A stretch of 59,123 nt of DNA. It comes from Gemmatimonadetes bacterium bin94. Its GTDB lineage: Bacteria; Gemmatimonadota; Gemmatimonadetes; Longimicrobiales; Gaopeijiaceae. A model generated the notes under the pieces. That model ran no database searches, had not been told where the DNA came from, and was given only the letters and a program-made list of their open reading frames with translations. The stretch's first letter is position 1, and each line of letters starts with the position of its first letter. Both the position numbers and the translations under genes were made by a program. The stretch is from positions 1 to 59,123 of the forward strand of contig MPNE01000026.1 of NCBI GenBank assembly GCA_002238865.1, written 5' to 3'. Below are positions 1 through 59,123 of the stretch, in pieces.

Positions 1-2
1 CT

Positions 3-2204
3 CTTCCGGGCGCGGAGGCGGCCCCGCTGGCCGAGGCGGCCCGACCGCCGGCCGAGCCCGCCCCGGCCGGCGACCCCGCCGCCGCGCCCCTCCTCGGCAC
101 CGCGCAGGCCGGGGCCTTCGCCCACGGCGCGGTGGGGGCCCTCGCAGCCGCGCCCTTCCTGGACACCGTGCAGGCCGGCGCCTTCGACAACGGCAAGATG
201 TGGACCTTCGACGCGCCGCCGACCGAGTACCTGCAGGCTACCTACGGCTTCTCTCCCGGTGACGACTGGTACGAGCGCGCGCGTCTCGGCGCACTCAGGA
301 TCCCGAATTGCTCGGCCTCCCTGGTGTCGCAGAGCGGCCTCGTCATGACCAACCACCACTGCGCGCGCGACTTCGTCACGCAGGTGGCCGACGACGGCGA
401 GAACCTCCTCGACGACGGCTTCTACGCGGCTTCGCTGGCCGACGAGAGGCCGGTCGAGGAGTTCGAGGCCGACCAGCTCATCGACATCGTGGACGTAACC
501 GCCGAGATCCGTCCCGCGGTCGACGCCATGACGGATGCACAGGCACAGGGCGAGTTGCGGGACAGCCTTGCAGAGACCATCGCCGCGCGGCTGCGGGACG
601 AGCGGGGCGGGGAGGCGGCGGGCATCGAGGTCGAGGTGATCTCGCTCTACAACGGGGGGTTGTACTCGGCGTACGTCTTCCGCCGCTACACCAACGCAAA
701 GCTGGTCATGGCCCCCGAACTCCAGCTCGGCTACTTCGGCGGCGATCCCGACAACTTCACCTACCCCCGCTACGCGCTGGACTTCTCCTTCTTCAGGCTC
801 TACGGCGACGATGGACTCCCGCTCAGCACCGACGACCACTTTCGCTGGAGCGAAACGGGGGCATCGGAAGGCGACCTCATCTTCATCATCGGAAACCCGG
901 GGAGCACCTCGCGGCTCCAGACCGTCGCCGAGCTGGAGTTCCGCCGCGACGTGGAGATGCCCGCGCTGCTGTCCTTCCTGGACTCGCGGATCGAGGCGAT
1001 CGAGGGCTACATCGAAGGACGCGAAGAGGAACCAGGGATCGACGAAGTGCGCAACGCCGTTTTCGGCCTCCTGAACTCGCAGAAGGCGTACAATGGGATG
1101 CTGGAAGGGCTTCAGGATCCCTACGTCATCGCCCGCCGAGCCGCTGCGGAGTCCGTCTTTCGGCAGGCACTCGATGCCGATCCGGTCCTCGCGGAGCACT
1201 ACCTGCCGCTGTTCGACGACATGGCGGAACTGCAGGCCAGCAAGGCCGCCATGGAAGCCGAATTCAGCGCCTTTGCCGCCTTTGGGAGCCCTGACTACGA
1301 GGCATCGGTGATCCTGCGGACGCTGGCGGCCTTCCAATACCTCTTCGGGCAGCAGCAGGGTGCGTCACAGGAGGAGCTCGAGGGTTTTCTCGAGCAGCTG
1401 GGCGAAGTCCCGAACCGGCCGGCCGAACTCGACGAGGCGCTGCTGCGCGCCCGCTATGACGACATGGTCTCGGCTTTCGGAGTGGACGACCCGTCGGTTC
1501 AGGCCGTGCTCCAGGGACGGAGCCCGGAGGGGGCTGCCGCGGCCCTGATTGCGGGTTCGGCGATGGCGGACTCCGCCCGGGCCGTCGACATGTTGCTTGG
1601 GGGCATGCTGAGCTCGGCGACGGAGCCTTCCTTCGCTCTCATCCAGGGGATGTTCGGGCGGTTCGGGCCGTTTCAGGGGCTCATGTCCCAGGTGATTCCA
1701 GAGGAAGAGCAGGCCGCCGCGGGCCTCGGCAGGGCCCGCTTCGAGGTAGACGGCACCCGGGTTCCGCCCGATGCCACCTTCTCGCTCCGGCTCGCCGACG
1801 GCGTCGTCACGGGCTACCCGTACAACGGGACGCGTGCCCCCGCACACACGACCTTCTACGGCCTTTACGACCGGCACTACTCCAACCCGGGCGCCGACGA
1901 ATGGGCGCTTCCCGAGCGGTGGATGGATCCCGGCGCGGGTTTCGACATGTCCACCCCTCTCAACTTCGTGAGCACGGCCGACATCATCGGGGGGAACTCG
2001 GGGTCGCCGGTGGTGAACCGCGATCTGGAGATCGTGGGGCTCGTCTTTGACGGCAATATCCAGAGTTTGCCGGGTGACTACATCTACATGCCGGAGCTGA
2101 ACCGGTCGGTGGCGGTGGACGCGCGGGGCATCCTCGAAGCGCTGGCTGACATCTATGGTGCGGGCGGAATCGTGCAGGAGCTCACCACGGGCCGTCTCCC
2201 GTGA
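3..2204 (+). CDS. S46 family serine dipeptidyl-peptidase (DPP7-like), 5' end outside window
   Basis: Exported peptidase that removes dipeptides from the N-terminus of peptides. Counting from the GTG at 132, the chymotrypsin-like triad is visible as His in TNHHC (residues 74-77), Asp217 in the YALDFSF segment and Ser623 in GGNSGSP. Gly641 in FDGN sits where DPP7 has Gly and DPP11 has Arg, so hydrophobic rather than acidic P1 specificity is inferred. The frame is open back to base 3 with Ala/Pro-rich sequence and no clear signal peptide, so the true start probably lies upstream; GTG 132 is only the first internal candidate (690 aa, close to the family's usual 700-730). The glycerophosphodiesterase gene follows after 9 bp. 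The N-terminal part contains an imperfect 48-bp in-frame repeat. Confidence 0.9.
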   Translation, partial: LPGAEAAPLAEAARPPAEPAPAGDPAAAPLLGTAQAGAFAHGAVGALAAAPFLDTVQAGAFDNGKMWTFDAPPTEYLQATYGFSPGDDWYERARLGALRIPNCSASLVSQSGLVMTNHHCARDFVTQVADDGENLLDDGFYAASLADERPVEEFEADQLIDIVDVTAEIRPAVDAMTDAQAQGELRDSLAETIAARLRDERGGEAAGIEVEVISLYNGGLYSAYVFRRYTNAKLVMAPELQLGYFGGDPDNFTYPRYALDFSFFRLYGDDGLPLSTDDHFRWSETGASEGDLIFIIGNPGSTSRLQTVAELEFRRDVEMPALLSFLDSRIEAIEGYIEGREEEPGIDEVRNAVFGLLNSQKAYNGMLEGLQDPYVIARRAAAESVFRQALDADPVLAEHYLPLFDDMAELQASKAAMEAEFSAFAAFGSPDYEASVILRTLAAFQYLFGQQQGASQEELEGFLEQLGEVPNRPAELDEALLRARYDDMVSAFGVDDPSVQAVLQGRSPEGAAAALIAGSAMADSARAVDMLLGGMLSSATEPSFALIQGMFGRFGPFQGLMSQVIPEEEQAAAGLGRARFEVDGTRVPPDATFSLRLADGVVTGYPYNGTRAPAHTTFYGLYDRHYSNPGADEWALPERWMDPGAGFDMSTPLNFVSTADIIGGNSGSPVVNRDLEIVGLVFDGNIQSLPGDYIYMPELNRSVAVDARGILEALADIYGAGGIVQELTTGRLP
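81..194 (+). repeat. Imperfect 48-bp direct repeat in the S46 gene
   Basis: Bases 81-128 and 147-194 match at 41 of 48 positions, 66 bp apart and in frame. Both encode a version of the A-P-(L/F)-L-x-T-x-QAGAF motif. The second copy is the normal mature N-terminus of S46 peptidases, so the first looks like a duplication. Confidence 0.6.
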
Positions 2205-2213
2205 GGCCCCACC

Positions 2214-3056
2214 TTGGTGGCTGAACGGCCGGGGCACGCATTTCTTGGCGGCGCCCCGTTGCTCATGGCCCATCGCGGAGGGTCGCGGCTGGCCCCCGAG
2301 AACACCATGGCCGCTTTCCGGCAGGCGCTCGTTGACTGGGACGCCGATGTTCTCGAGATGGACGTGCGGCTTACGGCCGACGAGAGGCTCGTGGTCATCC
2401 ACGACGAAACGGTGGACAGGACGACCGACGGGACCGGTTCGATCCGTCGAATGACGTGGGAGGAAGTCCGTCGTCTGGATGCGGGCTTCCGCTTCCGCGA
2501 CCTGAACGGCGACGCGACGTTCAGGGGCCGGGACGCAAGAATCCCGCTCTTCGACGAAGTCCTGAACACCTTCCCTCACACCCGCATCATCGTCGAACCG
2601 AAGGCCGCGGAGGCGGCCCGTCCCCTGGTGGAGGCCATCCGCCACCGCGAAGCCGAGCACAGGGTCCTCATCGGCGCGGAGTTCGAGGCCACGCGCACGG
2701 GGGCACGCGGGCACACCGGCCCCTGGGGCGCGTCCCGAACGCAGGTGCGCCGATTCTGGATCCTGCACCGGATTCCGGTGGCCGGACGCTGGTACGTTCC
2801 CCGGGCCGATGCGTTCCAGGTCCCCGAATTCTCGGGCCGTCTGCGGGTCGTGACCCCCGCGCTTGTCCGCGCCGCCCACGCGGCGAACATCGCCGTGCAC
2901 GTGTGGACGGTCGACGATCCGGACGACATGCGCCGCCTTCTGGACTGGGGTGTCGACGGCATACAGACGGACCGACCCGACCTGCTGGCCGATGTCCTGA
3001 CGGACGTCGCCGGACGGCCACCCGCGCCCGCTCGCCGCAGGAGCCGGGGGCAGTGA
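2214..3056 (+). CDS. Glycerophosphodiester phosphodiesterase (GDPD family)
   Basis: Hydrolyses glycerophosphodiesters to glycerol-3-phosphate and an alcohol; no signal peptide, so a cytoplasmic UgpQ-like enzyme is inferred. The GDPD signature is complete: His20-Arg21 in the AHRG motif, APENT at 28-31, metal ligands Glu48 and Asp50 in LEMDV, and His63 in VIHDE. The C-terminal barrel motifs (VHVWTVDD, GVDGIQTDRP) are also present. At 280 aa it is a normal single-domain length. The start is TTG 2214 or the adjacent GTG 2217; both lie 9-12 bp after the peptidase stop. Its stop overlaps the tilS start (GTGA), which suggests translational coupling. Confidence 0.92.
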   Translation: MVAERPGHAFLGGAPLLMAHRGGSRLAPENTMAAFRQALVDWDADVLEMDVRLTADERLVVIHDETVDRTTDGTGSIRRMTWEEVRRLDAGFRFRDLNGDATFRGRDARIPLFDEVLNTFPHTRIIVEPKAAEAARPLVEAIRHREAEHRVLIGAEFEATRTGARGHTGPWGASRTQVRRFWILHRIPVAGRWYVPRADAFQVPEFSGRLRVVTPALVRAAHAANIAVHVWTVDDPDDMRRLLDWGVDGIQTDRPDLLADVLTDVAGRPPAPARRRSRGQ

Positions 3057-4551
3057 GCGGCCCCGGGCTGGACGACCGGTTCCACGCGCACCTGGACGCC
3101 GCCGGCTGGCTGCGAGGTGCGAAGACCGCGGTCGTCGGCGTGTCCGGCGGCCTGGATTCCATGACGCTGCTCTACCTGATGCGCAGTGCCGGGGACGTGT
3201 CGGGCGTCTCTGTCCGGGCCGCCCACCTGGATCACCGCATGCGCGCGCACAGCGGTGACGATGCCGCCTGGGTGCAGCGCATCTGCGACGAGTGGGGTGT
3301 GGCGTTCCACCTTCGCACTGCGGCCGAACCGGTCGGCTCCGAGGCGGAAGGGAGGGAGTTGCGCTACGCCTTCTTCGAGGAGGTCAGGCTCGGCGCGGGG
3401 GCTGGAGCTGTCACCATGACCGGCCACACCGCCGACGATCAGGCGGAGACAGTTCTCTTCCGGATCGCGCGGGGGAGCGGACCGCGCGGTCTGCGGGGGG
3501 TGCACCCCCGGCGCCCGCCCTCCCTGATTCGGCCGCTGCTCCCGTTCTGGCGCCGCGAGCTGGAGGCGTTTGCGGCCGACCGCGGGATCCCCAGCCGTGA
3601 GGACCCCTCGAACCGGGACCAGCGCTGGACCCGCAACCGCCTGCGGCACCATATCCTCCCCGCGCTGGAAGAAGCGGTCCCGGGGGCGGCCGCGGCGCTG
3701 GTCTCCCTGGCCGGTACGAGCCGCCTGGAATCCGACGCGCTCGATGAGCTCCTCGACCAGGGCATTGACCGGCTGACCGTGGCCGCGCGTCCCTGCGCGC
3801 CTGAGCATCCGGCTCCCCCCGCCGACCCGTCTCCCCTCCACCTCGACCGGGAGGCCCCTGCCGCCGCCTCCCCCCCCGCCCTCCCCCCCTCGCGGGGGGG
3901 CCCTTGCCCGCTCCCCCCGCCCCCGTCCTCCCCCCCCCCCCCCGCCGCGCCGTCTCACGGCTTGGCGGCCGCGCCGGACAAGCCGCCACCGACGATCTGC
4001 TGCGCTTCGTGCGGAGGTCCCCGAGCGGCCGCCGGATCGCGATGGCCGGAGGCGTCATCGTCGAACATCGTCTTGGCGAACTCCGCATCCGGCGCGGGGA
4101 AGACGACGGCCCCGAGCCCGTGGGTCAAGGGTCTCCGGTCCTGCGCATCCACGCCGAGCCCGGCGAGGCGGCTTTTGCCAGCGGGCACTGGCGGGCCGAC
4201 GTGGCCTGGGGTCCCGCACCCCGCGGCGGCTTCCCCCTGGTGGCGCGCTTCCTGCCCGGCGTGGTACCGTTCCCGCTTTTGATGCGCCCATGGGCCCAGG
4301 GAGACCGGATCGAGATGCCGTACGGGAAAAAGAAGGTGAAGAAGATCCTCCTCGAGGCGCGTATCCCGGCGGATCGGCGTCCCGGCTTCCCCGTGCTTGC
4401 CGACGCGGACGGAGCTGTCGTCTGGATCCCGGGCGTGGCGGGGCCGCACGCTCCAACCCGGGAGGCGTCAGGCCCGAAGCCGTGCCATGTCGAGATCCGG
4501 CTCGGCCCCGAACCCCATCGCGGCCAACTGCGACAAGGAGACCCCGATTGA
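3053..4551 (+). CDS. tilS: tRNA(Ile)-lysidine synthase TilS, frameshifted in a C-rich tract
   Basis: Adds lysidine to C34 of the CAU-anticodon tRNA-Ile so that it reads AUA. The N-terminal PP-loop ATPase is intact: SGGLDS, AAHLDHRMR, TGHTADDQAETVLFR and the RWTRNRLRHH segment. The start is GTG 3053, overlapping the upstream stop. After about base 3840 this frame dissolves into Pro/Ala-rich sequence, while a second frame from about 3950 to 4551 carries a normal TilS C-terminal domain (RPWAQGDRIEMPYGKKKVKK and onward). The break falls inside a poly-C region (3861-3947). The gene is essential in most bacteria, so a sequencing or assembly error is more likely than a real null allele. Its stop overlaps the hpt start. 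Confidence 0.9.
3860..3947. repeat. C-rich low-complexity tract breaking tilS
   Basis: About 88 bp are almost entirely C on the plus strand, including a run of 15 or more C near 3929-3943 and a short G run at 3894-3900. The tilS frame changes within it. It starts with GCCGCCGCCTCCCCC, a 15-mer shared exactly with the C-tract in the first DUF1592 gene (21402-21416). Confidence 0.8.
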
Positions 4552-5093
4552 ACGACATCGACCGCGACAGGCTGGGCCCGCAGCAACTCACCCGGGTCGT
4601 GTACAGTGAAGACGAGATTCGCCGGCGCGTCGTGCAGTTGGGTCGCGACATCGGTGCCGCATACGGCCCCGGTGACAATGTCCTGGTGTTGGGAATGCTG
4701 AAGGGGTCGTTCATTTTCGTCGCTGACCTGGTTCGCGCGATTCCCATGCCCATCCAGGTCGACTTCCTGCTGACGTCCAGCTACGGCAAGAAGCAGGTGA
4801 GCAGCGGCGAGGTGAGGCTCTGGTACAACCCCACGGCGTCGATTGAAGACCGCCACGTCATCCTGGTGGAGGACATCGTCGACAGCGGCAACACGCTCAA
4901 GCGCGTACTGCCCCTCCTGCTGGACCTGAAACCGGCCAGCCTCGAGCTCTGCACCCTCCTCCACAAGCGCCTGGCACGGCTCGAAAGGGATGCCCGCTGG
5001 GTCGGATTCGAGGCACCCGAGGAGTTCCTGGTGGGCTACGGGTTGGATTTTGCGGAGGATTTTCGGCACCTTCCGTATATCGGCTCGATCTGA
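4548..5093 (+). CDS. hpt: Hypoxanthine phosphoribosyltransferase
   Basis: Purine salvage enzyme converting hypoxanthine or guanine plus PRPP to IMP or GMP. The PRPP-binding loop [14 protein letters not shown] is at residues 104-117, MLKGSF (50-55) forms the pyrophosphate-binding turn, and the C-terminal part has the WVGFEAP and VGYGLD segments typical of HPRT. At 181 aa it is normal length. TTG 4548 was chosen because it overlaps the tilS stop and gives a natural N-terminus. The order tilS-hpt-ftsH is conserved across many bacterial phyla, which supports all three calls. Confidence 0.95.
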
Positions 5094-5135
5094 TCGAGCG
5101 GGAGCCAGGCGCGAAAGGGACGCAAAACGCAGCGA

Positions 5136-7127
5136 ATGTCCGAGCAGAAACCCCCACCCAAGGAGCCACCCAGGAAGCTGACGCGTTTGTCACGCACCGC
5201 ATCTCTGTGGGTCCTCTTCGCTCTCATGTCCGTGCTGGCGTTCCAGTTCATGCAGGGCGGGGACCGCACGATGGGGCGGATCAGCCCCTCCGAGCTCGAC
5301 CGGCAGATCGCAAACGACAACGTGCTCGAAGTCACGTTCTTCGGCGAGTCGGAGATCCGGGGCGAATTCAAGAGCACGGTCGAGGTCGCGGACACGGACG
5401 TCAACGAGTTCGTCACCAATGTCGTCCCCGGCGGTGCCGAGAACCTGATCGAGAGACTTCGGGAGCGCGGGGTGGAGATGGACGCCCGGGTGCAGCGCAC
5501 CGGATGGCTCCCCGTGATCGGGACCTTCCTGCCATGGATCCTCATCATCGTCTTCTGGATCTGGATCATGCGGGCGATGCAGAGCGGGGGTAACCGCGCG
5601 TTCCAGTTCGGCCGGTCGAAGGCGCGGCTCATCAGCCCCGACACTCCGCAGGTGACCTTCGCGGACGTGGCCGGCGCGGACGAGGCCAAGGAGGAGCTGG
5701 AAGAGATCATCGAGTTCCTGAAGGATCCGCCCAGGTTCTCGCGGCTTGGCGGACGCCTCCCGAAGGGGGGGGTCCTCGTGGGGCCCCCGGGGACGGGCAA
5801 GACCTTGCTCGCCCGAGCCGTCGCGGGCGAGGCGGGCCGCCCCTTCTTCCAGATGTCGGGCTCCGACTTCGTGGAGATGTTCGTGGGTGTGGGCGCATCA
5901 CGCGTTCGCGACCTCTTCGAGCAGGGGAAGGCGCACGCGCCGTGCATCATCTTCGTTGACGAGATCGACGCGGTAGGGAGGCACCGCGGAGCCGGGCTGG
6001 GGGGTGGTCACGACGAGCGTGAACAGACCCTGAACGCCCTGCTCGTCGAGATGGACGGCTTCGAGGCCAACGAGGGCGTCATCCTTCTGGCCGCGACCAA
6101 CCGTCCCGACGTCCTGGATCCGGCGCTGCTGCGTCCCGGCCGTTTTGACCGGCAGGTGGTGGTGGATCTTCCGGACGTGAAAGGGAGGGAAGGGATCCTC
6201 CGCGTGCACGCCAGGAAGCTCCCGCTTGAGGAAGATGTGGAGCTGTCGCTGATCGCGCGGGGGACACCGGGGTTGAGCGGGGCGGATCTGTCCAACATCT
6301 GCAACGAGGCGGCCCTGTTCGCGGCCCGCCGCGGGGTGGACAGGGTTGCGATGGAAGACTTCGAGCAGGCCAAGGACAAGGTCATGCTGGGCACCGAGAG
6401 GCGCAGCATGGTGCTCACCGACGCCGAAAGAAAGCTGACGGCGTACCACGAAGCCGGGCACGTCGTTATCGGCGTCAAGGTTCCCGGCCTCGATCCTGTC
6501 CACAAGGTCACCATCGTGCCCCGCGGGCGTGCACTGGGGCTGACCGCCTCGCTCCCGGAGGTGGACCGGCACTCCTACACCCGCGACTGGATGAACGGCC
6601 AGCTCGCCATGCTCTTCGGGGGCCGTGTCGCGGAGGAGCTGGTCTTCGGGGCCGACAAGGTCACCACGGGGGCCGGCAACGACATCGAGCGAGCCACGGC
6701 GATGGCTCGGCGCATGGTCATGCGCTTCGGAATGTCGGACCGGATCGGCCTGATGTCCGTGGGCGACGCAGACCAGGAGGTGTTCCTCGGCCGCGAGTTG
6801 GTGCAGCGCCGGGAGGTGTCGGACTACACGGCCCGCAAGGTGGACGAAGAGGTGAAGCAGCTGCTCGACGCGGCGCACGCCAGGGCCCGCGAGATTCTGG
6901 ATGCAAACAGGAGTCTTCTCGAGAAGCTCGCAGAAGCCCTCCTGGAGCGGGAGACGCTCGATGGGAACGAGATTCAACTGCTCCTGGAGGGGAAGGAACT
7001 TCCCCCGCTGGCCGATGAATTCGAGCAGGATCAGGCGGCGCTGCCTCTGCCGGGGGCCGAGCCGAAGGCGGTCGCAAAGCCCGCGCCCGGGCTGGGAGGT
7101 CCGGAGCCGCTGCCGACGCCCGGCTGA
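5136..7127 (+). CDS. ftsH: ATP-dependent zinc metalloprotease FtsH
   Basis: Membrane-anchored AAA+ protease that degrades misfolded membrane proteins and regulatory substrates as a hexamer. Two membrane segments (about residues 22-40 and 127-146) flank a periplasmic domain. The AAA module has Walker A GPPGTGKT (216-223), Walker B IIFVDEID (271-278) and the second region of homology [19 protein letters not shown]. The zinc site is HEAGH (438-442) with Asp516 as likely third ligand. Length (663 aa) is usual. The C-terminal tail is Pro/Ala-rich and variable. The start is the ATG 43 bp after hpt. Confidence 0.97.
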
Positions 7128-7141
7128 GTAGCCCATGGCCT

Positions 7142-7164
7142 GCCGGGCGCCTTTCCGGCCCGGC
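7142..7164. terminator. Possible shared terminator hairpin between ftsH and cdaA
   Basis: Seven-bp GC stem (7142-7148 pairing with 7158-7164) and a 9-nt loop, followed by TCTTCC, in the 66-bp gap between two convergent genes. There is no real U-tract, so the call rests on position and stem only. Confidence 0.35.
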
Positions 7165-7193
7165 GTCTTCCCGCCACCCGGTGCGGCCTGTGT

Positions 7194-8000
7194 TCAGACC
7201 GGGTCAATCGGAGTTGGCGGGCCCAATCCTCCGGCGCCGGGCAGCAGCAGTTCGAGCCTCTCGCGCAGCCGGTCCCCGCTTACGCCGGTCTCCAGCGTGC
7301 CGCGGTAGGCGACCGATATCCGGGAGGTCTCCTCGCTCACGACGACCACGATGGCGTCGGTCTCCTCGCTGAGGCCGAGTGCCGCCCGGTGCCGCGTTCC
7401 CAGCGAGCGGTCGCTGACCGTGTGCTGGGTGAGGGGAAGGATGGCTCCCGCGGCCTGGATGGTATCGCCCACAATGACCACAGCCCCGTCGTGCAGCGGG
7501 GAATTGTGCGCGAAGATCGTCCCGAGCAACTCGGGCGAAAGGACGGCCTCGACGCTCTTGCCCGTTCGAGCATACTCGCGCAGCCCCGTCTCGCGCTGGA
7601 CCGCCAGAATCGCGCCCACCCCGGCTCGCGCCAGCTGCTCGGCACCCTCCACCAGCCGGTCAACGATCCGCTCCTGTCGGTTGGATCCGATCACGTTCAC
7701 CAGGCGGCTCTGCCCGAGGCGGGCGAGTGCGGCGCGCATCTCGGGCTGAAACACCACCAGGGCCGCGATCGCGCCGTACTGCAACAAAGCCTCGAGGATG
7801 CGGCGGATCAGCGAAAAGTCGAGGATGACCGCCAACAGGTAGAGTCCTGCCAGAAGGAGGACGCCCAGCAGCATCTGCATCGCCCGTGTCTGCCGAATGA
7901 GGAGGAGGATCCGGTAGACGAGCAGGAAGACGATGACGATCTCGACCAGGTCGTTCAGGCCCGGCCGCAGAAACTGGAGCTGCTGAAGAAATCCGTTCAT
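7194..8000 (-). CDS. cdaA: Diadenylate cyclase CdaA (c-di-AMP synthase)
   Basis: Makes the second messenger c-di-AMP from two ATP at the membrane. Three hydrophobic segments (about residues 18-35, 42-61, 70-85) precede a DisA_N/DAC domain with DGA (171-173, HDGAVVI) and RHR (203-205, GTRHRAALGLSE), both needed for activity. Length is 268 aa from the ATG at 8000; the frame runs further upstream, but that extension is not membrane-like and the family N-terminus begins here. The gene faces ftsH and is divergent from exbB. No cdaR or glmM neighbour is present, unlike in Firmicutes. Confidence 0.93.
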   Translation of the reverse strand: MNGFLQQLQFLRPGLNDLVEIVIVFLLVYRILLLIRQTRAMQMLLGVLLLAGLYLLAVILDFSLIRRILEALLQYGAIAALVVFQPEMRAALARLGQSRLVNVIGSNRQERIVDRLVEGAEQLARAGVGAILAVQRETGLREYARTGKSVEAVLSPELLGTIFAHNSPLHDGAVVIVGDTIQAAGAILPLTQHTVSDRSLGTRHRAALGLSEETDAIVVVVSEETSRISVAYRGTLETGVSGDRLRERLELLLPGAGGLGPPTPIDPV

Positions 8001-8086
8001 GGCCAGTGAAGGATAATACGAGTCGGAAGGTGTCGGCCGAATGGCATCCCGATCGGCGGCCCCGGAAGACCGCGATATCATTTTCG

Positions 8087-8115
8087 TTGACGACGGGATC
8101 ACCGCAGCCTAGATT
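8087..8115 (+). promoter_or_regulatory. Sigma70-like promoter for the exbB-exbD-exbD-tonB unit
   Basis: TTGACG (8087-8092), 17 bp, TAGATT (8110-8115), about 60 bp before the exbB start in the divergent cdaA/exbB gap. Matches are 5/6 and 4/6 with ideal spacing. Confidence 0.5.
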
Positions 8116-8174
8116 CCGCCGGAAAGCGCGTCCATCCCGATCACGGCCCACCTGCACACTTCCGGAGTCAACCG

Positions 8175-8834
8175 TTGGACAACAGCTACCAACTCCTCAC
8201 CCTCTTCGCCGACGGCGGCCTGATGATGTATCCGCTCGTCATCTGCTCGCTCATCGGTCTCGGGGTCATCATCGCGAAGTTCTGGACCCTCAGGATCGCC
8301 CACAAGAACGCTTCTACGGTGATCGAGGGTGTCGAGGAAGCCGCGATGGGGGGCGGTCTGGACGAAGCGGCGGAGATCGCCGCCTCGACTCCCGGCCCGG
8401 CCGCGGCCATCCTCCTCGCGGGGCTTCGCCGGATCAGGAGCCGCAAGCTCAACAAGGGAGAGCTGGAGCAGGTCATCTCCACCACCGGGACCATCGAACT
8501 CAGCTTTCTGGAACGGGGCCTCGTGATCCTCGCGACGGTGGCGAACGTGGCCCCTCTCATGGGCTTCCTGGGCACGGTGGCCGGGATGATCCTGGCTTTC
8601 GATTCGATCGCATCCGCGGGGGACGTGGATCCGGCGACGGTGGCGGGCGGGATCAAGGTCGCCCTCCTCACCACGGCTGCCGGGCTGACCATCGCGATCC
8701 CGGTCAACATCGGCTACAATTTCTTCGTGTCGCGCATCGACAAGCTCATTATCGACATGGAGGAGAGCACGCAGAAGATCCTGAACATTGCATGGGATCT
8801 GGAGCGCGACGGGAAGCTGAGAATCCTTACCTGA
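8175..8834 (+). CDS. exbB: MotA/TolQ/ExbB proton channel family protein
   Basis: Proton-channel subunit of the inner-membrane motor that energises TonB-dependent outer-membrane transport. Three membrane segments are visible (about residues 10-33, 115-145 and 155-185), with the conserved PLMGFLGTVAGMI and KVALLTTAAGLTIAIPVNI stretches that line the channel. Length (219 aa) is normal. The start is TTG 8175. It opens a four-gene unit with two ExbD subunits and TonB, so ExbB is preferred over TolQ. The window's TonB-dependent receptor (55.2-57.8 kb) is a possible client. Confidence 0.9.
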   Translation: MDNSYQLLTLFADGGLMMYPLVICSLIGLGVIIAKFWTLRIAHKNASTVIEGVEEAAMGGGLDEAAEIAASTPGPAAAILLAGLRRIRSRKLNKGELEQVISTTGTIELSFLERGLVILATVANVAPLMGFLGTVAGMILAFDSIASAGDVDPATVAGGIKVALLTTAAGLTIAIPVNIGYNFFVSRIDKLIIDMEESTQKILNIAWDLERDGKLRILT

Positions 8835-8936
8835 TGAAGAGGCGGTGCCAGGGGGAACCCGGGTGGCGGGAACCCTGTGACCCTTTTACGGTTAGAAACC
8901 CTACAAGCAGTCGGATAAACGGACGGGAGATCATCC

Positions 8937-9359
8937 ATGGCGGTCCTCGGTAACAAGAAGTCCAAGGTCTCCGACGAGATTCCATCCTCGTCGATGGCGG
9001 ACATCGCGTTCCTCCTCCTCATCTTCTTCCTGGTTACGACCACGTTCCCGAAGGACAAGGGGCTGGCCATCGTGCTCCCCGAGAGCGGTGAGACGCAGGA
9101 GGTCAGCCAGAAGAACATCCTCCACATCATCGTGTCCGAGGCCGGCACCGTGACGATCCGGCGCGGGGAGAGCCAGCAGGAGCAAAGCGTTCGTCCCGAC
9201 GATGTCGAGGCGATCTGGCGGCAGGATGTGGCGCAGAACGAAAACCTCATCGCCGCGGTCAAGACCGATCCGAACGCACCCTACCGGTTCATGGTCGACG
9301 TTCTCGATGCCCTGCAGAGCGCAGGTGCCGAGCGCATTTCGCTGCAAATCCTGGAGTAG
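8937..9359 (+). CDS. exbD: Biopolymer transporter ExbD (first copy)
   Basis: Membrane stator partner of ExbB. A short cytoplasmic N-terminus with IPSSSMADIAFLLLIFFLVTTTF contains the single membrane helix and the conserved Asp (residue 22) that carries protons. The periplasmic domain follows to residue 140. It starts 102 bp after exbB, and the second exbD follows after 6 bp. The SSSMADIAF motif is identical in both copies, which argues for an ancient duplication and perhaps a mixed dimer. Confidence 0.92.
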   Translation: MAVLGNKKSKVSDEIPSSSMADIAFLLLIFFLVTTTFPKDKGLAIVLPESGETQEVSQKNILHIIVSEAGTVTIRRGESQQEQSVRPDDVEAIWRQDVAQNENLIAAVKTDPNAPYRFMVDVLDALQSAGAERISLQILE

Positions 9360-9365
9360 AGCGCC

Positions 9366-9812
9366 ATGGGTCTCAAATCCGGAGGGTTGGAACGGAAGTC
9401 CAAGGCATCGCAGGAGATTCCTTCTTCTTCGATGGCCGACATCGCGTTCCTCTTGCTGATCTTCTTCATGGTCTCCACGGTCTTCCAGAAGGACAGGAAC
9501 CGCGACATCGACTGGGCGCAGGCCGAGGCGACCGAGAAGATCGACCAGAAACAGAAGAACATCCTCAACGTGTGGGTCGAACCCAACGGCGATGTGTATA
9601 TCAACGACGTGTTTCAGGCGATGAACGACGTCAGCGCGCTCGTTGCTCCCATGTACCGCACCAACCGGGAGTTGGTGATTTCGATCCGCTCCGACCGTAC
9701 CGTACCGTACCGCTACATCGACGCGGTCCAGCAGGAGCTGAGCGCTGCAGGAGTTCTCCGAGTCGTTTTCGCGACCGAGCTTGAACAGGCCATCACAAGG
9801 GAGAGACGATGA
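9366..9812 (+). CDS. exbD: Biopolymer transporter ExbD (second copy)
   Basis: Second ExbD subunit, 148 aa, again with SSSMADIAFLLLIFFMV as its membrane helix and proton-carrying Asp. It differs from the first copy mostly in the periplasmic part, which has a DKNRDIDWAQAE-like charged linker. Paired ExbDs beside one ExbB are common in Bacteroidota and Gemmatimonadota. Its stop overlaps the tonB start (ATGA), so the two are likely translationally coupled. Confidence 0.92.
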   Translation: MGLKSGGLERKSKASQEIPSSSMADIAFLLLIFFMVSTVFQKDRNRDIDWAQAEATEKIDQKQKNILNVWVEPNGDVYINDVFQAMNDVSALVAPMYRTNRELVISIRSDRTVPYRYIDAVQQELSAAGVLRVVFATELEQAITRERR

Positions 9813-10492
9813 GCGACCAAGCAAACCCACAGCCGGTTGCAGAGGCGGCCGGCACCGCCAACGAGCAGTTCAAGAAGTCGTTCTCGTCCTGGTTCTGGGG
9901 CTCCATGATCACGGCGACCGTGCTGCATTTCGTGGTTTTCGCCTTCTGGCCGGAGATGGCTGCCGACGACGTCAGCGTGGTTTCCAGCGAACTGGAGGCC
10001 ATCGAACTGCCGCCCGAGGTTGAGATCCCGCCACCGCCGGCAGCCATTCAGCGTCCCGCGACGCCGGTGATCGCCACTGCCGAGATCAACGAGGACATCA
10101 CGATCGCCGAAGTCACCTTCGATGCGAACCCCGTGGAGAACCTCCCGCCGCCGCCGGAGGATGTGGAAACCGACATTTCGTCCGCGCCGGTATTCACGCC
10201 ATACACCGTGGCGCCCGACTACACCAACGCCGCCGAAGTACGCCGGGCGCTTGAGCGCGAGTACCCGCCCCTGCTGCGCGATGCGGGCATCGGCGGCACG
10301 GTGTTGGTGTGGTTCTTCATCGATGAGCAAGGGGTTGTCCAGAACCGGCAGGTGAACGAGAGTTCGGGACACACCGCACTCGACGACGCGGCACTCCGTG
10401 TCGCGCCGGTGTTCAAGTTCACGCCGGCGCTGAACCGGGACAAAGCGGTGCCCGTTTGGGTGTCGCTGCCCATTACCTTCACTACCAGGTAG
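9809..10492 (+). CDS. tonB: Energy transducer TonB
   Basis: Spans the periplasm and passes energy from ExbB/ExbD to outer-membrane receptors. One membrane segment near residues 32-50 is followed by a Pro-rich stretch (PPEVEIPPPP) and a C-terminal TonB domain (about residues 140-227) ending in the VKFTPALNRDKAVPV-type region, with GGTVLVWFFIDEQG and ALDDAALR as family landmarks. The N-terminus carries an unusually long soluble extension of about 30 residues. It is the last gene of the unit and is followed by a strong hairpin. Confidence 0.92.
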   Translation: MSDQANPQPVAEAAGTANEQFKKSFSSWFWGSMITATVLHFVVFAFWPEMAADDVSVVSSELEAIELPPEVEIPPPPAAIQRPATPVIATAEINEDITIAEVTFDANPVENLPPPPEDVETDISSAPVFTPYTVAPDYTNAAEVRRALEREYPPLLRDAGIGGTVLVWFFIDEQGVVQNRQVNESSGHTALDDAALRVAPVFKFTPALNRDKAVPVWVSLPITFTTR

Positions 10493-10513
10493 CGCCGCGG
10501 CACATCGGGAAGC

Positions 10514-10553
10514 GGGAACGCCCCGCCGGCCGCGCGGCCGGCGGGGCGTTCCC
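10514..10553 (+). terminator. Strong terminator after tonB
   Basis: Perfect 18-bp GC-rich stem (10514-10531 with 10536-10553), loop GCGC, followed by TTGT. It sits 21 bp after the tonB stop and 33 bp before the yggS start, so it closes the ExbB-TonB unit. Confidence 0.8.
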
Positions 10554-10585
10554 TTGTCATGGTAGCACGTGGAGGCGGGAGGGAA

Positions 10586-11296
10586 ATGGTAAACAAAGAT
10601 GTTTACTGTCGCGTGATCCGGGAGCGGCTTCCCGGGGTCCTGGACCGGATTGCCGCTGCGGCCGGGCGCGCCGGCCGCGGTCGGGATTCGGTGCGGATCG
10701 TCGCTGTCACCAAGGGGCATCCGCAGGACGCGATCGCTGCCGCCGTTGCAGCCGGGCTGTCCGACATCGGTGAGAATCGTGTCGAAGAGCTGGCCCGGAA
10801 GCACCCTGCCTTCCCGGGCGGAGATGTCCGCTGGCACATGATCGGGCACGTGCAGAGCCGCAAGGCGGGCCGCGCGGCCCGCCTTGCGGCTCTCGTTCAC
10901 AGCGTGGACTCCGTCCGCCTCGCCGAGAAGCTGTCGCGTATCGGCGAAGCGGACGGGCGGCGCGTTCCCGTGCTCGTCCAGGTCAACGCGTCCGGGGAAG
11001 CCGCCAAGGGGGGCTTCCCGGCCGCGGAGGCCCTGGACGGGATCGGGACAGTGGCGGCCCTGGCGGGACTTCGCGTCCTGGGCCTCATGACGATGGCTCC
11101 ATTCACCGCCGACGAGGCCGCGCTGAGGTCCACATTCCGCCGCACCCGCGCGCTGATGGAAGCTGCCGGCGCCATTCCCGGTGTCGAGGGGCGAGAACTC
11201 TCGATGGGGATGTCCAACGACTACGCGATTGCCATCGAAGAGGGGAGCACCATGGTCCGCCTCGGCACCGCCCTGTTCGGGGAGCGCCCCGGATGA
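10586..11296 (+). CDS. YggS family PLP-binding protein (pyridoxal phosphate homeostasis protein)
   Basis: Alanine-racemase-fold protein without catalytic activity that buffers PLP. Landmarks are IVAVTK (PLP lysine), GENRVEE, WHMIGHVQSRK, VQVNASGE, GLMTM, LSMGMSNDY and VRLGTALFG. The start is ATG 10586, which has GGAGG at 10571-10575; GTG 10613 is an alternative that would match the usual family N-terminus but has no ribosome site. The first codons overlap one of the AT-rich dyads (10588-10607). A perfect 40-bp palindrome lies inside the gene at 10854-10893. The stop overlaps the purine nucleoside phosphorylase start. Confidence 0.92.
   Translation: MVNKDVYCRVIRERLPGVLDRIAAAAGRAGRGRDSVRIVAVTKGHPQDAIAAAVAAGLSDIGENRVEELARKHPAFPGGDVRWHMIGHVQSRKAGRAARLAALVHSVDSVRLAEKLSRIGEADGRRVPVLVQVNASGEAAKGGFPAAEALDGIGTVAALAGLRVLGLMTMAPFTADEAALRSTFRRTRALMEAAGAIPGVEGRELSMGMSNDYAIAIEEGSTMVRLGTALFGERPG
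10588..10607. promoter_or_regulatory. AT-rich dyad, site a: (G)GTAAACA-AAGA-TGTTTAC(T)
   Basis: Core 10589-10606 is a perfect 7-bp inverted repeat with 4-bp spacer, the same geometry as five other sites in this window. It covers codons 2-7 of yggS if ATG 10586 is used, so a bound protein would block transcription or the start region. Confidence 0.6.
10854..10893. repeat. Perfect 40-bp palindrome inside yggS
   Basis: Every base from 10854 to 10893 pairs with its mirror around 10873/10874. It encodes part of the QSRKAGRAARLAAL stretch, and protein length here equals that of E. coli YggS, so it is not an extra insertion. Confidence 0.85.
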
Positions 11297-12210
11297 GCCG
11301 GGTTGAAATGAAGCGCCTGCGGGAAGCCGTCCAGGCCGTGCGAGAACGGGGTGGGGGAGCTCCCCGCGTCGGGATCGTGCTGGGCACGGGGTTGGGGGGA
11401 CTCGCCGAGGCGATCGACGTGGATGTTTCCGTCGCGTACGAGGATCTGCCCCACTTCCCGGTCTCCACCGTCGAGAGCCATCACGGCAAGCTCATTCTGG
11501 GCACGCTCCACGGGGTTCCGCTCGTGGCGATGCAGGGACGCTTTCACCGCTACGAGGGCTATTCGGCCCGGGAGATCGTCTTTCCCATTCGCGTGATGAA
11601 GCTTCTTGGCGCCGACACCCTGGTCGTTTCGGCGGCGTGCGGGGGCATGAACCCGCTGTGGGGACCCGGCGACCTCGTCCTCCTCGACGATCACATCAAC
11701 TTCACGGGGGAAAGCCCGCTCACCGGACCCAACCTGGACGAGCTCGGCCCCCGCTTCCCCGACATGTCCCTACCGTACGATCCCGGGCTGCAGTCGGCGG
11801 CCGCGTCCGTGGCGCTGGCGGAGCAGATCCCGCTGCGGCGCGGCGTCTACGTCGGGGTGGTGGGCCCCCAGCTCGAGACCCGCGCCGAATACCGGATGCT
11901 TCGGGCCATGGGTGCGGACGTGGTCGGTATGTCCATCGTCTCGGAGGTCATCGCGGCGCGGCACATGGGGATGCGGGTGCTGGGCGTGGCGGTCATCACG
12001 GACCAGTGCCTGCCCGACGCGCTGGAGGAAGCCGACGTGGCGACGATCATCGCGACCGCGCGCGCGGCCGAGCCGAATCTCGCGCGCCTTGTGGCCGGGG
12101 TCGTGCGCGGGTTGGGCGGCGGCCGCGGCGCCGGGGGCGCGGCGCCGCGAGCGGACATGGACCTCGTCGGGTCGGGGGGCGCGTCGGCCTCCGGCGCGAA
12201 TCCCGCCTAG
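11293..12210 (+). CDS. Purine-nucleoside phosphorylase (trimeric PNP family)
   Basis: Phosphorolysis of purine nucleosides to base and (deoxy)ribose-1-phosphate. Family motifs: VLGTGLGG near residue 30 (phosphate loop), the HHGKLILG segment, MQGRFHRYEGY, SAACGGMN, GPQLETRAEYRMLRAMGADVVGMS and VITDQCLPD. The Asp in ITDQ replaces the Asn of inosine/guanosine-specific mammalian PNP, so base preference cannot be assigned safely. Length is 305 aa with a Gly/Ala-rich C-terminal tail of about 30 residues. The ATG overlaps the yggS stop; together with hpt it gives the region two purine-salvage enzymes. Confidence 0.93.
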   Translation: MSRVEMKRLREAVQAVRERGGGAPRVGIVLGTGLGGLAEAIDVDVSVAYEDLPHFPVSTVESHHGKLILGTLHGVPLVAMQGRFHRYEGYSAREIVFPIRVMKLLGADTLVVSAACGGMNPLWGPGDLVLLDDHINFTGESPLTGPNLDELGPRFPDMSLPYDPGLQSAAASVALAEQIPLRRGVYVGVVGPQLETRAEYRMLRAMGADVVGMSIVSEVIAARHMGMRVLGVAVITDQCLPDALEEADVATIIATARAAEPNLARLVAGVVRGLGGGRGAGGAAPRADMDLVGSGGASASGANPA

Positions 12211-12227
12211 CCGCGAAGGAGCCGCAC

Positions 12228-15200
12228 GTGCGCTACCTCCCCGTTCCCCCTTCGCGTGTCGCGCTGGAGGAGTCCGTGCTGCAGCTGTGGCGAGACGAGG
12301 ACACCTTCCGCCGCACCCTCGAGGCGACCCGTGACGGGGAGCAGTTCGTCTTCTTCGAAGGCCCCCCGACCGCGAACGGCCGCCCGGGACTGCACCACAT
12401 CATCAGCCGCGCGATCAAGGACCTCGTCTGCCGCTACCAGACCATGCTCGGCAAGCACGTCACCCGGATCGCGGGGTGGGACACGCACGGACTGCCCGTC
12501 GAAATCGAGGCCCAGAAACGGCTCGGGATCGAGGACAAGCGAGAGATCGAGGAACGTGGCATCGCCTGGTTCAACGAGCGTTGCCGAGAGTCGGTGTTCA
12601 CCTACAAGGATGAATGGGAGCGCTTCTCCGAGCGCATCGGATACTGGCTGGACTACTCCAGGCCATACGTCACCTTCCACACCGAGTACGTGGAGTCGGT
12701 GTGGTGGATCCTGAAACGGATGTCCGAGAGGAATCTGCTCTACCGCGGCCACAAGGTGGTGCCGTGGTGCCCTGCCGATCAGACGGTCCTTTCCTCCCAC
12801 GAATTGTCGCTGGGGTACAAGGATGTGGAGGACCCCTCGCTCTGGGTCACGCTGGAGCTGCTGGACGGTTCGGGCCGTCACCTTCTCGTCTGGACGACAA
12901 CCCCGTGGACGCTGGTGTCGAACGTGGCGCTCGCCGTGAATCCGTCCATCCGGTACGTGGAGGTCAACCACGAGGGCCGGCGCCTCATCGTGGCCCGGAG
13001 CCGCGCTGAAGCGCTCTTCGGGGAGGAGAGGCTCGGCCGCCCGGTGGACGTTGCGGAGTTGCTGGACGCGAAGTACCGCCGCCCCTTCGAACTGATCCCC
13101 GCCGACTCGGTGCGGGGAAGGGCGTGGGAGATTGTGCCGGGCGACTTCGTGTCCGACGAGGAGGGCTCGGGGATCGTTCACATGGCCCCTGCGTACGGGG
13201 CCGACGACTACCAGGCCGGGAAGGACTTCGGACTTGCCGTTCTGGAGCCGGTCCGGACCGACGGCACCTTCGCGGAGCATCTGCCGCTGGTGGGCGGAGT
13301 CTTTTTCAAGGACGCCGACGAACTCCTGGTCCGCGACCTCGAGTCGCGGGGCCTCGTCTTCGCCTGCACCCGCGAGGCCCACTCCTACCCGCACTGCTGG
13401 CGTTGCGACACCCCCCTCATCTATATGGCCCGGCACAGCTGGTTCGCGCGTACGTCGTCGCTCCGTGACGATCTGCTGGAGAACAACGCGCGCGTCTCGT
13501 GGCACCCGCCGGAAGTGGGCGAGGGGCGCTTCGGCGAATGGCTCAAGGGCAATGTGGACTGGGCGCTGTCGCGCGATCGGTACTGGGGAACGCCGCTCCC
13601 GGTGTGGGTCTCGGAGGACGACCCGGAGCACGTGGAGTGGATCGGGAGCTTCTCGGAGTTGGCCGAGAGGGCGGGGGAGCTTTCGCCGGACTTCGATCCG
13701 CACCGGCCGTTCATCGACGAGGTGACCTGGCGCTGCCCGGAGACCGGGGCCACGATGCGCCGCGTCCCGGAGGTGATCGACGTCTGGTTCGACTCGGGCG
13801 CCATGCCCTGGGCCCAGTGGCACTACCCCTTCGAGAACCGGGAGCAGTACGACCGCCACTTCCCGGCGGACTTCATCTGCGAGGCCGTCGATCAGACGCG
13901 CGGCTGGTTCTATTCGCTGCACGCGATCTCGACGATGCTGGGCCTGGGCCCGGCCTTTCGCAACGTCATCGTCAACGACCTCATTCTCGACGCCGCCGGC
14001 CGGAAGATGTCCAAGTCGAAGGGGAACGTGGTCGACCCCTGGGACGCGGTCGCCGATCACGGCGCCGACGGCGTGCGGTGGTACATGGTTACCGTCAGCA
14101 ATCCGTGGCTCCCCACCCGCTTCGATCCGGAGGGCGTTCGCGAATCCGCGTCGCGCTTCTTCGACACCCTCCTGAACACCTACCGCTTCTTTGCGCTCTA
14201 CGGCAACGTCGAGGACTGGGCCCCGGGCAATCACGGCGGCGAGCGGTCGCGGCCGCCTCTGGACCGCTGGCTGCTGTCGCGGCTGAACCGGCTCGTCGGG
14301 ACGGTGCGGGAAGAGCTGGACGGCTACAATCCGACCCGCGCCTACCGGGCAGTGGCAGCGTTCGTGGACGGCGAGCTCTCCAACTGGTACGTGCGCCGCG
14401 CCCGTCCCCGCTTCTGGGGGAACACGGACCCGGAAGACTCGGCCGCGGCCTTTGCCACGCTGCACGAGGCGCTGCGGGTGATCGCGCTGATGATCGCGCC
14501 CGTCACGCCGTTCATCTCGGACTGGCTGCACCGGGCGCTGACCGGTCGCTCCAGCCACACCGAGCCCTTCCCGGAAGCCGATTCGCGCCTCGTCGACGAC
14601 GAACTCGATCGGGACATGACGCATGTGCGCAGTCTGAGCACGTTGGCTCGGGCCGCGCGGGAAGAGGTGCGGATCAGGGTCCGGCAGCCGCTCGGACGCC
14701 TCCTTGCGGTCGTGCCGGGTGAACCGCCCACCGACGACGTGGTGGCGCTGCTGAAGGACGAGATCAACGTCAGGGCCGTGGAGTTCCAGGCCTCGTCCGA
14801 GGGGCTGGTCAGGTTGGCGGCGCGGCCCGCGTTCCGCGTCCTGGGGCGGCGGTTCGGGAAGCTGACCCAGGAGGCGGCGTCCCGGATACGGGAGCTGGGG
14901 GCGGACGACCTGGCGGCGGTTCGTGGCGGCGCGACCGCGCGTGTGCTGGTGGATGGGGAGTGGTACGATGTCGGGAGCGACGAGATGGAGGTGGTGGAGG
15001 AGGCACGAGGAGACTGGGTGGTGCGGGCCGAGGGGCGGTATACGGTGGCGCTCGATCCGACGCTCGACGGGCCGCTTCGGCGGGAAGGACTCGCGCGGGA
15101 GCTGGTGAACCGCATCCAGCGCCTGAGACGGGAGTCCGGGCTCGACATCACGGATCGCATACGGCTGACCATCGCGGGGAGCGAGGCCGTGTGCGGTGCG

Positions 15201-15347
15201 ACGCGGGAGCACGAGGCCGTGATCGCGCGCGAGACGCTGGCCGTCGCGGTGACGGTGGGCGGGGAGCCGGGTGACGACATCGCCTTCCACAGGAAAGCGG
15301 TGCTGGACGGGGAGGAAGCGGTCCTCGGGCTCGACCCGCACTCGTGA
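12228..15347 (+). CDS. ileS: Isoleucyl-tRNA synthetase (type 2, eukaryote-like)
   Basis: Charges tRNA-Ile. Class I signatures are GLHH (54-57, HIGH equivalent) and KMSKS (593-597). The CP1 editing domain has TTTPWTLVSN. The 1039-aa length, the PPTANGRPGLHH form of the first motif and the C-terminal domain without a zinc cluster fit the type-2 IleS group, which includes mupirocin-resistant enzymes; resistance itself is inference. GTG 12228 was chosen over upstream in-frame sequence because GGAG precedes it and the protein then begins like its relatives. Stop overlaps the rluD start. No lspA follows, although ileS-lspA is a common pair. Confidence 0.96.
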   Translation: MRYLPVPPSRVALEESVLQLWRDEDTFRRTLEATRDGEQFVFFEGPPTANGRPGLHHIISRAIKDLVCRYQTMLGKHVTRIAGWDTHGLPVEIEAQKRLGIEDKREIEERGIAWFNERCRESVFTYKDEWERFSERIGYWLDYSRPYVTFHTEYVESVWWILKRMSERNLLYRGHKVVPWCPADQTVLSSHELSLGYKDVEDPSLWVTLELLDGSGRHLLVWTTTPWTLVSNVALAVNPSIRYVEVNHEGRRLIVARSRAEALFGEERLGRPVDVAELLDAKYRRPFELIPADSVRGRAWEIVPGDFVSDEEGSGIVHMAPAYGADDYQAGKDFGLAVLEPVRTDGTFAEHLPLVGGVFFKDADELLVRDLESRGLVFACTREAHSYPHCWRCDTPLIYMARHSWFARTSSLRDDLLENNARVSWHPPEVGEGRFGEWLKGNVDWALSRDRYWGTPLPVWVSEDDPEHVEWIGSFSELAERAGELSPDFDPHRPFIDEVTWRCPETGATMRRVPEVIDVWFDSGAMPWAQWHYPFENREQYDRHFPADFICEAVDQTRGWFYSLHAISTMLGLGPAFRNVIVNDLILDAAGRKMSKSKGNVVDPWDAVADHGADGVRWYMVTVSNPWLPTRFDPEGVRESASRFFDTLLNTYRFFALYGNVEDWAPGNHGGERSRPPLDRWLLSRLNRLVGTVREELDGYNPTRAYRAVAAFVDGELSNWYVRRARPRFWGNTDPEDSAAAFATLHEALRVIALMIAPVTPFISDWLHRALTGRSSHTEPFPEADSRLVDDELDRDMTHVRSLSTLARAAREEVRIRVRQPLGRLLAVVPGEPPTDDVVALLKDEINVRAVEFQASSEGLVRLAARPAFRVLGRRFGKLTQEAASRIRELGADDLAAVRGGATARVLVDGEWYDVGSDEMEVVEEARGDWVVRAEGRYTVALDPTLDGPLRREGLARELVNRIQRLRRESGLDITDRIRLTIAGSEAVCGATREHEAVIARETLAVAVTVGGEPGDDIAFHRKAVLDGEEAVLGLDPHS

Positions 15348-16348
15348 CTTCCCGGTCTGGTTCCGGCACCTCGCCGGACGGAGGCGCTCGGCATCGCTGG
15401 ACCGCGGGGGAGGGTGCGGGGGGACGCCTGGACAGCTACGTCGCCGCGCAGCTCGGGTTGTCGAGGAACCGGGTGGTGGCGCTCCTGGAAGCCGGACGAG
15501 TGCTCGTGGACGGGCAGACCACGAAGAAATCCGGCATCGTGGCCCCGGGACAGGTAGTCGACGTTGTGGTGCCGCCGCCGGTGGCTCTTTCTGCCGAGGC
15601 GCAGGACATCCCGCTCGACATCGTGTTCCAGGATCGGGACCTGGTCGTGGTCGACAAGCAGGCCGGGCTCGTGGTACACCCCGCGCCGGGTCACCCCGAC
15701 GGCACGCTGGTCAACGCTCTGTTGTACCATGTCGGCGACCTCTCCGGAATCGGCGGCAAGCTCAGGCCGGGGATCGTGCACCGGCTCGACCGCGATACCT
15801 CCGGACTCATGGTCGTGGCCAAGACCGACCGTGCGCACCAGGGTCTGGCCGCCGGACTCAAGGAGCGCGTCGTGAAGCGCACCTACCTCGTCTCGATGTG
15901 GGGAAGGCTGCGCGAATCGACCGTGGTGGTGGACCGGCCTGTGGGACGCCATCGCGGGGACCGGATGCGGATGGCGGTTGTCGAGGGGGGGCGCCCGGCG
16001 AGGACGCGCTTCCGGCAGATCGAGAGTTGGCTGGCCGCCTGCTTCTGCGAGGCCGCGCTGGACACGGGCCGCACACACCAGATCCGCGTACACGCCGCGG
16101 CGATCGGACATCCGGTTGTGGGAGACAGGCTTTACGGCGCCAATGCCGAGCGTGGCTTCAGCGGGGCAGGCCGGCGATGGGCCAGGGACCTCGCCCGCCG
16201 GACCGGCAGACAGTTTCTGCACGCGCACCGGCTCGAGTTCGAACATCCGGCTTCCGGCGAGGCCATGTCCTTCACGGCGCCCTTGCCGAGCGAACTGGAA
16301 GACGTCCGACGATGGGCACTGGACGGCGCTTCCCACCCTTCGGGATGA
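15344..16348 (+). CDS. RluD-like 23S rRNA pseudouridine synthase (RluA family)
   Basis: Isomerises uridine to pseudouridine in large-subunit rRNA. An S4 RNA-binding domain (about residues 25-85: GRLDSYVAAQL, LLEAGRVLVDG) precedes the catalytic domain with HRLDRDTSGLMVVAKT, catalytic Asp149. Further motifs are DTGRTHQIRVHAA and GDRLYG. At 334 aa with an S4 domain it resembles RluD more than RluA or RluC, but target positions cannot be read from the sequence. GTG start overlaps the ileS stop; its own stop overlaps the next gene (ATGA). Confidence 0.93.
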   Translation: MTSRSGSGTSPDGGARHRWTAGEGAGGRLDSYVAAQLGLSRNRVVALLEAGRVLVDGQTTKKSGIVAPGQVVDVVVPPPVALSAEAQDIPLDIVFQDRDLVVVDKQAGLVVHPAPGHPDGTLVNALLYHVGDLSGIGGKLRPGIVHRLDRDTSGLMVVAKTDRAHQGLAAGLKERVVKRTYLVSMWGRLRESTVVVDRPVGRHRGDRMRMAVVEGGRPARTRFRQIESWLAACFCEAALDTGRTHQIRVHAAAIGHPVVGDRLYGANAERGFSGAGRRWARDLARRTGRQFLHAHRLEFEHPASGEAMSFTAPLPSELEDVRRWALDGASHPSG

Positions 16349-17454
16349 GGTCCGGGCCGGTGGATTCGCGTGATGGCGGCGGTGCCGGGCCAGGCAGCCG
16401 CCTCGGGATCGCGCGGCGGTCGGTCCGGCCGGCCTCCACGACCATCTTCGCGCTTGTCGCGGTTGTAGCGGCTTTTGTCGCATACGCAACGGTTTTTGTC
16501 GCACCGGCCGGTTCTCAGACCCGGGACGATTCCGCCGGTTGGCGCATTCTGCAGGGGTCGTCTCTCACAGTGCGCTACCAGGGAACGGATTCGCTGCGGG
16601 CGTCCCGCGCCCTGGCGACACTGGAGTCGGTGGGGATGCTTCCCGGTCTGCGCGAACCGGGCATGCACCCGACCCTGACCGTCGCCCCGACGCGGGCTGC
16701 CATGGACTCGCTGGTCGGGTCGCGGTTGCCCGAATGGGCCGGCGCCGTGGCGATCCCCGACCGCATGGAGATGATCATCCCCGGCGGTCGCTTCTGGCCC
16801 GCATCCCTCCTGGACGAGGTGCGCATCCTTCGCCACGAGTGGGCGCACCTGGCGCTCGCCCACGAGATGGGCAGGCTGCGCATTCCGCGCTGGTTCAACG
16901 AAGGCTATGCGGAGTGGGCGGCGGGCGGATGGCTTGACGGCGGCGGGCGCAAGCTCGGCCTGACGCTGGCGTTCGGCGATGGCCCGGCCCTGGACTCGAT
17001 CGTGCTCGGATGGCCGCGCGACCGCGTCCCGGCGGAGGTGGCCTACCTCCTGTCCGCATCGGTGATCCAGTACCTCCATGAGGCAAGCGGAACCAGGGGC
17101 CTGGAGGCTTTCCTTGCCGAGTGGAAGCGGCGGCGCTCCTTCGAGGCGGCGCTGCGCGGCGTGTACGGCGCCACCGTCGCCCAGCTCGAGGCCGACTGGC
17201 GGAAGTGGGTGAAGCGACGCTACGGCTGGATCATGGTGATCGCCGACTCGGCGGTGTTCTGGGCCGTGCTGGCGGCCGCCCTGGCGGCGATGTTTCTGGT
17301 TCGGCGGCGGTACCGCCGCGAACAGATGGCGCGGCTGCGGGCCGGCGAGCCGCCCGATGCACCCGCATTCTGGGCCTCTTCCGGCAGCGCGGAAGAGCAG
17401 GGCCGTGGCTCGCGGCCGGGGTCGTCGGTTGACCCCGGGGCCGGGTCTCGGTAG
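16345..17454 (+). CDS. Membrane-anchored HExxH metallopeptidase (peptidase MA-like)
   Basis: Predicted zinc peptidase outside the cytoplasm. One membrane segment near residues 33-55 works as signal or anchor and another near residues 294-315 (WAVLAAALAAMFLV) would tether the C-terminus, with Arg-rich cytoplasmic sequence after it. The zinc site is HEWAH (164-168) with Glu186 in NEGYAEWAAG, the gluzincin pattern of peptidase MA-like proteins. Length 369 aa. Substrate unknown. The ATG overlaps the rluD stop, so it belongs to the same transcription unit. Confidence 0.8.
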   Translation: MRSGPVDSRDGGGAGPGSRLGIARRSVRPASTTIFALVAVVAAFVAYATVFVAPAGSQTRDDSAGWRILQGSSLTVRYQGTDSLRASRALATLESVGMLPGLREPGMHPTLTVAPTRAAMDSLVGSRLPEWAGAVAIPDRMEMIIPGGRFWPASLLDEVRILRHEWAHLALAHEMGRLRIPRWFNEGYAEWAAGGWLDGGGRKLGLTLAFGDGPALDSIVLGWPRDRVPAEVAYLLSASVIQYLHEASGTRGLEAFLAEWKRRRSFEAALRGVYGATVAQLEADWRKWVKRRYGWIMVIADSAVFWAVLAAALAAMFLVRRRYRREQMARLRAGEPPDAPAFWASSGSAEEQGRGSRPGSSVDPGAGSR

Positions 17455-17463
17455 CGTCCGACC

Positions 17464-17658
17464 ATGGCACGAAGAAGGAAGCAGGCCGCCCGGGTCCAGT
17501 CGCTGAGATTCTCGAGGGTCAACCTCTGGTTCGCCCTCGCGGGACTTGCCACCATTGCGGCGGGTTACTATATGTTGAGCCAGGGCTCGATCACGGCGGC
17601 GCCGGTGCTCCTGGTGCTCGGGTACGTCGTGCTGCTGCCGCTGGCCATCGTCCTGTAG
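17464..17658 (+). CDS. Small two-helix membrane protein (DUF3098-like)
   Basis: A 64-aa protein with a basic N-terminus (MARRRKQ) and two hydrophobic segments (about residues 22-40 and 44-63). The layout resembles DUF3098-type small membrane proteins; no function is known. It lies 9 bp after the metallopeptidase gene and 13 bp before the M28 peptidase gene, so it is almost certainly co-transcribed. Confidence 0.7.
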   Translation: MARRRKQAARVQSLRFSRVNLWFALAGLATIAAGYYMLSQGSITAAPVLLVLGYVVLLPLAIVL

Positions 17659-17671
17659 GGAGCGTGCCGGC

Positions 17672-19447
17672 ATGACCCGTCCCGGCGCGAGGCGCGCGCG
17701 GATCGCCGTGACAATCGCGGCCCTCGCGGTGCTGTCCACCGCCCACCGGCCCCTCGTCGCCCAGCAAGCCCCCTGGCGCTGTCCCGATGCGGCTTCGCTG
17801 ATCGGGGAGCTGGAAGGCACCCTCGCGCACGTCCGCTACCTCGCCGACGACCTTCTCGAAGGCCGCGCGGTTGCCACCCGCGGTGAACGTTGCGCGGGCG
17901 ACTACATCGCGGCTCGGTTCCGTGCGCTGGGCCTTGAGCCCGTGGGCGACGGCGGGGGCTTTTTCCAGGCCTGGACGGTGCGGACCGGAAGCGAGGCCGG
18001 CGACGGCAACAGCTTCCGGGTGAACGGCACGGCAGCGGCCGAGTTCGCGCTCGGCGCGGATTGGACGCCGTACGGTTTCTCGGCGTCCACCGAGGTCGCC
18101 GCTCCCCTGGTGGCGGTCCCGGCGTTGACCGACGGACAGCTGGACGCGAACGCGCACGGGGCCTTGGCCGGCAAGGCGGTGGTCATCGAGGGAGCGGCCC
18201 CCCACCCCCACGCACTTCCCGCGGATGCGCACCGGGTTGCCGCGGGCGCGGCGGGCATGGGTGCGGCTGCGCTGATCGTGCTGCTGGGGGAATCCGACGA
18301 GCTACCCCGCCTCGCCGACGAGCGTCGCGCAGCCCTCGCCGTACCCGTCATCGCGGTTGGGGGCGCGGCGGCCAACGTCGTGCGCGCGGCTGCGAAGACC
18401 GGCGCCCGGTCCACGCTGACCACTGCGGTGACCCCGGTCCGCCGTGAAGCACGCAACGTGGCCGCGATCCTGCCCGGCTCCGATCCGGAGCGCGGCCAGG
18501 CCATTGTCATCGGCGCCCACTACGACCACCTGGGATTCGGCGGCGACGGTTCGCTCTCGCCCAACGCGGCCGGCGAGGTGCACAACGGCGCCGACGACAA
18601 CGCATCGGGCACGGCGGTGCTCCTCGAGGCGGCGCGCGAGCTCACCACGGGTCCGTCCCTGGCACAGGATGTTCTGTTCATCGCCTTCACGGGCGAAGAG
18701 CGGGGCCTGTGGGGATCGGCCCGCTACGTGGAATCGCCCCTCCTGCCCCTCGACGGCACCGTCGCGATGCTCAACCTGGACATGGTCGGCCGTGTCCGAA
18801 ACGACCTGCTCACCGTCTTCGGAACGGGGACCGCGGAGGAATGGACAGGGATTCTCGAGCGCGCCAACGCCCGCATCGGGTCGCCCCTGGACCTCCGCCT
18901 CAACAGCGACGGCTTCGGTGCTTCCGACCACAGTTCATTCTACGCGCGGGGCGTCCCGGTCCTCCACTTCTTCTCCAACACGCACCCCGAGTATCACCGT
19001 GTCGAGGACGACTGGGAGCTGATCGACGCCGACGGGATGTCGCGCGTGACCGAGCTTGTGACGGCTGTGGTCCGCGAGGTGGTTCCGGGGTCCGGCCTGG
19101 CCTCCCTGACGCCGGTGGAGGGCGCCGGAAACCCCCACGGAGTCGAGGGGCCCGCGGACGGCAGCACGGTACGGAGCGGGTTCAGCGTCCGGCTGGGAAC
19201 GATCCCGGACTACTCGCGCGAATCCGGCGGGATGGGGATCACCGGCGTGCGGGACGGCAGCCCCGCGTCCAGGGCGGGGATCAGGGGCGGCGACATCATC
19301 GTCAAGTTCGGCCCCCACGACGTGGAAGACGTGTACGGCTACATGTACGCGCTGGGGGAATTCGAGCCGGGAGACGAGGTCGAGATCGTGGTCCTGCGGG
19401 ACGGGGAGCGGCTCGTGTTTTCGGTGGTGCTGGCGGCGGGGGGCTGA
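17672..19447 (+). CDS. M28 family zinc aminopeptidase with C-terminal PDZ domain
   Basis: Exported aminopeptidase. Signal peptide at residues 1-32 ending near VAQ. A PA-like insert (about 125-260) interrupts the peptidase domain. Co-catalytic zinc ligands are visible: His283 in AHYDH, Asp in GADDN, Glu-Glu in TGEERG, Asp in LNLDMVG and His in NTHPEYH. Residues about 505-590 form a PDZ domain (GMGITGVRDGSPASRAGIRGGDII). At 591 aa it has the usual length for M28-PA-PDZ proteins. It is the last gene of the coupled run beginning at yggS; about 100 bp separate it from the cytochrome gene. Confidence 0.93.
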   Translation: MTRPGARRARIAVTIAALAVLSTAHRPLVAQQAPWRCPDAASLIGELEGTLAHVRYLADDLLEGRAVATRGERCAGDYIAARFRALGLEPVGDGGGFFQAWTVRTGSEAGDGNSFRVNGTAAAEFALGADWTPYGFSASTEVAAPLVAVPALTDGQLDANAHGALAGKAVVIEGAAPHPHALPADAHRVAAGAAGMGAAALIVLLGESDELPRLADERRAALAVPVIAVGGAAANVVRAAAKTGARSTLTTAVTPVRREARNVAAILPGSDPERGQAIVIGAHYDHLGFGGDGSLSPNAAGEVHNGADDNASGTAVLLEAARELTTGPSLAQDVLFIAFTGEERGLWGSARYVESPLLPLDGTVAMLNLDMVGRVRNDLLTVFGTGTAEEWTGILERANARIGSPLDLRLNSDGFGASDHSSFYARGVPVLHFFSNTHPEYHRVEDDWELIDADGMSRVTELVTAVVREVVPGSGLASLTPVEGAGNPHGVEGPADGSTVRSGFSVRLGTIPDYSRESGGMGITGVRDGSPASRAGIRGGDIIVKFGPHDVEDVYGYMYALGEFEPGDEVEIVVLRDGERLVFSVVLAAGG

Positions 19448-19549
19448 AGCGCGGGGTATTCCCGGCGCCCCGTAGGGGCCCCTTGCGAAACCGCCCGCTC
19501 TGCGGCAGTATCCATCAGTGTACACCGCAAGGAGGATGCGCTCGCAAGC

Positions 19550-22095
19550 ATGACCAGAATCGCCCCGGTACTCGCACTCGCGCTGGTCCTGGAAGTGGCC
19601 GTCGCCGCCGGGATTCAGTCGCCATCGGACTCGGACCGCTCCCTCGGGGCCGTCCACGGTTCCGTCATGCCCGGATCAGGCGACTCCGCCGACGATCTCG
19701 TGCAGCAATACTGCGTGCGCTGCCACAACGAGCGGCGGTTCCTTGGCAACCTCACTCTGGAGGAATTCGACCCGGCGAACCCGACCGCGAACGCGCCCGT
19801 CGCCGAGAAGATGATCCGCAAGCTCAGGGCGGGGATGATGCCGCCGCCGGGGGTCAGTCGTCCGCCTGAAGAGGAGGTCACCGCCTTCGTAGCCGCGATG
19901 GAGGAGACCATCGACGCGGCGGCCGCCGAGAACCCGAACCCCGGCGCCCGCACCTTCCAGCGCCTCAACCGCGCAGAATACGAGCGCGCGATCGATGACC
20001 TTCTGGGCCTCAAGATCGATGCGTCGGCCTACCTGCCGAACGAGACCGTGAGCGCGGGCTTCGACAACATCGCCGACGTGCAGAACCTGTCTCCCACCCT
20101 CCTCGAGGCCTATCTGACCGCGGCCAGCGAAGTCAGCCGCCTGGCCCTCGGCGACGCCAGCGCGACGCCCGCCGAAGCCACGTACGAGGTGTCGCGCTAC
20201 GCGGAGCAGCGCGAGCATGTGCCCGGGACTCCCTTCGGCACACGGGGCGGGATTTCGGTCATCCACAACTTCGTCGCCGACGGCGAGTACTACTTCCGGC
20301 TCGCATTTCAGCACGAGTCGACCGGCAACTTCTTTGGCCAGACGGCGCCTTTCGACGAGGAGATCGAGGTGTCGATCGACGGAGCCCGCATCGCGCTGAT
20401 CCCCCTCGACCGGTGGATGCACCGGCAGGATCCCGGCGGCGTCGAAGTTGTCACCGACCCCATTGCGGTCACCGCGGGGACGCACCGGGTGTCCGCGGCG
20501 TTCCTCAAGGTCACCGAGGGACCGGTCGAGGACCTGACATCGCCGCATGAGTGGTCGCTCGCCGACAAGAAGATCGGGTATTCGTACGGGATCACCGGGG
20601 TGCCGCACCTGCGCGATTTGACCATCGGGGGTCCCTACGACATCACGGGCGTGACACGGACCGCGGCCTGGGAGCGCGTGATGAACTGCCGGCCAGCCAC
20701 CCCGGCCGAAGAGCCGGCGTGCGCCCGCCAGATCATCGACCGGCTGGGTACGCGGGCCTTCCGCCGCCCCGTGACCGACTCTGAAGTGGATGGCCTGATG
20801 GGCCTCTTCGAGGAAGGCGCGAGGGAGGGGGGATTCGACATCGGGGTTCGGACCGCGCTGCAGGGTATCCTGGCTAGCCCGGACTTCGTCTTCCGCTTCG
20901 AGGTGCCGGCCGCGGGGTCGGCGGTCACCGGAGGACTCTCCCTCCTGAGCGACGCCGCTCTCGCGTCCCGCCTTTCGTTCTTCCTGTGGGGACGCCTGCC
21001 GGACGAGGAGCTGATCGAGGTCTCGGCCGCGGGTGCGCTTTCGGATCCCGGGACCTTCGACCGCCAGGTGGAGCGGATGTTGGCCGATCCCCGGTCCGAG
21101 GCGCTGGGCACGCGCTTTGCCTCGCAGTGGCTGCGTCTGCAGGATCTGGACAAGGTGCACCCCGACGCGCTTCGCTACCCGGACTTCTATCAGCAGCTCG
21201 CGCAGGACATGCGCCGCGAGACCGAGACCTTCTTCAACGTCCTCGTGCGGGAGGGCGGATCGCTCCAGGACTTCCTGACCGCCGACTTCTCGTACATGAA
21301 CCAGCGGCTGGCCCGGCACTACGGGATCCAGGGAGTGGCGGGAGACCACTTCCCCCCCGGCGACTACGCGAACCCCGAGCGGCGCGGCATCCTGGGACAC
21401 GGCCGCCGCCTCCCCCTCACCCCCCCCCCCCCACCCACCACTCCCGCCGCGTCGACTACGCGAACCCGGAGCGGCGCGGCATCCTGGGACACGGCAGCGT
21501 CCTCACTCTGACCTCGCACGCCAACCGCACCTCTCCCGTGCTCAGGGGCAAGTGGGTGATGGAAGTGCTGCTGGGGACCCCGCCCCCGCCCCCGCCTCCG
21601 GACGTGCCCGAACTGGACGCCATCGCCGAGGCGAGCGAGGGCCGCTTCCTCACGGTGCGCGAGCGGCTCGAACAGCACCGGGCGAACCCGTCGTGCAATT
21701 CGTGCCATCGCTTCATCGATCCCATCGGCCTGGCGCTGGAGAACTTCGACGTCACGGGGACCTGGCGGATACGGGACAGCGGAACACCCGTGGAGACGCT
21801 CGGCGAGCTGTACGACGGATCCGCCATCCACGGCCCCGACGACCTTCGCGCGGCGTTGCTTCGCCGGCCGGAGTCCCTTGTCCGCACATTCACGGAAAAC
21901 CTGATGGCCTACGCGCTGGGCCGCAGAATCGAGTACTACGACATGCCTGCGGTGCGCCGGGTGGCCAGGGCCGCTGGCCAGGAAGACTACCGTCTGTCGG
22001 CCTTCATCAAGGAGGTCACGCGCAGCGAACCCTTCCGCATGGCGAAGGCCGCCATTGTCGTGGAGGAACCGATGGGCGACGACGGCCGCAACTGA
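19550..22095 (+). CDS. DUF1592-type c-type cytochrome protein, copy 1 (frameshifted)
   Basis: Exported multidomain protein of unknown function. Domain order: signal peptide, planctomycete-type cytochrome c region with CVRCH (55-59), DUF1587 (FQRLNRAEY and onward), a beta-sandwich stretch, DUF1595, DUF1592 (SRLSFFLWGRLPDEEL), DUF1588 (NPERRGILGHG, then in the other frame SVLTLTSHANRTSPVLRG) and DUF1585 (FTENLMAYALGRRIEYYDMPAVRR). A CNSCH motif lies in DUF1588. The frame breaks at about 21405, where a 43-bp segment is repeated 92 bp downstream with C-rich filler between; deleting 92 bp would join both frames into about 817 aa, close to copy 2 (824 aa). First gene of the first DUF1592-DUF1552-ankyrin unit. 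Confidence 0.88.
21361..21495 (+). repeat. 43-bp direct repeat with C-rich 49-bp insert, frameshifting the DUF1592 gene
   Basis: Bases 21361-21403 and 21453-21495 match at 42 of 43 positions. Between them lie 49 bp that are mostly C. The offset is 92 bp (not a multiple of 3) and accounts exactly for the frame change. The intact paralogue at 25343-27817 has a single copy and no filler. Confidence 0.9.
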
Positions 22096-22109
22096 GGAGA
22101 ACGCACAGT

Positions 22110-23492
22110 ATGGAATACATCACCGGAGCGACGATCCCCCGCCGGACCTTCCTTCGCGGTCTCGGGGCGACAATCTCGCTGCCCTTCCTGGACGCCATGG
22201 TACCCGCGGGGAGGGCGTTGGGTGCCGCCGCGGACGGGCCCACAAGGCTTGTCGCCATCGAGATGGTGCACGGGGCCGCGGGCAGCAACGAGTGGGGCAG
22301 GACGCAGAACTACTGGTCGCCCGAGGGGGTGGGAAGGGACTTTGATCTGTCGCCGAGCGCCCTGAGCCCCCTGGAGCCCTATCGCAAGTACCTCACGATC
22401 ATCAGCGACACCGACATCGAGCCGGCGGAAGCCACCAAGCCGAAGGAGATCGGCGGGGACCACTTTCGATCGAGCGCCACCTTCCTCACCCAGTCGCACC
22501 CGCGGCAGACCGAGGGGTCGGACATCCACGTCGGCACGTCGCTCGACCAGATGTTTGCCCGGCGCTTCGGGCAGGACACGCCGATCCCGTCGATGCAGCT
22601 CTGCATCGAGAACGTCGACCAGTCCGGCGGCTGCGCCTATGGCTACGCCTGCGTCTACACCGACACGATCAGCTGGGCTTCACCCACGGATCCGCTGCCC
22701 ATGGTGCGTGACCCGCGCGTCGCCTTCGATCAGCTCTTCGGCGCGGGAGGGAGCCCCGAGGAGCGCGCGGCGCGGCGGCGCACAAACAAGAGCATTCTCG
22801 ACTTCATCACCGGCCGGGTGTCCCACCTCAAGCGTCAACTGGGACCCGCCGACCTTGTCCGCCTCGATCGCTACCTCGAGCATGTGCGGGAGCTGGAGCG
22901 CCGCATTCAGCGGGTCGAGGCCCAGAACACGAGCGGCGAGGGCCGTGAACTGCCCGAGGCGCCGGCCGGGGTGCCGGACGGATTCGAAGAGCACGTGAAG
23001 CTGATGTTCGACCTGCAGGCGCTGGCCTTCGCGTCGGATGTGACCCGGGTGTTTTCCTTCAAGATGGGCCGTGACTCGTCCGCGCGCGTCTTCCCCGGGA
23101 GCGGCGTCGACAAGCCCTTCCACCCCGCGTCGCACCACGGCGGCAACGAGGGCAACATCACCGACTTCGCCGCGATCAACCGCTACCATGTCGGCATGCT
23201 GCCCTACTTCCTCGAGCGTCTCGAGAGCACGATGGAAGGGGACGCGCACCTGCTTGATCGCACCATGATCATCTATGGGTCGCCGATGGGAGACCCCAAC
23301 ATCCACAATCACAAGCGCTGCCCGCTCTTCGTTGCCGGGGGCTCCAACGGCCGGATGGACGGCAATCTCCACCTGCGGGCGAACCCGGGCACGCCGATGG
23401 CGAACGTCATGCTGAGCCTGGCCCACAATCTCGGTATGGACGACATGGAGCGCTTCGGAAACAGCACGGCCGACTTCTCTCTGACGGTGTAG
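22110..23492 (+). CDS. DUF1552 domain-containing protein, copy 1
   Basis: Exported protein of unknown function found beside DUF1592 proteins in planctomycetes, acidobacteria and relatives. The N-terminus IPRRTFLRGLGATISLPFLDAM has a twin-Arg-like signal. Conserved stretches include EMVHGAAGS, HFRSSATFLTQSHP, VGTSLDQ, MGRDSS, FHPASHHGG and a final IYGSPMGDPNIHNHKRCPLFVAGG, which recalls the alkaline-phosphatase-like DUF1501 group; metal binding by these His/Asp residues is inference. 460 aa. The ATG is 14 bp after the DUF1592 stop and preceded by GAGGAG. Confidence 0.9.
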   Translation: MEYITGATIPRRTFLRGLGATISLPFLDAMVPAGRALGAAADGPTRLVAIEMVHGAAGSNEWGRTQNYWSPEGVGRDFDLSPSALSPLEPYRKYLTIISDTDIEPAEATKPKEIGGDHFRSSATFLTQSHPRQTEGSDIHVGTSLDQMFARRFGQDTPIPSMQLCIENVDQSGGCAYGYACVYTDTISWASPTDPLPMVRDPRVAFDQLFGAGGSPEERAARRRTNKSILDFITGRVSHLKRQLGPADLVRLDRYLEHVRELERRIQRVEAQNTSGEGRELPEAPAGVPDGFEEHVKLMFDLQALAFASDVTRVFSFKMGRDSSARVFPGSGVDKPFHPASHHGGNEGNITDFAAINRYHVGMLPYFLERLESTMEGDAHLLDRTMIIYGSPMGDPNIHNHKRCPLFVAGGSNGRMDGNLHLRANPGTPMANVMLSLAHNLGMDDMERFGNSTADFSLTV

Positions 23493-23496
23493 ACGG

Positions 23497-25317
23497 GTGG
23501 CGCGCATGAAAACGGCTGAACCGGCGAGGTGCAGGCCGTCGCGTACGGTTGGACGGCCTCTGTACGGCGTCGCCTGGCTGCCGATTCTCTTGCTGGCGCT
23601 GGCGCTGCCGGGCCCGCACGGGACCGATTCCCCCGTCGCCGACGCGGCCATGCAGGGGGACGCGGCGACCGTCCGCGCGCTGCTCGCCGACGGCGCCGAC
23701 GTCAACGAGGCTCAGGGAGACGGCATGACCGCACTGCACTGGGCCGCCCGCAACCGCGATGCGGCCCTGACGCAGACGCTGCGGGAAGCGGGAGCCGATG
23801 TCGCGGCGGGAACCCGGATCGGGCACTACACGCCGCTCCACCTGGCGAGCGAGGCCGGGTCGGGCGAGGTGGTCGAGGTGTTGCTCGGGGCGGGGGCGGA
23901 CCCGGTGGCGCGCGTCGTCGGAGCCGGGAATCCCACGCCGCTTCACTTCGCTGCCGCGGCGGGGAGTGCCCGCGCGGTGGACGCGCTGGTGGCCGCGGGG
24001 GCCGACGTGAACGCCACCGAGGAGGCGTGGGGGCAGACGCCCCTGGTCTTCGCCGCGTCGAAGGGGCGGACCGAGGCCGTTCGGGCCCTGCTGGCAGCCG
24101 GCGCGGATCCTTCCGTGCACACCAGGGTGGTCGACGTGGCCGCGCGTGCCGTCCTGGACCGGATCGAGCGTTCCGAGCGCAACCAGCGGATCCAGGCCGG
24201 GGAGCCGTGGGGGCCGGAGGTGGCCGCGGCCGTGCGGCGCGAGCAGGAAGAGGAGTCTCGCCAGGCGCGTGCCGAGGCCGTTTCGCGGCAGGAGTCCGAG
24301 ACCCGCATGATCGAGGAGCCCGAGCCGCTATCGTACGGTGAGCTGGTGGGCGGGCACGGCGGCCTCACCGCGCTCCTGCACGCCGCCCGTGAGGGCCACG
24401 CCGAGACGGCCCTCGCGCTGCTCGAAGCGGGCGCGGACATCAACCGGACTTCGGCCGGCGACGGCACCAGCCCCATGCTGATGGCCGTCATCAACGGCCA
24501 CTACGACCTGGCCATGCGCTTCCTGGAGCTGGGCGCCGACCCCAATCTCGTGAGCCATGCGGGCGCCACGCCCCTCTTCGCCGCCATCAACACGCACTGG
24601 GCGCCCAAGTCCCGGTACCCGCAACAGCACATCTACATGCAGCAGGACCACACCTACATGGAGGTCATGAGGAAGCTGCTCGACGCGGGTGCCGACCCCA
24701 ACCTGCGCCTGACGAGGCACCTCTGGTTCATGTCCTTCAACTTCGACCTCCTGCAGATCGACGCGAAGGGGGCGACCCCGTTCTGGCGTGCGGCCTACGC
24801 GCTCGACGTGGACGCCATGAAGTTGCTGGTTTCGTACGGCGCCGACCCGACGATCTCCACCGAGAAGGTGCCCGCGCGGCGCTTTGGGCGCGGTGGTGAC
24901 GAGCAGGTCGATCCGTCGGGACTCCCGCCCGTGCCCGTGGGCGGCGCGGCGGTGCACCCCATCCACGCGGCGTCCGGAGTCGGGTACGGCCAGGGCTTCG
25001 CGGGGAATGCGCACCGTCATGTCCCGGACGCGTGGATCCCGGCCGTACGCTACCTGGTCGAGGAGCTGGGTGCCGACGTGAACGCCCGCGACCACGACGG
25101 ATTCAGCCCCATGCATCACGCGGCCGCCCGGGGCGACAACCAACTCATCCTCTACCTGGTCGAACAGGGCGCGGATGTCACGCTTGTGAGCCGTCGCGGC
25201 CAGACGACGGTGGACATGGCGAACGGACCGGTTCAGCGCATTCAGCCCTTCCCCGAGACCGTCGCCCTGCTGGAGAGCCTGGGGGCCGTGAACAACCACA
25301 ACTGCGTGTCGTGCTGA
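23497..25317 (+). CDS. Exported ankyrin-repeat protein with CxxC tail, copy 1
   Basis: About 606 aa. A hydrophobic segment (about residues 26-42) acts as signal peptide or anchor, so the protein is exported, which is unusual for ankyrin proteins. Ankyrin repeats run from about residue 45 to 205, then a charged coiled linker (Glu/Arg/Gln-rich, about 220-275), then more repeats to the end. The C-terminus reads NNHNCVSC, a CxxC pair also kept in copy 2. GTG 23497 is the first start; ATG 23506 is equally likely. It starts 4 bp after the DUF1552 stop, so the three genes form one unit. Function unknown; the repeats suggest binding of a partner such as the neighbouring proteins. Confidence 0.87.
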   Translation: MARMKTAEPARCRPSRTVGRPLYGVAWLPILLLALALPGPHGTDSPVADAAMQGDAATVRALLADGADVNEAQGDGMTALHWAARNRDAALTQTLREAGADVAAGTRIGHYTPLHLASEAGSGEVVEVLLGAGADPVARVVGAGNPTPLHFAAAAGSARAVDALVAAGADVNATEEAWGQTPLVFAASKGRTEAVRALLAAGADPSVHTRVVDVAARAVLDRIERSERNQRIQAGEPWGPEVAAAVRREQEEESRQARAEAVSRQESETRMIEEPEPLSYGELVGGHGGLTALLHAAREGHAETALALLEAGADINRTSAGDGTSPMLMAVINGHYDLAMRFLELGADPNLVSHAGATPLFAAINTHWAPKSRYPQQHIYMQQDHTYMEVMRKLLDAGADPNLRLTRHLWFMSFNFDLLQIDAKGATPFWRAAYALDVDAMKLLVSYGADPTISTEKVPARRFGRGGDEQVDPSGLPPVPVGGAAVHPIHAASGVGYGQGFAGNAHRHVPDAWIPAVRYLVEELGADVNARDHDGFSPMHHAAARGDNQLILYLVEQGADVTLVSRRGQTTVDMANGPVQRIQPFPETVALLESLGAVNNHNCVSC

Positions 25318-25342
25318 TGGCACGCGCGACGTTGACGGGGCC

Positions 25343-27817
25343 ATGTTGAAACTCGCGGCCCCTCTCCTGGCCTCCGGCGCGGTGGTGGCCGGCCTGGGAG
25401 TGGCGGCTGCCACGGGCCCCGTGCCCGGCGCGGATCATCCGGGCCGGTACGACCTGGCGGCGTCGACCACCGACAACGAGATCATCGCGGAGTACTGTGT
25501 CCGCTGCCACAACGACCGCCGCCTCCTGGGCAACATGTCGCTGGAGCGGTTCGACGCGGCCGACGCGCCAGCCAACGCCGAGCAGGCCGAGCGCATGATC
25601 CGCAAGCTGCGCGCGGGGCTGATGCCGCCCGCCGGCAACCGCCGGCCGGGCGAAGAGACGCTCATCGGGCTCGCGGTTTCGCTCGAGGAGCAGCTGGACG
25701 CGGCCGCCGCGGCGAACCCCAATCCGGGCCGCCGCACCTTCCAGCGGCTGAACCGGGCCGAGTACCAGGCATCCATCCGCGATCTGCTGGACCTCGAGAT
25801 CGACGCGGGCGTCTACCTGCCCCTCGACACCAGGAGCGCCAACTTCGACAACATCGCCGACGCGCAGCTCCTCTCGGCCACGCTCACCGACGGGTACCTG
25901 CGGGCGGCGGCCGAGATCAGCCGGCTCGCCATCGGCGACCCTCACGTCACGCCCAGCGAGTCCACCTACCGGGTGTCGCGCTGGGACTCGCAGAGCGAAC
26001 GCGTCGAAGGCGCGCCCTACGGCACCCGGGGCGGCGTGTCGGTCCTGCACAACTTTCCCGCCGACGGCGACTATGCGTTCCGGGTCTCCTTCCACCACGA
26101 GACGACGGGCGCCCTGGTCGGGAACGGCCGCAATGCGCTCCACACCCGGGACGGAGAACCCGAGCTGGTGGAGATCTCGGTCGACGGGGAGCGGGTGGCG
26201 CTGCTCGAAGTCAACCGCTGGATGCACACGTCCGATCCCGACGGGGTGAACATCCGCTCCGAGCGCGTGTTCGTGCGCGCCGGGCCGCGCCGGGTCTCGG
26301 CGGCATTCATCCGCCGCTCCGAGGGGCCGCTGCAGGACCTCATCTCGCCGCACGACTGGTCGCTCGCCAGCACCAGCATCGCGGGATCGTACGGCTTCAC
26401 CGTTTTGCCCCACCTGAGGGATCTGGCGGTGGGAGGCCCTTACGACGCCTCCGGCGTGTCCGAGACGCCAAGCCGCGCGCGCATCTTCTCGTGCCGTCCG
26501 GACGATGGAGGATCGGACGCCGACGCTCGCCGCTGTGCCCGCGACATCATAGAGCGCATCGGCACGCAGGCGTACCGCCGTCCGCTCACCGACGACAATA
26601 TGATCGGCCTCATGGGCCTCTACGAAGCGGGTGCCGCGGATGAGGGATTCGAGGGCGGCGTGCGCATGGCCCTGGAGGGGATCCTGGCCAGTCCGCACTT
26701 CGTCTTCCGCTTCGAGGAGCCGTCGGGGAGCGGGGAAGGGGACGGCGCCTACCGGCTCGCCGACACGGACCTGGCCGCGCGGCTGTCCTTCTTCCTGTGG
26801 GGGACGTTGCCGGACGATGAGCTTTCGGAAGCGGCGCGCGAAGGGCGCCTGTCGGAGCCGGGCGGTATCGAGGCGCAGGTGTATCGGATGCTCCGGGACG
26901 AACGCGCCACCGCCCTCTCGACGCGGTTCGCCGCGCAGTGGCTGCGGATCCAGGACCTGGACAAGATCCAGCCGGACGTGCGCGTCGCACCCGACTTCGA
27001 CGAGCCCCTCAAGCGGGCCATGGTGGAGGAGACCGAGGCCTTCTTCGACAACCTGATCCGCGAAGACCGATCAGTCATGGAGCTTTTCACCTCCGACTAC
27101 ACCTTCGTCAACGAGCGCCTCGCCCGGCACTACGGGATTCCCGGGGTTGCGGGCGACCACTTCAGGCGGGTGAGCTACGTGAACCCCGAGCGGCGCGGTC
27201 TTCTGGGCCACGGGAGCATCCTCACCCTGACGTCCCACGCGGGGAGAACCTCACCCGTACTCAGGGGCAAATGGGTGATGGAGGTCATGCTCGGTACGCC
27301 GCCGCCGCCGCCCCCCCCCGACGTGCCGGAACTGGACGAGGAGGCGGTGGAAGACGGCCGCTTCCTCACGGTTCGCGAGCAGCTGGAAATGCACCGTGCG
27401 AGCCCCGCCTGCAATTCCTGCCACCGCATGATCGATCCCATCGGTCTCGCGCTGGAGAATTTCGACGTTTCGGGCGCGTGGCGGATCAAGGACCAGGGGA
27501 TGCCCATCGACGCGGCCAGCGACTTCTACGACGGGACCCCCATTTCGACCCCGTCGGAGTTGCGCGGCGCGCTCCTGAAGCGGCCCGAACCGCTGGTGCG
27601 CACCTTCACCGAAAACCTGATGGCATATGCGCTGGGGCGAAGACTGGAGTACTATGACATGCCGGCCGTGAGGCGCATCGCGCGCGACGCCCGGGCGCAG
27701 GACTACCGCTTGTCGGCGTTCGTTCTGGGCGTGGCGCGCAGCGACGCCTTCCGGATGCGGGCCGGTGCCCGCACGGTCGTGGACGAGGCGCAGGACCGAC
27801 ACGGAGGAGGCCAGTGA
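25343..27817 (+). CDS. DUF1592-type c-type cytochrome protein, copy 2 (intact)
   Basis: Intact paralogue of the 19.5-kb gene, 824 aa: short signal segment, CVRCH at 52-56, DUF1587 (FQRLNRAEYQASIRDLLDL), DUF1595, DUF1592 (RLSFFLWGTLPDDEL), DUF1588 (NPERRGLLGHGSILTLTSHAGRTSPV, then a Pro run and CNSCH) and DUF1585 (TENLMAYALGRRLEYYDMPAVRR). One heme per CxxCH is expected from family knowledge. It starts 25 bp after the first ankyrin gene and overlaps the second DUF1552 gene at its stop (GTGA). Confidence 0.92.
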   Translation: MLKLAAPLLASGAVVAGLGVAAATGPVPGADHPGRYDLAASTTDNEIIAEYCVRCHNDRRLLGNMSLERFDAADAPANAEQAERMIRKLRAGLMPPAGNRRPGEETLIGLAVSLEEQLDAAAAANPNPGRRTFQRLNRAEYQASIRDLLDLEIDAGVYLPLDTRSANFDNIADAQLLSATLTDGYLRAAAEISRLAIGDPHVTPSESTYRVSRWDSQSERVEGAPYGTRGGVSVLHNFPADGDYAFRVSFHHETTGALVGNGRNALHTRDGEPELVEISVDGERVALLEVNRWMHTSDPDGVNIRSERVFVRAGPRRVSAAFIRRSEGPLQDLISPHDWSLASTSIAGSYGFTVLPHLRDLAVGGPYDASGVSETPSRARIFSCRPDDGGSDADARRCARDIIERIGTQAYRRPLTDDNMIGLMGLYEAGAADEGFEGGVRMALEGILASPHFVFRFEEPSGSGEGDGAYRLADTDLAARLSFFLWGTLPDDELSEAAREGRLSEPGGIEAQVYRMLRDERATALSTRFAAQWLRIQDLDKIQPDVRVAPDFDEPLKRAMVEETEAFFDNLIREDRSVMELFTSDYTFVNERLARHYGIPGVAGDHFRRVSYVNPERRGLLGHGSILTLTSHAGRTSPVLRGKWVMEVMLGTPPPPPPPDVPELDEEAVEDGRFLTVREQLEMHRASPACNSCHRMIDPIGLALENFDVSGAWRIKDQGMPIDAASDFYDGTPISTPSELRGALLKRPEPLVRTFTENLMAYALGRRLEYYDMPAVRRIARDARAQDYRLSAFVLGVARSDAFRMRAGARTVVDEAQDRHGGGQ

Positions 27818-29208
27818 ACCTGATTACCGGCAGACACCTGCCCCGCAGAACGTTCCTGCGGGGACTGGGCGCGACGGTCGCGCTTCCATTCCTGGACGCC
27901 ATGATCCCGGCTCGGGAACTGTGGGCCGTCACCAGGTCGCGCACCGCCCTGGACCGCACCCGCCTCGTCGCCATCGAGATGGTGCACGGCGCTGCGGGGA
28001 GCAACCCGTGGGGCGCGAGCCAGCACCTGTGGTCGCCCCCCGAGACGGGGCGCGGCTTCGACTTCGGCCCCAGCGTGCTCGGTCAGCTGGAGTCCTACCG
28101 CGACTACCTCACGATCATCAGCGATACCGACGTGGAGGGCGCCGAGGCCACCAAGCCCAAGGAGATCGGCGGCGACCACTTCCGTTCGAGCGCCACCTTC
28201 CTGACCCAGTCGCACCCCAAGCAGACCGAGAGTTCGGACGTGCACGTCGGCACGTCGCTCGACCAGCTGTACGCGCAGCGCTTCGGCCAGGACACGCCCA
28301 TTCCGTCGATGCAGCTGTGCATCGAGAACGTGGACCAGGCGGGCGGGTGCGCCTACGGGTATGCGTGCGTCTACACCGACACGATTTCGTGGGCGGCGCC
28401 GGATCAGCCACTGCCGATGGTGCGTGACCCCAGGGTCGCCTTCGACCAGCTCTTCGGGGCCGGGGGAACTCCAGAGGCGCGCGCGGCCCGGCGGCGGGCC
28501 AGCGGCAGCGTCCTGGACTTCATCGTGGGCGAGGTGAAGGCGCTCCAGCGCGAGCTGGACTCCGAGGACACCCGCCGCCTTGACCGGTATCTGACCGATG
28601 TGCGCGAAATCGAACGGCGGATCGGACGGGTGGTGGCGCGCAACGAGAGCGGGGAGCAGCGGGAGCTTCCCGGCGCGCCCTCGGGTGTGCCCGATTCCTT
28701 CGACGAGCACGTCAAGCTCATGTTCGACCTGCAGGCGCTTGCGTTCGAGGCGGACGTGACCGGGATCTTCTCCTTCAAGATGGGCCGGGACGCTTCGGGT
28801 CGGGTGTACCCGGAGAGCGGGGTCGACAAGGGATTCCACCCCGCGTCCCACCACGGCGGCCAGCCCGCGAATGTGCTGGAGTTCGCCGAGATCAACCGGT
28901 ACCACGTCGGCATGCTGCCCTATTTCCTGGACAAGCTGGCCAGCATCCAGGAGGGTGACGGCACCCTCCTCGACAAGACGATGGTGATCTACGGCTCGCC
29001 GATGGGCGACTCCAACGTGCACAACCACAAGCGCTGTCCGCTGTTCGTGGTCGGTGGCGCGAACGGGCGCCTGGACGGCGACATGCACCTGCGGGCCGCG
29101 CCTGGAACTCCGATGGCGGACGTGATGCTCAGCCTGATGCACAAGCTTGGGATGGACGATGTCGAGAGCTTCGGCAACAGCCGGGGCGCGTTCGCGCTGG
29201 CACCATGA
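27814..29208 (+). CDS. DUF1552 domain-containing protein, copy 2
   Basis: 464 aa, clearly homologous to copy 1 along its whole length, with the same LPRRTFLRGLGATVALPFLDAM signal, EMVHGAAGS, HFRSSATFLTQSHPKQTE, PASHHGG and YGSPMGDSNVHNHKRCPLF stretches. GTG start overlaps the DUF1592 stop and its own stop overlaps the ankyrin start, so this second unit is fully coupled, unlike the first, which has small gaps. Confidence 0.92.
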   Translation: MNLITGRHLPRRTFLRGLGATVALPFLDAMIPARELWAVTRSRTALDRTRLVAIEMVHGAAGSNPWGASQHLWSPPETGRGFDFGPSVLGQLESYRDYLTIISDTDVEGAEATKPKEIGGDHFRSSATFLTQSHPKQTESSDVHVGTSLDQLYAQRFGQDTPIPSMQLCIENVDQAGGCAYGYACVYTDTISWAAPDQPLPMVRDPRVAFDQLFGAGGTPEARAARRRASGSVLDFIVGEVKALQRELDSEDTRRLDRYLTDVREIERRIGRVVARNESGEQRELPGAPSGVPDSFDEHVKLMFDLQALAFEADVTGIFSFKMGRDASGRVYPESGVDKGFHPASHHGGQPANVLEFAEINRYHVGMLPYFLDKLASIQEGDGTLLDKTMVIYGSPMGDSNVHNHKRCPLFVVGGANGRLDGDMHLRAAPGTPMADVMLSLMHKLGMDDVESFGNSRGAFALAP

Positions 29209-30986
29209 AGCCCGTGACCCTTCCCCTGCTGTTGGCGGCAGTGGTCGCCGGCGCCGCTTTTGCGCCGGGACCCGACGCTCCCGTCGCGGACGCCGCGATG
29301 CGGGGCGACGCGGAAGCCGTGCGGACGTTGCTGGCCGACGGCGCCGACGTGAACGCGGCGCACGGCGACGGGATGACCGGCCTGCACTGGGCGGCCCTGA
29401 ACGGAAACGCCGAGATCGCGTGGCTGCTCATCGGGGCGGGGACCGCGCTGGAAGCAGGGACGCGCCTGGGTGCGCACACGCCGCTGCACGTGGCCGCCCG
29501 CGCCGGTCACGGCGAGGTCGTGGAGATCCTCGCGGGCGCGGGCGCAAATACGGCGGCGCTCACCGAAACGGGGGCCGCGCCGCTTCACTTCGCCGCGTGG
29601 GCGGGTGACGTGCGCGCGGTGACCTCCCTGCTCGAACACGGTGCCCCGGTGGACGTGCGAGAGCCCGAGTGGGGGCAGACCCCGCTGATGTTCGCGGCGG
29701 CGCAGGGCCGCACCGAGGCTGTGGCGGCGCTGCTCGAAGCGGGAGCCGACGCGACCATCACCGCGCGGGTGATGGACCTCGTGGAGCGCGACATCGCGGA
29801 CCGCGAGTCGGAGCGCAAGCGCCGGGCCGAGATCGCGGCGTTGCGCGGGGGCACGGATGCGCAGACGTACCCGGTGGAGTCGGGGGTGGCGGGGGTGGTG
29901 GACCGCAACGCCGCGGCCGCGAGTCCGTCCCGGGAAACCCAGGCCAGGGACGCGGCCCAGGAGGCGATCGAGGCACAGCGCCGCACCGGGGAGCCGATCC
30001 CCCTCAACTACGCGGGCCTGATCGGCCAGCACGGTGGCCTGTCGGCGATCCACCTCGCGGCCCGGGAAGGGCAGGCCGCGACCGTCATGGCCCTCCTCGA
30101 CGGGGGCGTGGACATCGACTTCCCCAGCGCGGCGGACAACACCACGCCCATGCTGATGGCTGCGATCAACGGCTACTTCGACCTCGTGGCGGAGCTGCTC
30201 GCACTCGGGGCCGACCCGAACCTGGCCAGCGCCGCCGGGGCCACGCCCCTCTACGCGGTCCTGAACATGCACTGGGCGCCCAAGGCGCGGCATCCTCAGC
30301 CGCTCGAATACCAGCAGCAGGAGACCGGCTACCTGGAGCTGATGCGCGCGCTGCTCGACGCCGGCGCGGACGTGAATGCGCGCCTGAGCCGCACGCTCTG
30401 GTTCACTACCTACAACCGGGACCTGCTCGGCGTGGACCGGACCGGCGCCACCACGTTCTGGCGCGCGGCCCACGCGACCGACGTCCCCGCCATGAAGCTC
30501 CTTCTGGAGTACGGCGCGGACCCGAACCTGCCCACGATCAAGGTTCCGCGACGCAGCTTCGGGCGCCGCGACAACACCGACCACTCGGGCTTGCCGCCCG
30601 TCCCCGTTGGCGGTCCCGCCGTCTACCCCGTCCACGCGGCCGCCGGCGTCGGCTACGGCCAGGGCTTCGCGGGCAACTCGCACAGGCACGCGCCGGAGGG
30701 CTGGATGCCCACCATGCGATTCCTGGTGGAAGAACTCGGCGCCGACGTGAACGCGCGCGACCTCAACGGGTACAATGCCGTGCATCACGCGGCGGCCCGC
30801 GGCGACAACGAGATGATCCTGTACCTGGTGGAGATGGGCGCGGATGTCACGGCCGTCTCGCGGAGGGGCCAGACCACGGTGGACATGGCCAACGGACCCG
30901 TGCAGCGGATCCAGCCCTTCGTGGAGACGGTGGCGTTGCTCGAGCGGCTGGGCGCGAAGAACAATCATCGGTGCGTGAGCTGCTGA
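29205..30986 (+). CDS. Exported ankyrin-repeat protein with CxxC tail, copy 2
   Basis: 593 aa. Signal peptide at residues 1-22 (LPLLLAAVVAGAAFAPG), then ankyrin repeats (VADAAMRGDAEAV, DGMTGLHWAA), an Arg/Glu-rich linker near 190-265, and further repeats. The order of landmarks matches copy 1, including the HWAPK insert, the GYGQGFAGN(S/A)HRH segment, QTTVDMANGPVQRIQPF and the final NNHRCVSC. Copy 1 and copy 2 differ more than the two DUF1552 copies do. Convergent with the glutamate-synthase-like gene, 25 bp apart. Confidence 0.88.
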   Translation: MKPVTLPLLLAAVVAGAAFAPGPDAPVADAAMRGDAEAVRTLLADGADVNAAHGDGMTGLHWAALNGNAEIAWLLIGAGTALEAGTRLGAHTPLHVAARAGHGEVVEILAGAGANTAALTETGAAPLHFAAWAGDVRAVTSLLEHGAPVDVREPEWGQTPLMFAAAQGRTEAVAALLEAGADATITARVMDLVERDIADRESERKRRAEIAALRGGTDAQTYPVESGVAGVVDRNAAAASPSRETQARDAAQEAIEAQRRTGEPIPLNYAGLIGQHGGLSAIHLAAREGQAATVMALLDGGVDIDFPSAADNTTPMLMAAINGYFDLVAELLALGADPNLASAAGATPLYAVLNMHWAPKARHPQPLEYQQQETGYLELMRALLDAGADVNARLSRTLWFTTYNRDLLGVDRTGATTFWRAAHATDVPAMKLLLEYGADPNLPTIKVPRRSFGRRDNTDHSGLPPVPVGGPAVYPVHAAAGVGYGQGFAGNSHRHAPEGWMPTMRFLVEELGADVNARDLNGYNAVHHAAARGDNEMILYLVEMGADVTAVSRRGQTTVDMANGPVQRIQPFVETVALLERLGAKNNHRCVSC

Positions 30987-31011
30987 GGGGCGCGTGGCGG
31001 CGCCGTGGGCG

Positions 31012-32676
31012 TCAGCTCCAGCCGACCAGCGGCCCCACCCCCGCGTACCGCACCCCCGCCAACTGTGCCATGTCGCGCTTCCACGTGGTGAGGTCGTCGA
31101 CGTTGAACCGGTTGAGGTGGTCGTGGCCGCAGGCGCGCGCGAGGATCTTCATCAGCTCGACGGTGGCGCCGAGGTAGTTGGCGAGCTGCCGGGCGGACTG
31201 GTCGATCACCAGCCGGGCACGCAGTCCCGGCTTCTGTGTGGCGATCCCCACGGGGCAGTTGTCCGTGTGGCAGGCGCGCATGCCCAGGCAGCCGATCGCC
31301 TGGATCGCCGAATTCGCGATGGCCACGCCGTCCGCGCCGAGCGCCATGGCCTTGACGAAGTCGGACTCGGTGCGGAGACCTCCGGTGATGATGAGCGTGA
31401 TCTCGCCGCTCGCGCCGCGCTGGTCCAGGTGGCGGCGCGCGCGGGCCAGGGCGGGGATGGTCGGGACGGAGATGTTGTTCTTGAAGATTTCGGGGGCTGC
31501 GCCGGTGGCGCCGCCGCGCCCGTCCAGGATGATGTAGTCCACCCCGATGTCCAGGGCGAAGTCGATGTCGTCTTCGATGTGCTGGGCCGACATCTTGAAG
31601 CCGATGGGGATGCCGCCGGTGCGTTCGCGAACCTCGTCGGCCACGCCGCGAAAGTCGTCCGGGGTGACCAGGTCCGGGAACCTTGACGGGCTGATCGCCG
31701 ACGTGCCGGGCTCGAGGCCGCGCACCTGGGCGATCCTGGCCACAACCTTGGTGCCGGGAAGGTGCCCGCCGGTGCCGGTCTTGGCTCCCTGTCCCCCCTT
31801 GAAGTGGAACGCCTGCGACCGGCACGCCTTGTCCATGGACCACCCGAACCTGGCCGACGCCAGCTCGTAGAAGTAGCGGGAGTTGTTCTCCTGCTCCTCC
31901 GGCAACATGCCGCCCTCGCCCGAGCAGATGCCGGTCCCCGCCATCTCGGCGCCCATGGACAGCGCCACCTTGGCTTCTTCGCTGAGGGCGCCGAAGCTCA
32001 TGTCGCTCACGAAGAGGGGGATCTTCAGGCGGAGCGGCCGCCTGGCTTTCGGGCCGACAACGAGCTCCGTGCCCACCGGGTCGTCGTCGGCCAGAGGGCG
32101 GGTGGCGAGCTGGCCGGTCAGAATCTGAATGTCGGCCCAGGCGGGAAGTTCCGTGAGCGGCACGCCCATCGCGGAGACCGCACCGTGATGGCCGAGCTTC
32201 TCCAGCCCGTTCCTGGCGAGCTCCTGGATATAGTGATTGTGGGGCTCCTCGGGGGTGCCGTGGACGTCGGCGTACAGGCCCAGGTACTCGTCGCGCTGGT
32301 ATGCCTGCGGGAACCTGTCGTGCCAAGCCGCCACCTCGGCTTCGTCCACGAGGACCGCGTCCGCCCCGGCGTCGATCCACGCGCCGAACTTGTGCAGCGC
32401 TTCCTCGGGGTTGTAGGAGCTGACGCCGGTGTCGAAGCGGTAGTCCCAGTTGTGGACGCCACAGATCAGGTCGTCGCCCCGGATGTGCCCGTCGGCGAGG
32501 AGGGCGCCCCGGTGGAGGCAGCGACCGTAGAGCACCGACACCCGGTCGTCGTAGCGGATGACGACAAGGTCGACGTTGGCCACAAGAGCGTAGGCGGGGC
32601 GGCGGTCTTCGAGTTCGCTCCAGGTGGCGACCTTGACCGCTTTGGCGGCGTTCGCTGCTACGGTTTGCGGGTTCAT
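31012..32676 (-). CDS. Rieske-domain / FMN-binding glutamate synthase-like fusion
   Basis: 554 aa. Residues about 15-95 form a Rieske [2Fe-2S] domain with C53-L-H55 and C72-G-V-H75. Residues about 170-520 are a GltB-type FMN barrel (Glu_synthase domain) with GEGG, KGGQGAKTGTGGHLPG, DGRGGATGA and GGLRTESDF, and Cys463, Cys469 and Cys474 positioned for the [3Fe-4S] cluster. The glutaminase domain of true GltB is missing, so it may be an archaeal-type glutamate synthase or another FMN oxidoreductase; the Rieske domain implies an electron donor different from NADPH-GltD. ATG at 32676. Promoter-like and dyad sequences lie upstream. Confidence 0.88.
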   Translation of the reverse strand: MNPQTVAANAAKAVKVATWSELEDRRPAYALVANVDLVVIRYDDRVSVLYGRCLHRGALLADGHIRGDDLICGVHNWDYRFDTGVSSYNPEEALHKFGAWIDAGADAVLVDEAEVAAWHDRFPQAYQRDEYLGLYADVHGTPEEPHNHYIQELARNGLEKLGHHGAVSAMGVPLTELPAWADIQILTGQLATRPLADDDPVGTELVVGPKARRPLRLKIPLFVSDMSFGALSEEAKVALSMGAEMAGTGICSGEGGMLPEEQENNSRYFYELASARFGWSMDKACRSQAFHFKGGQGAKTGTGGHLPGTKVVARIAQVRGLEPGTSAISPSRFPDLVTPDDFRGVADEVRERTGGIPIGFKMSAQHIEDDIDFALDIGVDYIILDGRGGATGAAPEIFKNNISVPTIPALARARRHLDQRGASGEITLIITGGLRTESDFVKAMALGADGVAIANSAIQAIGCLGMRACHTDNCPVGIATQKPGLRARLVIDQSARQLANYLGATVELMKILARACGHDHLNRFNVDDLTTWKRDMAQLAGVRYAGVGPLVGWS

Positions 32677-32784
32677 GGCGTGCGTCTTGTGGGGTGGTGA
32701 GGTCGAAGGTGAGGGCTACCGCCGTTGATGGTGCTCCTCGCAGTGCTTGCCGAGCCGGTCAGGGCCGGCGTTTCCGCCGCGGTG

Positions 32785-32813
32785 ACCCTACTTCGCGAGG
32801 CATATGCTGTCAA
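32785..32813 (-). promoter_or_regulatory. Possible promoter for the Rieske-GltB gene
   Basis: Reading the minus strand: TTGACA (32813-32808), 17 bp, TAGGGT (32790-32785), about 110 bp before the start codon. The -35 is perfect; the -10 is weak. Confidence 0.4.
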
Positions 32814-32820
32814 ACAATTA

Positions 32821-32835
32821 TCGATTCGGAATCGA
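32821..32835. repeat. Perfect inverted repeat TCGATTC-G-GAATCGA
   Basis: 15-bp dyad in the 327-bp divergent gap 32677-33003, just left of AT-rich dyad site b. It may be a second operator; no family assignment. The rest of the gap shows no gene. Confidence 0.4.
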
Positions 32836-32840
32836 ATGAT

Positions 32841-32860
32841 ACTAAACAATAATGTTTACC
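32841..32860. promoter_or_regulatory. AT-rich dyad, site b: ACTAAACA-ATAA-TGTTTACC
   Basis: Same 7+4+7 geometry as the other sites, in the divergent region between the Rieske-GltB gene and the dimethylformamidase-like lipoprotein gene. TTGACA begins 2 bp downstream (32862), but no good -10 follows it. Confidence 0.65.
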
Positions 32861-33003
32861 ATTGACAGAATCCCGTCACCGGTCCAACACTGGTCCGAGT
32901 GCAACTGCCCGCAACATTGTGCATTGGAGCGACCTTACCGTACCGGCGCGCGCACAAATCACGTCCTGGCCACCCCCGATCACCCGGTTCCGGAGTCCCG
33001 ACC

Positions 33004-35160
33004 TTGATCCAGCCACGCGCGCGACGCGGCCTGACCTCACTCGCCGTCTTCGCCCCGATCCCGGCCCTCCTGACGGCGTGTGCGCTGCGGGATTCGGCCC
33101 TCGGCGACCCGTGCAGGAATCCCGCGAACGAGATCGTTGCCGAGAACTGCCTCGCGGGGCATCCGGCCACGGAGTGGGACATCAACGGATACGGCGACCC
33201 CGGCATCCAGGGCTTCGGTACCGACATCGCGATCGCGCAGGGGGAGTCCATCGACTTCAAGGTCGACACGGACTCCGACGACTACAGGATCGACATCTAC
33301 CGCATGGGCTACTACGGGGGGATGGGGGCGCGCCGTGTGGATTCGTTCGAGCCTTCCGCCGCGCTGCCTCAGTCGCAGCCGGATTGCTTGCGCGCACCGA
33401 TCCCGGTGCTGGCCGAGGGAGGAGGGCTCGATACCTGGCCCGCGCCGCTTGTGGACTGCGGCAACTGGGCGGTATCGGCGTCGTGGCGGGCGCCGGCGGA
33501 CGCCACCTCGGGCATCTACTTCGCCCGGCTGGTACGCGAGGATCCGGTAGAGGGGTGGATGAAGAACGACATGTTCGACCCGACACCGCTTCCGCCGACG
33601 GGACGGGACTCCCTGTGGGAGGCGGAGGGTTTCAGGGCGGTGATGGTCAACGCGCTCCGCGAGCCTCGCGCCAGCCACGTCTATTTTGTCGTTCGGGACG
33701 ACGACGGCGAGTCCGACCTGATCTTCCAGACGTCGGACCTGACCTGGCAGGCGTACAACCGGTACGGCGGACACAGCGTGTACGGACGGCTCCACCCGGA
33801 GGGCCTTCGGCTTCACGCCGGAGAACCGCGCGCGCCGAAGGTCAGCTACAACCGGCCCTTCGAGACGCGGCACTACCGCGCGGTGAACATGCCCTTCAAC
33901 TCCGAATACCCGATGGTGCGCTGGCTTGAGCGGAACGGCTACGACGTCAGCTATTCGTCGGGAGTCGACACCGACCGGCGGGGCGGCGAGCTGTTCGAGC
34001 ACAAGGTCTTTCTCTCGGTTGGACACGACGAGTACTGGAGCGGCAGGCAGCGGCGCAACGTCGAGGCGGCGCGGGCGGCCGGGGTGCACCTCGCCTTCTT
34101 CAGCTCGAACGAGGTCTACTGGAAGGTGCGCTGGGAGGTGAGCGTCGACGGTTCGGGCCGGCCCTACCGGACCCTCGTCGTGTACAAGGACTCACAGGAT
34201 CACAGGCGGCTGGACCCGGTCGAGTGGACTGGAGAGTTCCGCGACCACCGCGCGATCAACGCGGAGGGCCCGTGGCCAGAGAATGCGCTGACCGGGACGC
34301 TGTTCACGGTGAACGCCTGGCGCAACGACCCGATCATCGTCGACGCCGAGTTCGCCGGCCTGCGCTTCTGGCGCCACACCGAGGTGGCGCAGTTGCTGCC
34401 GGGTGAGCGCTACGTGTCGATCAAGGGGATCCTGGGGCACGAATGGGATTCGGACATCGACAACGGCTTTCGGCCGCCGGGGCTCTTCCGGGTGGCGGCG
34501 AGCACCTTCGACAACACGCTGTACTGCGTGCATCCGGGTCGGGGTTGCGAGCCGGGCACGGCCACGCACCACGCTGTGCTCTACCGGCACGAGAGCGGGG
34601 CGCTGGTGTTCGGCGCGGGGACGCTGCAGTGGTCCTGGGGACTCGACCCGCACCACGACACCGAGACGGGGGTGCCGCCCGAGCGCCAGAACACCTTTGA
34701 TACACGCGTGGGGGTGGACCCGCACGGACCGGACCGGGTGCTGCAGCAGGCGACGGTGAACCTGTTTGCGGACATGGGAGTGCAGCCGACGACGCTGGAA
34801 GCGGGATTGGTGGCTGCCACGGCGTCGACGGACGAGGTCGCACCGGTGTCGTCGATCGACGGGCGGTCCGCGGCGGACGCGGATGGCGTGGTCACGGTTA
34901 CCGGGACGGCTTCGGACGGGGGTGGCGGAGTGGTCGCAGCAGTCGAAGTGTCGGTGGACGGCGGGGCGAGTTGGCACCCGGCACGCGGTCGGGAGACGTG
35001 GTACTACTCGTGGCAGCCTGATCCGGGAACGAACGAGGTCTCGATCATGGTCCGCGCGGTGGACGACAGCGGCAATCTGGAGCCGGTCGGAGAGGCGGTG
35101 TCGGTGGAGATCCAGCTCGCCGCCCAGGTTGACGGCGCGTACGTTCCAGGGGATTTGTAG
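33004..35160 (+). CDS. Lipoprotein related to N,N-dimethylformamidase beta subunit (DMFA2-like C-terminal domain)
   Basis: 718 aa from TTG 33004, chosen because GGAG lies 8 bp upstream and the product then starts with a proper lipoprotein signal (RARR, hydrophobic core, LLTAC with Cys26); GTG 32899 is in frame but gives no signal peptide at the end. Landmarks are DINGYGDPGIQGFGTD, RIDIYRMGYYGG, QTSDLTWQAYNRYGGHSVYG, KVSYNRPF, VGHDEYWS and FFSSNEVYWKVRWE, the pattern of the DMFA2 group. Residues about 630-705 form an Ig-like domain. No alpha subunit gene is nearby, so amidase activity on dimethylformamide is not implied; substrate unknown. Confidence 0.82.
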   Translation: MIQPRARRGLTSLAVFAPIPALLTACALRDSALGDPCRNPANEIVAENCLAGHPATEWDINGYGDPGIQGFGTDIAIAQGESIDFKVDTDSDDYRIDIYRMGYYGGMGARRVDSFEPSAALPQSQPDCLRAPIPVLAEGGGLDTWPAPLVDCGNWAVSASWRAPADATSGIYFARLVREDPVEGWMKNDMFDPTPLPPTGRDSLWEAEGFRAVMVNALREPRASHVYFVVRDDDGESDLIFQTSDLTWQAYNRYGGHSVYGRLHPEGLRLHAGEPRAPKVSYNRPFETRHYRAVNMPFNSEYPMVRWLERNGYDVSYSSGVDTDRRGGELFEHKVFLSVGHDEYWSGRQRRNVEAARAAGVHLAFFSSNEVYWKVRWEVSVDGSGRPYRTLVVYKDSQDHRRLDPVEWTGEFRDHRAINAEGPWPENALTGTLFTVNAWRNDPIIVDAEFAGLRFWRHTEVAQLLPGERYVSIKGILGHEWDSDIDNGFRPPGLFRVAASTFDNTLYCVHPGRGCEPGTATHHAVLYRHESGALVFGAGTLQWSWGLDPHHDTETGVPPERQNTFDTRVGVDPHGPDRVLQQATVNLFADMGVQPTTLEAGLVAATASTDEVAPVSSIDGRSAADADGVVTVTGTASDGGGGVVAAVEVSVDGGASWHPARGRETWYYSWQPDPGTNEVSIMVRAVDDSGNLEPVGEAVSVEIQLAAQVDGAYVPGDL

Positions 35161-35195
35161 CCGGTCGAGTCCACGCAGAGGGAGGAGGGCTGCCC

Positions 35196-36392
35196 GTGTA
35201 CGGAATGCTGCATTGCAGGGCTCGCCGGGGTTGCGCGCTCCGGTCGCTGATCTCCCTCGGGGGCACGATCGTGCTGGGAGGGTGTGCGGCCGAGCGGGAC
35301 GCAGCGCCGGTTGGCGGGTCGGTGCCGGGGGCGCCGCTGGAGATTGAGGCGGTGCCCGAGTTGAGCGTGGGCGTCCTCGGGGGCGATCCGCACCAGGAGT
35401 TCGACGGGTTGGTCAGGCCGTTCGTCCTGCCCGACGGGCGGCTGGTGGCTCCGAGTTCCGGGACCTACGACATCCGCTTGTTCGCTTCGCAAGGGGAATT
35501 CCTGGAGGGCCTGGGTGGTCGAGGTGAGGGTCCCGGTGAGTTCATGAGACTTTCGGCAGCCTGGCCGAGGGGGGACACGATCGAGGCGTTCGACAGCGAA
35601 TTGCGGCGGGTGACCAGATTCCTGCCGAACGGCTCAACGGAAGTTTTCCCGATTTCAAGCGGGGAATACGCCAGTCTCGGGCTGGGTGCAGGTCCGCTGG
35701 GGCGAGGTTGGGTGTTGGGTGGTGTCGCGACCGCCGGATACGGACAACGTGACCGTATCGCGGTGCACCACTTCGACCGGGACGGCGGTCACCTCGGCGA
35801 ACTGACTTCGGTCGGTGGCATCGTGAGGTATTCTGCCGGGAATTTGGGCGGCGGCCCCGAGCCAATGTCCCCCCGGTCGGTGGCCGTGTCGGATGGGAGT
35901 CATCTCTACTTCGGCGACACGCTTGAACCCGTGATTCGCCGCACCTCCGCGCCCGGTATGGCGGCCGGCGAGATCGCATGGGAGCCGCCGGAGTCACTGT
36001 CGGTGCGCGATGCCCTCGACGAGGTGATCGATCTCGCGGCATCCAGGGCGCCGGCGGATCAGGCGTCGGCCACGCGCGCCAGATACGAGGCGGCCCCCGT
36101 TCCGGACGAGCTCTCCGTCTTCTGGGATTTCCTGGTCGATCCGGACGGGTTCCTCTGGATCCAGCCCTATGAACCCCTGGCCCACGCGTTCGCGCTGGGA
36201 GCGGGATACGTCGGAGGCGTCGGAAACGGTGGCGCCTGGTCGATCGTTACTCTCGACGGGCGTCCCGCTGGATCGATCGAGGTGCCGGAAGGTCTCGAAT
36301 TGACGCAGATCAGCCGCACGAGCGTCGTCGGGATCCGTCGCGACGAGCTTGGGGTCGAGTCGGTGCACGTGCACCGGATTCACCGCCGGTAA
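35196..36392 (+). CDS. 6-bladed beta-propeller lipoprotein
   Basis: 398 aa. Lipobox LGGC with Cys30 after a basic and hydrophobic N-terminus (ATG at 35205 is an alternative start to GTG 35196). The repeated pattern LxxxGxFxxxxGGRGEGPGEFMRLSA and later DPDGFLWIQPYEP blades match the 6-bladed propeller lipoproteins frequent in Gemmatimonadota and Bacteroidota. Function unknown; binding of a ligand or partner is usual for such folds. It sits 35 bp after the DMFA2-like gene and 11 bp before the alpha/beta hydrolase gene, so the three are probably one unit. A decayed relative lies at 42.2 kb. Confidence 0.8.
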   Translation: MYGMLHCRARRGCALRSLISLGGTIVLGGCAAERDAAPVGGSVPGAPLEIEAVPELSVGVLGGDPHQEFDGLVRPFVLPDGRLVAPSSGTYDIRLFASQGEFLEGLGGRGEGPGEFMRLSAAWPRGDTIEAFDSELRRVTRFLPNGSTEVFPISSGEYASLGLGAGPLGRGWVLGGVATAGYGQRDRIAVHHFDRDGGHLGELTSVGGIVRYSAGNLGGGPEPMSPRSVAVSDGSHLYFGDTLEPVIRRTSAPGMAAGEIAWEPPESLSVRDALDEVIDLAASRAPADQASATRARYEAAPVPDELSVFWDFLVDPDGFLWIQPYEPLAHAFALGAGYVGGVGNGGAWSIVTLDGRPAGSIEVPEGLELTQISRTSVVGIRRDELGVESVHVHRIHRR

Positions 36393-36403
36393 CCGGAGGC
36401 ACC

Positions 36404-38488
36404 ATGCGATCAGTCCGTTTGGCAGTCACCGCCCATGTCGCCGTTGCCCTTGCGCACGTCGCTGCCGCCCCCGCACCCCTGGACGCGCAGGTCGTCCGCG
36501 CGGAGATCGACGCGCGGACCCCGTTCGCGGGCGGACACCCGTTCGCCGACACGGGTCCGTACGAGAGAATCGTCGGGCGACTGTACATCGAGGTCGACCC
36601 GGACGACCCGGCCAACGCCCGGGTGAGCGACCTCGCGCTGGCCCCGACGAACGAACGCGGACGCGTGGAGGTTTGGACCGACTTCTTCCTGCTCAAGCCC
36701 GTGGACCTTGCGCGCGGCAACGGGCGCCTGCTCTATGACGTGGCCAACCGAGGCAACAAGGTCGCGCTGGGAACCTTTAGCGGCGGGGGCGGGAACGACC
36801 CGACCGCGCTGGGGGACGCCGGCGACGGGTTCCTCATGGAAGAGGGCTACTCGGTCCTGTGGAGCGGGTGGAGCGGGGACGTGGAGGCCGGCAACGGCCG
36901 CGTGCAGATCGGGGTGCCGATTGCGCGCAACCCGGACGGAAGCTCGATCGTCGGACGCATCTACGCAGAGCTGGAGTCGACCGTCTACGGCCTGTACATC
37001 GCGAATGTGCTGGAGCCCGGGAGCGATGCCGCGATGCGCAGGTACTACAGCCTTCCCTTCGACTGGGGAAGTTCGCGGCCCTATCCGTCGGCTACGACGG
37101 ACAACGGCAGCGCGACCCTGGTGAAGCGGCCACGCCGCGACGCGAAGGGGGTGGAGATTCCACGGGAAGAGTGGAGCTTCGGGCGTCTGGAGAATAGCGC
37201 GGTCGTGCCCGATCCGACCTGGGTATACATGGAGGAGGGGTTCGAGCCGGGGTGGCTCTACGACCTCGTCTACGAGGGGAAGGACCCCAGGGTCACCGGG
37301 CTGGGACTCGCGGCCACGCGGGACGTGATCTCGTTCTTCCGCTACGGGTCGGATGAGGACGGGCCGCGGGCCAATCCGCTCGCCGGGGCGGTGGAGTTCG
37401 CCTACGGCTACGGGGGATCGCAGTCCGGCCGCTTCCTGCACCACTTCGTCTACGAGGGGTTCAACGCGGACCTGGAGGGACGGTTCGTCTTCGACGCCAT
37501 CCTGCCCCATGTCGCGGGCGCGGGGAAGGGGATCTTCAACCATCGGTTCGGCCAGACCACACGCCACGGAAGCCACCACGAGGAAGGGCTGTATCCGTCG
37601 GACTTCTTCCCCTTCAACTCCGTCCGGCAAGTGGATCCGGTCACTGGAGCCAGCGGCTCGATGCTCGACCGGGCGCGCGCGAGCGGCCACGTGCCCAGGG
37701 TCTTCTTCACGCAGACTTCGACCGAGTACTGGTCGCGGGCGGCGTCGTTGCTGCACACCGATGTCGAGGGCGCGGTCGACGCCGAGCTCGATCCGTCGGT
37801 GCGCATCTACATGATTGCGGGCACGGCGCATAACTCGATGACCGGGGGCGTCTATCAGAGTCCAGTGAACCGGGCTGCGACGCGGCCTGTGATGAGGGCG
37901 CTGCTCGTGGCGCTGGACCGGTGGGTCGCCGAGGGGATCGAGCCCCCGGAGAGCCGCTATCCCCGGATCGACGACGGCACGCTGGTTGATCTGGTGGCGT
38001 TTCGTGCCGCCTGGCCCGCGATCCCCGGGGCTTTGGCGCCCGAGGACCTGTATCGGCCGTTGAGGCTCGATCCCGGCCCCCGCTGGGCTGGCGAGGGGAT
38101 TGCCGACCACGTGCCGCCGAGAGTCGGGCCGGCGTTCCGGACGCTGGTGCCCGTGGTCGACGCGGATGGCAACGAGTTGGCGGGGATCCGGTTGCCGCAC
38201 GTGGCGGTGCCGCTTGCGACCTACACCGGGTGGAACCTTCGGGATCCCTCCTGGGGCGCGAGCGGAATGCTCACCCGGTGGATGGGGTCGTACCTGGCGT
38301 TCCCTCAAACCGGGGTGGAGCGGTCGAGCCTGGGGGACCCGCGCAGGTCGGTGCAGGACCGATACCCCACCGACGACGCGTACGTGGCCGAGGTCGAGCG
38401 CGTGTGCCGTGAGCTGGTGGCCGGCGGGTATCTGCTGGAGCGAGATGCCGTGGCGCTGATGCGGGAGGCGGCGGAACGGGAGTGGTGA
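36404..38488 (+). CDS. Exported alpha/beta hydrolase of the Abhydrolase_10 type
   Basis: 694 aa. Signal peptide (residues 1-28, ending LDAQ). The large N-terminal domain contains RLYIEVDP, LLYDVANRGNK and GDGFLMEEGYSVLWSGWSGDV, all typical of the family. The nucleophile region is YGYGGSQSGRFL, with Ser339 the probable catalytic residue; VRIYMIAGTAHN may supply the acid-His part. Substrate unknown, an ester is inferred. Convergent with gamma-glutamyltransferase; an AT-rich dyad (site c) lies in the 83-bp gap. Confidence 0.85.
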   Translation: MRSVRLAVTAHVAVALAHVAAAPAPLDAQVVRAEIDARTPFAGGHPFADTGPYERIVGRLYIEVDPDDPANARVSDLALAPTNERGRVEVWTDFFLLKPVDLARGNGRLLYDVANRGNKVALGTFSGGGGNDPTALGDAGDGFLMEEGYSVLWSGWSGDVEAGNGRVQIGVPIARNPDGSSIVGRIYAELESTVYGLYIANVLEPGSDAAMRRYYSLPFDWGSSRPYPSATTDNGSATLVKRPRRDAKGVEIPREEWSFGRLENSAVVPDPTWVYMEEGFEPGWLYDLVYEGKDPRVTGLGLAATRDVISFFRYGSDEDGPRANPLAGAVEFAYGYGGSQSGRFLHHFVYEGFNADLEGRFVFDAILPHVAGAGKGIFNHRFGQTTRHGSHHEEGLYPSDFFPFNSVRQVDPVTGASGSMLDRARASGHVPRVFFTQTSTEYWSRAASLLHTDVEGAVDAELDPSVRIYMIAGTAHNSMTGGVYQSPVNRAATRPVMRALLVALDRWVAEGIEPPESRYPRIDDGTLVDLVAFRAAWPAIPGALAPEDLYRPLRLDPGPRWAGEGIADHVPPRVGPAFRTLVPVVDADGNELAGIRLPHVAVPLATYTGWNLRDPSWGASGMLTRWMGSYLAFPQTGVERSSLGDPRRSVQDRYPTDDAYVAEVERVCRELVAGGYLLERDAVALMREAAEREW

Positions 38489-38505
38489 TGGCAGGCGGCA
38501 AGAAT

Positions 38506-38525
38506 ACTTAACATTATTGTTTAGT
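38506..38525. promoter_or_regulatory. AT-rich dyad, site c: ACTTAACA-TTAT-TGTTTAGT
   Basis: Same geometry as the other sites but between two convergent genes, where an operator is not expected. It may mark a former promoter or a different role of the repeat. Confidence 0.55.
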
Positions 38526-38571
38526 GTTCCGAAAGCACGCGGGGTGGACACCCTGAAGGCACTGCCGCACC

Positions 38572-40251
38572 TCAGTGCCCGGCCGCCATCCCGTCCATCC
38601 GCGGCTCCGAAGCAGCGGCCCAGCCCCGCTCCAGCCTCATGATCGCCTGCCCGCCGCCGAAAAACACGCCGGTGGGATCTGCCAGCACGTGCCCCATCGC
38701 CTCCAGTTGCTGCCGCACCGCGAGCGGCACGACGGGCTCGATCGCCACGCGGTTCCCGGACAGGTGGTTGAAGCGCGCGGCATCGAGGGCCCCCTGCAGG
38801 TCCATGCCGAAGTCGACGAGGTTGATCAGCACCTGCACGTGCCCCTGGGGCTGCATGGCGCCCCCCATCACCCCGTAGCTCAGCCACGGCACCTCACGGC
38901 CATCGGCCGCCGTCTTCGTGACGAAAGCCGGGATGATCGTATGAAACGGCCGCCGCCCCGGCGCCACCGCGTTTGCCCGATCGGGATCGAGCGAGAACCC
39001 GACGCCACGGTTCTGAAGCGCAAACCCGGTCCCCGGCACGACCACGCCCGACCCGAACGCGCTCGCGATGCTGTTGATGAACGACACCATGTTGCCGTGG
39101 CGGTCCGCGACGGTGAAGTACGTGGTCTCGCTCGCGGTGATCGCGGTGCCGGGGTCGGCCCGCTCGATCGCGCGCTCGGGATCGAGCAGCGCGCGCCGTG
39201 AATCGATGAACTCGTCGCTCAGCAGGTCGTCCGGCGAGACCCTCATGGTGCCGGGATCGCCGACGAAGTGCTCCAGATCGGCGTACGCGAGCTTCTTGGC
39301 CTCGATGAGGTGGTGCAGATACGCCACCGAGTTGTGTCCCATGACCTTCAGATCGAACGGCTCCAGGAGGCTCAGCATTTCGAGGGCGGCGATCCCCTGC
39401 CCGTTGGGCGGCAGTTCATGGAGGCGGTAGCCTCGATACGGCACGGAGATAGGCTCCACCCCGTCCACTTTGTGGGCCCGGAGGTCGTCCATGGTGAGGA
39501 ATCCGCCCAGCTCGGCGACGCGCTGGACGATCGCTTCCCCCAGCTCACCGCGATACAGCACGTCCGGCCCGCCTTCCGAGATCAGCCGAAGCGTGCGCGC
39601 GAAGTCGGGGTTGCTGAACCACTCGCCCGGGCGCGGGGCACGCTTGCCGTCGATGAGGAACGTGACGCGGGCCCCATCGTCCCGGCGGAGCATCTCCTCC
39701 GCCCCCTCCCAGAAGTCGACGATCACCGGACTCGCGGGGAATCCGTGCTCCGCCATCCGGATTGCCGGTTGGAGCGCGTCGGCGAGCGAGATGGTGCCGT
39801 AGTTGTCGAGCAGCGCCTGCCAGCCAGCCAGGGCGCCGGGCACGGTGATCGTCTCGGCGCCGGAGCGCGGCATCTGCTCGTGACCGCGGCCGACCAGCTC
39901 CGCGCGGGTCATGAGCGTGCCGGCGCGGCCGCTGGCGTTGAGCCCTACCAGGCGCTGCTCGTCGGCCAGCCAGATGATCGCGAACATGTCGCCGCCGATG
40001 CCCGTCATCATGGGCTCGACCACGTTCAGCATGGCCGCGGTGGTGACTGCGGCATCGATCGCGTTGCCGCCTCCTTGCAGCACGGCCAATCCGGCGCCGG
40101 TGGCGAGGGGCTGGCTGCTGGCGACGACGCCGTTGGGCGCGTAGACGGTGGAGCGGCCCGCCATCGTTCCCGAGCGGTCCTGCTGGGCGTGAGCCGGGTG
40201 GCCGGGGCCGACCAGGAGGCCGACGGCGGCCAATGCGGGCAGGATGCGCAT
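38572..40251 (-). CDS. ggt: Gamma-glutamyltransferase
   Basis: Cleaves gamma-glutamyl bonds of glutathione and similar compounds in the periplasm and can transfer the glutamyl group to peptides. Made as a proenzyme that cuts itself before Thr376 (SET-TYFTVADRHGN), the N-terminal nucleophile of the small subunit. Other landmarks are VVASSQPLATGAG, GGNAIDAAV, GIGGDMFAI, and GFALQNRGVGFSLDP. 559 aa from ATG 40251, which has AAGGAG 8 bp upstream; a longer frame to 40329 has no ribosome site. Signal peptide residues 1-23. Confidence 0.93.
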   Translation of the reverse strand: MRILPALAAVGLLVGPGHPAHAQQDRSGTMAGRSTVYAPNGVVASSQPLATGAGLAVLQGGGNAIDAAVTTAAMLNVVEPMMTGIGGDMFAIIWLADEQRLVGLNASGRAGTLMTRAELVGRGHEQMPRSGAETITVPGALAGWQALLDNYGTISLADALQPAIRMAEHGFPASPVIVDFWEGAEEMLRRDDGARVTFLIDGKRAPRPGEWFSNPDFARTLRLISEGGPDVLYRGELGEAIVQRVAELGGFLTMDDLRAHKVDGVEPISVPYRGYRLHELPPNGQGIAALEMLSLLEPFDLKVMGHNSVAYLHHLIEAKKLAYADLEHFVGDPGTMRVSPDDLLSDEFIDSRRALLDPERAIERADPGTAITASETTYFTVADRHGNMVSFINSIASAFGSGVVVPGTGFALQNRGVGFSLDPDRANAVAPGRRPFHTIIPAFVTKTAADGREVPWLSYGVMGGAMQPQGHVQVLINLVDFGMDLQGALDAARFNHLSGNRVAIEPVVPLAVRQQLEAMGHVLADPTGVFFGGGQAIMRLERGWAAASEPRMDGMAAGH

Positions 40252-40357
40252 GAGGGTCACTCCTTGCGGGACTGTGTGGCGATGCGCGAGGCTGGTCGTC
40301 AAGCTGGCGGGCCGGATGGCTGCGATCAAGCGCCCGCATTCCCGGTGGAGGGCCTCA

Positions 40358-41173
40358 ATGACGCTTCACGAGTTCCTGGACTGTCACTACGGGGCGGACG
40401 GGGATGATGCCCTTCGTCGCATGCTCGACGGGGGCGCCGACCCGAACCGGTCGCGTGGGGAGCGCGCGGAGACTCCGCTTCACGTCGCCACGCGGCGGCG
40501 GCGGGCGTCGGCCGTGGACATTCTTCTTGCTCACGGCGCCGACATCGATGCCCGGACGGCGGGCGGCAAGACCGCATACGCGCACGCCGCCCGGCGCGGG
40601 TTCGACGAGGTCGCCGCCCTCCTCGCGCAGCGCGGAGCGGACACCGCGCTGAACCAGGCCGACCGATTCGCAGTCGCGATCGTGAGTGGACGCCTCGACG
40701 AGGCGCGGGCGATCGTTGAGGCGCACCCCGGCGTGGCCCGTACCGGCAATCCCGAGGAGGACCGCCTGCTGGCGGATGTCGCCGGCCGCAACGAGAGGGA
40801 GCCTGTCGCGTTCCTCATCGAGGCCGGCGCCGATCTCACCGCACGGGGTCTCGACGCCGGCACGCCGCTGCACCAGGCGGCCTGGTTCGGCCAGCCCGGC
40901 AATGCCCGCCTGCTGATCGATGCCGGGGCGCCCCTCGACCTCTTCGACGATGCCCACGAGTCCTCGCCTCTCCACTGGGCCGTTCACGGCTCCCGGTTTT
41001 CCGGCGGGGCCGCGGACCGTCAGGACGCCTATGTGGAGCTGGCCGGGATGCTGCTCGCGGCCGGGTCCAGCCTGCACTACCCGGAGGATCCGGGTGGCGA
41101 CGCGTACAAGCGACGACTCCTGGGCGACGCGACCCCGCAGGTCCGCGATGTGCTGCAACGGGCGATCGCATGA
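40358..41173 (+). CDS. Ankyrin-repeat protein (cytoplasmic)
   Basis: 271 aa from ATG 40358 with GGAG 8 bp upstream. Five or so ankyrin repeats (for example LLAHGADIDARTAGGKTAYAHAA, FLIEAGADLTARG, TPLHQAAWFGQPGNARLLIDAGA). No signal peptide and no CxxC tail, so it is not a third copy of the exported ankyrin proteins. It resembles DNA-adjacent stand-alone ankyrin proteins of unknown role. The stop overlaps the next gene's ATG. It is divergent from ggt. Confidence 0.82.
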   Translation: MTLHEFLDCHYGADGDDALRRMLDGGADPNRSRGERAETPLHVATRRRRASAVDILLAHGADIDARTAGGKTAYAHAARRGFDEVAALLAQRGADTALNQADRFAVAIVSGRLDEARAIVEAHPGVARTGNPEEDRLLADVAGRNEREPVAFLIEAGADLTARGLDAGTPLHQAAWFGQPGNARLLIDAGAPLDLFDDAHESSPLHWAVHGSRFSGGAADRQDAYVELAGMLLAAGSSLHYPEDPGGDAYKRRLLGDATPQVRDVLQRAIA

Positions 41174-42150
41174 ACCCCACCATGCCGGAGGTGAAGATGA
41201 CCCCCCGAATCCGCTCCTCGACGTCCCCCGCCGTGCGTTTCCCGGCACTGGCCGTGATCCTTGCGGGCCTCGCTGGATGCGAGCCGCAACACCGTTTCTG
41301 GATCGGCAAGGTCGTCGCTCAGTTCAACTACTCCAACCCCGGCATCGCGACGCTGGGGCTGATCGTGCAGACGGCGAATCCGGACGGGCTGTCGTTCTCG
41401 GATTACGTGCAGCGCCACATCATGGACCCGCTGGGCCGGCTGCTGACGGCCATGATGGACGGCGGCGAGTACAACGGCTACCGGGTGCTCGAGGCCGAGA
41501 CCGTCGACGAGATGCTGACGCCGCAGTTCGACGAGGAGATCGGCCCGGGGATCACCGTCGGCCTGGTGTGGCGGCTGCGGAACCATGGCGCCCGGAGCAT
41601 GTCGTTCGCGCACGCGGGGGGTCACATGTTCGGCTGGCGGACCGAGGGATACGGGTGGCCCGAGCTCGGCGTGACGCTCATGGCGGCGCACAACCAGTGG
41701 AGCCTGCCGGATCCGTCGCCCGAGGGCGGGATGATTACCGGGTTTGTCGAGGAATGGCTGATGGGCGAGCCGCCCGATGTGGATCTGACGCCGGCAACCG
41801 GGGAGTGGGCGTGGAAGGTGTCCTACGTCCGGGGCGTCGTGTACGCCGCGATGTTCAGGATGTACGTCGGGGTGGAGGGCGAAATCCCGGCGGACGGGCT
41901 GGAGGATGCGATCGCGTCGACGCGGGTCCGGCCGGGGGGGAGGGAGGACTGGGATCCGGACGGGTTCCGGGAGGGGGTGAGCGACATCCGTGAAGCGGGG
42001 TTCGGGTATGAGGAGGTCAACGGCTTCTGGGCTTCCGCGGCCAGCCGGGTGACGGTCGAGGAGGCGGAGGTGATTCTGAGGGAGCTGGGGGCGCGCTTTC
42101 CCGGCTCCAGCGCGGTGTTGTTTCCGCCGGCGCGGGGGGAGAGTCGATAG
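41170..42150 (+). CDS. Beta-lactamase-fold serine hydrolase lacking its SxxK region (degraded, lipoprotein)
   Basis: 326 aa. Lipobox LAGC is followed at once by RFWIGKVVAQFNYSNPG. In intact family members FxIGSVSK carries the nucleophile Ser and Lys, and YSN lies about 100 residues later; here the two are fused, so the nucleophile is gone. A second gap follows MDPLG, joining directly to RLLTAMMDGGEYNGYRVLEAETVDEML. The late HAGG motif survives. Both deletions keep the frame. Catalysis is therefore unlikely; it may be a pseudogene still open or a binding protein. ATG overlaps the ankyrin stop. Confidence 0.72.
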   Translation: MNPTMPEVKMTPRIRSSTSPAVRFPALAVILAGLAGCEPQHRFWIGKVVAQFNYSNPGIATLGLIVQTANPDGLSFSDYVQRHIMDPLGRLLTAMMDGGEYNGYRVLEAETVDEMLTPQFDEEIGPGITVGLVWRLRNHGARSMSFAHAGGHMFGWRTEGYGWPELGVTLMAAHNQWSLPDPSPEGGMITGFVEEWLMGEPPDVDLTPATGEWAWKVSYVRGVVYAAMFRMYVGVEGEIPADGLEDAIASTRVRPGGREDWDPDGFREGVSDIREAGFGYEEVNGFWASAASRVTVEEAEVILRELGARFPGSSAVLFPPARGESR

Positions 42151-42168
42151 TTAACATAAATGTTTAAT
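42149..42168. promoter_or_regulatory. AT-rich dyad, site d: AGTTAACA-TAAA-TGTTTAAT
   Basis: Overlaps the stop codon of the degraded serine hydrolase and precedes the beta-propeller remnant. Same spacing as the other sites. Confidence 0.55.
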
Positions 42169-42173
42169 ATCGG

Positions 42174-42713
42174 CACACAACGCGACTGCGTTTCTCGCGT
42201 CCGGCTGCGGTCCCCACGGGCCGCAACCGGGTCATTGATTCCTGTGACTCGCGTGGTCGGCAGGGAGGGCGAAGGATCGCGGGAATTCCGCCATATCGGG
42301 CGTGCGAAACGCGTTCCGGGTGGTATACTGGTCTCGGACGTCTCACGCCGTCGCGTGTCGGTGATCTCTCACGACGGCGAGTTTCTGCGCTCGCAGAGCG
42401 TACTTGACGCGGAGCGTCCGAGCCGGATCTGGAGGATTGGCCCATCAGCGAAGTGGCCCCGGCAATTGACGCCCTTCTGACAGACTTCGACGAGCGGCTA
42501 TGGGTCAGGGACTATCGACTTCCCGATCAGGACAGCGTGACCTGGCGAGTGTGGGACATCGGCCGGGGACAGCTGCTCTTGACGGCGCGAATCGGTGGAG
42601 AGGACGAACTGCTCGACGCGCGCGACGACGTGGTGTTGCTGCGTCGGCTGGACGAGTTCGACGTGCCCCGGGCCGTGGTCATGCAACTCCGCGCGCCGCC
42701 CGGAGACGGCTGA
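42174..42713 (+). pseudogene. 6-bladed beta-propeller gene remnant
   Basis: Two fragments in different frames. The first (to about 42450) has VTRVVGREGEGSREFRHIGRA, SDVSRRRVSVISHDGEF, matching the N-terminal blades of the propeller family seen at 35.2 kb. The second (about 42453-42713) has DALLTDFDERLWVRDYRLPD and ends AVVMQLRAPP, matching the last blades. About half of a usual 380-residue protein is missing from the middle, and no signal peptide remains. Confidence 0.65.
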
Positions 42714-42729
42714 GGCCAGGCGGCGGGAT

Positions 42730-42749
42730 ACTAAACAAACATGTTTAGT
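42730..42749. promoter_or_regulatory. AT-rich dyad, site e: ACTAAACA-AACA-TGTTTAGT
   Basis: The best copy: both 8-bp arms are perfect. It lies between the propeller remnant and the methyltransferase remnant. Confidence 0.7.
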
Positions 42750-42799
42750 TCAAATTCTAATGACAGCCGCTGCGGTTTTCTGCGGCGCAGACTCCTAGA

Positions 42800-43195
42800 G
42801 CCCCCGACGATTCCGAGCAATCTCGTTCGCATTCTGGAGAACGCCACGCTCACACACTTCGCGCTCCTGACCTCGGCGACGCACATGGCGTGGCTACGCC
42901 ACATTGGAGGACGGCTCAAGACTACCGGTACTCCATCGGCCTCGTCTACAACACGTTTCCGACGCCCACCCGCTGGGCCAACAACGATAAGCTTGAGTCC
43001 TTGGCGCAGGCGGTCCTCGACGCCCGCGCGGCCTATCATGACGCAACGCTGGCGGATCTCTACGCCCCCGACCTGATGCGCCCAGCCAGCGGCGTGCCCA
43101 TCGGGCTCTCGACCGCGCGGTGGACCGGCTCTACGCCAGCCGGGGCTTCGCCTCTGAACGCGAGCGCGCCGAGCACCTGTTCATCATGCTCTATG
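42800..43195 (+). pseudogene. C-terminal remnant of an MmeI-like class I DNA methyltransferase
   Basis: Three consecutive frames spell the end of this family: NLVRILENATLTHFALLTS and HMAWLRHIGGRLK (about 42819-42920), DYRYSIGLVYNTFPTP and LAQAVLDARAAYHDATLADLYAPDLM (about 42920-43087), and ALDRAVDRLYASRGFASERERAEHLF (about 43100-43190). Intact proteins are around 900 residues or more, combine methylation and restriction, and end this way. Only the last 130 or so residues survive, with two frameshifts, so it is a dead fragment of a restriction-modification gene. Confidence 0.7.
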
Positions 43196-44167
43196 ATCCT
43201 CGAGCGGAGGAAGAATCCGAAAGACGTAGTCCGTCAAGATCAGCATGTTCATGCTGTGCTTGTGGGTCGAATAGGCCACCCGGCCATGCATGGCGGCGTG
43301 ACGATTGGGGACCGGATCCCGCTCGAATCTCTCCCGCTCGCCCTCGGTCCATACCTGCTCGTAGGTGTGCTTTCGAATGCGTTCGAGCATGACCCAGTCG
43401 AACAATTCTCTGAAGTCAATCTCGGTCGCCTCTCCCGATGCAACCAGTTTCTCGATCATCGGTCCTGAACGGTGTCCAGCACCGATGGTCCGCTCGATTT
43501 CGGGGAACAACAAGCGGCAGATGCACCGGTACAGTCCAGATTCGTGGGCTATGAGGGCCTCCCGGAACGTTGCCCTCGCTTCATCGTCAATGTGATACGT
43601 CGCGAGATCTAACTCCATGTGGTCACGAATCTTAGTCCAGCGGGTGCGGTAGTGGTCGGCGACGCGACTATCCAGCAGAGCACGGTCGTCTCTGCATCCT
43701 TCTACAAGCCGGTTGGGTACGGAATAGTGGGGAAGCCAGCCCACTTTGTTCAAAGCGTCGTGGACTTGTTTCCGCTCGTGGAACTTCTTCAGAGCAGGCT
43801 GAATCCGCTCCATGGCTTCGGCGGCCGCCTCAGCGGTTCGTTCGAATTCCTCCAGAAAGGGCGCGGCGGCGGCGGACCACTCATTCAGTCTCTCCAGGGC
43901 GGGACCCAGCGAACCCTCCATTTGCCGAACTGCTGCCGAGACCTGCGTTGCGATCGGTGTTGCCGCTAGGGCCAGGCGTTCGAAATCGCGGACGTACGTG
44001 CGGCCCGAAGTCTCTTGCAAGGCGCGAACGTCCTCGAAAATGGCTGCGATGTCATGGCCGTGCATTGCAGCGTATGCGTCTTTCGCTGCCCGGACCGCCG
44101 CAATCACCCGGTCGTCCCCTAAGGCCCGCACCGCGGCGACGACCCGGTCGTCCCTATTGGTCTCCAT
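43184..44167 (-). CDS. Antitoxin-like N-terminus joined to a HEPN-like domain protein
   Basis: 327 aa. Residues 1-62 (DDRVIAAVRAAKDAYAAMHG and IFEDVRALQETSGRTYV) look like the short partner proteins often encoded beside PIN toxins of the neighbouring type. Residues 60-130 are a coiled, Ala/Glu-rich region. Residues about 160-327 are helical and contain RHAAMH (289-294), an R-x4-H pattern as in HEPN ribonucleases, followed by GRVAYSTHKHSMNMLILTDYVF. HEPN assignment rests on this motif and on recollection of similar proteins; it may instead be a non-catalytic relative. The gene overlaps the PIN gene by 14 bp and follows it. Confidence 0.6.
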   Translation of the reverse strand: METNRDDRVVAAVRALGDDRVIAAVRAAKDAYAAMHGHDIAAIFEDVRALQETSGRTYVRDFERLALAATPIATQVSAAVRQMEGSLGPALERLNEWSAAAAPFLEEFERTAEAAAEAMERIQPALKKFHERKQVHDALNKVGWLPHYSVPNRLVEGCRDDRALLDSRVADHYRTRWTKIRDHMELDLATYHIDDEARATFREALIAHESGLYRCICRLLFPEIERTIGAGHRSGPMIEKLVASGEATEIDFRELFDWVMLERIRKHTYEQVWTEGERERFERDPVPNRHAAMHGRVAYSTHKHSMNMLILTDYVFRILPPLEDHRA

Positions 44168-44642
44168 GGCTGACCTCCATCAGTTCGTTGGGAGTGCAGA
44201 TGACAGGGGGCTCGTACCCGTCGCTCCGGCACACCCGCTCGATCCGGGACCGCATGGTCGCATTGGCGATGTGGCGGAAGTTCCAAGTCACAAGATAGTG
44301 GACACGATTCGTAACGGCGATGGCGATGTGGGCGGCGTCCACCGCGGCGCTGGGAGGAACCGCGCGCGAGGCAATGAGTTCGCGCGCCAGTTGCTCCGCC
44401 TCTTCGGTCGCATCGAGAAGCGTCACGCCATCGAGCCTCATCAGCCGGGCACTAGCGGCATTCGGATGTCCCTGCTTGGCTTCGCGAATCACGAGCTCCG
44501 AAGCGGCGAGGTGAAATCTGTCCCGGGCGGTACGCCACCACTCGCGAGTCACCTGCTGACGGGCCACGATCACGACATCGCGTGACGGGCGAGCCGTCAA
44601 ATAGCTGACGACCGATGTCTCGATATACGCGACAGACTTCAT
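44154..44642 (-). CDS. PIN-domain ribonuclease toxin (VapC-like)
   Basis: 162 aa from ATG 44642. PIN fold landmarks are YIETSVVSYLTARPSRD (acidic Glu8), Glu54 in VIREA, Asp102 in VDAAHIAIA and the LVTWNFRHIAN stretch, where Asn121 stands in place of the third Asp. Such proteins are metal-dependent RNases in toxin-antitoxin pairs. The frame continues upstream to 44741, but ATG 44642 gives the usual family N-terminus. It is the upstream member of a two-gene overlap with the antitoxin/HEPN-like gene, reversing the usual antitoxin-first order. Confidence 0.85.
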   Translation of the reverse strand: MKSVAYIETSVVSYLTARPSRDVVIVARQQVTREWWRTARDRFHLAASELVIREAKQGHPNAASARLMRLDGVTLLDATEEAEQLARELIASRAVPPSAAVDAAHIAIAVTNRVHYLVTWNFRHIANATMRSRIERVCRSDGYEPPVICTPNELMEVSHGDQ

Positions 44643-44756
44643 CTTGGCTGTGTAATCCTTCCCCGGGCGTGAGAGCGCTTCAGATGCACTGCACCTTCCG
44701 ACAAGATAACTTCCGCTTCGGACTCCGTTCGCCCGGTCCACTGGCGAAACAAAGGG

Positions 44757-44912
44757 TCACCGCTCGAACCCTCCGGCGCCACGCTCGGGGCCTCGGGGCT
44801 GGGGCGGCAAGGGGGGAATACGGGTTATGCTCCGCTCGCGCTCCTTCATCTCCCGCGCCGCCCGCTCCATGTCGGTCGGCGGTCCGCGCCGCTCCGCGTC
44901 CCGCAGCCCCAT
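44757..44912 (-). CDS. Possible small charged protein upstream of the PIN gene
   Basis: About 51 residues from an ATG at 44912 (frame open to about 44975), with alternating charged residues such as MGLRDAERRG and REMKERERS and a Pro-rich tail ending in GGFER. It lies 115 bp upstream of the PIN start on the same strand. It could be a small regulator, the tail of a lost gene, or chance. No family recognised. The remaining bases between 44643 and 45123 contain site f and no other gene. Confidence 0.25.
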   Translation of the reverse strand: MGLRDAERRGPPTDMERAAREMKERERSITRIPPLPPQPRGPERGAGGFER

Positions 44913-45012
44913 TCGGTAGGCCTCCCTGACCTCCCGCTCGATCTGCCGGGCGCCGCCAGACCGTCATGTCGACCCGATCCTCGTGGCACGGCCCCGACAA
45001 GATAAGATGTAT

Positions 45013-45046
45013 AGTAAACATGACATCATGTAAATTTTGCTTTACA
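45013..45046. promoter_or_regulatory. Composite AT-rich dyads, site f
   Basis: A GTAAACA half-site (45014-45020) like the other sites is followed by two overlapping dyads: ACATGA-CA-TCATGT (45018-45031) and TGTAAA-TTTTGC-TTTACA (45029-45046). Position is upstream of the PIN/HEPN-like genes and downstream of the 45.1-kb hydrolase gene, so it is a likely control region for the toxin genes. Confidence 0.5.
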
Positions 45047-45123
45047 GCGTGAAGAGGTGAAGCCGAGCGCCCGGCCCGGATGCATCGCCGGTCGAATGCC
45101 GGGGGGATTTTGTCCACGGGCTG

Positions 45124-46089
45124 TCAGCAGGGCAGCCCTTCCATAAGCGTTCGCACACAGCGCATGAGACGCTCCCGCGTGGCCGGACCGGTCTGTCCCA
45201 TATGCCCACCGCTGGTCTCGTAGAGTCCCGCGTTGGGAAGCCTCTCCGCCCACACCCTGTTGTAGGGCGTGCCGACCTCGGTCACGCCGGTGAAGAACTC
45301 GACGCGTGGCTCAACCTCGAAGATGTCGAAGCCCCACCCGGCTTCGTCCAGGATCAATCGCACCTCGTGTTCGAGCACCTCGGGTGGCGTGAGCTCGATG
45401 GCCTTGAAGTAGATCGCAACGATTTCCGGCTCGGTGTCTTCGGGAAACTGCTGAAAGGGGTCGTTTGCCCGGGCCGCCGCTGGATCCTCGACGAATTGGC
45501 GCATCGTAGCGTCCATCCCCTCGACGATCGTAGACGCGTCCTGCCCTGCCAATGCGTGGTAGATCGGCGTGAGCTCCCACGCAATGGAATCGTCGAAGAC
45601 CGGCGTGGCCGGATTCAGGGGAATCGCTCCCGCAACGCGGTCCGGCATCGCGTGCGCGATTGCGATGGCAAACATTCCGCCGTTCGAATTGCCCATCACG
45701 ACGAACCCGTCGAGTTGCAGGTGGTCGGCGAGCTGTTCCACGTCCTTGTGAAAGCCGGCAACGGAGTAGTCAGGATCCGGGGTCGACCCGCCGGCGCCCG
45801 GACGGTCGACGGCGATAATGCGAACCCCGGCCTCGAGCGCCTCGCGATGATACACCAGTCCCGACAGATGCGACGCGCCGCCGCCGTGCAATTCAATGAG
45901 CGGCACGCCGTCCGGATCTCCGTATTCGGCCCAGGTCAATGTCCGGCTGTCCTGCAGGATCAGCGCGTGCACAAGGCTTGTGTCACCGGCGATTTCGACC
46001 AGTGGACGGTAGGGGAGCGGGTCGGCGTCAGTACAGCCGGGCACCCCCGCAGCGACCAGGAGAGTCATCCTCAAGATCCTTTGCATCAT
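45124..46089 (-). CDS. Alpha/beta hydrolase lipoprotein
   Basis: 321 aa with lipobox VPGC (Cys19). Landmarks are LHGGGASH (oxyanion region), AVDRPGAGGS and the nucleophile elbow VMGNSNGG with Ser135; SGGHMG near the C-terminus probably carries the His. It resembles proline iminopeptidase or haloalkane-type folds, but substrate cannot be given. Four bp separate it from the S9 peptidase gene upstream on the same strand, so the two are likely co-transcribed. Confidence 0.85.
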   Translation of the reverse strand: MMQRILRMTLLVAAGVPGCTDADPLPYRPLVEIAGDTSLVHALILQDSRTLTWAEYGDPDGVPLIELHGGGASHLSGLVYHREALEAGVRIIAVDRPGAGGSTPDPDYSVAGFHKDVEQLADHLQLDGFVVMGNSNGGMFAIAIAHAMPDRVAGAIPLNPATPVFDDSIAWELTPIYHALAGQDASTIVEGMDATMRQFVEDPAAARANDPFQQFPEDTEPEIVAIYFKAIELTPPEVLEHEVRLILDEAGWGFDIFEVEPRVEFFTGVTEVGTPYNRVWAERLPNAGLYETSGGHMGQTGPATRERLMRCVRTLMEGLPC

Positions 46090-46093
46090 GCCC

Positions 46094-48430
46094 TCAGCGG
46101 TTGACTCCCGGGACGGGAGCGTTCAACAGGTGTCTCACCAGGTAGTTCTTCTTCAACTCCATGTTGTACTCGCCGGTCTGGCCGAACACCCCGTGGCCCG
46201 TGTTGGCGTAGACCATCATGTCGTGCTGGATCCCGGCCCGGACGAGCGTCTCAGACATCTGGAAGAGGTCGGCCTGTGTGCCGGTGTCGTTGATCCCGCC
46301 GGTCAGCAGCAGCTTCCCCTTCAGACCGGGCGCCATTCGGAAGACATTCGCGGCCTCGTAGCGCTCGTGGTTCTCCTGGGGCATGCCGAGATACGGCTCG
46401 TAGAGGTGGAAGGCGTACATGTCGTACCCGGGGACCTCGCTGATGCAGACCTTGTAGAGATCGGGCTCCTGGAGGATGGCACGGGTCGAGTAATACCCGC
46501 CCCACGACCCCCCCATGATCGCCACGCGGTCGCCGTCGAGGAAGTCATGGCGGTCGATCAGCTGCCGGATCGCGGCTGCGTGGTCTGCGATCACGGGCTT
46601 GCCCCAGTTCCCGACGATCACGTCATGGAATGCCTTCGAACGTCCGGGCGTCCCCCGGGCGTCGAGAACCACGACCACGAACCCCACGTTGGCCAGGGCG
46701 CGGTTGAAGTTGCCGATCCGGGCGAGGTCGCTCCCGAGGCCGGGGAACTGCTCACCCCCGAAGTCCATGGGCCGCATGGTGGTCTGAGGGCCGCCGTAGA
46801 TGTATTCGACCACCGGATAGCGCCGCGAAGGATCGAAGTCGTAGGGGAGATACATCGTCACCCACAGGTCGGTTTCCCCGTCCGCCGCTTCAATCACGAC
46901 TTCGCGCGGCGGTGTCCATCCCACCTGCTCCAGCCGGCCGATGTCCGCTTCCGACAGCGTGAGCACCCCCACGCCGTCGGCGCGGCGCAGCACGGAGCGG
47001 GGCGGGGTGTCCACCGACGAATAGGTGTCTACGAAGTACCCGTACGAGGGCGCCATGGCCACGGTGTGACGGCCCTTGCCCTCGGTGAGCTGCGTCCGGT
47101 CCGCGCCGTCGAGGGTCACCCGGTTCAGATGAAGGTCGTACGGGCGCGCCGGATCGGTCTGCGCCGTGAAGTACACCCACCCGTTCTCCTGGTCGATGCC
47201 GACCACTTCCTCGACGGGAAACTCGCCTTGAGTGAGTTGGCGAACCGGATTGCCGTCCAGGTCGTACAGATACAGGTGCCGCCACCCGTCCCGTTCGGAG
47301 ATCAGAATGAACCCGGACGCGTCGGGCAGCAGCCAGAAGCCCGTCCGCGAGCCCCAAACCGAATCGTGGTGGTGGGTCACGAAGGTCTTGGAGGCCTCGG
47401 TGGCAAGGGTGCGCACCGCACCGGTCAAGGCGTCGGCGGCCTGGACGTCGACACGGTCCATCAAGCGGCTGTAACGCGCGAACACGACCTCGGAGCCATC
47501 GGGCAGCCAGGTCAGCACGCGGTAGTAGTAGTCCGCGGTAGTATCCTGTGCCACCGGCATCGGTGTGCGCGTGTGCAGGTCGAGGATATGGAGTCGAGTG
47601 TCGTAGAGTTCGCCGCCGGCGAGCATCGTCGGAATGAACTCGGCCTCCTCGAGCGGCTTCAGCCATTTGATGGTCGGGATCCGGGGCATGCCGTGCGAGT
47701 TGATCCTGGCCACCACCAGACGCTGCGAGTCCGGCGACCACGGATTCCACAGCGACGTTTCCACGTCCCACTGCTCGAATTCGTCCCCGTCGTCAGTGAG
47801 GGGCACGACCCGGCCATCGACCGTGGCGCGCAGCGTCAGGTTGTGATTGTCCAGCCCGACGAACCACTTCCCGTCGGGCGACAGCCGTTCTGGATACGGC
47901 CTCGGCCCAAGACCCTGGAACACTTCGCGCACGAACGTCCCGGGGGTCGCGCGTTCCGCCTCGCTTACCAGGTATGACACGAGCCCCAGCGACGAAGGCG
48001 TGCGTTGCCTCTCAACAGCGTACGTGTCCAGATCCAGCTCGAACGTCTGCCCCTCCACGGTGAACTGCACGGAAGACGGGCCGGCAAAGGCCAGCTGGCG
48101 GAACGGCACGCCCAGGCCCGCGGGCTCGTGCCCCAGCGCCTCGGTCAGCGCCGCGCGCAAACGGGGCGTGTCGAACAGTTCCTCGACGACACCCGTGGTG
48201 GGATCGACCCGGTGAATGACCGTGTTCTGCGGCCCGCCCTCCGCATACCAGAAGCTGTTGCCGTCGGGCATCCAGTTGGGGGTGACGCGGCCACCTTCGA
48301 TCAGCGAGCCGAAGTCGAGGTAGCGCTGGTAGGCGGCCTCCCGTTCCGGGGCAACCTGCGTAGAGGCCGGCGGAACAGCGCCCGCCAACAGCAGCAGGGC
48401 ATGGATCAGGGGACGCGAGGAACGGATCAT
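46094..48430 (-). CDS. S9 family prolyl oligopeptidase-type dipeptidyl peptidase (DPP IV-like)
   Basis: 778 aa from ATG 48430, preceded by GGAG; a TTG at 48442 is less likely. Signal peptide residues 1-25. Residues about 60-500 form the beta-propeller that gates the active site (repeated SPDGKWFV, SPDSQRLVV, DGWRHLYLYDLDGN). The peptidase domain has Ser642 in GGSWGGYY, Asp715 in GGINDTG and His746 in TGHGVF. It would cut X-Pro or X-Ala dipeptides from peptides in the periplasm. The amidohydrolase gene lies divergently 81 bp away. Confidence 0.92.
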   Translation of the reverse strand: MIRSSRPLIHALLLLAGAVPPASTQVAPEREAAYQRYLDFGSLIEGGRVTPNWMPDGNSFWYAEGGPQNTVIHRVDPTTGVVEELFDTPRLRAALTEALGHEPAGLGVPFRQLAFAGPSSVQFTVEGQTFELDLDTYAVERQRTPSSLGLVSYLVSEAERATPGTFVREVFQGLGPRPYPERLSPDGKWFVGLDNHNLTLRATVDGRVVPLTDDGDEFEQWDVETSLWNPWSPDSQRLVVARINSHGMPRIPTIKWLKPLEEAEFIPTMLAGGELYDTRLHILDLHTRTPMPVAQDTTADYYYRVLTWLPDGSEVVFARYSRLMDRVDVQAADALTGAVRTLATEASKTFVTHHHDSVWGSRTGFWLLPDASGFILISERDGWRHLYLYDLDGNPVRQLTQGEFPVEEVVGIDQENGWVYFTAQTDPARPYDLHLNRVTLDGADRTQLTEGKGRHTVAMAPSYGYFVDTYSSVDTPPRSVLRRADGVGVLTLSEADIGRLEQVGWTPPREVVIEAADGETDLWVTMYLPYDFDPSRRYPVVEYIYGGPQTTMRPMDFGGEQFPGLGSDLARIGNFNRALANVGFVVVVLDARGTPGRSKAFHDVIVGNWGKPVIADHAAAIRQLIDRHDFLDGDRVAIMGGSWGGYYSTRAILQEPDLYKVCISEVPGYDMYAFHLYEPYLGMPQENHERYEAANVFRMAPGLKGKLLLTGGINDTGTQADLFQMSETLVRAGIQHDMMVYANTGHGVFGQTGEYNMELKKNYLVRHLLNAPVPGVNR

Positions 48431-48511
48431 GGCTTGCTCCAATGCTCTTTACGGACTGAATGCACCCCTCTACCCTGCAAGGGGAAAGAGACCCCAGGCA
48501 AGGAGCGGCAA

Positions 48512-49951
48512 ATGCGGAATGACATGTGGGTGTTGGCGGCTACGACAGCGGTCGCGCTCCAACCCGGTCAGGCGCCCGCCCAGGACCGGAGCGCGCTTTC
48601 GGACGAGGTGCAGTCCTATCTGAGCGTCTCGGCGCCGGTCGTGGTGCTCGAAAACATACTCCTCTTCGACGGCACGGGCGGGCCCGCGCAGGCCGGACAA
48701 ACCATCGTCATCCGCGGGAACCGCATCGAAGCCGTGGGTGCGTCGGGCTCCGTCGACATTCCGGCCGATGCAGAGCGACTGAATCTCGCGGGCCACTCGG
48801 TGATGCCCGGAATGGTCGGCCTCCACAACCACCTGTACTACTACCAGAACACGCCGAGGGTCGCGCAGATGCAGTACTCGGGGCCGCGCCTTTACCTGGG
48901 AGCCGGTGTTACGACCGTCCGGACGACGGGCAGCATGTCACCCTATCAGGACATCTCGCTCAAGGGCGCGATCGAACGGGGTGAGACCCCCGGTCCCCGC
49001 ATCGTGATTACGGCGCCGTACGTGATCAGCCCGGGGCCGGACGAGCGGCTCAGGGACCTCGGCATGTACGTTATTCGCGACGAGGAGTCGGCGCGCCGGT
49101 ACGTCCGCTACTGGGCCGCGGAAGGCGCGGAGTGGGTCAAGGTGTACACGCAGATCTCGCGGGAGGCGCTGGGCACCATCATCGACGAGGCCCACAAGCA
49201 GGGCATGAAGGTCATGGGCCACCTGTGCTCCGTGAGTTTTCGCGAGGCCACTGCGCTCGGCATCGACAACCTGGAGCACAGTCTTTGGGCCAACTCGGAC
49301 TACGATGCAACGCGCGAGCCGGACAAGTGCAGTCCGAATCTGGCTTTTTCGCTGGCCGGGCTCGACGTCAACAGTCCCGACGTGGACGCAACGATCAGTG
49401 AGATCATCGAGGCGGGCGTAGCCATCACCTCGACGCTGGCCGTCGCGGAGCAGGCGACTCCGGCCGTCCCCGATCTCACGGCACGGGACCTTGAGGCGCT
49501 CCCCGAGCATGTGGTCCGGACGGAGATGGAGCGCCGACAGGTGATTCGGTCGGGGACCACGGAATGGATGATCGACCTCCTGAACAACATGTTCGCCTTC
49601 GAGCGCCGCTTCGTGGAGGCGGGCGGGCTGCTCGCGGCGGGCGTCGACCCTGCCTGGGGCGCGCTCCCCGGCTACGGCGACCAGCGCAACTTCGAACTCC
49701 TCGTGCAGGCGGGCTTCGACGCGGCCACGGCCGTGCAGATCGTGACCGCCAATGGCGCGAGGGTGATTGGGATCGACGACGAGGTGGGCACGGTGACCGC
49801 CGGCAAGATCGCGGACCTGCTCGTGATCGAGGGCGACATCGGCCGCAGCGCGTCGGACATCCGCAACGTGCGGCTCGTCTTCAAGGACGGCCTGGGCTTC
49901 GACGCGAAGAAGCTCACCGATGCGGTGAAGGGGCTGGTGGGCATGCGGTGA
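48512..49951 (+). CDS. Exported amidohydrolase family protein
   Basis: 479 aa from ATG 48512 with AAGGAG 8 bp upstream. Short signal peptide ending APAQ. The metal-dependent barrel has HNH (105-107, in MVGLHNHL), WVKVYT (possible bridging Lys), GHLCS, NLEHSL and GVDPAWG, the ligand series of the imidazolonepropionase-like amidohydrolases. The C-terminal GTVTAGKIADLLVIEGD is the usual return strand. Gemmatimonadota have many of these beside peptidases; cyclic dipeptide or similar amide substrates are inferred, not shown. Confidence 0.9.
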   Translation: MRNDMWVLAATTAVALQPGQAPAQDRSALSDEVQSYLSVSAPVVVLENILLFDGTGGPAQAGQTIVIRGNRIEAVGASGSVDIPADAERLNLAGHSVMPGMVGLHNHLYYYQNTPRVAQMQYSGPRLYLGAGVTTVRTTGSMSPYQDISLKGAIERGETPGPRIVITAPYVISPGPDERLRDLGMYVIRDEESARRYVRYWAAEGAEWVKVYTQISREALGTIIDEAHKQGMKVMGHLCSVSFREATALGIDNLEHSLWANSDYDATREPDKCSPNLAFSLAGLDVNSPDVDATISEIIEAGVAITSTLAVAEQATPAVPDLTARDLEALPEHVVRTEMERRQVIRSGTTEWMIDLLNNMFAFERRFVEAGGLLAAGVDPAWGALPGYGDQRNFELLVQAGFDAATAVQIVTANGARVIGIDDEVGTVTAGKIADLLVIEGDIGRSASDIRNVRLVFKDGLGFDAKKLTDAVKGLVGMR

Positions 49952-49972
49952 GGCCCCAGGCCGCCATCGGAG

Positions 49973-51016
49973 TCAAACCTTCCGCACCCGCCTGAGGAAC
50001 TCCTCGGCGGTCTCGCATTCGATCACCGCATCGGCGACGCGCGCGATGCCTTCCGGGTCAGAGATCCTCTCCAGCACCGGCAGGAGCTTTTTGGCGGTGC
50101 CGGGACCGAACCTGCGGCTGGCCTGCCGGAGCATCAGTTGGCGGTCCCGCTGAAGGCCCTCCTGGATCCCCTTCTCAAAGCCTTTCTCGATGCCCTCTTC
50201 GATGCCTTTCTGCAGCCACAGCTCGTCCCGCTCTTCGCCCCACTTCCGGGCCCGCTCGATCAAGGTCGTCATGGCTCCGTCCTCCTCAGTCCTCAATTTG
50301 CGTTGCAACTCTCGGCCCGTCCGGCCGAACCGCTGTGCCAGCACCTGGGTGATCCAGGCCAGGAAGGCCGGGGCGAGTTCCGGCTCCCCGATCGCCATGA
50401 GCCAGTCTGCCAGCGAGCCGACCAACCTTTCCAGCACTCTCGCCGAGGGAGCCTGCTCGAACCTCGCGATCATCGCCAGCACGTTGTCGCGCGGAAGCGA
50501 GGCCGGATCCTGAGCCCGGATCTCGATGAGAAGATACCGGAGGCGGGGCTCGTATCCAAGCGGTTCGCCGGGCACCGGTCCGAGCATGTCGGCTATATCC
50601 CTCGCCGCGGTCCAGCGCCGCTCTCCGTTGTAAATGACGACGGGCAGCACGAAGGGGTACTCGCCGCCAGGTCCGAGGTCTTCCTTGCCGAGCTGCCTCC
50701 AGATGGTGACGGTGTAGTCCATCATTCGCAGGGCCATCCGGCGATCGACGGTGGACTGGAACTCCAGCAGGATCAGGATGTGGACCAAGCCGCCGCCGGT
50801 GGTCCCGATTCGCCAGAGCATGTCGGTATGGCGCTGGCCCAGGTGCTCGGTGACGAAACTGGCCGGCATGCGTTCCAGGGTGGCGAAGTCGAGGTGGCGG
50901 GCGATGTCACCCGCGGCTGCACGCAGGGTGTCGGCGACGGTGCGAGGGTGGGCGAAGAAGTTCTTGTACGAGGCGTCGTGTCTGGGGTTGTCTGGCCGTT
51001 TCTGCTGTCCCGGCAT
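49973..51016 (-). CDS. Rpn family recombination-promoting nuclease / putative transposase (Transposase_31-like)
   Basis: 347 aa from ATG 51016; the frame runs to 51184, but that part is low-complexity. PD-(D/E)xK nuclease core: Asp65 (TDMLW) and Glu85-Phe-Gln87 (LLEFQSTVDRRMALRM). HDASYKNFF is the usual N-terminal motif. The region EEGIEKGFEKGIQEGLQRDRQ is the repeated Gly-helix found in these proteins, followed by a DUF4351-like tail. Known relatives increase recombination in vivo and some act in defence. It is a single gene with no terminal repeats seen. Confidence 0.9.
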   Translation of the reverse strand: MPGQQKRPDNPRHDASYKNFFAHPRTVADTLRAAAGDIARHLDFATLERMPASFVTEHLGQRHTDMLWRIGTTGGGLVHILILLEFQSTVDRRMALRMMDYTVTIWRQLGKEDLGPGGEYPFVLPVVIYNGERRWTAARDIADMLGPVPGEPLGYEPRLRYLLIEIRAQDPASLPRDNVLAMIARFEQAPSARVLERLVGSLADWLMAIGEPELAPAFLAWITQVLAQRFGRTGRELQRKLRTEEDGAMTTLIERARKWGEERDELWLQKGIEEGIEKGFEKGIQEGLQRDRQLMLRQASRRFGPGTAKKLLPVLERISDPEGIARVADAVIECETAEEFLRRVRKV

Positions 51017-51257
51017 AGCGGGCGTTCCCCGGTGGGAAGAACAGCGGGAGTCGGAGTTGGGGGTCGGGCCCGCCGGTGCTTCGGTGGTCAGGGGGGCAAC
51101 GGTTGCGAGGGGCCGGGGGCGGAGGAATGACTGGATGGGACTGATGGTGGGAACGACGGGCTTGGGGGGCGGGCCCGCCGACAACGGCCGTCATCCGATA
51201 TCTGTTATCGTCCCCTGGTTCGGGCTATCCTGCGTAACCCACCAAGGAAGGTGCCCC

Positions 51258-52742
51258 ATGACCTGGCCTACCCGTCGCGAAAACACGATGCCGGTCCTGC
51301 TCGCCGCGTTTCTCCTGCCGTGCCTCATCGCTCTTGCGCCGCGGACGGGCCTCGCGCAGGACGGAGAACCGTTCCTGTCCCTCGGGGAGACGCGCCAACT
51401 CCAATCCAACGTGCTCGGCGAGCAGCGTGAGATCATCGTGGGCCTGCCGGCCGGATACGAGAGCGGCGACGAGACGTATCCCGTGGTCTACCTCCTGGAC
51501 GGCCCGTCCCACTTCCACCACACGACGGGAACGGCCCGATTCCTGGCGAGAAACGGGCGCGTGCCGGACGTCATCGTCGTGGCCATTCCCAATACGGACC
51601 GGACGCGCGACCTGTCGCCGCCCGTCTACTCCGACGCGGGTCCCGCGCGTTCGAGTGCAGGTGGAGCGGACAACTTCCTGGAGTTCATCAGCGCCGAGCT
51701 GAAGCCGTACATCGACGAGAACTACAGGACACGGCCGTACGCCATTCTCATCGGGCACTCGCTCGGGGGGCTGTTTGCGAATCACGCTCTGGTGCATCGA
51801 CCGGATGTCTTCAACGCGTACATCTCGATCAGTCCGAGTCTTTGGTGGGACGAACAGCGTCTGGTTGCGCAGGCCGATTCCGCATTCGACGACGTCGGTG
51901 ACCTGGTCGGCGATTTCTACATGACCATGGGGAACGAGGGCGGTCCGATGCTCGGTGGCGCTCTCAAGTTTGCGGGTATTCTCGAAGCGAAGGCCCCCGA
52001 GGACTTCCGCTGGGAATTCAAGCACATGGACGAGGAAAGCCACGGTTCCGTGCCGCACAGGTCGACCTACTACGGGCTCGAGAAGATCTTCGAAGGCTGG
52101 AATCTGCACGATCCGGTCGGCCTCTACGTGGCGGGCGGCCTGGAGGCCGTCGACCGGCACTTCGCACGAGCATCGGCGAGGTTCGGATACGAAAGAACAC
52201 CGTCGACGGGCGTCCTCGGCCGGATCGGGGGCAGGGCGCTTGAAGACGGGGACGCTGCCGACGCCGAAGCGATCTTCTCGCGCGTGGTCGAGATGGACCC
52301 CAACCTGGCGCCGGCGCACAACGGACTGGCTGAAGCGCACGCCCTGATGGGCCACCGGGACCTGGCGATCGAACACTATCGGCACGCCCTTCGGGTCGAC
52401 CCGAGGAACGGTCCGGCCCGCGAGAAGCTGACGGAATACGGTGTCGACCTCTCCGAATTCCCCGAGACCGTGGACGTGCCGGTCAGCGTGTTGGAGTCGT
52501 ACGTGGGCACGTATGTCGTGCCCGACGATCCGGATGAAAGGCTTCGATTCGTCCTTGCGGGCGAGGAGCTCGCCGTGGAGCTCGAAGGCAGCACCTACGA
52601 GCTGTACGCGACATCGATGGAGCGGTTCAAGGTGGCGGTCGTGCCGGTGTACCTGACCTTCCACACCGACGAATCCGGGAACGTGACCGGCCTTGTGATC
52701 GATCAGGCCGGCGAGACGACCGACGCGGTTCGTGTGAATTAG
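51258..52742 (+). CDS. Esterase D-family alpha/beta hydrolase with TPR-like region
   Basis: 494 aa from ATG 51258. Signal peptide ends near LAQD. Residues about 40-290 are an esterase domain (putative esterase, Fes/ferri-enterobactin-esterase type): YPVVYLLDG, GHSLGGLFA with Ser168, and EESHGSVPH for the His. Residues about 330-400 contain a TPR-like pair (AEAIFSRVVEMDPNLAPAHNGLAEAHALMG), and the last 90 residues form a beta-rich tail. Siderophore ester or acetyl ester substrates are possible. Divergent from the Rpn gene (241 bp). Confidence 0.88.
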   Translation: MTWPTRRENTMPVLLAAFLLPCLIALAPRTGLAQDGEPFLSLGETRQLQSNVLGEQREIIVGLPAGYESGDETYPVVYLLDGPSHFHHTTGTARFLARNGRVPDVIVVAIPNTDRTRDLSPPVYSDAGPARSSAGGADNFLEFISAELKPYIDENYRTRPYAILIGHSLGGLFANHALVHRPDVFNAYISISPSLWWDEQRLVAQADSAFDDVGDLVGDFYMTMGNEGGPMLGGALKFAGILEAKAPEDFRWEFKHMDEESHGSVPHRSTYYGLEKIFEGWNLHDPVGLYVAGGLEAVDRHFARASARFGYERTPSTGVLGRIGGRALEDGDAADAEAIFSRVVEMDPNLAPAHNGLAEAHALMGHRDLAIEHYRHALRVDPRNGPAREKLTEYGVDLSEFPETVDVPVSVLESYVGTYVVPDDPDERLRFVLAGEELAVELEGSTYELYATSMERFKVAVVPVYLTFHTDESGNVTGLVIDQAGETTDAVRVN

Positions 52743-52795
52743 GGCGTCCGGCAATTCGAGGCCACCGGCGGTCATCACTCGTCACAGCCGTGAAC

Positions 52796-52815
52796 ACTAA
52801 ACAAAGTAGTTTAGC
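52796..52815. promoter_or_regulatory. AT-rich dyad, site g: ACTAAACA-AAGT-AGTTTAGC
   Basis: Same geometry, one mismatched pair in the arms. About 100 bp upstream of the S9 peptidase start at 52916, in a 173-bp gap. Confidence 0.6.
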
Positions 52816-52915
52816 GTTTCTGCACTGAAGCACCGTTGCGGCCCAACTGACGTGCGAGTATCCTCCCGAAAACATCAGTCGGACAGTATCTCCGCCTGGA
52901 CCGAGGGACGGTGAA

Positions 52916-55105
52916 ATGACCATGAAACGGATCGCACGGAACTATTGGCTGCTCGGCGTCCTCGCCGCGCCCGCCCTTTCCCCAACCCCGGCCTCCCCCC
53001 AGGTCCCCGCGGAGACGGAAGCCCGGCTCCGGTCGATCTTTGAGGCCCGAGACTTCGACGCCCGTTCCTTCCAGGCGACGTGGCTGCCCGACGGATCCGC
53101 CTACACAACACTGGAGGCCCCCTCAGGCGCTTCGCAACGCGAGCTGGTCCGCTACGATGCCGCGAGCGGCGACCGGACGGTCCTCGCCTCCCTCTCCGAC
53201 CTCACCCCTTCGGGCGCTTCCGAGCCCTTGAGCATCTCCGGCTATCAGTTCGCCCCGGACGGCGGTTGGGTGCTTCTCGGCACCGGGGGGGACGGATTCT
53301 GGATGTTCGACGCGGCCGCGTCCACGCTGAAGAAGGTGGACGGGGGAGGCGGCAACGCGATCTCTCCGGATGGGCGCCGGATCCTCTTCAGCCGCGACGG
53401 GGACCTGCACGCGTATGACCTGGAGGCCGACGAAACCACCCGGTTGACCTGGACTACGGCCGAACAGATTTCCAATGGCCGGGCGGTATGGAGCCCCGAC
53501 GGAACCCGCATTGCCTTCGTCCAGTCCGATGCCTCCGGAGTGCGGATGAGGTCCATGCTCGTCCCCACCGATCCCTCGTACCCCGATCTCCGGCAGGTTC
53601 GATTCGCGAGGGTGGGTGAGACCATCGCCAAGCTCCGCGTCGGAGTGGTGGACGCCCAGGGCAGGGAAGTCCGCTGGGTTTCCATCCCGTCCCCGAACGA
53701 GGGCTTCTATCTCGGGCAGGTGAGTTGGGCCGGGAACTCGGAGGAGTTGCTGGTGGAGCAGTTCAGCCGGTTTCGGGACGAACGCGCCTTCTTCATCGCC
53801 AACGTGACCACGGGTGCGGTAGACCGGATCTACCACGAGTCGGACCCGGCCTGGGTGATCGCCAGCTATCGCCTGAACGCCGGCCTGGAATGGATCCAGG
53901 GGGGCGACTCGTTTCTCTTCCTGACCGAAAAGGACGGGTGGCGTCACTCCTACGTCTATTCGCGCGAGGGGCACGAGGAACGCCTGCTGACCCCGGGACC
54001 CGGCGACGTCATGGAGCGGGGGCCGGTCGATGAGGAGGAGGGTTGGTTCTATCATTTCGCCTCGCCCGGCAACGCCACCCAGCGCTACCTCTACAGGGTC
54101 CGGGTGGACGGTGCCGAAGAGCCGGAGCGAGTCACCCCTGAAGACCAGCCGGGAACCCACTTCTACGACTTCTCTCCCGACCTTCGGTGGGCTTTTCACA
54201 CGTACTCCACCTTCGACACCCCACCGGTAACCGAGCTGATCAGCCTCCCGGATCACCGTGTCGTCCGGGTCCTGCAGGACAACGAGGAGGTCCGGCGCCG
54301 GGCCGAGGCCACGATCTCCCACCCCGCGGAGTTCCTGCAGCTGGACATCGGGGACGGCGTGGTGATGGACGCGTGGATGATCAAGCCGCGGGACTTCGAT
54401 CCTTCCCACCGCTACCCGGTGTTCATCTACGTCTACGGTGAACCGCACGGCCAGACCGTCCTCGACCGGTGGTCGACCCGCAACAACTACCATCGCGCCA
54501 TCGCGGACCTCGGGTACCTGGTCGCCTCCATCGAGAATCGGGGCACACCGGCGCCGAAGGGAGCGGCGTGGCGGAGGGCGCCCTTTCCGACAATCGGCGT
54601 GCAGTCGACGGAGGAGCATGCGGCGGGAGTCCGGGAGCTCGGCAGGATCCTCCCCTACGTCGATCTGTCCAGGGTGGGGATCTGGGGGTGGAGTGGCGGC
54701 GGATCGAACACCCTGAACTCCCTGTTCCGAAAGCCCGATGTCTACCACGTGGGGATCGCCGTGGTCCCGAAACCCCAGCCGCACCTCTACAATGCGTGGT
54801 TCCAGGAGATCTACATGGAGACCCTGGAGACGAACCCGGAGGGTTACCGCGTCTCCGCTCCCATCAACTACGCCGAGGGGCTGGAAGGGGACCTGCTCAT
54901 CATTCACGGAACCGGGGAGACCAACACGCACCTGGAGATCGTCGAGGGATTGGTGGACCGTCTGGTGGAGCTTGGGAAGACCTTCGACTACATGACCTAC
55001 CCCAACCGGAACCACGGCCTGTCGGAAGGGGAGGGTACGGCCGTCCACCTTCGGATGCTGATGGTGCGGTATCTCATGGAGCATCTGGCGCCCGGGCCGG
55101 CGTAG
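52916..55105 (+). CDS. S9 family dipeptidyl peptidase IV-like protein with Asp-to-Glu active-site change
   Basis: 729 aa. Signal peptide residues 1-29. Propeller domain about 45-470 (WLPDGSAY, SPDGRRILFSRDGDLHAYDLE, DGWRHSYVYSREG). The peptidase domain has Ser593 in WGWSGGGS and His700 in NRNHGLSEG. At the acid position, DPP IV enzymes have HGTADDNVH, but here it reads HGTGETNTH, so Glu668 replaces the catalytic Asp. Activity may be lower or altered. No Glu-Glu motif of true DPP IV was looked for beyond this. It faces the TonB-dependent receptor gene (79 bp). Confidence 0.88.
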   Translation: MTMKRIARNYWLLGVLAAPALSPTPASPQVPAETEARLRSIFEARDFDARSFQATWLPDGSAYTTLEAPSGASQRELVRYDAASGDRTVLASLSDLTPSGASEPLSISGYQFAPDGGWVLLGTGGDGFWMFDAAASTLKKVDGGGGNAISPDGRRILFSRDGDLHAYDLEADETTRLTWTTAEQISNGRAVWSPDGTRIAFVQSDASGVRMRSMLVPTDPSYPDLRQVRFARVGETIAKLRVGVVDAQGREVRWVSIPSPNEGFYLGQVSWAGNSEELLVEQFSRFRDERAFFIANVTTGAVDRIYHESDPAWVIASYRLNAGLEWIQGGDSFLFLTEKDGWRHSYVYSREGHEERLLTPGPGDVMERGPVDEEEGWFYHFASPGNATQRYLYRVRVDGAEEPERVTPEDQPGTHFYDFSPDLRWAFHTYSTFDTPPVTELISLPDHRVVRVLQDNEEVRRRAEATISHPAEFLQLDIGDGVVMDAWMIKPRDFDPSHRYPVFIYVYGEPHGQTVLDRWSTRNNYHRAIADLGYLVASIENRGTPAPKGAAWRRAPFPTIGVQSTEEHAAGVRELGRILPYVDLSRVGIWGWSGGGSNTLNSLFRKPDVYHVGIAVVPKPQPHLYNAWFQEIYMETLETNPEGYRVSAPINYAEGLEGDLLIIHGTGETNTHLEIVEGLVDRLVELGKTFDYMTYPNRNHGLSEGEGTAVHLRMLMVRYLMEHLAPGPA

Positions 55106-55184
55106 GTCGGCGGTCCGGGGCAAGACCGGCGCGAGCAACCGAGAGCGGTGAGGCGCCGGACTGGAGTGGGGTCCTGGGGGTTCG

Positions 55185-57827
55185 TCAGAAGGAGACGGTC
55201 GTGGTCATGGATATGGTGCGGGGCGCGCCCAGCCAGGCCGCGTTCTCGGTGATCGCGGACAGGTAGGGTGTGTCGAGCAGGTTGTTCGCGACGATCGAGA
55301 ACTCCGTCGACCGGAACAGATTGCTCACCTCTTCGCCGCTGAGGCTGACGTATGCGTCCACCGACCAGTAGGCGTCGGTCTGCCAGTCCGCCGTCAGGCT
55401 GACGCGGCGCGATGCCGTGTATTTCGCGGACAGTCCGCCGGCCAGGGGTCCCGTGCGGTCGAGGGAGACGACCCACAACCGCGGCGGCACGCCCGTCACG
55501 TCGGTGCCGGGAACGATGCCCTGACTGGCGTCGACGAGCGGATCGTCCGTCCCGACGTACTTCGAGTCGTTGAGCGTGAGGGCGGTGTAGAGCGATGACC
55601 GGTCCGACAACGCCACCGTGGCGGCCAACTCGACGCCACTCGTTTCGATGCCGCCCGCGTTGAAGTAGGCCCCTCCTCCGGGGATGAGGTAGTTGGGTCC
55701 CGTGGACGTTGCAGGGCCGAGGTAGAAGATCCTGTTGTCGAAAGCGATGGAGTACAGGGTGGCGCTCAACGCGAGCCGCTCGCCGGAGTACTGAGCGCCT
55801 ACATCGATGTTCGAGGCCGTCTCGGGCTCCAGCTGGTCCAGGCTGCGTCCCGGCACCTCGAGCAGGATACTGCCGATCGCGCGGAAGTTCTCGGCGTAGC
55901 CCGCAAACAGGTCGAGGCCATCGACGGGCGTCTCGTAGGTGACTCCGCCCGAGAGGAGCAGCTTCGAGTCTGACTCGACATCAAGGGTCCGGTCGACCCC
56001 GAACTGGTCTTCGCGCGACACGGAGACGAGGTACTGCTTGACGCCGACGGCCAACTCAAACGAGCCGAAGTACAGCGTCTCCTCGGCGTACCACTTGAAG
56101 ACGTTCTGCGGAAACTGCCACTCGTACTGGTGCCAGTAGGCCTCATAGTCCCACTTGAAGTTGATGGCAGGGTCCAGAATACGGTGCCAGTCGCGGCCGA
56201 GGTCGCGCCGCGAGTCCTCGTACCAGAGGCCCGTGCGCAGCGTGCTGCCTCCTCCTCCTCCTCCGAACAGCACGGACCACTCCCCGTCGATGGTCACGCC
56301 GACGCGATTCTTGCCGTAGTGGCTGTGGCGGTACGACTGCACCGCGCTCGCCCCCGGGTGGCATGCCGGGTCGACGTCCGGTCCGCCCGAGCCGTAGTAG
56401 TTGAAGATGTAGGACGACTCGCATCCGGGCGTCGGACCGACGGCCACGCCGTTGCTGTCCACGAACCGGATCACTCCGAGTTGGCTCCCGCCCTGCACTG
56501 GCGCGAGGCCCGCCAGCTCCGACTCCGGACCGCCCCCGTCGTCCACCACGTCCACGATATAGGGGGGCAACCAGTCGCCGCGCCCCGAGTTGCGATGGTT
56601 GTATGCGCCTGCGCTCACGGAGATCAATTCGCTGAACGACCAGTCGGCCTTGAGGTAGGCAAGCGTGTTCTTGCGCCGGGTCTGCCAGCCGGGGCGGTAA
56701 AACTGGTTCAGATAGGGCACGCCGGGCCAGTGGCCGATCAGCCGGTCCCAGCGCGGGTCGGCCCGGAAGTCGGCGTCGCTGTAAAGCCGCTGGTAGACAT
56801 CCTCGTGGATGTCGTCGTGGGAGACGTAGCCGGTAAGGTCGAGGTTGCCGTGCGTGGACACGATCTTGGCGGCGAGGTGCTCCCGCTCGTTCCTCGCCGA
56901 GCCCTCCATCCAGTCGGTCGCCTCCTGCCGGATCGCCGCGGGCCACGCCTCCGGCCGGCCCGCGGCGCCCCGGGCCCGCGCCGTGCCGCCGAACAGCGAT
57001 CCGGTCTCGACCCGCGCGGCGAACCGCTGGCCCTCGTTCTCGCCGATTGTGACCGAGGCCGTCCGGCTTGCCTCCTCTGCCGGGTCGGCCGTCAGGAAGT
57101 TGAGCGTTCCGCCCAGCGCCTCGACCGACCGCGACGCGATGTCGGCGGTCCCCTGCGACACCTCGACCCCTCCGAGGTTCATCGGGTCGACGAACCGGCT
57201 CGCCTTCGCGCCGCTCCAGTAGTCCGACGTGCCGTTGGGAAATCCGTCGATCGTGGTGCCGATCTGCACATCGTTGATCGTCGACTGGAACCCGCGCATG
57301 ACCACGTTGCTCGACCAGTCGTCAAAGGCGTACCCGTCCCCCTCCTGGACCGAGACGCCGGGAAGGTTGTCGATCACCGACGTGACGGCCGTGATGCTCG
57401 ACTGCTGCCTCATCATCGGCTCCGCCACGAAATTGCGCGCGAAGACCGTGGGCTCTTCCGCCACCACGCTGAGCGGGTTGAGCTGGAAAACGGGCTGCAG
57501 GACGATCTGGACGGTTTCGACAGCGCCTGCGCGGACGGTGACCGGGATCTCCCGTGATCCATAGCCGAACAGGGTGAAGGCCACGACATGGTCGCCGGCG
57601 GCCAGACCCGTGAATTCGTAGGCACCGGCGGTGTCCGTGACTGCCTGCTCGCTCACTCCGGAACCGGTCGCAGTCACCGAGACACCGGACAAAGGGTTGC
57701 CGGACACGTCGGCGACCGTGCCTCGGATGGTTCCCGTTTGCTGGGCAGTCGCCGCTGCAGCGGCTGGCACTGACAGCAGCAGGGCAGCAATCGCAGGCCG
57801 GGCGACCGTCTTCAGGTAATGCGACAC
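55185..57827 (-). CDS. TonB-dependent receptor with carboxypeptidase-regulatory-like domain
   Basis: 880 aa from GTG 57827, chosen because GGAGG lies 5 bp upstream; the open frame extends to 57974. Signal peptide residues 1-29 (ALLLSVPAAAAATAQ). Residues about 32-110 form the CarboxypepD_reg-like beta-sandwich (GTIRGTVADVSGNPLSGVSV), then a plug domain (about 130-250) and a 22-strand-type barrel ending in an aromatic Phe (TTTVSF), as outer-membrane proteins do. It imports an unknown large substrate using TonB energy. Nearby peptidases and esterases suggest peptides or siderophores. Confidence 0.92.
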   Translation of the reverse strand: MSHYLKTVARPAIAALLLSVPAAAAATAQQTGTIRGTVADVSGNPLSGVSVTATGSGVSEQAVTDTAGAYEFTGLAAGDHVVAFTLFGYGSREIPVTVRAGAVETVQIVLQPVFQLNPLSVVAEEPTVFARNFVAEPMMRQQSSITAVTSVIDNLPGVSVQEGDGYAFDDWSSNVVMRGFQSTINDVQIGTTIDGFPNGTSDYWSGAKASRFVDPMNLGGVEVSQGTADIASRSVEALGGTLNFLTADPAEEASRTASVTIGENEGQRFAARVETGSLFGGTARARGAAGRPEAWPAAIRQEATDWMEGSARNEREHLAAKIVSTHGNLDLTGYVSHDDIHEDVYQRLYSDADFRADPRWDRLIGHWPGVPYLNQFYRPGWQTRRKNTLAYLKADWSFSELISVSAGAYNHRNSGRGDWLPPYIVDVVDDGGGPESELAGLAPVQGGSQLGVIRFVDSNGVAVGPTPGCESSYIFNYYGSGGPDVDPACHPGASAVQSYRHSHYGKNRVGVTIDGEWSVLFGGGGGGSTLRTGLWYEDSRRDLGRDWHRILDPAINFKWDYEAYWHQYEWQFPQNVFKWYAEETLYFGSFELAVGVKQYLVSVSREDQFGVDRTLDVESDSKLLLSGGVTYETPVDGLDLFAGYAENFRAIGSILLEVPGRSLDQLEPETASNIDVGAQYSGERLALSATLYSIAFDNRIFYLGPATSTGPNYLIPGGGAYFNAGGIETSGVELAATVALSDRSSLYTALTLNDSKYVGTDDPLVDASQGIVPGTDVTGVPPRLWVVSLDRTGPLAGGLSAKYTASRRVSLTADWQTDAYWSVDAYVSLSGEEVSNLFRSTEFSIVANNLLDTPYLSAITENAAWLGAPRTISMTTTVSF

Positions 57828-57944
57828 TGTTGCCTCCAATTTGTCCGCGTCGGGTCCACCGGGAAGCTTGGCGGCAAAAAGGCAGTACGGCAAGTAGGCT
57901 CTCGCCGCGATCTCTCTTGCTCCATCCTCGCGTATCGTGATAAA

Positions 57945-57974
57945 ATCATATGAGATCACTAAAGTATCATGCAA
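57945..57974 (-). promoter_or_regulatory. Promoter for the TonB-dependent receptor gene
   Basis: Minus strand: TTGCAT (57974-57969), 18 bp, TATGAT (57950-57945), 118 bp before the GTG start. A dyad overlaps the -35 element. Confidence 0.5.
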
Positions 57975-57994
57975 TAATCGTTAATATGCATGAT
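57966..57994. repeat. Inverted repeat ATCATGCA-N13-TGCATGAT
   Basis: Perfect 8-bp arms (57966-57973 and 57987-57994) over the -35 region of the receptor promoter and about 40 bp upstream of the divergent lipoprotein gene. Possible operator controlling both. Confidence 0.5.
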
Positions 57995-58035
57995 GATGTA
58001 GTTTTCTGATCGCGTTCACGATTCGGAAGAGACGG

Positions 58036-58722
58036 ATGGGCCAGATGGAGCATCCGCAGCGCCGCCCGGCGTCCAGTTGCCACGACCGGCGAGGGCCGGC
58101 CACCCTCTCGTCGTTCGGATTTCGATGGATCGGCGTCTTGGGGGCCGTTCTCACCATGGTTTTCCTGGAAGCCTGCGTGGATGACACCCCGACCTTGCCC
58201 GCGGACCAGGACGCGTCAGCCCAGACTGCCATGGGAGCGGCCGAGGACGGCACGCAGGTCGTCATCGAGTCCCACTGGCTGACCCTCGACACGATCGGGG
58301 CGACCGGCATCCTCACGGCCAGAGTGACCGATGCCGCCGGGAACGCGGTGGCCGCTCCGCAGGTGACGTGGGCCAGCGCCGATGCGGCGATCGCCACGGT
58401 CAACGCGGCTGGGGGCGCGGTGGGGCGGGTCACGGCGTCCGGCTTCGGGACGACGAAGGTGACGGCTACCTACAATTCCGCCACCGCCGAGGCCACCGTC
58501 GAGGTCGCGCTGCCGCTCACCGACCGGGAGATCCTCGAGATCTTCTACGAGGCCACGGGGGGCGATGGCTGGGCTGACAACTCGAACTGGCTGACGGAAA
58601 GGGATCTCGGGGAGTGGCATGGCGTGGGCACCCGCCAGGGCAAGGTGAGTGACCTGCGTCTCCAGGAAAACAACCTGATCGGCACGATTCCGCCCGAACT
58701 AGATACCTGTTGTCCCGTGTAG
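58036..58722 (+). CDS. Ig-like/leucine-rich-repeat lipoprotein, truncated by an integrated element
   Basis: 228 aa as read. Lipobox FLEAC with Cys47, then a Big_2-type Ig-like domain (about residues 75-155: TARVTDAAGNAVAAPQVTWAS and ATVEVAL) and the start of leucine-rich repeats (DREILEIFYEATGGDGW, LTERDLGEWHGV, LRLQENNLIGTIPPEL). Such proteins usually continue for many LRR units; here the frame ends right after PPEL with DTCCPV and a stop. The next gene is an integrase, so the 3' part was probably displaced by insertion. ATG 58036. Confidence 0.8.
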   Translation: MGQMEHPQRRPASSCHDRRGPATLSSFGFRWIGVLGAVLTMVFLEACVDDTPTLPADQDASAQTAMGAAEDGTQVVIESHWLTLDTIGATGILTARVTDAAGNAVAAPQVTWASADAAIATVNAAGGAVGRVTASGFGTTKVTATYNSATAEATVEVALPLTDREILEIFYEATGGDGWADNSNWLTERDLGEWHGVGTRQGKVSDLRLQENNLIGTIPPELDTCCPV

Positions 58723-58745
58723 TCCATTAGGGTATGCCAGTGCGG
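58697..58745. other. Probable attachment-site junction of the integrated element
   Basis: The LRR homology stops at about 58699 and non-coding sequence begins. The element side carries TAGTCCATTAG (58719-58729), related to CAGTCCATCAG (about 58806-58816) nearer the integrase, as arm-type repeats would be. The other end is outside the window, so the exact core is unknown. Confidence 0.45.
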
Positions 58746-58801
58746 TTGTAACACAATACTGGACAACCATTTCCAAGGGTATCTCCGACTCGTATCGTCC
58801 C

Positions 58802-58830
58802 TTGCAGTCCATCAGCATCCCGTGTATTCT
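58802..58830 (+). promoter_or_regulatory. Possible promoter for the integrase gene
   Basis: TTGCAG (58802-58807), 17 bp, TATTCT (58825-58830), 48 bp before the start codon. Confidence 0.4.
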
Positions 58831-58878
58831 TCCCTGTGTAGTGATTTGGAATGTGATACACAATCAAGGAAGGATCGC

Positions 58879-59123
58879 ATGACGAAGCGACCGAGGACGC
58901 TCACCGCCGCGTTCGTCCGCACGGTCGGCCGACCCGGCGTGTACGGCGACGGACGAGGCGGCCGGGGGCTGAGCCTCCGGGTGTACCGGACGGCCAACGG
59001 GCGGATCACCAAGACATGGCGTCAGCGCGTCAGGATCGACGGGCGGCTCACCTCGATCGGACTTGGCCCGTATCCCGAAGTGACCCTCGCGGACGCCCGG
59101 CAAAAGGCGTTGGACAACAGCCG
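58879..59123 (+). CDS. Tyrosine-type integrase, N-terminal part (cut by window end)
   Basis: 81 residues visible. The segment with YGDGRGGRGLSLRVY, TKTWRQRVRIDGRLTSIGLG and YPEVTLADARQKA is the arm-type DNA-binding domain (DUF4102) that starts P4-like integrases; the catalytic domain lies outside the window. ATG 58879 has AAGGAAGG 5 bp upstream. It reads away from the truncated lipoprotein gene, so the element extends to the right. Confidence 0.9.
   Translation, partial: MTKRPRTLTAAFVRTVGRPGVYGDGRGGRGLSLRVYRTANGRITKTWRQRVRIDGRLTSIGLGPYPEVTLADARQKALDNS

Follow-up and report, generated by a model that had tools for sequence, protein, structure and literature searches.

Organization of the locus

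The window analyzed in this study is a whole contig of 59 kb, one of the 83 that make up the 4.42 Mb host genome. Between positions 19550 and 30986 it carries two adjacent units on the + strand, each encoding a DUF1592-type cytochrome, a DUF1552 protein and an ankyrin protein in this order (Table 1). The shared gene order proposed in the first-pass annotation is borne out by Pfam analysis, which finds in both units the PSD3/PSD5/PSD4/PSCyt3/PSD2 architecture of DUF1592, the HXXSHH domain of DUF1552 and ankyrin repeats. The genes of unit 1 are separated by 14 and 4 bp and the two units by 25 bp; in unit 2 the stop and start codons overlap (ATGA at 27814-27817 and at 29205-29208). With spacing this tight (14, 4, 25, -4 and -4 bp) all six genes may form one operon; scans for promoters and terminators gave nothing informative. 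The fixed stoichiometry that had been read from the stop/start overlaps is not supported in relatives, where the spacing between DUF1552 and ankyrin genes ranges from -8 to +344 bp.

Table 1. Features of the two adjacent units, with positions in the window
Feature	Position	Strand	Description
Unit 1 DUF1592-type cytochrome	19550..22095	+	Frameshifted in the assembly, with PSD3-PSD5-PSD4 in frame 19550-21511 and PSCyt3-PSD2 in another frame to 22095; Sec-type signal; CVRCH and CNSCH heme motifs
Site of C-rich insertion of ~92 bp	21347..21512	+	Insertion holds an imperfect second copy of neighboring sequence; shifts the frame of unit 1 DUF1592
Unit 1 DUF1552 (HXXSHH)	22110..23492	+	Tat-type RRTFLRG signal
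Unit 1 exported ankyrin protein	23497..25317	+	C-terminal end NNHNCVSC
Unit 2 DUF1592-type cytochrome	25343..27817	+	Intact; CVRCH (aa 52-56) and CNSCH (aa 690-694)
Unit 2 DUF1552 (HXXSHH)	27814..29208	+	Alkaline-phosphatase/sulfatase superfamily fold, predicted from the model of a paralogue
Unit 2 exported ankyrin protein	29205..30986	+	C-terminal end NNHRCVSC
Ankyrin C-terminal region	30579..30983	+	Insert GVGYGxGFAGNxHRHxPxxW and CxSC tail; diagnostic, used as the family profile

The unit 2 cytochrome contains all five domains and two CxxCH motifs. In unit 1 the same five domains are split by the frameshift, and the gene is not one intact open reading frame here. The insertion is missing in the matching orthologues, which are otherwise collinear, and it is likely to be an assembly artefact or to mark a recent pseudogene. 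Convergent with unit 2 lies a gene (31012-32676, - strand) whose product combines a Rieske [2Fe-2S] domain at its N-terminus with a glutamate-synthase FMN domain, followed at 32899-35160 (+ strand) by one for a large protein that matches the C-terminal domain of the N,N-dimethylformamidase beta-subunit.

Domain composition and predicted folds

The proposal that DUF1592 is a heme protein is supported by its sequence motifs: each of the four intact copies in the genome carries two CxxCH motifs, whose Cys and His columns are invariant across 30 proteins; the N-terminus has a Sec-like signal. In a Foldseek comparison that scarcely covered its helical and heme-binding parts, the DUF1592 model showed a weak likeness to CBM36/35 sandwich domains (CBM36-like match 7ay3, TMt 0.63, rmsd 9.1); with the linked model described below, Foldseek returned nothing at E<=0.001. 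Searches of solved-structure sequences with the DUF1592 and DUF1552 profiles gave nothing useful.

The two DUF1552 proteins match Pfam PF07586 (HXXSHH) with 284 and 273 bits against a gathering cut-off of 30. They open with a Tat-like RRTFLRG motif, and with a lenient E-value 19 of the 32 members match TAT_signal. The guess of an alkaline-phosphatase-like fold is substantiated by the predicted structure: residues 735-1165 of linked model m08f50e5579f1, a predicted rather than a solved structure, align with sulfatases including 2qzu (Z 15.7, rmsd 4.8, 292 residues aligned), and share their fold with the superfamily members choline sulfatase 6fny and LtaS 4uor. This model places DUF1552 in the alkaline-phosphatase/sulfatase superfamily at the level of predicted fold, although identity to sulfatases is only ~9-11% in the best matches. 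Glu, His and Asp residues are conserved in the DUF1552 sequences, among them a His-rich set (H342, H346, H347, H403 and H425 in unit 2), but there is no recognisable CxPSR motif of the sulfatases. DUF1501 was considered as a possible link to the alkaline-phosphatase clan, but is too rare in the relatives to be of use.

The ankyrin proteins carry two conserved features outside their repeats. Two cysteines stand at the extreme C-terminus in all 58 complete triads, mostly as NNHxCVSC, and a His/Trp insert (GVGYG..GFAGN.HRH.P..W) is likewise conserved in the family. The AlphaFold model of the ankyrin protein is very confident apart from the last residues, which form an unstructured tail. Weak matches of the ankyrins to type IV effectors in NCBIfam all fell far below the cut-off and are due to the repeats alone, and this identity was rejected. 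A second, minor ankyrin subtype also follows DUF1552, in 12 of 83 Gemmatimonadota DUF1552-ankyrin pairs; here the profile match ends before the CxSC tail (for example G057:C135 and G056:C1:3404783).

Linked-chain AlphaFold predictions, built on only 8-11 paired rows, gave no confident interface (pTM 0.62 for DUF1592 with DUF1552 and 0.60 for DUF1552 with the ankyrin protein). The linked chains derive from host-genome paralogues in which neighboring genes share a frame, with the intervening stop read as glycine, and are not natural proteins. Alternatively, the ankyrin protein may have no part in maturation and be purely a passive scaffold or anchor that holds the cytochrome and DUF1552 at the envelope or binds a substrate polymer. 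Ankyrin repeats are protein-binding folds, those of this protein are modeled with high confidence, and the sandwich likeness in DUF1592, weak as the match is, hints at a polymeric substrate. Against this, the strictly conserved residues of the His/Trp insert and the CxSC tail exceed the needs of a scaffold, and the models show no confident contact between the proteins; we regard a passive role as rather unlikely.

Conservation of the triad in Gemmatimonadota

All five DUF1552 genes of the host genome lie inside a DUF1592-DUF1552-ankyrin triad. Searching public genomes with the profile of the ankyrin C-terminal region identified at least 493 relatives, and at the best loci all 58 complete triads have the same order of genes. 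Because these loci were located via the ankyrin gene, the count was repeated starting from DUF1552: an ankyrin gene lies downstream, on the same strand, of 83 of the 88 DUF1552 genes in 22 Gemmatimonadota genomes, which supports the first-pass annotation in taking the ankyrin protein as the regular third partner. These counts greatly exceed what chance would give. Four ankyrins were unmatched, three of them with a contig end near. The co-occurrence of the families is complete among 61 Gemmatimonadota genomes, where DUF1552 and the ankyrin are found together in the same 22 and neither is present in the other 39. No other gene family recurs beside the triads, whose flanks consist of further triads, antisense ORFs and orthologous neighborhoods, and neither a substrate nor a neighboring gene points to a pathway for the module.

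Two loci deserve separate mention. At L135:4061-8817, and at the orthologous loci of G057 and G059, genes for an NHL-propeller protein and an ankyrin protein lie downstream of a Gemmatimonadota DUF1592-DUF1552 pair, in place of the direct triad. Contig L063 (JAPPJO010000015.1) comes from a metagenome-assembled genome labeled as Gammaproteobacteria; its DUF1552 genes closely match those of the surveyed Gemmatimonadota genome G043 in score and length, and it is probably mislabeled.

History of the two units

In a tree of DUF1552 proteins, each unit groups with its counterparts: unit 1 with the unit-1 copies found in the genus, unit 2 with other unit-2 copies. Sequences from Acidobacteriota and Palauibacter are closer to unit 2, and Acidobacteriota sequences branch off between the units (97/88 support). 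The tandem duplication described at this locus thus holds as regards adjacency, the units lying side by side and the pair being kept across the genus, but a recent origin does not, since the units belong to different clades; judged from their sequences they are two old paralogues. Identity between the units is 74% for DUF1552, 60% for the ankyrin protein and, for DUF1592, 54% over the first three quarters and 73% over the C-terminal part, such that the ankyrin protein does not stand out clearly as the most diverged member. The three proteins have diverged in parallel (correlation of pairwise divergences, r 0.93-0.95), as is expected of units inherited whole by shared descent.

Triads and looser arrangements in other bacteria

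Our survey covered Gemmatimonadota and Acidobacteriota genomes, with Planctomycetota represented by one Planctomyces plasmid. The association with an ankyrin gene reaches beyond the lineage of the host: it is found in Acidobacteriota and on a Novosphingobium plasmid, which carries a DUF1592-DUF1552-ankyrin triad. Within the Acidobacteriota class to which genome G066 belongs, the ankyrin gene lies downstream of 61 of the 68 DUF1552 genes that are of the same subtype. A second, more generic DUF1552 subtype (~36-43% identical) often adjoins an ankyrin gene that may lie upstream, downstream or divergent, and the ankyrins inspected at rearranged loci have signal-like N-termini. The number of DUF1552 paralogues in Acidobacteriota genomes is high, with 43 in G066 and 37 in G082. 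Among the matches listed for G066, 31 of the 43 DUF1552 genes lie no more than 5 kb from an ankyrin gene.

That such adjacency is a matter of genomic hitch-hiking, with common ankyrin genes merely inherited beside their neighbors, could be argued from the shared descent of the units and the recurrence of the same loci in related genomes. However, among the matches listed, 32 of the 36 strongest ankyrin genes in G066 lie within 5 kb of DUF1552 where 7% would be expected, and 23 of 28 do so in G082, with an incomplete list of DUF1552 genes, against an expected 7-8%; the p-values are indicative, as they take genes to be independent, which paralogues are not. DUF1552 and ankyrin genes take four relative orientations in these two genomes, and the presence/absence match across the 61 Gemmatimonadota genomes is perfect; hitch-hiking is already disfavored by these observations and we consider it very improbable. 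The first-pass annotation had tied its idea of a complex to a constant gene order in close relatives. Order does vary in distant relatives, but the ankyrin gene is still adjacent, and this adjacency, kept through rearrangement, argues for a functional link.

Some DUF1592-DUF1552 pairs occur with no ankyrin gene nearby. Some of them are singletons; on Sphingobium plasmids, genes for either cytochrome c' plus cytochrome b or a glyoxalase-like protein come after the pair, and on the Planctomyces plasmid a gene for DUF1080 (3-keto-disaccharide hydrolase) does. The linkage to DUF1080 was seen once, beside the Planctomyces pair, and was dropped as not general. A link to tomatine was also set aside: a distant pair is present on Sphingobium plasmids that degrade tomatine, but DUF domains are not mentioned in the paper on that degradation.

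Discussion

Our study reports an apparently undescribed third partner of a gene pair that was already known. PSCyt3 genes have been noted in Verrucomicrobia to lie usually beside a family of unknown genes, with no function on record for them according to the same paper (PMC5615132). In Planctomycetota and Verrucomicrobiota, PSCyt3 (DUF1588)/DUF1592 genes encode the same multi-domain cytochrome as that found here, but an ankyrin protein is not mentioned in that work, whereas in the genomes studied here the pair almost always has an exported ankyrin as its third member. The pair is thus known and the ankyrin partner appears to be new in the literature searched, although other papers may differ. 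That the three proteins form a functional module is very likely in view of the adjacency that persists through rearrangement, the perfect presence/absence match and the export-type signals that each of them carries.

The closest parallels are the catalase-ankyrin pairs AnkB/KatB of Pseudomonas, Cj1386/KatA of Campylobacter and LIMLP_10150/KatE of Leptospira, in which the ankyrin is reported to promote enzyme activity or heme loading, AnkB being periplasmic (PMC10294975, PMC7567364). In common with these, an exported ankyrin protein is encoded beside a heme enzyme; unlike them, the partner is a c-type cytochrome together with a sulfatase-fold protein, and a specific insert and a CxSC tail mark the ankyrin. 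As the heme partner is DUF1592/PSCyt3 and not a catalase, the module may work like a catalase-ankyrin pair but is not one. A peroxide- or oxidant-handling role, in which a di-heme peroxidase-like system has an ankyrin accessory as in the catalase-ankyrin operons, would accord with the two c-heme motifs, the ankyrin partner and the induction of ankyrin-catalase operons by H2O2 (PMC7567364). It would leave the Tat-exported sulfatase-fold partner and the 37-43 paralogues per genome unexplained, and Pfam shows no resemblance of the triad proteins to peroxidases or catalases; we find this role improbable.

Our analysis suggests instead a model, to which we give an even chance, in which an exported di-heme cytochrome, an enzyme of the sulfatase superfold and a dedicated ankyrin accessory make up one module that acts in the manner of the catalase-ankyrin partners. 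The DUF1592/PSCyt3 cytochrome would probably bind the substrate and carry electrons, the Tat-exported DUF1552 protein would carry out metal-dependent chemistry, and the Sec-exported ankyrin protein, by analogy with the catalase ankyrins, may be a factor dedicated to assembling the module, loading its cofactor or docking it. Our data show the co-occurrence and adjacency of the genes, their domain composition, the export-type signals, the heme motifs and the predicted fold of DUF1552; from these we infer that the three proteins act together, that electrons are transferred, that DUF1552 uses a metal and what the ankyrin does. Oxidation is a plausible activity, given the hemes and the cytochrome b and c neighbors on the Sphingobium plasmids, and the paralogous modules of one genome probably serve different substrates. 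It is speculative that the CxSC tail could be a thiol or metal arm. An extended form of the model, in which the chemistry of an exported sulfatase-fold metalloenzyme of a hitherto undescribed, redox-coupled class is coupled to the di-heme cytochrome, the flexible C-terminal CxSC tail acts as a thiol or metal/heme-transfer arm that matures the two CxxCH sites, and dozens of paralogues are specialized for their substrates, is one that we consider unlikely.

The 43 and 37 DUF1552 genes per Acidobacteriota genome represent an extreme expansion, like that of substrate-diversified systems. DUF1592/PSCyt3 and DUF1552 have many members in several bacterial phyla and are functionally blank; the near-obligate ankyrin protein with its CxSC tail and the predicted sulfatase-like fold of DUF1552 now provide handles on them, in the form of proteins to co-express and residues to mutate. 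Ankyrin accessories may thus serve exported heme enzymes more widely than the catalases.
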